Origin: Acidobacteriota bacterium | Lineage (GTDB): Bacteria; Acidobacteriota; Terriglobia; Acidiferrales; UBA7541 | Direction: 5' to 3' | Length of the DNA stretch: 35,910 nt | Assembly: GCA_028877145.1 (NCBI GenBank) | Contig: JAGWOX010000009.1 | Span: forward strand, 1-35,910 | Part shown: piece by piece, positions 1-35,910 of the stretch | How positions within the stretch are numbered: the first letter of the stretch is position 1 | Layout: every line of letters begins with the position of its first letter | The notes under the pieces: model-generated | Told to the model about the DNA's origin: nothing | Database searches by the model: none | What the model saw: the letters and a program-made list of their open reading frames with translations, nothing else | Program-made: the position numbers and the translations under genes

Positions 1-1714
1 TGTAGACATCCTTGAGCCGCTGGTCGGAGAGATGCCTGAGCCGGAACTCGAGCGGCTCGACGCCGGCGATTTCGGCCAGCTCGTTCCTGGCCGATTCGCG
101 GGCGAAAACGTTGGCCGTGGCGGCGAGGCCGCGATAAGAGCCTTGGCGAAGCGGTGAATCGACGGGGTGAAACTCGATATGTTGATTGGGGATGTCGTAC
201 TGGGTATCGATAGCCGCTGGGCCGGAATTGTAGTTGTGCATTTCCCAGGCGACGAGTTTGCCATCGGCGCTGAGGCCGGCGGTTATGTCGATGACGCCAG
301 CGGGACGGAAATAGGCCCAGACGAACTGTTCCTCGCGTGTCCAGACGATTTTCACGGGCTTTCCGGCGGCGCGGGCGAGGCGAGCGGCTTCGGGAGCGGC
401 GTCGCCCGTGTGCTTGCCGCCATAGGCGGAGCCAGTGTCGGGCACCTGGACGCGAACATCATCCTTGGAGAGATGGAATAACGCGGCGAGGCTGTCGCGA
501 ACGGGGAAAGGCCGCTGGGTTCCGGTCCAGACGGCGAGCTTGCCGTTGTTCCATTCGGCGACGGCGGCATTGGGCTCGAGCGCGTTGTGAGCGATGTAGG
601 CGATGTTGTAGGACTGCTCGAAGCGATGCGCGGCCGAGGCCATGCCGTCCTTGACGGAGCCCCTGACGTGGCGAACGTCAAAGCGGAAGCCGTTCTCGCG
701 TCGAGCGTCGTCGGAAACGACGTGCTGCTTGAGGTAGGGGAAGATATCTTTCCAGGAGGGCTGCGGGGGCGCGGGGTTCCACGTGGCCTTGAGAGCGGCC
801 AGGGCTTTTTCGGCCGCTTCGGGCGTGGGCGCGGCGACGCCGGCGAAATTGCCATCGTGAACGACGACCACGCCGGGAATCGCCTTGGCCGCACTGGCGT
901 CGAGTGAAGCGAGCGTCGCGCCATAGGCGGGCGCGCGCAGCACCTTGCCGTACATCATGCCGGGCAGGCGGAGATCGGGCGTGTACTTGTGGCGGCCGGT
1001 GACGAAATCGATGGCGTCGACCTTGGGAACGGGTGTTCCGGCGACGGTCCATTTTGACGGCGGGATCAGCGGATCTTCGGCGATGATGGTTTTCGAAAGA
1101 GTTTGCCCCTCGGCGAGTTCACCGTAGCCGATCGAGCGATTGGCGGAGGGATCGGCAATTTTGCCGTTCTCGGCGATGAGTTTGTCTTTGGGGGTTTTCC
1201 AGCGGTCGGCGGCCAGTTCGATGAGCATGTCGCGAGCAGCGGAGGCAACGCGGCGGAGCTGGGGTCCCATGGTGGGGGTAGTGCGGCTGCCAAAGGTGCC
1301 CATGTCGAATGGCGTGCGCGCGGTGTCGCCCATGACCATGGTGATCGCGTCCATGCCGACTTTCAGCTCCGCGGCGACCTGCTGGGCGAGCGAGGTGCGG
1401 ACGTTCTGGCCGATTTCCACCTTGCCGGTGAAGACGGTGACGGCGCCATTCGGGGCCATGTGCAGCCAGGCGCCGATATTTTTCGGCAGTGGCGGCATGC
1501 CGCCGCCTGCCGGAGCAGCGCCGGGCCTCTGGGCGAGCGCGGAAGGCGCGCGAACGAGAAGAAAAACACCGATGCCGCCGCCTACCGCTTTCAGAAAATC
1601 GCGGCGCTCCACCTCGAAGTGGTAGACGGGTGGCGCGAAGGCTTCGAAGCGATCGAGTTCGATCGGCTCGTCGAGGGAGCGAATTTCTTCGTCTCTGTCG
1701 ATTCTCTCGCTCAT
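1..1714 (-). CDS. Xanthine dehydrogenase family molybdopterin-binding subunit (isoquinoline 1-oxidoreductase beta / CoxL-like), partial, runs off left edge
   Basis: Manual reverse-strand translation from ATG at 1714: MSERIDRDEEIRSLDEPIELDRFEAFAPPVYHFEVERRDFLKAVGGGIGVFLLVRAPSALAQ... (Tat-like RRDFLK) then GAWLHMAPNGAVTVFTGKVEIGQNVRTSLAQQVAAELKV...FGSRTTPTMGPQLRR...WTVAGTPVPKVDAIDFVTGRHKYTPDLRLPGMMYGKVLR. Open in this frame as far as translated; absent from the ORF track because no stop lies inside the window. Confidence 0.93.
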   Translation of the reverse strand, partial: MSERIDRDEEIRSLDEPIELDRFEAFAPPVYHFEVERRDFLKAVGGGIGVFLLVRAPSALAQRPGAAPAGGGMPPLPKNIGAWLHMAPNGAVTVFTGKVEIGQNVRTSLAQQVAAELKVGMDAITMVMGDTARTPFDMGTFGSRTTPTMGPQLRRVASAARDMLIELAADRWKTPKDKLIAENGKIADPSANRSIGYGELAEGQTLSKTIIAEDPLIPPSKWTVAGTPVPKVDAIDFVTGRHKYTPDLRLPGMMYGKVLRAPAYGATLASLDASAAKAIPGVVVVHDGNFAGVAAPTPEAAEKALAALKATWNPAPPQPSWKDIFPYLKQHVVSDDARRENGFRFDVRHVRGSVKDGMASAAHRFEQSYNIAYIAHNALEPNAAVAEWNNGKLAVWTGTQRPFPVRDSLAALFHLSKDDVRVQVPDTGSAYGGKHTGDAAPEAARLARAAGKPVKIVWTREEQFVWAYFRPAGVIDITAGLSADGKLVAWEMHNYNSGPAAIDTQYDIPNQHIEFHPVDSPLRQGSYRGLAATANVFARESARNELAEIAGVEPLEFRLRHLSDQRLKDVY

Positions 1715-2187
1715 CGGGAGCCTCCCTTGGCCATGGCTTCGGCGGCCAGCTCGACGGCTTGGAGGATGCGGGGGTGGGTTCCGCAGCGGCAGATGTTGCC
1801 CTGGAGAAATTCGGCGGCCTGCTCGGTGGTGGGATGGGGATTCGAGCGGAGCAGGGCAACGATGGTCATGATCATGCCGGAGGAGCAGTAGGCGCATTGG
1901 AAGGAGCCGGCGTCGAGGAAAGCCTGTTGGACGGGATGGAGACGGCCGTTTTGTTCGAGGCCTTCGATCGTGGTGACCGGGTTGTTGCGAACGTGGCCGA
2001 CCTTGGTGATGCACGAGCGCCGGGAATAATTGCCGATGAGAACGGTACAAGCGCCGCATTCGCCTTCGCCGCAGCCGTATTTCGAACCGGTCAGCCCCAA
2101 ATGATCGCGTAGCACGGTGAGCAGGCTGGTTTCCGGATCGGTATCCACTGTATATGTGCGGCCATTTACTTTGAGCTCGATTGCCAT
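1711..2187 (-). CDS. (2Fe-2S)-binding subunit of molybdenum hydroxylase
   Basis: MAIELKVNGRTYTVDTDPETSLLTVLRDHLGLTGSKYGCGEGECGACTVLIG...CAYCSSGMIMT...GNICRCGTHPRI: both 2Fe-2S cluster motifs. ATGA overlap with the downstream Mo subunit. Start trimmed from the ORF-track M at 2226. Confidence 0.95.
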   Translation of the reverse strand: MAIELKVNGRTYTVDTDPETSLLTVLRDHLGLTGSKYGCGEGECGACTVLIGNYSRRSCITKVGHVRNNPVTTIEGLEQNGRLHPVQQAFLDAGSFQCAYCSSGMIMTIVALLRSNPHPTTEQAAEFLQGNICRCGTHPRILQAVELAAEAMAKGGSR

Positions 2188-2400
2188 CGAGCGCCTCACT
2201 TCCTCCGCCGCGGGAGCGGCGGACATGCGATGACCTGCGGTTGGGATTCGCGCGATCTTCCGCTCGTTGGATCCCCCGTGGATTCTACCGCAGGGAAGAA
2301 GAAAGGGATGCGCCTATTTGGGCTGCCGGGGGGCCAATGTTTGGAGGGAGGGAACGAAAAGGGGCCGATGCGCGTAATATTCTGCGGAGGGGAGGCGGAC

Positions 2401-3330
2401 ATGGGAAGACGGCGCTCGTTCATCGGGCCTCTGGTTCTGGTGGGACTTGGTTTGCTGCTGCTGTACAGCAGCGTTCGCTCGAACTGGTCTCCGTGGGAGG
2501 TAATCTTTCGTTACTGGCCGGTAATCCTGATTGCGTGGGGATTGGGGAAGCTGTGGGACCATCTGCGGGCCCGCGATGGCGGCGAGCCGGCATCGCCCGG
2601 CAGGTTCACGGGCGGGGAACTGGGGATGGCGGTCGCGCTGGTGGCGTTGGTGGCGCTTGCGCTCGTGCACAAGCCGGTTCGCCAGCCGGCGGGCAACTAC
2701 CATTTCATGCAGACGGTCGCGGCGCAGGGCGCGAAAACCGTGCACGCGCAAATCGAATTGGGAGCGGGAGAATTGGAGGTTTCCAGTGGCTCGGGCAGCC
2801 TCCTGGAAGCCGATTGTTATTACTCGCGGCCTTCGGACAAACCGGAAGTGAGTTACACGGTTTCGGGCGATAGCGGCGAACTGGACGTGCGGCAACCGCG
2901 CCAGGAACATGTCGAGTTTGGCGGCGGAGATCGGCGCAACGACTGGAACCTTCACTTCGGGAGTCAGGTTCCGCTCGATCTCGAATTGAAAATGGGGGCG
3001 GGAACGGGACGGCTGCAACTGTCGGGCGTGCCACTGACACATTTGCGCGTGGAAGGCGGAGCGGGAACTCTGTACGTCGACCTGACGGGGGACTGGAAGC
3101 AGAGCTTCGACGGACGGATTGCGGGCGGGGTGGGCACGGTGACGGTGCGGCTGCCGTCGACCGTCGGCGTTCAAGTGCATGCCAGAGGCGGGCTGGGGTC
3201 GGTAAATGCGCCGGGCTTCGAGCGCGACGGCGACGCTTACACCAACAGCGCTTACGGAAAATCGCCGGTCACCCTGACGCTCGATATCGAGGGCGGCGTC
3301 GGAACGATCAATCTGGAGTCGGGATCGTAA
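2401..3330 (+). CDS. LiaF/toastrack-like membrane protein (N-terminal TM helices, C-terminal beta repeat domain)
   Basis: MGRRRSFIGPLVLVGLGLLLLYSSVRSNWSPWEVIFRYWPVILIAWGLGKLWDHL plus repeated GGxGT strands (MGAGTGRLQL, GGAGTLYVDL, GGVGTVTVRLP, GGLGSVNAPG, GGVGTINLES). Confidence 0.8.
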   Translation: MGRRRSFIGPLVLVGLGLLLLYSSVRSNWSPWEVIFRYWPVILIAWGLGKLWDHLRARDGGEPASPGRFTGGELGMAVALVALVALALVHKPVRQPAGNYHFMQTVAAQGAKTVHAQIELGAGELEVSSGSGSLLEADCYYSRPSDKPEVSYTVSGDSGELDVRQPRQEHVEFGGGDRRNDWNLHFGSQVPLDLELKMGAGTGRLQLSGVPLTHLRVEGGAGTLYVDLTGDWKQSFDGRIAGGVGTVTVRLPSTVGVQVHARGGLGSVNAPGFERDGDAYTNSAYGKSPVTLTLDIEGGVGTINLESGS

Positions 3331-3334
3331 AGGC

Positions 3335-3361
3335 CCACGGTCAGGACAACACTGACCGTGG
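3335..3361. repeat. Palindromic intergenic element, family A copy 1
   Basis: CCACGGTCAG-gacaaca-CTGACCGTGG: perfect 10-bp arms, 7-nt loop, followed by CTACC; begins 4 nt after the stop of the upstream CDS. Confidence 0.8.
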
Positions 3362-3402
3362 CTACCGAGACGGAGGCGGGCTTCGCAAGAGGCGCTAAGA
3401 GG

Positions 3403-3421
3403 GGGCACGTGCAACGTGCCC
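3403..3421. repeat. Short perfect hairpin
   Basis: GGGCACGT-gca-ACGTGCCC; not followed by a T tract on the + strand. Confidence 0.6.
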
Positions 3422-3968
3422 TTACGGAACGTGCTGCCTCGTCGGCGGCGACAGATGCGTAGCGGGCGCGGCGGAAAGTTTCCACAGGGCGTGGCTTGAC
3501 TTCCACAGGCGAGAGGCGGTAGAAAGCGACCGGGCAGGGAAAAACAAGGAAGCCGGAGATGTTGCACAAAAGCCCCCGTTCGCGCCGACTCAATCCGAGG
3601 TACATCCAAAGCGCGAAAACTCCGGCACTATAGGCTGGAATTCACCGAAGTATGGGTTTCGAAATGAGGCGCAGTGGCTTCCTGTTTGAAGTGCGTTTGG
3701 GGACGGGAAGAGCACTCGTATGAGTTGCGTGTGTAACACAAAATTCACGCGACGCTCTTGGTTCGGAAAAGTTTACCGGGCAGTGTAGTGGAGCTCGGGA
3801 AGGGGCAGCGGTCAGATACATATAGCGGGGGTCGCAAATCTCCGTGGTGCGGACGCGAGCAAGCGGCACAGGTGGCGCGGCTGCAGCCTGGAGGGAACGC
3901 GTGGCGGTGGCGTTTCTTTCGGAGGCGCGTTCATCCGAGACCAACTGCATTCTTACTTGGAGGACTAT

Positions 3969-6900
3969 ATGCCAGTTGATTTGACGCGGTCCCGCGGTTC
4001 GGGCCTCGTATCGATTGAGTCGGCGGCCGCCGGCGCGCCCGAAGGACGCAGTGCGGGCGAAGACGCCGGTCGCTTTGCGCGCAAAGCTTTTTCGTCAGTT
4101 GCGATCCTGTTTCTCTTTTTCCTGATGACGCCGTTTACCGCGAGAGCGCAGCAATTGCTGGGCTCGATCAACGGCACGGTAACGGACACATCCGGCGGCG
4201 TGGTGCCGGGCGCGACGGTGAAGGTAATGAACATCGCCACGAACCTCACGCTCACCGAAACGACGGGGAAGAAGGGTTCCTACAACGTGCTGAACCTTCC
4301 CATCGGCACTTATACGGTGACGGTGACGAAGACGGGATTCAAGGCGGTGGTGCACAGCGAGGTGCTGGTGGAGGCGAATCGGGCCTCGACGGTGAACACC
4401 GCGCTCGAGCCGGGCGCGATCACCGCGGAGGTGACCGTTACGGCGACGCCGCTGCTGGATCAGACGGATACGACGAACGGATACGTGCTCAGCTCGAAGC
4501 TGATTCAAGAGACGCCACTCGGGACGGGCAGTTTCACTCAACTGGCGACGATGGCGCCGGGTGTGAGCGCGGACCTTTTGAGCGGATCGGGCACGAACGC
4601 CGGATTGGGCAACCAGGACATCTGGGCGAACGGGCAGCGCGACACGAGCAACAGCGTTTCCTTCAACGGAATCAGCGGGAACAACGTGTTCAACGGAATG
4701 ACGTCGAGCTCGGTGGGCGCGAGCCGTTTCGTGCTGAACACGAACGAGCAGTTCCTGCCGGGCGGCCAGATTCAGACGAACACGTCGGTTTACGACGCGA
4801 TCGGGCAGGGGATGCCTACGCCGCCGCCGGAAACGATCGAAGAGATGCACGTGATGACGTCGATGTACGACGCTTCACAGGGAGCCAACAGCGGCGCGCA
4901 CGTTGAAGTGGTCACCAAATCCGGCACGAACAACTTCCACGGGCAGGCGTACGAATATCACCAGACGACCGGGTGGAACGCGAACCCGTTCTTCATGAAC
5001 GCGCAGGGAATTCCGCGGCAGCCGCTCCATAGGAACACGTTCGGCGGGACATTCGGCGGCCCGATCCTTCACAACAAAATGTTCTTTTTCGGGTCGTATC
5101 AGGGGCAGCGGGTGACGGATGCCTTCAACGGCGCCACGACCGGCGTGAACGTGCCGATCGGCCTCTCGAGCGATCGCAGCGCGAGCACGCTGGCGGCCCT
5201 GGCCAACGCCGATTACGGCACGAGCCTCACGGCGAATAACATCGACCCGGTGGCGCTGAAGATCATGCAGGCGAAGACTTCGAGCGGACAGTTTGTGGTG
5301 CCGTCGCAGACCATCAGCGACCCGAACCAGATTGCCCAGTTGGGCTACAACGCGTTTGTGCAGGGTCCGCCGAGCACGTTCAACGCCGATCAGATTAACG
5401 CGAATATCGACTACAACTTCTCTCAGAAGGACCGCCTCGCGGAAAAATACTATTATCAGCGCGACCCCTCGACCAGCCCGTTTGCGGTGAGCCAGACGCT
5501 CGGATTCCCCCAGTCGTTGAAGGCAGGCAGTCAGGTGTTTTCGCTGGACAACATCACCGAGCTGACGCCGACGACGTCGTGGGAGCAGCGGATCGGCTTT
5601 GTTCGTGAGGTGGCCTACGCCAACACAGGGCAAACGCTCACACCGCAGGATGCCGGAATCAATCTTCTTGGCAGCAGCTACTTCCCCGGCTTCGATATCA
5701 GCAATCCGACGGACACGTCTCAGTTGCCGGGAGGCACGGGCGGGAGCCTGCGCATCGGGCCGTCCAACAACTTTGCGAACGCCGGGGCTTTCCAGAACCA
5801 GCTTGAAGCATCGACGAATTACAGCTGGATCAAGGGCATTCACAACCTGTCGTTTGGCGCGAGCTTTGACTACGGGCAGTTGAATATCATCAACAAGGAA
5901 AACCAGGTCGCGACCTTCAATTTCCATAATTTCGTCAATTTCCTCACGGGGACCATGGGTGGCAAGAGCCGGAGCAGCGGAACGATCCTCAATGGGGAGA
6001 CAAACCGCTACTACCGCTACAAGCAAGCCGGCCTATACGCTCAGGACCAGATCCGCGTGAAGAGCAACCTGAATGTGGATGTCGGGCTGCGTTGGGATTG
6101 GGACGGGCCGCTTTCGGAAAAGAACGGGCTGCTCACCAACTTCTATCCGCAGGACTATCAGTACAACCTGGCGACCGACACGATCCAGAACATCGGGTTG
6201 GTGGTGTCGGGCAACAACAAGCAGTTCTGCGGATCGAGCCAATCCTACTGCGTGGGCAACTCGACCCTGACCGGGCGGCAATGGCTGATCGGGCCGCGCA
6301 TCGGGATCGCCTGGAGCCCGACGTTCGTCAAGAACCTGGTGGTGCGCGCGGGCTTCGGCCTCTATGCGGACCGCGGCGAGTTCTTCACGGAATTTTCGCC
6401 GAGCGCCGGGCTGGGCATCAGCGGCCCGTTTGGCGTGACAACGGAAGAACCGTTCACGGTTCCTTTCAAAACGACCTGCTCGGGCGCGGGCTGCCTGGGC
6501 AACAACCCGTTCGGGACCTCGGCCCCGCCGCCGCCGCCGAACAATTTCAGCGGCGTGCAGGCCCTGGTCCACAACATGTCCGGCCTGAGCGGCTGCGCGG
6601 AGCCGGTGACGCCGACGTGCACGCCGACCGGATACGCCAATTTCGCGTTCCTGTTCGGCGGCTACGATCCGAAGAATACGCTGCCGTACTCGGAGAACTG
6701 GACACTCGACCTGCAGTGGCAGCCGACCAACTCCTTCCTGTTCGATCTCGGCTACGTGGGCAATCGAGGTCTCCATCAACTCCTTCCCGTTCCTTTCAAC
6801 CAGGCGCTCATCGCCACGCCGCAGCATCCTGTGAACGGACAGATTTACTCCTACGGGTTCCAAGCCACTGACGCGGCGGGAAACCCGTTGGCGACCGAAC

Positions 6901-7946
6901 AGGTGATGACGACGATTGGCGATTACTCGTTCAACGATGGGAACACGGCGCTGCGCGTGCCCTACATCGGGTACAACCCCAACTCCAACTACTGGGAAGC
7001 GACGGGAATCTCCGACTACAACGCGCTCCAGTTCAGCGTGAAGAAGCGGATGAGCCATGGTCTGGCGATCAACGCTTCCTACACGTGGTCGCATACCTTG
7101 GACGAGGGCGGCGGGCTTGCTGAAGGACTTTTCTACAATGGCAACGACCCCCTGAATCCGAGAAGCGCCTACGGCAACGCGAGCTACGACCGCACGCATG
7201 TGCTGACCGTCGGCTACATCTACCAGATCCCGGGCATCGCGGGAGCGAACGGGTTCCTGAAACAGGCTGTGAATGGCTGGGGCATCGGCGGCATGACGGT
7301 TGCCGAGAGCGGCCAGCCTTACAGCGTGTACGACTTCTCGGGAGACGTCGCCAGCCAGTATTGGGGCGCCGGCGACGACTTCATCACCAATCCGCTGCTC
7401 GCCATACCGGGCGGTAACGCGCAGAGCGTGCAACTGCAGGGCACGACGGGAGTCAATCCCGCCAACCCGGTTCTGAACGCAGCCGCGTTCGGCATCACCG
7501 TCTTCGCGCCCGGGACCAACGGCGTGCCTCCCTGCGGCCCGACAACCGCCGGGAACACCACCGCTTGCGACTATTCGGAAACGGGCTACGCCGCGATCGG
7601 GCGCAACTCGTTCCGCGGACCGTTCCAGACGCGATTCGACTTCGACGTTTTCAAGAACTTCAAGCTGACTGAACGATTCAGCCTCCGTTACGACGCGCAG
7701 TTCTTCAACCTCTTCAACCATCCGAGCTTTGACACTCCCAACAACGACTTCCAACTGGATCCTTGCTACGGCGCCAACATTCAAACCGCCCCCGGGGGCT
7801 ATTCCTGCCAGTGGTACGGCACGATTCCCGCAGTGGGGTCGTCTGGGCCCATTGGAAATGGTCAGGCTCTTTCGGGTACCGGCTACATTCAGAACCCGCT
7901 CGGCAGCCCGCGCTTCATTCAGATGGCGTTGCACTTGATCTTCTGA
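3969..7946 (+). CDS. TonB-dependent receptor with N-terminal carboxypeptidase regulatory-like domain (Oar-like)
   Basis: GGAGG SD at 3959-3963 before ATG at 3969; signal/TM AILFLFFLMTPFTARAQ; QQLLGSINGTVTDTSGGVVPGATVKVMNIATNLTLTETTGKKGSYNVLNLPIGTYTVTVTKTGFK; plug/barrel signatures EVVTKSGTNNFHGQAYEYHQ, GGTFGGPILHNKMFFFGSYQG; C-terminal SLRYDAQFFNLFNHPSFDTP...FIQMALHLIF. Confidence 0.95.
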   Translation: MPVDLTRSRGSGLVSIESAAAGAPEGRSAGEDAGRFARKAFSSVAILFLFFLMTPFTARAQQLLGSINGTVTDTSGGVVPGATVKVMNIATNLTLTETTGKKGSYNVLNLPIGTYTVTVTKTGFKAVVHSEVLVEANRASTVNTALEPGAITAEVTVTATPLLDQTDTTNGYVLSSKLIQETPLGTGSFTQLATMAPGVSADLLSGSGTNAGLGNQDIWANGQRDTSNSVSFNGISGNNVFNGMTSSSVGASRFVLNTNEQFLPGGQIQTNTSVYDAIGQGMPTPPPETIEEMHVMTSMYDASQGANSGAHVEVVTKSGTNNFHGQAYEYHQTTGWNANPFFMNAQGIPRQPLHRNTFGGTFGGPILHNKMFFFGSYQGQRVTDAFNGATTGVNVPIGLSSDRSASTLAALANADYGTSLTANNIDPVALKIMQAKTSSGQFVVPSQTISDPNQIAQLGYNAFVQGPPSTFNADQINANIDYNFSQKDRLAEKYYYQRDPSTSPFAVSQTLGFPQSLKAGSQVFSLDNITELTPTTSWEQRIGFVREVAYANTGQTLTPQDAGINLLGSSYFPGFDISNPTDTSQLPGGTGGSLRIGPSNNFANAGAFQNQLEASTNYSWIKGIHNLSFGASFDYGQLNIINKENQVATFNFHNFVNFLTGTMGGKSRSSGTILNGETNRYYRYKQAGLYAQDQIRVKSNLNVDVGLRWDWDGPLSEKNGLLTNFYPQDYQYNLATDTIQNIGLVVSGNNKQFCGSSQSYCVGNSTLTGRQWLIGPRIGIAWSPTFVKNLVVRAGFGLYADRGEFFTEFSPSAGLGISGPFGVTTEEPFTVPFKTTCSGAGCLGNNPFGTSAPPPPPNNFSGVQALVHNMSGLSGCAEPVTPTCTPTGYANFAFLFGGYDPKNTLPYSENWTLDLQWQPTNSFLFDLGYVGNRGLHQLLPVPFNQALIATPQHPVNGQIYSYGFQATDAAGNPLATEQVMTTIGDYSFNDGNTALRVPYIGYNPNSNYWEATGISDYNALQFSVKKRMSHGLAINASYTWSHTLDEGGGLAEGLFYNGNDPLNPRSAYGNASYDRTHVLTVGYIYQIPGIAGANGFLKQAVNGWGIGGMTVAESGQPYSVYDFSGDVASQYWGAGDDFITNPLLAIPGGNAQSVQLQGTTGVNPANPVLNAAAFGITVFAPGTNGVPPCGPTTAGNTTACDYSETGYAAIGRNSFRGPFQTRFDFDVFKNFKLTERFSLRYDAQFFNLFNHPSFDTPNNDFQLDPCYGANIQTAPGGYSCQWYGTIPAVGSSGPIGNGQALSGTGYIQNPLGSPRFIQMALHLIF

Positions 7947-7983
7947 AGACGCGGGGGATCGAAACGGAAGGGATGCAGGCTTT

Positions 7984-8020
7984 ACGGGGCCGCGCCCGCG
8001 GGCGCGGCCCCGTTGTGTTT
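7984..8020 (+). terminator. Rho-independent terminator of the TonB receptor gene
   Basis: Perfect palindrome ACGGGGCCGCGCCCG|CGGGCGCGGCCCCGT (7984-8013) followed by TGTGTTTT, about 40 nt after the stop at 7946. Confidence 0.85.
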
Positions 8021-8145
8021 TCCGCGGAGATTTCACGCGAGGGGGACAGGGCCTTGCGATGTCGCTTCGCCGGCTTGCCTTGGAACCCGCCACGCCTCGA
8101 GAAAAGTTAGCCCAGGCGGGGGCGGCGTAGTAAAATCGCTACCCA

Positions 8146-8994
8146 ATGGGTGTGGTTTACTGTCCGCGGTGTCACGGCGTCGCGGCATCTGCTGCGGGGC
8201 AAGCTTATTGCGCCAGATGCGGTTGGAACCGCCACGTCGCCATCCTTCAGGTCCGCTCGCTGCACCGATTGCTGCCGATTCTGCTTCTGCCGCTGGTAGC
8301 TTATGGGTTGCTGCTCGTGGCGCGAGCGGGCGATTGGCAGCCCTTCCTGTACGTATTTCTGATCGGCGTTGGCCTTTGCCTGCTTGGAGTGTGGTGGCTT
8401 GGGCGATTGCTCGAACGCCTGGAAAACATCCGGCCGCTCGATCCGGAGCGTGTGAAGCAAGCCCGTTTGGCGGATCCGGATCAAGAAGAGGAAGCAAGAT
8501 CGCAGGCAATGCTGGCGGTGGGGCGGCCGCGGCCCGTAAGGCTGATTTCGGCGGGCCGTTTTTATTTTGGACTGTTGACGGCGATCGTACTGGCGGTCGA
8601 GGTGCTGCTGCTGCGGTATGTGCTCGCGTTGTACGGCGAGACAGGATCGGTGGCGGATTTCACCGCATGGAGCTGGATTGCGGTGGCCGGGGTGGTGTCG
8701 CTGCTGGGAATATTGGTCGGCATGCCATTGCGATTGAAGCGGCAGAGGCACTTGTTGGAGAGCGGCGAAGTGGCCCTCGGCCGGGTGACGAGGCAGTGGA
8801 AGGTGGGCGGAAATTCGTGGATTCAGTACGAGGTCAGCCTCGGGGGAGCCACGCTGAAGAAGAAAAGCCTGGACGCGAGCCACCGGCTTTACACGGGGAT
8901 GAAAGTTCCGGTCTTCTATGATGCGGACAATCTGAGCCGGCAGGTACCGTGCTGCGCCGCCTACTACGAAGTGGTCCTTCCACAAAAACAGTGA
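8146..8994 (+). CDS. Zinc-ribbon multi-pass membrane protein, function unknown
   Basis: CPRCHGVAASAAGQAYCARCGWNRH zinc ribbon, then several hydrophobic helices (LLPILLLPLVAYGLLLVA, FLYVFLIGVGLCLLGVWWLG, FYFGLLTAIVLAVEVLLLRYVLALYG, WSWIAVAGVVSLLGILVG) and a soluble C-terminus. Confidence 0.75.
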   Translation: MGVVYCPRCHGVAASAAGQAYCARCGWNRHVAILQVRSLHRLLPILLLPLVAYGLLLVARAGDWQPFLYVFLIGVGLCLLGVWWLGRLLERLENIRPLDPERVKQARLADPDQEEEARSQAMLAVGRPRPVRLISAGRFYFGLLTAIVLAVEVLLLRYVLALYGETGSVADFTAWSWIAVAGVVSLLGILVGMPLRLKRQRHLLESGEVALGRVTRQWKVGGNSWIQYEVSLGGATLKKKSLDASHRLYTGMKVPVFYDADNLSRQVPCCAAYYEVVLPQKQ

Positions 8995-9000
8995 AAGGCG

Positions 9001-9186
9001 TTACCTTCCGCCGTGCTGGCGAGCACTTGAGCCAAATGGCGGGGGAGTCTTGATCCGCTCGAGCTCGAGTTCGCGCTGGTGCCGTGCCCGCAGTTGGGCG
9101 CGCCGGTGCTCGGCGGCGTATTCGTAGAGAAGGCCGATTACGGCCAGACCCACAAAGACAACTAGAGTGAGTGAGAGGGTTCGCAT
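9001..9186 (-). CDS. Small single-TM protein of unknown function
   Basis: MRTLSLTLVVFVGLAVIGLLYEYAAEHRRAQLRARHQRELELERIKTPPPFGSSARQHGGR: one N-terminal TM and a charged tail. Start chosen at the ATG immediately before the hydrophobic segment. Confidence 0.5.
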   Translation of the reverse strand: MRTLSLTLVVFVGLAVIGLLYEYAAEHRRAQLRARHQRELELERIKTPPPFGSSARQHGGR

Positions 9187-9313
9187 GGTTGATTGAATGC
9201 TAGTCCCGAATTGCGTGCGTGTCAATGCCGCCGGGTGGCTTATAAAACGGCCTGAGCAGAGGTTTCCAGAAACGCCAAATTTGCCGGGTTCCGGGCGACG
9301 GTCAGGGGCGCTC

Positions 9314-10933
9314 TCACCGCGGCGGCCAGGTCTTCTCGCTGCCATGCTCGTCGACTACGAGCGATTTCGCGCCTCGTGGGAGGACCCGAAGGGACTTGAG
9401 AAATTCGACGATGTCGTCCCGGTCCGCCGCGCTCAGCCTGTCGAAAGCGCGGCGCGAGTCGAGCGCTTCACCGTTGTGCTGCTCGATCGCCTCGCGGGCC
9501 GTGGTGCATTTGCCGTTGGGCATGAACGATCCGTTTTCGTTGTAAAAGCCCCAAAGTTTCGCGGTGAGAAATTTGCGGTTTCCGGCAAAGAACGCGGGTG
9601 AGCCTGCGGGCTGGTTCTGGTCGAGCGGTTCGGCGCTGGGATCTCCGAGGCCTGATGTGATGTCGTGCAGCTTCAAGTCGGTGTATGCGGGAACCCAAAG
9701 GGTCCCGCCGACGGGCCTGAGCCTTGGGCCGGGAAGGTCGTCGCTCGTCAGATCGACGGTCAGAGGCGGCGCCGTTGTGGGGTAGTTTGTAGGCCCGGGG
9801 CGCAGGTTGCCAGGTGGATTGTAGGGGCTCGGCTCAGAATAGATCCAGCCTGGTTGACCGGGAAGGCCCGGATTGTTGTTTGCGGTCAGCGGCAGGGCAG
9901 GGATGTGGCAGGTGGCGCAGCCAATTTGGGAAAACATCTGCTGGCCACGCAAGATGGCGTGTTCGACCGTAGGATCGTTTGGAATGACTTGGCCCGGCAC
10001 GGGGAGGGTCGCCTGGAAGATCGAAGTTGCGGTGATGTCAGCCGTCGTCAACTCGTTGGCGACACCGTCTCCGTCGGCGTCGACGCCGAGGCCGAAGCGC
10101 TCCTCGGCCTGCATGCCGAGGTGCTGGTTGAAGGCGTTGTTTGTGAACTGGCGGATCGAGATGACGTTGCTCGCTTGGGCGAACGGTCGGATGATCAGGC
10201 TTGGGGGCGCGTCGCCTCTTGTCTGAAGGCTCAGGGCGGATATGCCATCGACGCGCGAAGTGTCCCACGAGCCGTCGGCATTGTGCGTGAGGATTCCGAA
10301 AGAGAGGCCTTTTGATTCCAGGGCGCGGCTCGTGCCCGGCGGCGTCGCGTCGCGCTCGGCCTGAAGGTCGGCTGTCATCTGACGCGCCAGCATTTCGATG
10401 AAGCCCGAACCGAACATGCCGATCGTTCTCCGTTCGTCGAAGGCCGTCTTTGTGGTGACGAATCTCCCGGACTCATCAATCGTGCCGCGCAGCGGTGTAG
10501 TGTCGTCGTGATCGAATGTCAGAAAGTCGAATCGCTGCCCGAGAACAAAAACCTCGGTCGCACGGTCACCGGCCCCGCCCGGTCTGGGCAGATTGTGGCA
10601 TCCGCTGCACGAATTCGAGTCGGGGCCAGAAAACCGATTGAAGTTTCTTGGAAAGACGAGTGGGCTGTTCGGGTCGGAGAGCGGGTCGCCGGTTCCCTTG
10701 GTCAGTGGGCGGCCGGCGCCGTCCTGGCTGGTAAATCGAGCGACGAAAAGCTTGCGGCCGTAGGCGATGAGCGCGGTGATCGGCGTTTCGAACTCCTTGC
10801 CGTCGGCCATGTGGTGCGCGATGGCAACTTCCCTACCAATCTGGGGCGCAGGAGTCCTTGCGACCGCAACGCAGGTGAGGAGCGCGAGCCCCGCAGCAAC
10901 CGACGCCACCGTGGTGGCATGACGGTAGCTCAA
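9314..10933 (-). CDS. Secreted di-heme c-type cytochrome / di-heme oxidoreductase (MauG/DHOR-like)
   Basis: N-terminal signal MSYRHATTVASVAAGLALLTCVAVA; two CxxCH motifs (NSCSGCHNLPRPG, IGCATCHIPALPL); C-terminal LHDITSGLG...KFLTAKLWGFYNENGSFMPNGK...DIVEFLKSLRVLP. Apparent TTG start with GGAGG 11 nt upstream. Confidence 0.88.
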   Translation of the reverse strand: MSYRHATTVASVAAGLALLTCVAVARTPAPQIGREVAIAHHMADGKEFETPITALIAYGRKLFVARFTSQDGAGRPLTKGTGDPLSDPNSPLVFPRNFNRFSGPDSNSCSGCHNLPRPGGAGDRATEVFVLGQRFDFLTFDHDDTTPLRGTIDESGRFVTTKTAFDERRTIGMFGSGFIEMLARQMTADLQAERDATPPGTSRALESKGLSFGILTHNADGSWDTSRVDGISALSLQTRGDAPPSLIIRPFAQASNVISIRQFTNNAFNQHLGMQAEERFGLGVDADGDGVANELTTADITATSIFQATLPVPGQVIPNDPTVEHAILRGQQMFSQIGCATCHIPALPLTANNNPGLPGQPGWIYSEPSPYNPPGNLRPGPTNYPTTAPPLTVDLTSDDLPGPRLRPVGGTLWVPAYTDLKLHDITSGLGDPSAEPLDQNQPAGSPAFFAGNRKFLTAKLWGFYNENGSFMPNGKCTTAREAIEQHNGEALDSRRAFDRLSAADRDDIVEFLKSLRVLPRGAKSLVVDEHGSEKTWPPR

Positions 10934-10990
10934 CTTAGTGCCTTCCTCCAGGGTTTCGGGTCCTCTCGGCAGCGGGGAGCGCCTGCGCGG

Positions 10991-12046
10991 CTAGGGCGCA
11001 GTACGCTCTCCGGAGAGCAACAGGTCGATAATCCTCTCGAACTCGTGCTTAGACTGGACTCCAGGCAGGAAATAGCCATCGATGATAAAGGTCGGCGTGC
11101 CGCCTACTCCGGCACGTTCCCCATCCGCTATGTCGTTCCTAATCCCCTGGGCGTACCTGCCGCTGGATAGACATGTCTCGAACTGCGCCAGCTCGATGCC
11201 GATGAGGGCGGCGTCCCTTGAGAGCCCCGCCGGATCGAGCTTCCTGTCGTCGGCAAATAGAAGGTCGTGATACTGCCAAAACTTTCGCTGTTCGCCAGCG
11301 CAGCGCGCTGCCTCCGCGGCGAGTTCCGCCTGGGGGTGGACCGCACGCAGGGGAAAGTCCCTGAACGAGAGGCTGATTTGGTCCTTGTACTCGGCCAGAA
11401 GTGATCTCAGAACGGGCTCGGCCTCGCGGCAGAAGAGACACTGGAAGTCGGCAAACTCGACAATCATCACAGGAGCTCCCGAGTTCCCGCGAATGCGCGT
11501 CCAGTCGGGCGAGACCGACGTGCGGGGTGGCAGTAGCAACACCGAGGCGCGTTCCCCCGCGTGAAGCGTTTGCAGATAGATACGGCGCGCGTCGGCCACC
11601 CTGGATGCTACGAGCGTCGCCCCGATCCTGGGCTTTTCCGTCTCGAACGTCCCCTTGAAGTCTTGCGGGTGCGCACGGTAGAAGGCGTAGAGCTCAGTGC
11701 TTGAGGGCGGAGCCGGCGGTACGTGTTTGCGGAGGAGGGCGGCCGTCGACAAGCCCTCCCGCCTCGCTTCACTGTCGAGGAGTCTCTCGCTCAGTAGATT
11801 GTTAAGTGCATCTGCGCGCGTCTTGTACTCCTCGTAGCGAAGCTGCATGACCTGTTGGGTGACTATGGGCGGGAGTTCGTCCTCGTAGATTCTCTCGCCC
11901 GCCGCAACCGCGATTAAGGTCCTTGATGGGCCCCGTCTTAGCTCAAGAGCAGATAGCCCCGCCATCAAGATCAGCGTTGGCAGCGCAAGGGCTAGCAGTC
12001 TCCTACGCGACGAAGATCGGATTAGCGATGGCCACTTTGGCTGCAT
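10991..12046 (-). CDS. Membrane-anchored PpiC/SurA-like N-terminus fused to DsbA-like thioredoxin domain
   Basis: N-terminal TM; VAAGERIYEDELPPIVTQQVMQLRYEEYKTRADALNNLLSERLLDSEARREGLS (SurA/PpiC-like helical region); GNSGAPVMIVEFADFQCLFCREAEPVLRSLL (CxxC), GVGGTPTFIIDGYFLPG (cis-Pro loop). Confidence 0.88.
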   Translation of the reverse strand: MQPKWPSLIRSSSRRRLLALALPTLILMAGLSALELRRGPSRTLIAVAAGERIYEDELPPIVTQQVMQLRYEEYKTRADALNNLLSERLLDSEARREGLSTAALLRKHVPPAPPSSTELYAFYRAHPQDFKGTFETEKPRIGATLVASRVADARRIYLQTLHAGERASVLLLPPRTSVSPDWTRIRGNSGAPVMIVEFADFQCLFCREAEPVLRSLLAEYKDQISLSFRDFPLRAVHPQAELAAEAARCAGEQRKFWQYHDLLFADDRKLDPAGLSRDAALIGIELAQFETCLSSGRYAQGIRNDIADGERAGVGGTPTFIIDGYFLPGVQSKHEFERIIDLLLSGERTAP

Positions 12047-12168
12047 CTATCCCACCCTTCCCGATTCTGGCCCTGGCGCCCGTGTAAACGATCCCGACTG
12101 GGATGCGCCGGGCGCCCCCAAAATGTCCGGGCGCGCGTTTTTCCCGACGGTCCATACTCCGTGCGCCG

Positions 12169-13338
12169 CTAGTTAGGGCGGTCGACCACTAGCCTTCTGG
12201 CGTAGTGGCCCGGCGCAAATCGGTCCCCCACCCACTCGAAAGCAGGACCGCTCCAGTCCCAGCCCGACGATTCCACCTCGAAAGTCCCTGGGGCCACCGC
12301 CCTGCGGACCCACGTCTTGTGGTGTCCGGATGGGTTCGCCACCTGAACGACGGGCGCGCGTGGCGAGAGGAAGACCACCGTCACGGGGGGAAGCGAGTCG
12401 CCGCTCTGGGCTCTGACGTACGACCGAATCCGGGTATTTTGTTGGGGGAGGAACGGCCAGTTGCGGTCGACACGCTCGGAGGGCAGCGCCGCCACCAGGA
12501 TGAGCATCGGGCCAGCCTCGGGGACGCCGTCCTTGCTAGCCGGGTAGAAATCGATCCACCTACTGGCTAACTGCGCGAACCATTGCGTAACCGCGGCGTC
12601 CGCGGAGTTCTCCACATTTACCTCGGACGGCGCGCCGTTCTGGTCGACTATGACCTCCGCGAGGAGCAGGTCGATGACCGGCTGCTTTGCCCGGGTCACC
12701 TGCGGTCCGAGCACTATTCTGGCCGCCTGGTCTGCGGTCCAGTTTCCGTATGGGAAAATGGTTGCGGGTACTCGAATGGGTACCGACCCTTCGGGCAGTG
12801 CCTCGCCGTTCGGCTCACCTGAACGCACGAGGCCCACCACTACCTCGCTTGGCCGCGTGGCCGGGAACATACCGTCGGCCACTGAGACCAGCGTGCGCGT
12901 CTCCCTGGGGGGGATCGCAGCATTACTGTGCCGTTGTAGGTCCCAGGCGTCAGGGACCGAGAATAGCAGGGAGAAGCATTTCCGCCCAGAGGCGTCATAA
13001 TAGTTTGCTGCGAATACGGCTCTGTCGAGGACGCTGTCGGACGCGTTCCGCACATTGAGGTATGCGGTCGTTCCGAGAATCTGCTCTTGCAGGGCCGCGC
13101 CCTCGATCGTCCACCACGGGCCGACGCTCGACCGTGTGCTCACGCGAAGCGCGATCCTTACGGGCATCGCTTGGCTGGCAGCCGGCCTCGCGCGGGAGAG
13201 GAGCAACGGACCGGGAAGGAGGAACGCGAGCGTGACGACCATTGCAGCCCCGGAGAGGCACATGTATCCCCAGGCAGCGAAGGCGCCTCCGCCGTTCCTC
13301 GACGAGAACGGATCATGATCTCGCATGGGTGCGCCCAT
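12169..13338 (-). CDS. Membrane-anchored extracytoplasmic protein of unknown function
   Basis: N-terminal TM (GYMCLSGAAMVVTLAFLLPGPLLL) then a long soluble domain with no family I recognise. Start codon is 1 nt after the stop of the preceding gene (TAG-T-ATG). Confidence 0.7.
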   Translation of the reverse strand: MGAPMRDHDPFSSRNGGGAFAAWGYMCLSGAAMVVTLAFLLPGPLLLSRARPAASQAMPVRIALRVSTRSSVGPWWTIEGAALQEQILGTTAYLNVRNASDSVLDRAVFAANYYDASGRKCFSLLFSVPDAWDLQRHSNAAIPPRETRTLVSVADGMFPATRPSEVVVGLVRSGEPNGEALPEGSVPIRVPATIFPYGNWTADQAARIVLGPQVTRAKQPVIDLLLAEVIVDQNGAPSEVNVENSADAAVTQWFAQLASRWIDFYPASKDGVPEAGPMLILVAALPSERVDRNWPFLPQQNTRIRSYVRAQSGDSLPPVTVVFLSPRAPVVQVANPSGHHKTWVRRAVAPGTFEVESSGWDWSGPAFEWVGDRFAPGHYARRLVVDRPN

Positions 13339-13339
13339 A

Positions 13340-15667
13340 CTAATTGCTCGGACAGACGACGGTTCCCGACACGGTCTGCGAGACGGCCGAACTCGTGGAA
13401 TAGAATTTTAGGTTCATGGTCAGGCTAAATACGCCTCCGTTGTTGCTGGCATCCGGAGGGCCTGCGGTGTAGGATGCCGTGCATTGGGGCCCGAGTCCGT
13501 TCCCGAAGTTATAGCTCATCCCGTCTGGGTGAACCTCGGCTGTTCCTGTAGGGTCACCCGGGTACTGACCGCCGGTGAATGAGCAGCTTGACTGGCTGGC
13601 GTCAACCGAACAGCCTGAGGTGATGTTGGTCGCGGTGAACACCTGAGAGTTGTCGGTCAATGCATCGCACGTCTGGGCGTAAAGGGTGTCCTTTGGTCCC
13701 AGGGTGAAGCCGCAGACGTTTAGGGCGGCACTGTTGGCAAATTGGTTGAAATTGCAGACCAAGAGCGTACCGCAGACCTGCCCGGCCTCTTGGTCCTCGA
13801 TGGAAGTGCCGATGGACGTGTTGCCGGGGGTGTAGGCGTTCACCGTGCCGCCAGAGACAGTGGCGATTGATGTGTTCCCGCTCCTCCAGCTTGCCGAACC
13901 GGTCACGTCGTTCTGAGTGCCGTCGCTCATGTTTTCCTTGGCGGACATGTAGCAAACTTCCAAGGTGGGGCACTCGGTCGGGTCCGCTAGCAGGTCGAGG
14001 CTGACCACGCCGTAACAGCAGATGCAGCCCTCACAGCAGGTGCCCATTTGGGCGTTGTATTGGCCCGTGCTCACGACGAGGTTTATCTGCTGGCGGGGTC
14101 CTTGGGCGCCGGAGAACATGGCGCTGCCTTCATTGGGGCCTGGTGGCGTCGTGTCCCCGTCGGCGTCCGGCTGCTGCTTGGCGATCAGTTGGGCCATGTC
14201 GATTGTTTGCGTTTCGCCGGGCGTCAGGTGAATTGGCAGGGTGTAGCGACCTGAGGAACTGCCGAAAGTGAAGGTTGCCGACACGTCTTCGGCCGTTCTT
14301 CCCGAATTCCAGAGCGAGAACATGGTGTCGTCGCCGTTTCCGACGACCCAGAAGGGTGATTCCTTGGCCCATGTTTGATGCGCAATAGTCGGGGAAACCT
14401 CGAAAACGTAGTTTCCCGACTGGTCGACGCTGCCCACGGCTGCAACCAAGTCGCCCCACCTTCCCTGCCATGAGAAGGCGAGGGTGATAGCGCCATCAAA
14501 GCCCGCGAGTCCTGCCGAATCCAGGAGGGGCCTCATGGAAATCCGTCGCGACTCAAACGCAGCGAGAGCCGGGACGTGAAGAGCCACGCCTTCGGCCGGG
14601 CCGCTGGCTTTATAGACTGTCGCAAGCACCGGAAGGCTCACCGCCCCCGTGTTGCGCAGAACGACATAAGGCAGGAACCGCGTGGTGGCCGGAAACCCCA
14701 TGAAGGAGGGCTGCTTGCCCATGAGCACTCCGGCGCTGGCCAAGCGCATCGGCCCCGGTGTTCCTGCGTGCCCACCGGGGATCACAAATCGCATTGTTGC
14801 CGAGAAGCCATTTGCAGGGTTCATCAGGCCGCCGGCCAGGCTGATGTCCGAGGGCTGGCCCTTAAACTGGACTTGCACTCCCCCCGCTGCGTCTGGGCCG
14901 CGGCTGTGGCCCGGCAAAAGCGACTCCAGGGACAGGAGATGGGTGGCGTGGGATGCCAAGCTCAGGTCTTGCGACATCGAGGGGGACCCTGAGTTGTCCG
15001 AGGCTGTAACCGTCACGTTGCGCGGCGTGGCCGTGTTGTTCGTCGCCGCGACGAAACCCTGCGTCCCGGGGTCGTGCATCCACCACAGGCCTTCGACCGT
15101 TTGAGTTGCGGCTTTCCCCGTTTGCGAAGGAAGGAATGGGTAGTCGAACACGAGGCTCTGACCAGAGCTCATTACCTGTATTGATGCGACGGCGACGCCC
15201 GGAGTTCGCCAGAAGTACAGGAGGCTTGCGCTGCCATACTCCGATACGTGCTGGGCAACCGCTGGGGGCGCACTTGCGAGAGCGTCGTTGACGCTCACGT
15301 AGGCAATGCCTCCCGAGGCGAGGTCAATTCCCCGGAGCGGATACTCTGTCCCGTCGGCCATGTAAAGTATGGGAGTCACGTGGAGGGGAGCCACAGACAG
15401 GCCGTTTTTTACCCGGATGGTTGACGAGAAGTCCTGGTCTGTTCGCCAGAAGGTGCTTTGGAGCGCCTGTTGGGGCATGCTAGTGGGCTGCGATGCTATC
15501 GCTTCAAAGGGCCGCGCGTCAGGCGCGGTGGGTGCTGCGCTGTGCAGGGGGAGACGGGTGTCGGTCGGCGTGGTCACTGCGACGCCGAGGGAGTACGCCA
15601 GGAAGGCGAGGACGGGAACTGCGAGGACCGCCAGCGAGGCCGGGTGGCGTCTGGTGCATTGAGCCAT
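13340..15667 (-). CDS. Large secreted protein with Ig-like (BIG2-type) segment and Cys-rich C-terminus
   Basis: AAAGGAG SD upstream of ATG at 15667; signal MAQCTRRHPASLAVLAVPVLAFLAYSLGVAV; BIG2-like SDGTQNDVTGSASWRSGNTSIATVSGGTVNAYTPGNTSI; TCCEGCICCYG cluster. Confidence 0.85.
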   Translation of the reverse strand: MAQCTRRHPASLAVLAVPVLAFLAYSLGVAVTTPTDTRLPLHSAAPTAPDARPFEAIASQPTSMPQQALQSTFWRTDQDFSSTIRVKNGLSVAPLHVTPILYMADGTEYPLRGIDLASGGIAYVSVNDALASAPPAVAQHVSEYGSASLLYFWRTPGVAVASIQVMSSGQSLVFDYPFLPSQTGKAATQTVEGLWWMHDPGTQGFVAATNNTATPRNVTVTASDNSGSPSMSQDLSLASHATHLLSLESLLPGHSRGPDAAGGVQVQFKGQPSDISLAGGLMNPANGFSATMRFVIPGGHAGTPGPMRLASAGVLMGKQPSFMGFPATTRFLPYVVLRNTGAVSLPVLATVYKASGPAEGVALHVPALAAFESRRISMRPLLDSAGLAGFDGAITLAFSWQGRWGDLVAAVGSVDQSGNYVFEVSPTIAHQTWAKESPFWVVGNGDDTMFSLWNSGRTAEDVSATFTFGSSSGRYTLPIHLTPGETQTIDMAQLIAKQQPDADGDTTPPGPNEGSAMFSGAQGPRQQINLVVSTGQYNAQMGTCCEGCICCYGVVSLDLLADPTECPTLEVCYMSAKENMSDGTQNDVTGSASWRSGNTSIATVSGGTVNAYTPGNTSIGTSIEDQEAGQVCGTLLVCNFNQFANSAALNVCGFTLGPKDTLYAQTCDALTDNSQVFTATNITSGCSVDASQSSCSFTGGQYPGDPTGTAEVHPDGMSYNFGNGLGPQCTASYTAGPPDASNNGGVFSLTMNLKFYSTSSAVSQTVSGTVVCPSN

Positions 15668-15789
15668 TGGTCGCTCTCCTTTTGGGGGCTGCGTGGGCCG
15701 GTTTTCCCGTGGGTGTGGCCCATGCTGCCAACTACGCTGCCTCTTATGCTCGTCTCGCTGGTTAGGCGTCAACTGTCTTGCCGGTCAGC

Positions 15790-15823
15790 CTGTCCGTTCG
15801 GTGGGACAGTCTGTCCGGTGGAC
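15790..15823. promoter_or_regulatory. Candidate regulator-binding region upstream of the secreted-protein gene
   Basis: CTGTCCG direct repeat at 15790 and 15811 (21-bp period), plus inverted CTGTCC-8nt-GGACAG (15790-15809) and GTCC-ggt-GGAC (15813-15823). Confidence 0.4.
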
Positions 15824-15836
15824 GGGGTAAAGCGGA

Positions 15837-16520
15837 TCAGGGGACAAAGCCGACCGGCTGGCGTGGCGGATCGGCCGTTCCGCTTCCCTTTTTCGGGCCG
15901 GTGGGGGCAAGCAGCGCCTCTGAAATCTTATGCCTGCTGTCTATCCCCAGCTTGAGGAAGATGTTGCGGAGGTGAAATTTCACGGTTCGCTCACTGATGC
16001 CGATTTCAGGAGCGATCTCCTTGTTGGTTAGACCGCGTTTTACGAGTTCCGCGATCCGAGCCTGCTGAGGGGTGAGAAGTATGCCATCTCTCGCTCCTTC
16101 GCCGCTTCGCGAGAATGCGTTTTCTTTTTTGGTGGAAAGGTCGTCGGCGCATATCCAAATGTGGCCGCCCCAAACATCGTGAACGGCTGCGGTGAGATGC
16201 GCTTCCAGCTTGTCAACGGGGAGATATCCGTGCGCTCCTTGGCGGAGCAGCGAAAGAAGCTGTCCCCCTGAAAGCCGTGATCCTACAAGAAGGAGCTTGG
16301 CCCGAGGAAAAGACCGTCGCAGCGAGCTAAGATGAGCGCCGGCGGCTGCCGACGGTTCCAGCGGCAAGAGGAAGAGCAGGGGCCTCTTCTGCCAGGCGCC
16401 GCGGGCATTGGTTGGGATCGAGGGCAGCACCCTAACGAGATTGTCCTTCCGCAGCAGATTTTGGAGATAGCTATTCGCTATAGGGTTGCGGCTGAGAATG
16501 CAAACTGGAATCGTGGACAC
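15837..16520 (-). CDS. LuxR/NarL-type regulator with degenerate (aspartate-less) receiver domain
   Basis: HTH: LTPQQARIAELVKRGLTNKEIAPEIGISERTVKFHLRNIFLKLGIDSRHKISEALL. N-terminal REC-like fold MSTIPVCILSRNPIANSYL...LLFLLPLEPSAAAG...GAHGYLPVDKLEAHL without the acidic pair or phospho-Asp. True start uncertain (GTG 16520 versus an ATG at 16555 out of frame by one). Confidence 0.88.
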   Translation of the reverse strand: MSTIPVCILSRNPIANSYLQNLLRKDNLVRVLPSIPTNARGAWQKRPLLFLLPLEPSAAAGAHLSSLRRSFPRAKLLLVGSRLSGGQLLSLLRQGAHGYLPVDKLEAHLTAAVHDVWGGHIWICADDLSTKKENAFSRSGEGARDGILLTPQQARIAELVKRGLTNKEIAPEIGISERTVKFHLRNIFLKLGIDSRHKISEALLAPTGPKKGSGTADPPRQPVGFVP

Positions 16521-16529
16521 CCGATTGCA

Positions 16530-16539
16530 GGGGGGGGGG
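16530..16539. repeat. 10-bp G/C homopolymer (C10 on coding strand) at 5' end of LuxR-type gene
   Basis: ccgattgcaGGGGGGGGGGcgaagcc read directly from the sequence. Confidence 0.95.
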
Positions 16540-16862
16540 CGAAGCCTCGAATCATTTGTCCACCTCGTGACGAGCTGGCTTCGGGCCGCTTTCGGGCTCT
16601 CCTATGTGGCTCGCGAACTGGCTAGCGATACGGGGCGCGGGTGCTCATACTCGGTTCACCGAACAGACGCAGATGAGCCACGTCTTGTGAAGCATACAAA
16701 GCAAGTTCGGCGCGCACGTTTCCGAACCCCGTCGCGGGTGCCAAATTTATATGCCTGAATCTGCGGAGAGTCAAGGCCTAGGCAGAAGTCGGCGGAGCGG
16801 GGAACGCGGGCCAAGCGGGGAGTGATCGGGCGCAAGATTCGACGGCCAGCGGCACGCGACTA

Positions 16863-16889
16863 CTACGGTCAGGACTGCACTGACCGTGG
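16863..16889. repeat. Palindromic intergenic element, family A copy 2
   Basis: ct-ACGGTCAG-gactgca-CTGACCGT-gg followed by CTACC; 8-bp perfect arms, 7-nt loop; 19 nt from the stop of the adjacent minus-strand gene. Confidence 0.75.
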
Positions 16890-16907
16890 CTACCGGGGCA
16901 CTTTGAA

Positions 16908-17744
16908 TCAGGAGTCGAGGTATTTGATGAAGACGACTTCGTTTTGTGCTTCGTTGTAGAGCAGTTCGTCGACCATCGCGCGCACGAGGAGCAGGCCGAA
17001 GCCGCCCGGGCGCAGACCTTTTTGCTCCCGCACTTCGAGATGCTTGGTCGGTTCGTCGGGCGGATTGTCGAGGGCGGAGTGCTCGAGTTCCTCGAAACGG
17101 AATCCGCCGCCGGGATCGGCGATGCGGTAGAGGAGCATGCGACGGGCGCGCAGGTACGAGATGCGAACCTTCTGGTTGGGGTCGAGATGGCCTCCCCATT
17201 CGATGGCGTTGTTGAGCAGTTCACGGAAGGCCTGGCCCACTTGATCGCGAACCTCCGGAGGGAGATCGGCTTTGAGATGTTCCATGAATCCGACGATGCG
17301 CGAGGCGGCCTCGAGATCGCAGGGAACGATCAGTTCCACCCAATTGGGTATGGCCGAGACAATCTCGATCGGCGGCGCGGCGCCGCTGGAATTGACGGCG
17401 ACTTCCACGAGGCGTAACAGCTCCTTCGGGTCGACCGGTTTGCGAATGTAGTGATAGGCCTGTTCGCGGATGGAGGCGAGCACGGTTTCGGGCGTGTCGT
17501 CGGAGGTGAGAACGATAACGCGCGGACCTTGGGCGCGGTCGCGGAGCCACGCCAACAGCTCGAAACCATTGACACGCGGCATCCAGATGTCGGTGAGCGC
17601 CAGATCGAAGCGTTCTATTTTCAGGCGGTCGATGGCGGCGCGGCCATTGGCGGCGACGGTGACGGAGAATCCGGCGGCCTTGAGCGTGCCCCGGAGAAAC
17701 TGGCGCGTGGTCGTGTCGTCTTCGACGATGAGAATCTTTTTCAT
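16908..17744 (-). CDS. Response regulator with C-terminal RsbW-like HATPase (anti-sigma/serine kinase type) domain
   Basis: MKKILIVEDDTTTRQFLRGTLKAAGF...DLALTDIWMPRVNGFELL...VIVLTSDD...YIRKPVDPKELL (complete REC); then QAFRELLNNAIEWGG...RMLLYRIADPGGGFRFEEL...GLRPGGFGLLLVRAMVDELLYN (HATPase N and G boxes). Confidence 0.9.
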   Translation of the reverse strand: MKKILIVEDDTTTRQFLRGTLKAAGFSVTVAANGRAAIDRLKIERFDLALTDIWMPRVNGFELLAWLRDRAQGPRVIVLTSDDTPETVLASIREQAYHYIRKPVDPKELLRLVEVAVNSSGAAPPIEIVSAIPNWVELIVPCDLEAASRIVGFMEHLKADLPPEVRDQVGQAFRELLNNAIEWGGHLDPNQKVRISYLRARRMLLYRIADPGGGFRFEELEHSALDNPPDEPTKHLEVREQKGLRPGGFGLLLVRAMVDELLYNEAQNEVVFIKYLDS

Positions 17745-20734
17745 TGCCCTCGTTTTTTGTCGCGGGGCGCGCGGCGGCGGGCGCCCGGTTTCTCGAAATG
17801 TGCGCTCAGGGCTTCAAGACGATGGTTCAGCGCGGCCAGTTCCTTTTTGAGCTTGGCATTCGGTTCGCCAACTCCCTCGAGCTGGTTGGCGCGGGCGGAG
17901 ATTTCGATCCGGCGAGCCAGATCGGGCACGGCGCCGGGGCCGAAGACGCCAGCCGCTCCCTTGAGTGTGTGTGCTGCGACCGCCAGGGCCTCGGAATCTT
18001 GCCGGCCAATGGCGCGGGCGATGCGTGCGAGCAACGTGGCCGCATCCTTCTGAAACGTGTGAACCAGCGAGCGGAAGAATTGGGGATTCCCACCGAAGCG
18101 TTCGAGAAGCGCGGCGGCTTCGCCGGTGAGCGCGGACTCGGAGGCCGCCCGCGGCGGCAGGGGCTCACCGCGCCGCACGAGGGATTCGATCGTGCGGAAG
18201 AGGTCGCTGGCCTGAATGGGCTTCGAGACGTAAGCGTCCATGCCGGCTTCGAGACACCGCTCGCGGTCGCCGCGCATTGCGTGCGCGGTCATCGCGACGA
18301 TCGGGAGATGCCGCGTACCCGAGCTTTCCATCTGGCGAATAAGGCGAGTGGCCTCCAGGCCGTTCAACCCCGGCATTTCGACGTCCATCAGCACGAGGTT
18401 GAAATTCTGATGGCGGATGGCCTGGAGCGCGGCGGCGCCGGTTCGGACGGCGGTGGCGCGGTAGCCGCGTTTCTCCAGCAGGAGCACGATCAATTTCTGA
18501 TTCATGGGATTGTCTTCGGCCACCAGGATGCTTAGCGATGTGGCGGCCGGCAACTGGTCGACGCGGCCGCGGGCAGCGAGGCTGGGTGCGCCGGCGGGCG
18601 CGAGGCTCGATACAATCGCATTCGACAAGTCGGAATGCTTTACCGGTTTCGTGAGGCAGGCGGCGACGCCGAGTTTGCGGGCGCGAGCGACTTCGGCAGT
18701 GTTTACGCTCGAGGTCAGCAGGATAATGGCCGCGCTCCGATGGCGCGGGTGTTTGCGAACGCGACGAACGAAGCCAAGGCCGTCCATGGAAGGCATTGGG
18801 GAATCGACCAGCAACAGGGCAAAGGGGCGGCGCGCGCGTTCGGCGCGGTCGATGCGGCGGAGCGCTTCCGCCGGGCCCGCGGCCACCGGTTTCATGCTCC
18901 ATCCGCTCAGCATTTCCTTGAAAATGCGGCGATTCGTTGCGCTGCTGGTGACGACGAGGACGGGAAGGCCGCGCAAACTTTCAGGCAGAACCGGCCGAGC
19001 GGGCTTGGCGCTTTCGGATTGGACTTCGAAACGGGCGGTGAAATGAAAAATGCTCCCGTGGCCGACACGGCTTTTCAGCCAGATGCGTCCGTTCATCAGG
19101 GAAACGAGCTGGGAGGCTATGGTGAGGCCGAGGCCGGTGCCGCCATAGCGGCTGGTGGTGGAGGCGTCCGCCTGAACGAAAGAGCCGAAGATCGTTTTCT
19201 GTTTGTCGGCCGGGACGCCGGGGCCCGTGTCCGAGACGGCGAAGTGGAGTGTGACGCCGTCAGGCTCGGAGGATTCCATCTCCACGCGGAGGAGGATTTC
19301 GCCGCGATCCGTGAATTTGATGGCGTTGCCCGCCAGATTCAGGAGGATCTGGCGGAGACGCAAGGCGTCGCCGACGAGCGCGTCGGGAACCTCCTTGTGA
19401 ATGTAGCAGGAGAGTTCGAGATGCTTTTGCTGGGCGCGCACGGCGAGTGATTTCACAGCGCCTTCGACGGTGTCGCGCAAGCTGAAGGGAGCGCGGTCCA
19501 GTTCGAGCTTGCCCGCCTCGATCTTCGAGAAGTCGAGGATGTCGTTGAGAAGGGAAAGGAGGGAACTGGAGGATTCGGCGACGATCTCGAGGAATTCGCG
19601 CTGCTCGCCGGTGAGGGGAGTGGCGAGGGCGAGCTCGGTCATGCCGGTGATCGCGGTTATCGGCGTGCGGATTTCGTGGCTCATACGAGCCAGGAAATCG
19701 CTCTTGGCGCGCGTGGCGCGCTCGGCCTGGCGCCTGGCGAGATTGAGTTCACGAATCAGGCGCGTGAGCCGGTCTGCGTTGCCTTCCTGCTCACGGCGCG
19801 CCTCCTCGAGCGAAGCGGCATATTCCTTGATCTCGCGCTGGGTGCGGCGACGATCGACGAACTGGCCGATCTGGTTGCCGGCGGCGCCGAGCATCGCGAG
19901 CAGGTTTTCGTCCCGAGCGCGGAGGTCGCGCGAGAAGAATTCCATGATGCCGATCACGGCATCACCGACGGGGATGGGGAAGGCGAAGACGCTGCGCAGG
20001 CCGGCGCCGACAGCGGCGGCATCGCGGGGTGAATCGACCACCTTCGACAGATCGTCGATCCACAACGGCTGGCCTTCCGACCAGACGCGGCCGGGAAATT
20101 CTTCACCGGAGCCAAACGCTGCCCGGCGGGTTTCCGCTTCAAACGAAGACGCGGTGGCGTTGACGGCGGCTTGCATTGCTTCGCAGCGCAATACAGCGGC
20201 GCCGGGATCGGCCCGCCAGAAGACGCCGGCTTCGAGATCCAGAGTGTCGCAGAGGGCGCGCAGGATCCGCGGCGCGGCGTCAGCGAGGGACGGGGAATCC
20301 TCAAGCACTCGCGTGAGCGAGTAGCCGGCGGCCAGGCGCTGCTCGGCCTGTTTGCGGGAGGTAATGTCGCGCGCAACGGCGTAGATTTTTTGCCGTTCGG
20401 CCGCCGGGCTCGCGCTCCACATCAGCCAACGATAGGAGCCGTCACGGGAACGGTAGCGATTTTCAAAGGAGATGGTCTGGCTGCCGTGGACCACCTTTTC
20501 GGCCTCCGCCATGGTGGCGGCACGATCGTCGGGATGAACGAAGTCGGTGTAGGGAACGCTCATCAACTCTTCGATGGAATAGCCGAGAGCTTTTTCCCAG
20601 GCGGGGTTCAGTTGCTTGAAAGAGCCGTCGAAGCCGGCGATGCAGAGCAGGTCGAGCGAGAGATGGAACAGGCGCTCGAAGTCCTCACTCTCCGTGCGCT
20701 CCGGCGAATCGGCGGATTGACGAGTCTTTGACAT
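17741..20734 (-). CDS. Hybrid sensor histidine kinase (PAS-GAF-HisKA-HATPase-REC-REC-HPt)
   Basis: PAS FERLFHLSLDLLCIAGFDGSFKQLNPAWEKALGYS; H-box FLARMSHEIRTPITAITGMTEL; N/G boxes NLAGNAIKFTDRGE, DTGPGVPADKQ, GGTGLGLTIASQLVSLM; REC2 SILVAEDNPMNQKL...LVLMDVEMPGLNG; HPt VAAHTLKGAAGVFG. Stop overlaps start of the next gene (ATGA). Confidence 0.95.
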   Translation of the reverse strand: MSKTRQSADSPERTESEDFERLFHLSLDLLCIAGFDGSFKQLNPAWEKALGYSIEELMSVPYTDFVHPDDRAATMAEAEKVVHGSQTISFENRYRSRDGSYRWLMWSASPAAERQKIYAVARDITSRKQAEQRLAAGYSLTRVLEDSPSLADAAPRILRALCDTLDLEAGVFWRADPGAAVLRCEAMQAAVNATASSFEAETRRAAFGSGEEFPGRVWSEGQPLWIDDLSKVVDSPRDAAAVGAGLRSVFAFPIPVGDAVIGIMEFFSRDLRARDENLLAMLGAAGNQIGQFVDRRRTQREIKEYAASLEEARREQEGNADRLTRLIRELNLARRQAERATRAKSDFLARMSHEIRTPITAITGMTELALATPLTGEQREFLEIVAESSSSLLSLLNDILDFSKIEAGKLELDRAPFSLRDTVEGAVKSLAVRAQQKHLELSCYIHKEVPDALVGDALRLRQILLNLAGNAIKFTDRGEILLRVEMESSEPDGVTLHFAVSDTGPGVPADKQKTIFGSFVQADASTTSRYGGTGLGLTIASQLVSLMNGRIWLKSRVGHGSIFHFTARFEVQSESAKPARPVLPESLRGLPVLVVTSSATNRRIFKEMLSGWSMKPVAAGPAEALRRIDRAERARRPFALLLVDSPMPSMDGLGFVRRVRKHPRHRSAAIILLTSSVNTAEVARARKLGVAACLTKPVKHSDLSNAIVSSLAPAGAPSLAARGRVDQLPAATSLSILVAEDNPMNQKLIVLLLEKRGYRATAVRTGAAALQAIRHQNFNLVLMDVEMPGLNGLEATRLIRQMESSGTRHLPIVAMTAHAMRGDRERCLEAGMDAYVSKPIQASDLFRTIESLVRRGEPLPPRAASESALTGEAAALLERFGGNPQFFRSLVHTFQKDAATLLARIARAIGRQDSEALAVAAHTLKGAAGVFGPGAVPDLARRIEISARANQLEGVGEPNAKLKKELAALNHRLEALSAHFEKPGARRRAPRDKKRGQ

Positions 20735-20932
20735 CGAGTCCGGTCACAGGGACGCGGCCGAAAAAGAGGCGAACTCCCCCACGAGCTTCCATATTCTAGC
20801 CCTATTCAGGCTCGCGGCGGTAACCGGTCCGGGCCGCGAAAAATCCGCTCACGATTGAAGAAACCCAGTACACTCTGCTCGCGCGGCGGTGGGCAAGCCG
20901 CCGGGCGTCCAATCCATGCCGGGAGGGTTTCG

Positions 20933-23900
20933 ATGGCCGGGAGACTCGCTTGGTTGCTCTGCGCGGCGGTCGTGTTCTGTCCGGCGCTTCGCGCTCAGCA
21001 AGCGCAGCAGGCGAAGACGCGGGTCTCGCCGATCGTCGTCTTCTGGGAAGAAGGATTCCCCGCGGCGGACACGGCCGCCGTGAGCCGCTCCGCCCTCGAA
21101 GCGGCGCTGCCGCAGGCCCGGTTCACGGCGACGAGCGAATTGCCGGCGGCGCTGGCGCGGCCGGAAACCCGTCTGCTCGTTTTGCCGTACGGCTCCGCAT
21201 TTCCCGAGGAGGATTGGGATGCGATCTCAGGCTATTTGCGGCGCGACGGGAACCTGCTGGTGCTCGGCGGCAAGCCGTTTACGCGCCCCGCCGACCGCGA
21301 AGATGGGAAGTGGAAACTGCAGCCGGAGCGCATGGCCTATGCGCAACGGTTGCTCGTCAACCGGTATGAGGAAACTCCCGGCTCACGCGGGCTCACTTTC
21401 GAGCGCAACGAAGACTTCTCCTTCCTTCACCTGCCTTCATTTGGATGGTCGCGCTCTTTCAGCCTGGTCGCGCGCTTGAGCGGCGAGGATCTCTACCCGC
21501 GCGGGGGATCGGCAGGCGGAATCGACGCGCAGTTTTCCACGCTCGTTTGGGGCGCGGCGGGTGACCGGCGGTTGAGCGCGCCGCTCGTGGAAATCGACCA
21601 TTTCAAAAATGATTTCATCGGCGGGCGCTGGATTATTCTCGCATGCGATCCCGATCCCGGATTTTTGGATTCAACGGCAGGCCAGGAACTGACGCGGACG
21701 CTCGCGGCGAGAGCGGCCGAAGGGGCTGAACTGTTTCTTGTGCAGCCGGAATGGGCTCTGTTTCTGGAGGGAGAGCCGTGGGTGATCCGCATGCGATGGG
21801 ATCGCTTCGAAGCAGCGCCCGAGCCGGTGCGCCTGGAAATTGAGATCCGCGCGAACGGCAAGACCGAGCGGCGCAGTCTCGATCTCGAGCCCCATGAATT
21901 TCCCTATACGAAGGAATTCATACTGCCCCCGCACGCCGGGCCCGGCCTGCGGGTGGTGACGGCACGGCTGGAGGCCGGCGGGCGTGTGCTTGCGATCTAT
22001 CACACGGGATTCTGGCTCCGCGACACTTCCTATCTCGATTCGGGGCCGCGGGTCACGATCAATCACGATTTTTTCGAGATCGATGGCCATCCCACGCCTG
22101 TCGTCGGGAGCACCTACATGGCGAGCGACGTGCAGCGCGAGTTCTTCATGAGCCCCAATCCCTACGTCTGGGACCAGGACATGGGACAGATGCAGGGCGC
22201 GGGAATCAACATGCTGCGGACAGGCTGGTGGACGGCCTGGGACCAGGTGATGAAGGAAAGCGGAGTGGTGCACGAAGAGATGCTGCGCACCCTCGAGGCT
22301 TTCTTGATGACGGCGCGCAAGCACGACCTGCCCGTCCAGTTCAATTTTTTCGCCTTCCTTCCGGACCCGCTGGGCGGCGGCAACCCGTATTTGAATCCCG
22401 ACGCGGTACGGCGGCAAAAACAGCTCGTCCTTACCGTGGTGCGGCAGTTTCGAGACGTACCGTATCTGATGTGGGACCTGATCAACGAGCCGAGCTTTTC
22501 GAATCCGCGAGAATTGTGGATGACGCGGCCCGATGGCGGGCCGGCGGAAGTAGCGGCGTGGAACCGATGGCTGGCGAAGCGATATTCGAGCCGGGAAGCG
22601 CTAGCCGCAGCGTGGAATCAGCCGCTGAGGCGGGAGGATCAACCGGCACCGCTGCCTCGCGATTTACAGTTTTCACCGGACGCGGCGCGGGCCACCGGCC
22701 GCTTCCTCAATTCGATCGAGGTCCACGACTACTACCTTTTCTCGCAGGAAGAGTTTCGGGATTGGGCGCAACAACTGCGCCAAGCCATCCGCGAGACGGG
22801 CAGCCGTCAACTCGTCACCGTCGGGCAGGACGAAGGCGGCGGCATCGACCGGCCGTCGCCGGCGTGGCATGCATCGGCGATCGATTTCACCACGACGCAT
22901 AGCTGGTGGCTTCACGACGCGCTGCTTTGGGATTCCCTCGTGGCTAAGGTGCCGGGCGAGCCGATGCTCGTGCAGGAAACCGGCATTCAGCGCGCGGTTG
23001 GCATCGACGGCAGCCCCCGCCGCTCGCAGGCACAGGCGGCCGCGCTGCTGAATCGTAAATTGACCATGGCCCTCGCGACCGGTGCGGGCGCGATCCAGTG
23101 GCTGTGGAACACGAACGCCTACATGGACGACGACAACGAGGTGGCGATTGGCGCGCTGCGCGTCGACGGAACGGAAAAGCCCCAGGAACTTGTGCTGAGC
23201 CGCCTGGCACAATTCGCGCGGGTTTCGGCGAGCTACTTCGAGGATCCGGAAAAGCCGCCGGTCGCGATCGTCACCTCGCAAGCGTTTCAGTATTCGGCGC
23301 TGAACCCGCTGGCGGTCGAGGCGCAGCAAGAGGCGGTGCGCGCGCTCGAATATTCGTGCCGAGTGGAGAGTCGGGTGGTGTCGGAGAACCGGATCGATCA
23401 ACTGGGCCATCCACAGCTCGCTATTCTTCCCTCGCCGATGGCGCTGGGCGATGCGGCGTGGAAAGGGCTGCTCGAGTACGTGAAAGCGGGAGGGAATCTG
23501 TTGATTACCGGCTCGGTGGAGCGGGACGAGGAATGGCATGTGACGAATCGGATGGCGGCGCTGGGCCTCGATGCCCGCCCGGTTCCTTTACTCTTCCACC
23601 AGGCGCAAATCACGCTGGGCAGCCGGACCATTCCGATTTCTTTCGGGGCGCAAAGCCAGGCCGTGCTGGACGTGCTGCGCACGGAAGACGGCAAGCCGTT
23701 TCACGAAATTCGGCTGGGGAAGGGAAGGCTGTTCATCCTCGACTATCCGGTCGAGCTGGCGGAAGGTTCCGCCGCGGCGGTCGGTGTTTATCAGTGGGTG
23801 CTCGAGCAGATCGGCGTGCGTCCCCGTTTCACGGGGCAGTTTCCATCGACGGGCGTGCTGATCCGGCCGGAAATTTTCTCGCGCGCGGTGCTCTACCTCT

Positions 23901-24049
23901 TCGATTCCGAAAGCGACAGCGCGCAACCGATCGACATCCGCGACAACGCCACGGGCGCGGAAATCAAATTCGTGCTGCCGGCCCAGGCCTCGCGGCTGAT
24001 CCTGCTCAGCAAACCGGACGGGAAGGTAATCGCGCGATACGGCTTCTGA
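20933..24049 (+). CDS. Secreted clan GH-A-type glycoside hydrolase with flanking Rossmann/GATase-like domains
   Basis: SD GGGAGGG then ATG at 20933; signal MAGRLAWLLCAAVVFCPALRAQ; TIM-barrel signatures LMWDLINEPSF (candidate acid/base Glu) and PMLVQETGIQ (candidate nucleophile Glu); C-terminal LEYVKAGGNLLITGSV. Confidence 0.8.
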   Translation: MAGRLAWLLCAAVVFCPALRAQQAQQAKTRVSPIVVFWEEGFPAADTAAVSRSALEAALPQARFTATSELPAALARPETRLLVLPYGSAFPEEDWDAISGYLRRDGNLLVLGGKPFTRPADREDGKWKLQPERMAYAQRLLVNRYEETPGSRGLTFERNEDFSFLHLPSFGWSRSFSLVARLSGEDLYPRGGSAGGIDAQFSTLVWGAAGDRRLSAPLVEIDHFKNDFIGGRWIILACDPDPGFLDSTAGQELTRTLAARAAEGAELFLVQPEWALFLEGEPWVIRMRWDRFEAAPEPVRLEIEIRANGKTERRSLDLEPHEFPYTKEFILPPHAGPGLRVVTARLEAGGRVLAIYHTGFWLRDTSYLDSGPRVTINHDFFEIDGHPTPVVGSTYMASDVQREFFMSPNPYVWDQDMGQMQGAGINMLRTGWWTAWDQVMKESGVVHEEMLRTLEAFLMTARKHDLPVQFNFFAFLPDPLGGGNPYLNPDAVRRQKQLVLTVVRQFRDVPYLMWDLINEPSFSNPRELWMTRPDGGPAEVAAWNRWLAKRYSSREALAAAWNQPLRREDQPAPLPRDLQFSPDAARATGRFLNSIEVHDYYLFSQEEFRDWAQQLRQAIRETGSRQLVTVGQDEGGGIDRPSPAWHASAIDFTTTHSWWLHDALLWDSLVAKVPGEPMLVQETGIQRAVGIDGSPRRSQAQAAALLNRKLTMALATGAGAIQWLWNTNAYMDDDNEVAIGALRVDGTEKPQELVLSRLAQFARVSASYFEDPEKPPVAIVTSQAFQYSALNPLAVEAQQEAVRALEYSCRVESRVVSENRIDQLGHPQLAILPSPMALGDAAWKGLLEYVKAGGNLLITGSVERDEEWHVTNRMAALGLDARPVPLLFHQAQITLGSRTIPISFGAQSQAVLDVLRTEDGKPFHEIRLGKGRLFILDYPVELAEGSAAAVGVYQWVLEQIGVRPRFTGQFPSTGVLIRPEIFSRAVLYLFDSESDSAQPIDIRDNATGAEIKFVLPAQASRLILLSKPDGKVIARYGF

Positions 24050-24073
24050 CGAGTCCCGCGCGAGACGCGAATG

Positions 24074-25510
24074 TCAGAGATTGTCTGCTTCCTCGCGGAT
24101 GCGCGCCCACGCTTTCTCAACGTGGCGGAACTCCGTGTGCGCCTGGCCGATGGATATGCGGAGCGTCAGGCGTCCGTCGAGCCGCGTGTGCGTCAAGTAC
24201 AAATCGCCGCTGGCGTTCAGGCGGTCGAGGAGAGCCTGGTTCTGGCCATCGCCCGAGCGCAGGCGGAAACAAACCAGGTTCAGCGGGGCGGGCGCGGGAA
24301 GTTCAAAGCGGGGGTCTTCGCTCACCCAACGGGCGAAGGTTTGCCCCAGATCGATGTGGCGGCGAACTTCAGCGCGCAGTCCCTCGACGCCGAAATGGCG
24401 AATCACGAACCATAATTTGAGCGCGCGGAAGCGGCGGCCCAGCGGAACGTGCCAGTCGCGATAGTCGATCACGGCGCCCGAGGCGCTCGCCTGATTGCGC
24501 AGGTATTCGGGCAGGATGCTGAGGGCTTCGATCAGCGGAGCGCGGTCGACGACGTAGAAACAATCGCAATCGAAGTTCGTGAACATCCACTTGTGGGGGT
24601 TGAAGCAGTAGCTGTCGGCGAATTCGAGCCCGTCCTGAATCCAGCGGAATTCCGGGCAGAGCGCGGCGGTGCCGGACATGGCGGCGTCGACGTGCAGCCA
24701 GACTCCGGCGTCGCGGCAGATTTCGCCGATCGCGCGCACCGGATCGATGGCATTCGACGAGGTGGTGCCGACTGTGGCGCAGACGAAGCAGGGGACTTTT
24801 CCCTCGCGGCGGTCGCGGGCGATGGCTTCGGCGAGGGCGTCGGGGCGCATGGCGAAGTTCGAGTCGACTTCGATGGCGCGGAGATTGGCGCGGCCGATGC
24901 CGGCAATCTTCACGGCTTTTTCGATCGACGAGTGCGCTTGCGCGGACGTGTAGGCGGTCAGGCGGCCGTCGCAGCCGATTTCGTTCGAAGCGCCGGACGT
25001 GGCGCGCTCACGGGCGGCCAGCAGGGCACAGAGCGATGCGCTCGATGCCGTGTCCTGAATCACGCCGCCGCCCTTGCCGGTGGAAAGAAATTTTTCGGGC
25101 AGGCCGAGCATTCCGACCAGCCAATCGAGCACGTGCGTTTCGAGCTCGGTGCAGGCTGGGCTGGTGGTCCACATCATGCCTTGCACGGCGAGGCCGGCGG
25201 AGAGTAGCTCGCCCAGGATCGATGGGCCTGAAGTATTCGAGGGGAAGAAGGCGAAGAAATTCGGGGACTGCCAGTGCGTGAGGCCGGGAAGGATGATTTC
25301 TTCAACGTCACGCAGCATCGCTTCAAACGATTCGCCTTCGGCTGGAGGATCGGGAGGGAGGGCGGCGCGGATTTCGCCGGGCCTCACACGCGAGAGAACG
25401 GGGAGGGATTCCACCTTGCGGTGGTAATCGGCAATCCAATCGATCGCTTCGCGGCCGTTGCGGCGGAAATCCTCGATGTTCATGTGATGGCTGCGGGGGT
25501 TGTCGGACAT
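24074..25510 (-). CDS. PLP-dependent group II (aromatic-L-amino-acid type) decarboxylase
   Basis: HWQSPNFFAFFPSNTSGPSILGELLSAGL, CTELETHVLDWLVGMLGLP, TSAQAHSSIEKAVKIAG, VHVDAAMSGTAALCPEFR, FNPHKWMFTNFDCDCFYV (PLP lysine). Confidence 0.93.
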   Translation of the reverse strand: MSDNPRSHHMNIEDFRRNGREAIDWIADYHRKVESLPVLSRVRPGEIRAALPPDPPAEGESFEAMLRDVEEIILPGLTHWQSPNFFAFFPSNTSGPSILGELLSAGLAVQGMMWTTSPACTELETHVLDWLVGMLGLPEKFLSTGKGGGVIQDTASSASLCALLAARERATSGASNEIGCDGRLTAYTSAQAHSSIEKAVKIAGIGRANLRAIEVDSNFAMRPDALAEAIARDRREGKVPCFVCATVGTTSSNAIDPVRAIGEICRDAGVWLHVDAAMSGTAALCPEFRWIQDGLEFADSYCFNPHKWMFTNFDCDCFYVVDRAPLIEALSILPEYLRNQASASGAVIDYRDWHVPLGRRFRALKLWFVIRHFGVEGLRAEVRRHIDLGQTFARWVSEDPRFELPAPAPLNLVCFRLRSGDGQNQALLDRLNASGDLYLTHTRLDGRLTLRISIGQAHTEFRHVEKAWARIREEADNL

Positions 25511-25612
25511 GTTGGTTTTCTCCAGGAGAGCCGATGCCTCCCCTTGCGGGAGGGGCTCGACTGCGCGGCTATCTTAACCCACGAAAGATGGGGAGAGAGT
25601 CGTTCGATGGCG

Positions 25613-25639
25613 CAGGGGCGACCCGCCGGGTCGCCCCTG
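25613..25639. repeat. Palindromic intergenic element, family B copy 1
   Basis: CAGGGGCGACCCG-c-CGGGTCGCCCCTG, perfect 13-bp arms. Confidence 0.8.
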
Positions 25640-25651
25640 CATGGCCGTCGT

Positions 25652-27409
25652 TTACTTCTTCGCGGAAGCTTCACCTTGCCAGGCGGGGCCGCGGAGGGGG
25701 CGGCCGCCGGTGGCGCCGGTGAGTTTGCCGTTTTCGAATTCCAGCCGGCCGTTGACGAAAACGTAGTCGACGCCGACGGAAAGCTGTGTGGGCTGCTGAT
25801 AGGTGGCTTTGTCGATGATCGTCTGGGGGTTGAAGACGGTGATATCGGCGAAATAGCCGGGCTCGAGCAGGCCGCGGCCCGCAAGGTGTTCGCGCTGCGC
25901 GGGCATCGAAGTGATCTTGCGGATCGCCTGTTCCATTGACATCAGGTGCAGGTCGCGCACGTAGTGGCCGAGGAAGCGGGGCATCGAGCCGAAAGCGCGC
26001 GGGTGCGTGTGCGGCTCGAAAAGCGGGCCGTCGAGCGAGAGTTCGTTGGCATCGAGGCCGATGCTGGTCCACGGCTGCTGGAGACCGTACTGGAGGTCTT
26101 TTTCATTGGCGATGAAGTAGAGCGCGCCGGTCTGGCCCTGGTCGGCGAGGATGAAATCGAAAAGGGCGTCGAGCGGCTGCTTATGCTGCATCGCCGCGAC
26201 TTCGGCGACGGTTTTGCCGTCGTAGGCCTTGAGCGCGGAATTGAACACGCCGGAAATCATCACGCCCGAAGCGCCGCCGCTGTCGTAATAGAGGTTTTCC
26301 CAGTCGGGGTGATCGGAAGACATCTCGGTTTTGATTTTCTGGCGGATGGCTGGGTCTTTCAGGCGCCCGAGCAGCTTTTGCTGGCCGCCGTCGGCGACCC
26401 AGGGCGGCAGGCAGGAATCGAGGGCGGTAGCGCCAGCGAGATAGGGATACATGTCGGCGCGGATGTCGAGACCCGAGGCGCGGGCGGCGTCGATTTTCGC
26501 GACGACCTTGGGCATCTCGCCCCAGCGCGGTTTGCCGCTGACTTTCAGGTGGAAGATTTCGACAGGGATGTTCGCCTCGCGGCCGATCTCGATAGCTTCA
26601 TCAAGGGCCTGGAATTCGGTGGCTCCCTCACTGCGCATGTGCGTGGCATAGATGCCGCCGTAGGCGGAGGCGACCTTGGCGAGCGCGATGATTTCATCGG
26701 TTTTGGCGAAGGTGCCGGGCGGATAGATCAGCGCGGTGGAAAGGCCGAGCGCGCCGTCCTTCATCTGCTGGGCGACGAGGTCTTGCATCTTGATGAGTTC
26801 GGCGGGCGTGGGCGCGCGATTGACGTCGCCGAGAACGGCCTCGCGCACCTGCGCGGCGCCGACGTACGTGCCGATGTTGATCGGTGTGCCTTGTTTTTCG
26901 AGGCGGCGGAAATAGCCGTCGAGCGTGGTCCAGTCAACGGTGAGGTGATATTTCTTCAGAAAGGCCTGGGCTGGGGCAAGGGTGAGGGCGTCCTGCGGAG
27001 CGATCGATCCGCCCTCGCCGGTGATTTCGGTGGTGATGCCCTGACTGAGCTTGTTTTGGGATCGGTTGTCGATCAGCAGAGCGGTTTCCGACTGGCCGAG
27101 CATGTCTATGAATCCGGGCGCGACCACGAGGCCGCGCGCGTCAATCACGCGTTTCGCCTTGGCTCCGGTCAGCTTGCCGATCGCCGCGATGCGGTCGCCG
27201 CGAATCGCAATGTCGGCGCTGTACCAGGGATTTCCGGTGCCGTCCATGATGCGGCCGTTTTCGATCAGGACATCGTACTCTCCGGTGGCGGCCGGCGGTT
27301 TGCGGGATGGGCCACAATTCGCCAAGGCCAACACCGCGAGCGTGACAGCGGCTGCCCGGCCGAAATGCGAAGGCAGGGAACCGAAGATTTTTCGAGGCAT
27401 CACAGGCAC
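25652..27409 (-). CDS. N-acyl-D-amino-acid deacylase (D-aminoacylase)-like lipoprotein, amidohydrolase superfamily
   Basis: Lipobox-like VLALANC; YDVLIENGRIMDGTGNPWYSADIAIRGDRIAAIGKL; VVAPGFIDMLGQSE; GGIYATHMRSEG; EIFHLKVSGKPRWGEM; EPHTHPRAFGSMPRFLGHYVRD. Confidence 0.9.
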   Translation of the reverse strand: MPVMPRKIFGSLPSHFGRAAAVTLAVLALANCGPSRKPPAATGEYDVLIENGRIMDGTGNPWYSADIAIRGDRIAAIGKLTGAKAKRVIDARGLVVAPGFIDMLGQSETALLIDNRSQNKLSQGITTEITGEGGSIAPQDALTLAPAQAFLKKYHLTVDWTTLDGYFRRLEKQGTPINIGTYVGAAQVREAVLGDVNRAPTPAELIKMQDLVAQQMKDGALGLSTALIYPPGTFAKTDEIIALAKVASAYGGIYATHMRSEGATEFQALDEAIEIGREANIPVEIFHLKVSGKPRWGEMPKVVAKIDAARASGLDIRADMYPYLAGATALDSCLPPWVADGGQQKLLGRLKDPAIRQKIKTEMSSDHPDWENLYYDSGGASGVMISGVFNSALKAYDGKTVAEVAAMQHKQPLDALFDFILADQGQTGALYFIANEKDLQYGLQQPWTSIGLDANELSLDGPLFEPHTHPRAFGSMPRFLGHYVRDLHLMSMEQAIRKITSMPAQREHLAGRGLLEPGYFADITVFNPQTIIDKATYQQPTQLSVGVDYVFVNGRLEFENGKLTGATGGRPLRGPAWQGEASAKK

Positions 27410-27633
27410 ACTCCATTTGCGGCTCGGTTCGCCTCGCTATCCCGTTTGCGGGAATCCCAGCAGCTTGGCGGGAAGCCGAAAAAAGCGGGATGAACCTATC
27501 ACATTTTGGCGGTTTTGCAACTGGTCGAAGAGAGCTTCCATGATTGCCCGCGGAGATGATTCCCGTGGATTGACTTCGCGGGTACACTACCGAAGGGCCC
27601 ACTCAAAACCATTCGGACCGGAGGGGGACGACG

Positions 27634-28074
27634 ATGAAACGTGCAGGCATCATCAGCGGGATCGTGTTGATCGGGATCGCCTACGTCCTCGGATTCTGGC
27701 CGCAGTACCAGAAGGCGCAAGAGAGCCGGCGGCAAGTGGAGCAGATGACCGCCGATCTGTCCGGCGCCCAGGCGCAGGTTCGGTTATACCAATTGCAGAA
27801 TTCCCTGATTGCGGTCGTCAGGCAGACCAACCAGAAGAATTACGGGCAGGCATCGACGCTGTCGACGAAGTTTTTCGATGATGCCCGCACTGAAGAGCAG
27901 CGACAGGCTGACCCGAAGATCAAAGCGGCCCTCGCATCCATTTTGCAGCAGCGCGACGCCGTTATCGGGGCGCTGGCCAAGGGCGATCCCGGTGCGCTCG
28001 GATTGCTCGAACCGCTCGACAGCACGATGTTCCAGATCGTCAACGAAGCGCCGGTGAGCGCTTCAACGCCATGA
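27634..28074 (+). CDS. Membrane-anchored protein of unknown function with coiled-coil-like segment
   Basis: Single N-terminal TM MKRAGIISGIVLIGIAYVLGFWPQY then heptad-rich ESRRQVEQMTADLSGAQAQVRLYQLQNSL; GGAGGGG purine-rich SD region upstream. Confidence 0.75.
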   Translation: MKRAGIISGIVLIGIAYVLGFWPQYQKAQESRRQVEQMTADLSGAQAQVRLYQLQNSLIAVVRQTNQKNYGQASTLSTKFFDDARTEEQRQADPKIKAALASILQQRDAVIGALAKGDPGALGLLEPLDSTMFQIVNEAPVSASTP

Positions 28075-28111
28075 TCGATGGCAATCATGACCCAGGCTCG
28101 CGGGAACGGGG

Positions 28112-29203
28112 CTAGATCCAGCGCTTGCGGCGGAAGAAATAGATCATGCCGGCGAGGACGAGCAGCATCAGAGTGAGCGCGAACGGGTAGCCCCAATACC
28201 AGTTCAACTCGGGCATGTTCCAGGGCGAGCGTTGGGGATTGAAATTCATGCCGTAAACGCCGGAGATGAAGCTGAGCGGCATGAAGATCGTGGCGATGAT
28301 CGTGAGCACCTTCATCACGCTGTTCATGCGATTGCTGACGCTGGAAAGGTAGACGTCGAGCAGACCCGAGGCGCTTTCACGGTAGGTTTCGAGCATGTCG
28401 ATCACCTGAAACGTGTGATCGTAGCAATCGCGCAGGTAGATCTGCGTTTCGGGAGTGAAGTGAGCGCCTGTATCGCGCAGCAGGGAATTGAGGAGATCGC
28501 GCATCGGCCACAGCGTGCGGCGAAGGGTCAGAAGATCGCGTTTCGTGCCGAGGATGCTCGTGATCGTTCGTTCGTCCGAGACGGTGATGACTTCCTGTTC
28601 CAGGTCCTCCAGGCGCTCCCCGTAATCTTCCAACACGGGAAAATAGGAATCGACGATGGCGTCGAGAAGCGCATAGGCCAGGTAATCGTGTCCCGCCTGG
28701 CGAATGTGGCCCTGGCCCTTGCGAATGCGCTCCCGCACCGGATCGAAGCAGTCGCCGGGGCGTTCTTGGAAAGTGAGCAGGAAATCCTTGCCGAGAAACA
28801 TGCTGACCTGCTCGGTGTGCAGGCGCCCGTCGGGGAAGATCATGCGCGCGACGACGAAGAGGTATTCACCGTAGGATTCCACCTTGGGGCGCTGCTGCAC
28901 GCTCGTGACGTCTTCGAGCGCCAGGCGGTGCAGGCCGAAAATCTCGCCCAGGCGCGCGGTGGTTTCCGCGTTGCCCACGCCGTCGACATTCACCCATAGC
29001 ACACTCCATTTTCCGCACATTGCGGCGAGCGCGCCGACGTCGTGGACTTCCTCTTCGTGGAGCTCCTCGGGACCGTAGCCCATCACGTGAATGACAGGTT
29101 TCGGCGCGTTCGGATCGGAGACGAGCGTTCCCGGGGCCTCGCTCTTGCGAGGGTGGCGGGCGCGTTTTTTCCGGGCGGGTTGCTCAGGCGTTTCGGTTTT
29201 CAT
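28112..29203 (-). CDS. corA: CorA family magnesium/cobalt transporter
   Basis: GVYGMNFNPQ signature with two C-terminal TM helices (IIATIFMPLSFISGVYGMNF; YPFALTLMLLVLAGMIYFF). Confidence 0.95.
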   Translation of the reverse strand: MKTETPEQPARKKRARHPRKSEAPGTLVSDPNAPKPVIHVMGYGPEELHEEEVHDVGALAAMCGKWSVLWVNVDGVGNAETTARLGEIFGLHRLALEDVTSVQQRPKVESYGEYLFVVARMIFPDGRLHTEQVSMFLGKDFLLTFQERPGDCFDPVRERIRKGQGHIRQAGHDYLAYALLDAIVDSYFPVLEDYGERLEDLEQEVITVSDERTITSILGTKRDLLTLRRTLWPMRDLLNSLLRDTGAHFTPETQIYLRDCYDHTFQVIDMLETYRESASGLLDVYLSSVSNRMNSVMKVLTIIATIFMPLSFISGVYGMNFNPQRSPWNMPELNWYWGYPFALTLMLLVLAGMIYFFRRKRWI

Positions 29204-29303
29204 CGTGCCTCCGATCGTGGGCGGGGTCTGGGGACATTATGCAGAAGCGGGGAGGGAAAGCGAAAAGGGAATCAGGCCTGGCGCGTATTTTGCGCCCGGA
29301 GGA

Positions 29304-29326
29304 GGGCGCCCCATCGGGTCGCCCCT
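29304..29326. repeat. Palindromic intergenic element, family B copy 2 (degenerate)
   Basis: GGGCG-c-CCC-atc-GGG-t-CGCCC; shares the 14-mer CGGGTCGCCCCTGC with the copy at 25627-25640. Confidence 0.6.
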
Positions 29327-29481
29327 GCCAACGATGGTCCCAAAACGCGAAGGCGGCGGTTGGTGTTCAGGGGCGGCCGTATTTCTGGAGCCAATTGAGT
29401 CGCCGAGGAAATAGGCGTCGTCCCAGGTGGTGTCGCATCCTGCCATTCCTTCTTCGGTGCCGCTTTCTGCTCCTTCATGCT

Positions 29482-29500
29482 TCAGGGGCTGAAGCCCTGA
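29482..29500. repeat. Short intergenic hairpin
   Basis: TCA-g-GGGCT-ga-AGCCC-TGA (8 bp with one bulged G). Confidence 0.5.
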
Positions 29501-29531
29501 TCCCCGATGTCGGGAGGTTTTGAAACAGGTT

Positions 29532-31001
29532 CTAGGCTTTGCGGCGAGCGGAGTCGGTGGCGGCTTTGGCGATGCCGCGCAGCATGCCGACGAAAACCAG
29601 GCGATGGGCAGGATAAAGCCCGTACCAGTAGAGAAGACCGGCGAGGCCGAAGGGATCGAAGATCGCTGTTTGGCGGATCGACGTGCCGGAGTTTTCCGGA
29701 GTGAGTTCGAATTGCAGCCATGCGCGGCCGGGCAGTTTCATTTCCGCCGCGAGGCGCAACAGGCGGTTCGGCTCGACGGCTTCGGTTCGCCACCAGTCCA
29801 CCGTATCGCCCGGCAGCAACTTTTCCGGATCGCGCCGGCCGCGGCGCATTCCGGCGCCACCGGCGATGATGTCGATCAGGCCGCGCAAGCGCCATAGCCA
29901 GTTGGCGTAATACCAGCCGGTTTTTCCGCCGATGCGCTTGATGGGCGCGAAAGCCGCTTCGGGCGGGACTGGAACATGGACCGCGCGGGAGTCGACGATG
30001 CGCGAACCGAATCGCGCGCCGCCCCAGCCGTGGCGCTCGCCGAGCGAAGAGACGGCGTCGGACCAGCGCGTGAAAGCGATTTCACGGTCCTCGTAATGGA
30101 GCGCGCGCTCGATGGCCTGGCGCATTCTGCGCGGCCGGAGCGGAAACACGTCGAGCGCGCGGGAATCGCGCACCACAGTCTCGTTGCGCAGACCCTCGAT
30201 CAGTTCGCGGCCCACGCGCGCGTAGAGCGGCGTCACCAGGCCCAGCCAAAGGCTCGAAAGCCACGGCGTGAGAAGGGGCAAGGGAATGATCAGGCGTTTC
30301 AGGCCGCGCTGGCGAGCGTACTCCATGAGCAAGTCGAAATAGCTGACGCGATCGGCCCCGCCGATCTCGAAAATAACGGTGCCGGGAATTTCGACGTCAA
30401 TCGATGCCGCGAGGTAGGCAATGACGTCTTCGATGGCGATGGGTTGCGTCGGCGTGCGCACCCAGCGCGGTGCGATCATGACAGGCAGTTTTTCGACCAA
30501 TGCGCGGATCATTTCGAACGAGAGGCTGCCCGAGCCGATGATGATACCGGCGCGAAATTCGATTGCCGGCACCCCGGATTCCCGCAGAATGCGCCCGACT
30601 TCCTGGCGGCTGGCGAGGTGGCTGGACAGTTTCTCGCCGTGTCCGAGGCCGCCCAGATAGACGATTCGGCGGACACCGGACTCGCGCGCGACGGCGGAGA
30701 AGTTTCCGGCGGCACGGCGATCGTTCTCCGCGAAAGCGGCGCCGGAAGACATCGAGTGGACGAGGTAGAAGGCGGTGTCAACGCCGGCCATGGCGGCGCG
30801 CAGGGAAGCGGGATCGAAAATGTCGCCTTGGACGACTTCCGTGGATGGTGCGACGCGCGCGCGCAGATAGGCGGGGCGGCGGGCCAGGCAGCGCAGACGG
30901 TGGCCTTTTGATTCGAGTTCGGCGAGCAGGCGACCACCGATGTAGCCTGTGGCTCCAGTCAGCAGGATCAGCGGGGAATCGGCCGGCATGGGTTGTGACA
31001 C
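29532..31001 (-). CDS. SDR-family NAD(P)-binding oxidoreductase with C-terminal DUF2867-like domain
   Basis: LILLTGATGYIGGRLLAELESKGHRLRCLARRP, VDTAFYLVHSM, RRIVYLGGLG; C-terminal GKTGWYYANWLWRLRGLIDIIAGGAGMRRGRRDPEKLLPGDTVDWWRTEAVEPNRLLRLAAEMKLPGRAWLQFEL. Confidence 0.9.
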   Translation of the reverse strand: MSQPMPADSPLILLTGATGYIGGRLLAELESKGHRLRCLARRPAYLRARVAPSTEVVQGDIFDPASLRAAMAGVDTAFYLVHSMSSGAAFAENDRRAAGNFSAVARESGVRRIVYLGGLGHGEKLSSHLASRQEVGRILRESGVPAIEFRAGIIIGSGSLSFEMIRALVEKLPVMIAPRWVRTPTQPIAIEDVIAYLAASIDVEIPGTVIFEIGGADRVSYFDLLMEYARQRGLKRLIIPLPLLTPWLSSLWLGLVTPLYARVGRELIEGLRNETVVRDSRALDVFPLRPRRMRQAIERALHYEDREIAFTRWSDAVSSLGERHGWGGARFGSRIVDSRAVHVPVPPEAAFAPIKRIGGKTGWYYANWLWRLRGLIDIIAGGAGMRRGRRDPEKLLPGDTVDWWRTEAVEPNRLLRLAAEMKLPGRAWLQFELTPENSGTSIRQTAIFDPFGLAGLLYWYGLYPAHRLVFVGMLRGIAKAATDSARRKA

Positions 31002-31052
31002 TTTCTTCGATGAAGAATATGTGGGCCGGTTTCTTTGCCGGCTGCCAAAAGC

Positions 31053-31079
31053 CCACGGTCGGAACGGCGCCGACCGTGG
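31053..31079. repeat. Palindromic intergenic element, family A copy 3
   Basis: CCACGGTCGG-aacggcg-CCGACCGTGG, perfect 10-bp arms, 7-nt loop, followed by CTACC. Confidence 0.8.
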
Positions 31080-31217
31080 CTACCCAAGCGCACTGCGCAA
31101 CCCTCCGGACCGGAATTACTGCGTCCTTCTGGTTTGCTTCGCCTCGACGCTTTCGGGGTCCTTCGCTCAGGATGACACACCGGTCGGTTAGGGCGACGCG
31201 GTTCTTTGGCTGGCGTT

Positions 31218-31670
31218 TCAGGCGTTCATTCGCCAGATGGCGAAATTCAGAGATGCCGCATACGCGACCCAGGCAAGGTAGGGCACGAAAAGCCAGCCGG
31301 CGACGTGATTGAGGCGCCAGAAAACGATCGTGGTAGCCAGGATCGCGAGCCAGAGAAAAACAATTTCCAGCATGCCGGCCGCGGGCGACTGCATCCCGAA
31401 AAACAGCCACGACCAGGCGACATTCAAAACGAGCTGCAGGGCAAACAAGACCATCGGGAGCGTCAGGTATCCGGTTTGCCGCCAGACGAGCCATCCGGCG
31501 ATTGCCATCAAGGCAAAAAGAATCGTCCAGGCAGGCCCGAACACCCAGTTCGGCGGGGTCCAGAAGGGTTTTGCGAGTGAAGCGTACCAGGGCGCGAGCG
31601 ATGGACGGGTGAACCGCGAGCCGAGCCACGCGGCGAAAAAGCAGATGGCGAAGAAGAGCGTCAGGCGCAT
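31218..31670 (-). CDS. tspO: TspO/MBR family tryptophan-rich sensory protein
   Basis: LAKPFWTPPNWVFGPAWTILFALMAIAGWLVW, LNVAWSWLFFGMQSPAAGMLEIVFLWLAI, LFVPYLAWVAYAASLNFAIWRMN. Confidence 0.95.
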   Translation of the reverse strand: MRLTLFFAICFFAAWLGSRFTRPSLAPWYASLAKPFWTPPNWVFGPAWTILFALMAIAGWLVWRQTGYLTLPMVLFALQLVLNVAWSWLFFGMQSPAAGMLEIVFLWLAILATTIVFWRLNHVAGWLFVPYLAWVAYAASLNFAIWRMNA

Positions 31671-31790
31671 ATGTGCGGCTCAAGCTTGAGCGCCGGTATA
31701 GGCGGATGGTTGGCGTGTGATGGCTCCCCGCGGGATCCGGAGGTGAGAATCGAGGCGTGAGTAGCGGGAGTCAGCACTCGGAATCAGGTC

Positions 31791-32591
31791 TCAGGAAGCG
31801 TGGGAGTGGCGGTGGGTTTCGGACCAGCGGGCGTGATGGTGGTGGTCGTGGTCGCCGGCGTGCAGCAGGCGCAGCTCGGCGACGAGGGGGAGATGGTCGG
31901 AAGCGACCAAAGCCGCCTTGGTGCGGTGCAGTTCGAGTTTTTTCACTTCAAAATGGCGGTCGAAATAGATGTGGTCGAGATAGAGCAGCGGCAGGATGCC
32001 CGGATAGGTGCGGCGGCTGCCGAGGTGGGCGCGGACGTCGACGGTCTTCAGGCGCGCGTTGAGCAGGCGCGAGGCGAGCCCCCGCGTCCATTCGTTGAAA
32101 TCACCAAGCACGATGCGCGGACCGTTCAGCCAGGGATGTCCGAGGATCGACGAGCCAATCAGCCGGCGCGCCTGATGCCGGCGCTCGAAATAGGAAGTGC
32201 CCAAATGAACGTTGAAGACGTGGACCGTGGTGTTGCGATCGACGCCGAGATCGGCGCGGAGGCAGCCGCGCGGCTCGCGGCCGGGCGCGCTGATATCGTA
32301 ATTCGCGACGGCGCGAATGGGAAAGCGGCTGAGTACCAGATTGCCGTATGGACGGCCGTTGCGGCGTCGCGTCTCCCCGAGCACGAATTTCAGGCCCATC
32401 TCCTTGGCCAGAAAGCCGGCCTGATCGTCGCCCCCGCGGCGATCGGGCGCGCTGATCACCTCCTGCAGCGCCAGAATATCGGCGTCGATTTCTCCGAGCA
32501 CTTCGGCGATGCGCTCCGGGCGCACGCGCCCGTCGAGTCCCCGGCACTTATGCACGTTATAGGTTGCGATTCGAATCGTGTCTTTTCTCAT
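31791..32591 (-). CDS. Endonuclease/exonuclease/phosphatase (EEP) family protein, YbhP-like, with His-rich tail
   Basis: IRIATYNVHKCRGLDGRVRPERIAEVLGEIDADILALQEV, VFNVHLGTS, IVLGDFNEW, YLDHIYFD, ALVASDHLPLVAEL; ATGA overlap with upstream PLD gene. Confidence 0.92.
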   Translation of the reverse strand: MRKDTIRIATYNVHKCRGLDGRVRPERIAEVLGEIDADILALQEVISAPDRRGGDDQAGFLAKEMGLKFVLGETRRRNGRPYGNLVLSRFPIRAVANYDISAPGREPRGCLRADLGVDRNTTVHVFNVHLGTSYFERRHQARRLIGSSILGHPWLNGPRIVLGDFNEWTRGLASRLLNARLKTVDVRAHLGSRRTYPGILPLLYLDHIYFDRHFEVKKLELHRTKAALVASDHLPLVAELRLLHAGDHDHHHHARWSETHRHSHAS

Positions 32592-34174
32592 TGCCTCGTT
32601 CTAAGTTGCGATTCCCGCTGACCGGGAATCGAAGTGGAATGCGGCGCGGATTCTTGCTTCGGTTCCGCTTCCGGATCATCCGCTTCGCTCGTTCCATTGG
32701 CGCCCGCCGGGAACGTTTCCCGACTCTGCCGCCAAAGCTTGTACGCGTCGAGCAGCAACGCCACGGCCACCCAGGCGCCGGCCAGCCCCATGGGAACGAC
32801 CAGCACCAATGGCCACAGCCAGCCTACCACCGACAGGGCAAGCAACATCAGGCCCGCTGAAAACATCAGGCGCGCCTCGGCCGGGCCGAGCGTGCGACGA
32901 CGCGTGATCACCGCGCCAATCGTGTTCGTGATGGCGACAACGCCCGATGCGGCGCGGCCGGCGCTGCCGCGTGCCAAGCGCCGCCCCAGCCGGGGGCGCC
33001 GGCGATGCTGACGCCATTCGACCGGCCGAACGCGCTGAGCCCGCGCGAGAACGATTTCGGTGGAATTGGCCAAGTCGTCGAGATACATGCGCTCCATTCG
33101 CTCGGCGAACGCGGAGTCCTCGATGATGATGTCCAATTCCCAGTTCCCGACCCAGCTCGCCAGATTCAGATTCGAGGACCCCACGCGTGCCCATCGGCCG
33201 TCGACAACCGCCGTCTTCGCGTGGAGCATCGATCCGTTCCATTCGAAAATGCGCACGCCGGCCTCGAGCAGAGGGCGGTACCCGGCGCGGGAAATCGAGC
33301 GGACCAGAGGCACGTCGCTCACACGCGGCACGAGCAGGCGCACGTCCACACCATCCATCGCCGCGGCGGCGAGCGCCTGCAGGTAAGGCGTGGTGGCGAC
33401 GAAATAGGCGTCGGTCAGCCAGATCGTTCGGCGCGCCAGGGCGGCGATCAATTGCTCGAGACGGTAAATCCCTCCGGTGTTCGGCTGCGTGGCGACCACG
33501 CGCAGCGGCACATCCCCCGCCGGCGGCAGATCCTGCCCGTCGGGCGGCAAATCCTGTTCCGGAACAGGCTGGCCTCCCGCTGCTTTCCACATTTCCGCGA
33601 AGCACCATTCGAGGTCCGCGACGGCCGGGCCGCGCACTTCGACGGCGGTATCGCGCCACGGCTCGATGCCACGATCGGGATTTCCTACCCACTCTTCACC
33701 GACGCAGAGCCCGCCGACGAAACCCACTTGGCCATCGACGGTGATCGTTTTCCGGTGGTCGCGGCTCATCCATCCGAGCGGGCTATCGAAACGAGGGGGA
33801 TTGAAGCAGCGAACCTCGACGCCGGCCTCCCGGAGACGGCGCCAGAAGCGGCGCGAACTGAAGCCGCGCGCGCCAAACCAGTCGTAAATCACGCGGACGT
33901 GCACACCTTCACGGGCCTTGTCGATGAACGCCTCGGCGAAGCTTTGTCCAGCCCTATCATCTTTGATGATGTAACTTTCAAAATGAATCGTGCGGCGTGC
34001 CTGGCGAATGGCGGCGAGCCAGGCCGGATAGTTGGCTTCGGCGTTCTTCAGGATGCGGACTTGGTTTCCAAGGAGTAGAGGCGCACCCGCGGCTCTGGAA
34101 AAAGCCTGCTCTGCGAGCCGGCGCGGGGAAAGGATTCCGGGCTTGGGAGTAAATATCGGTTCAGCTGCTGCCAT
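32588..34174 (-). CDS. Phospholipase D / cardiolipin synthase family protein (ClsB-like)
   Basis: Two HKD-type motifs: SRDHRKTITVDGQVGFVGGLCVG and MLHAKTAVVDGRWARVGSSNLN; C-terminal TM helices. Confidence 0.93.
   Translation of the reverse strand: MAAAEPIFTPKPGILSPRRLAEQAFSRAAGAPLLLGNQVRILKNAEANYPAWLAAIRQARRTIHFESYIIKDDRAGQSFAEAFIDKAREGVHVRVIYDWFGARGFSSRRFWRRLREAGVEVRCFNPPRFDSPLGWMSRDHRKTITVDGQVGFVGGLCVGEEWVGNPDRGIEPWRDTAVEVRGPAVADLEWCFAEMWKAAGGQPVPEQDLPPDGQDLPPAGDVPLRVVATQPNTGGIYRLEQLIAALARRTIWLTDAYFVATTPYLQALAAAAMDGVDVRLLVPRVSDVPLVRSISRAGYRPLLEAGVRIFEWNGSMLHAKTAVVDGRWARVGSSNLNLASWVGNWELDIIIEDSAFAERMERMYLDDLANSTEIVLARAQRVRPVEWRQHRRRPRLGRRLARGSAGRAASGVVAITNTIGAVITRRRTLGPAEARLMFSAGLMLLALSVVGWLWPLVLVVPMGLAGAWVAVALLLDAYKLWRQSRETFPAGANGTSEADDPEAEPKQESAPHSTSIPGQRESQLRTRQ
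32609..32631. repeat. Perfect hairpin just upstream of the EEP start codon
   Basis: CGATTCCCG-ctgac-CGGGAATCG, 9-bp arms, inside the 3' end of the PLD gene. Confidence 0.7.
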
Positions 34175-34280
34175 TCTGAGAAGAAGCCTTCATATAGGTT
34201 AGCACGTTTCGATTCGCATGCGGTAGGCGACGGCACTCGGAGAGGAAGGGATTCGTTGGAAAGCGTGCCGGTTGTGTCCG

Positions 34281-34312
34281 GTAATAAAGAGGGGCGCGGA
34301 GACCGCGCCCCT
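34281..34312 (-). terminator. Rho-independent terminator of the Gly-rich surface protein gene
   Basis: On minus strand AGGGGCGCGG-tct-CCGCGCCCCT followed by CTTTATTAC, about 50 nt past the stop at 34363. Confidence 0.8.
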
Positions 34313-34362
34313 GGACTTCAATTTATTGAATCCAAGTGATTTGATCGATCGCCAACCGTTTG

Positions 34363-35910
34363 CTAGTGGCGAGAACGGCCGCCAGAGGGATGCCCGCCTC
34401 CATGCGAACTGCCGCCGGAGGGATGCCCGCCTCCACGCGAACCGCCGCGCGCGGCTCCGCCACCGCGGTTGCCGCCGCCACCTCCCCCGCGAACGTAGCC
34501 GCCCCCGCCTCCGCCATTGCTGCGTGGCGCAGGCGTGTACGCCGGAGCGCGGCCACCGCCGTCATAGCCACCTGGACGATATGCTGGAGATCTTCCACCG
34601 CCGTAGTTGCCACCGCCGTAGCCGTAGCCGGATGGACCGTTGTTTGGCGGAGCACTGCGGCGTGGCTGGACGATGGGCTGTTGCAGGTTGAGCGGCTGGC
34701 GCCCCGACTGCCGCCAGCCGCCACCCTGTGAAGCAGGCCGGGAGGAGGGCGTAAAGTTACGCCATCCTCCTTGCCGCTGGGCCGGAGCGGATTGCTGACC
34801 GCGCGCCGGAGGGGAAGTGCGCGGCTGCTCCGATCTCGGAGTAAAGATTTGCCTGTTCTGCCCCTGAGCGGGCTGCGAAGGCCGAGAGGAAGGCGTGAAG
34901 TCGCGCGATCCTCCCTGTCGCTGAGCCGGTTGCGGCTGGCGCGATGACGGCGTGAAGGTCCTCCAGCCGCCTTGGCTTTGCCCGGGGCTTGCCTGTAGCT
35001 GGCCTTGCTGTACCGGCGCGCCGGAGCCTCGCGGGGAACCGGAGGGGTTCTTCCGTCCCTGTTCGACCCAGGGGCCGTTGCCCCGGCTCACAGGCGCGTT
35101 ACCGAAGCTGTGCCATCCCGTGCGGGAAGCGTCGCTGCCGCTCTGCTGCATACGCTGGGCAGGAGTCTGGCCAGTCGCGATTCGGCCAGAGGACTGAAAG
35201 CCGCCCCTGCGATCCTGTTGAGCACCGGCCGCCCCGGTTCCGGTCATGGTCCATGACGACGCCCCTTGACGATCGGTGAAGGAGCGCTGCGCGGGAGCGT
35301 TTCCCGCCGGATTGCTGAACCGGGAGGCATTCGGGTTGCGATAGTCGCGCACGATTTGCTGCATGCGCGCCTGCTGCTCATGGAAAGGAGTTGGTTTGGG
35401 GGCCGGGCCGCTTCTCGTGAAAAAGCGCGTCTGGTCGCCCACACCGCGACGATAGCTTTCCGGGTTGGGTGCGCGGTTGGTGGTTTGCAAGCTGGCACGC
35501 GTCGGCACCACGGGCACGTGGCCGTTGAACATCCTGGCCTGGCGGAACTCCGCGCCGTCGATCATGCGCTGCTGGCGAGGCACAGGCGCGCTGCCGAATT
35601 CATTCGCCCGCATCCAGGAGGCTCCTCCGCGCAGCCGCCTGTCGTTCACCAGGTTGTAGTTCGAGTAGCCGTCACGTCCGCGGTAGAGCGGGGCCCAGCC
35701 GTGATGACGGTCCCAATCGTGACGGAAGAAGTTGAAATTGTTGAAGGTGATGAAGTTGATCTGCGTGCCGCCCCACCACGGAAAGAAGGGATCGGCGGGG
35801 CCGATCGGGAACCAGCCAACGTTACCGAATCCGAAGCCGAACGACCAGCCACGGCTGGCGTAGCCGAAACCGAAGAAGGAAACGTAGGCCGGCGACCAAA
35901 TGGGATAATA
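34363..35910 (-). CDS. Gly/Pro/Gln-rich secreted or surface protein with aromatic-rich N-terminal part, partial, runs off right edge
   Basis: Frame is open from the window edge: YYPIWSPAYVSFFGFGYASRGWSFGFGFGNVGWFPIGPADPFFPWWGGTQINFITFNNFNFFRHDWDRHHGWAPLYRGRDGYSNYNLVNDRR...; low-complexity C-terminus GGGGGGYVRGGGGGGNRGGGAARGGSRGGGHPSGGSSHGGGHPSGGRSRH. The ORF-track start at 35649 is an internal GTG. Confidence 0.85.
   Translation of the reverse strand, partial: YYPIWSPAYVSFFGFGYASRGWSFGFGFGNVGWFPIGPADPFFPWWGGTQINFITFNNFNFFRHDWDRHHGWAPLYRGRDGYSNYNLVNDRRLRGGASWMRANEFGSAPVPRQQRMIDGAEFRQARMFNGHVPVVPTRASLQTTNRAPNPESYRRGVGDQTRFFTRSGPAPKPTPFHEQQARMQQIVRDYRNPNASRFSNPAGNAPAQRSFTDRQGASSWTMTGTGAAGAQQDRRGGFQSSGRIATGQTPAQRMQQSGSDASRTGWHSFGNAPVSRGNGPWVEQGRKNPSGSPRGSGAPVQQGQLQASPGQSQGGWRTFTPSSRQPQPAQRQGGSRDFTPSSRPSQPAQGQNRQIFTPRSEQPRTSPPARGQQSAPAQRQGGWRNFTPSSRPASQGGGWRQSGRQPLNLQQPIVQPRRSAPPNNGPSGYGYGGGNYGGGRSPAYRPGGYDGGGRAPAYTPAPRSNGGGGGGYVRGGGGGGNRGGGAARGGSRGGGHPSGGSSHGGGHPSGGRSRH

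Follow-up and report, generated by a model that had tools for sequence, protein, structure and literature searches.

A C10 tract ahead of an acidobacterial LuxR-type regulator: a probably neutral 5'-UTR homopolymer upstream of a probable GTG start without a Shine-Dalgarno site

Introduction

The described systems closest to the locus discussed here are found in Bordetella pertussis. Its bvgS gene carries a C run within the coding region, for which C6/C7 variants have been observed, and the genes fim2, fim3 and fimX have poly-C tracts in the promoter (PMC1891110).

The present locus comes from the 3.88-Mb draft genome of an Acidobacteriota bacterium (349 contigs, 91% complete) and lies in a stretch of 35,910 nucleotides, referred to below as the window. 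Here, a run of ten cytosines on the minus strand (16530–16539; G10 on the plus strand) is located 10–19 nt 5' of the GTG codon that opens the gene of a LuxR/GerE-type regulator. As in bvgS (PMC1891110), a C run is thus tied to a signal-transduction regulator and one-base changes shift a frame. In contrast to bvgS, the C10 precedes a usable start and is not known to vary. Like fim2, fim3 and fimX, the regulator gene has a C run on its 5' side, but the run does not fall within a promoter: the one promoter-like site detected lies about 207 nt upstream of it.

A tract with the geometry of the fim2/fim3 type exists elsewhere in the same genome. The other C10 (contig C243, 2526–2535; L053, L057) sits inside the spacer of a promoter-like site, TTGACA-17 nt-GATACG. 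The ATG that follows 42 nt further on has the Shine-Dalgarno (SD) sequence GGAGGTG and opens the gene of a secreted protein with 827 residues or more. Judged by geometry, it would be a better candidate for phase variation than the C10 of the regulator.

Layout of the site

Read on the minus strand from 16580 to 16505, the site has the order CACGAGGTGGACAA-ATG(16555)-ATTCGAGGCTTCG-C10(16539-16530)-TGCAATCGG-GTG(16520). A sequence-only reading had described it in this way and had taken the ATG for a start that either a phase-variable switch or a one-base miscall puts out of frame. Our re-reading agrees with the description. The ATG (16553–16555) is preceded at 4 nt by GAGGTGG (16560–16566), which includes a 6-nt SD match, and the GTG has no such site; the A of the ATG and the G of the GTG are 35 nt apart. 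With ten cytosines the ATG is off the regulator frame and opens a frame of 25 codons, MIRGFAPPPAIGCPRFQFAFSAATL followed by a stop 40 nt beyond the GTG (16478–16555). This short overlapping ORF is a possible but unsupported uORF. Only C8 or C11 (± 3n) puts the ATG in the regulator frame, as the frame arithmetic confirms. The peptide originally given for C11 was one proline too long; it reads MIRGFAPPPCNRVST..., with three prolines instead of four. Upstream of the GTG the regulator frame stays open for 27 codons, which contain no further ATG, GTG or TTG.

The regulator

From the GTG, the regulator (15837–16520, minus strand) comprises 227 residues and combines a degenerate (pseudo-) receiver with a helix-turn-helix (HTH) domain. 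The latter is recognized as a GerE domain over cut-off (PF00196, E 2.7e-15, residues 149–198), which makes the protein a member of the NarL/FixJ (LuxR/GerE) family of an atypical receiver type. Pfam's receiver model (Response_reg, PF00072) finds no match in the protein. The receiver fold is instead apparent in the AlphaFold2 prediction (mean pLDDT 76.5): counted from the GTG, strand 1 occupies residues 4–8, and a complete (βα)5 unit is followed by the HTH. The best fold matches of this predicted structure, LiaR, ChrA, VraR and RcsB, are full-length regulators, and the overall fold is RcsB/LiaR/VraR/NarL-like. Unlike typical NarL/FixJ members, the regulator lacks the conserved acidic pair and the phospho-acceptor Asp, with SRNP and LLFLLP in place of DDHP and the conserved VxVxD. 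Its paralogues in the same genome, among those read, have ordinary DDHP receivers.

Homologues are present in most genomes of the class. The sequence-only reading had proposed a comparison with sister genomes, but none of the other four genomes in the genus contains the locus, and a search of genome contigs for orthologues returned nothing beyond distant HTH or LuxR-type matches. The best homologues in the family, order and class are only 27–35% identical to the regulator. At this level of identity, conservation of the tract cannot be read from them, although they are the nearest outside the genus.

Start codons among homologues

Which of the two codons starts the regulator? To this end, starts were compared in 55 distinct homologues from related genomes, of which the 27 closest form a subset. 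Twelve of these 27 (16 of the 55 overall) have a start 2–4 residues before strand 1, the position that the GTG has here, although some of the twelve also have other candidate starts. A start 7–12 residues before strand 1 is seen in 15/27 and 41/55, and one at 13–17 residues in only 8/55. The ATG at 16555 would add 15 residues to the regulator with C11 or 14 with C8. In ten of the closest 27 homologues (19/55 overall), a stop occurs less than 15 codons upstream of strand 1; with the frame closed over this distance, these ten are unable to carry a 15-residue extension. The closest resemblance at the start is found in L024, VTS-ISVRVFASHPVAAAQY with a GTG start, and in L102, MSS-ITVRIFASHP, compared to VST-IPVCILSRNPIANSY here. 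The N-terminal strings most alike are VTSISVRVFASHPVAAAQY (L024, GTG) and MSSITVRIFASHP (L102), next to VSTIPVCILSRNPIANSY in the regulator.

An SD at any likely start is missing in 35 of the 55 homologues and in 10 of the closest 27, so that starts without this site are common in the family. Acidobacteria genomes contain on average 13% leaderless genes (PMC3160421), which makes SD-less starts normal for an acidobacterium. Seven homologues (L005, L012, L013, L017, L022, L015 and L025) have a TANNNT box 7–9 nt before an SD-less start, which suggests leaderless transcripts in the subfamily. A leaderless start at GTG 16520 itself was rejected, as no box such as the TAGGCT or TATCTT of the homologues is found 7–9 nt upstream.

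How unusual are the tract and the SD-ATG pair?

The C10 is the sole C/G run longer than seven in the window, and the entire draft genome has four tracts of C9 or more, two of them C10. As background we used about 200 kb of stretches from the same genome, picked around tracts and REPs and not at random. There, runs of 5, 6 and 7 drop from 174 to 21 to 2 per 200 kb, and the C10 therefore exceeds simple decay. The other three C9+ tracts are likewise located upstream of or between genes. Tracts of C10 or more, typically a few per genome, are present in 38 of 61 related genomes. Together with the positions of the other C9+ tracts this means that no special function is required to account for the one studied here. 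Slippage is known for long G/C tracts, and ten cytosines suffice for it.

The pair of SD and ATG is less exceptional. In this genome, 0.45% of 50-nt windows hold a 6-nt SD with an ATG, 3.8% a 4-nt SD with an ATG, and 10.9% a 4-nt SD with any start codon. The tract is unusual, and the SD-ATG pair is so to a mild degree only. Still, chance would put a 6-nt SD, ideally spaced, this close in only about 0.5% of cases per 50 nt, which counts against the GTG. Over the 200 kb, 6-nt SDs precede ATGs that open frames of less than 50 codons 11 times, compared to 10–21 times in simulations. At this chance level such pairs are by themselves no signal of real starts. The SD as an argument for the ATG, on which the sequence-only reading had relied, is thus weakened, also in view of the many SD-less homologues.

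Promoter and leader

A promoter scan found a sigma-70-like site, TTGACT-17 nt-TATAAA, at 16746–16774 on the minus strand with 10 of 12 matches; a site with at least 10 matches occurs in 0.8% of shuffles. It escapes a strict scan, since the −10 element has an A at position 6. Transcription from 16774–16746 would leave about 184 nt of 5' UTR ahead of the ATG or about 219 nt ahead of the GTG. With the likely promoter some 220 nt upstream, leaderless initiation, the usual cause of a missing SD, is inapplicable to that transcript, a further point against the GTG.

The tract is flanked by an imperfect inverted repeat (16513–16563, minus strand; 7+5+3 pairs), the loop of which holds most of the cytosines. 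This hairpin is ordinary (z −1.6), with 28% of 51-nt windows equally stable. An RNA switch in the UTR was considered and rejected, as no Rfam family matches the 5' UTR and its fold stability does not rise above that of shuffles (z 0.3). The tract as a promoter spacer was likewise rejected: no −35 match lies above it, and TGCAAT would sit 4 nt from the GTG.

Weighing the explanations

Taken together, we consider it probable that the regulator is translated from the SD-less GTG at 16520 and that the C10 is a rare, probably neutral and slippage-prone homopolymer of the 5' UTR. The GTG is favoured because both the homologue starts and the predicted fold, a complete domain, fit it. We rate this reading no higher because SD-like sites are present at the starts of L003, L004, L006, L024 and L087, all among the closest relatives, whereas the GTG here has none. 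The mRNA would probably begin at the promoter, ribosomes would initiate at the GTG without a canonical SD site, and the C10 run would form part of the untranslated region without a role in switching. The SD-ATG upstream is then most likely a chance match and opens at most a short, non-functional frame. Tract length may vary in the population, which would leave the protein unaffected and tune translation at most slightly.

The alternatives mostly start from the ATG, and tract length alters the reading frame only if this codon is the start, the tract being outside a promoter spacer. In a phase-variable switch, slipped-strand mispairing would bring the regulator in frame at C8 and C11 and out of frame at C9 and C10. 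In its favour, an SD-ATG stands directly above a C10, a length that no other C run of the genome exceeds, tracts of this length are commoner than shorter runs predict and prone to slip, and bvgS provides the precedent of a regulatory gene as target (PMC1891110). The extension of 14–15 residues is, however, no feature of the homologues, the SD-ATG frequency is at chance level, the locus is missing from the sister genomes, and the GTG alone yields the whole domain, so that C10 is not obviously an OFF state; we regard a switch as unlikely. The same extension weakens the idea of a true or ancestral C11 (or C8) that was miscalled during assembly or lost to a fixed frameshift of one base, which we find about as improbable. 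It would turn the SD-ATG into an ordinary start, and length errors do fall at homopolymers, here in a draft of many contigs; yet a short-read consensus, should one underlie the assembly, usually gets a C10 right. Very doubtful, finally, is a real uORF of 25 codons, or ribosome or polymerase slippage on the C run that feeds the regulator as a programmed frameshift. SD-ATG and slippery run are in the right order and a −1 (or +2) slip would land in the regulator frame, but no homologue has the arrangement, the ordinary hairpin offers no stimulatory structure, and the distance of the short-ORF stop past the GTG makes coupling awkward. Of the sequence-only reading, then, the geometry, the arithmetic and a tract long enough to slip hold, while the ATG as a real start on the strength of its SD is doubtful. 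As a choice between switch and miscall it is not established and probably wrong.

Genomic neighbourhood

Downstream of the regulator, two minus-strand genes (13340–15667 and 12169–13338) have no Pfam or NCBIfam match. The former encodes a secreted protein of 775 residues with an SD at its ATG (15667). They are followed by genes for a DsbA-like protein and a di-haem oxidoreductase. On the other side, also on the minus strand, 16908–17744 and 17741–20734 overlap by 4 nt. Together, these genes account for a hybrid histidine kinase with PAS, GAF, two receiver and Hpt domains and for a receiver-HATPase_c_2 protein, the latter without a match at E<=1e-20 in any of the other four genomes of the genus. 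The gene content, including a PF25183 outer-membrane protein, looks acidobacterial.

A REP-like palindrome, GGTAGCCACGGTCAG-N7-CTGACCGTGGGCCT with a GTAG head, lies at 16865–16894 (minus strand) and again at 3335–3361, and recurs on contigs C6, C19, C24, C72, C81, C124 and others of the same genome. Places with perfect arms number about 25 in this genome, two in one same-genus genome and none in 39 other relatives. The genome also has nine matches to Y1 transposase (PF01797), and the one at contig C6:5441 has a REP some 1.5 kb away. Palindromes and transposases probably constitute a REP/RAYT system.

Implications

It is improbable, in our estimate, that this free-living bacterium has a contingency-locus system in which slippage of a 5' C tract toggles a pseudo-receiver LuxR regulator adjoining a large secreted-protein gene, beside a second C10 in a promoter spacer. 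If true, it would place such a system outside the usual host-associated bacteria, and a tract that switches the regulator would add a phase-variable transcription factor to a lineage for which the literature searched reports none. If the tract is neutral, the locus would illustrate that, where SD-less starts are common, an SD-ATG beside a homopolymer can be mistaken for a contingency locus.
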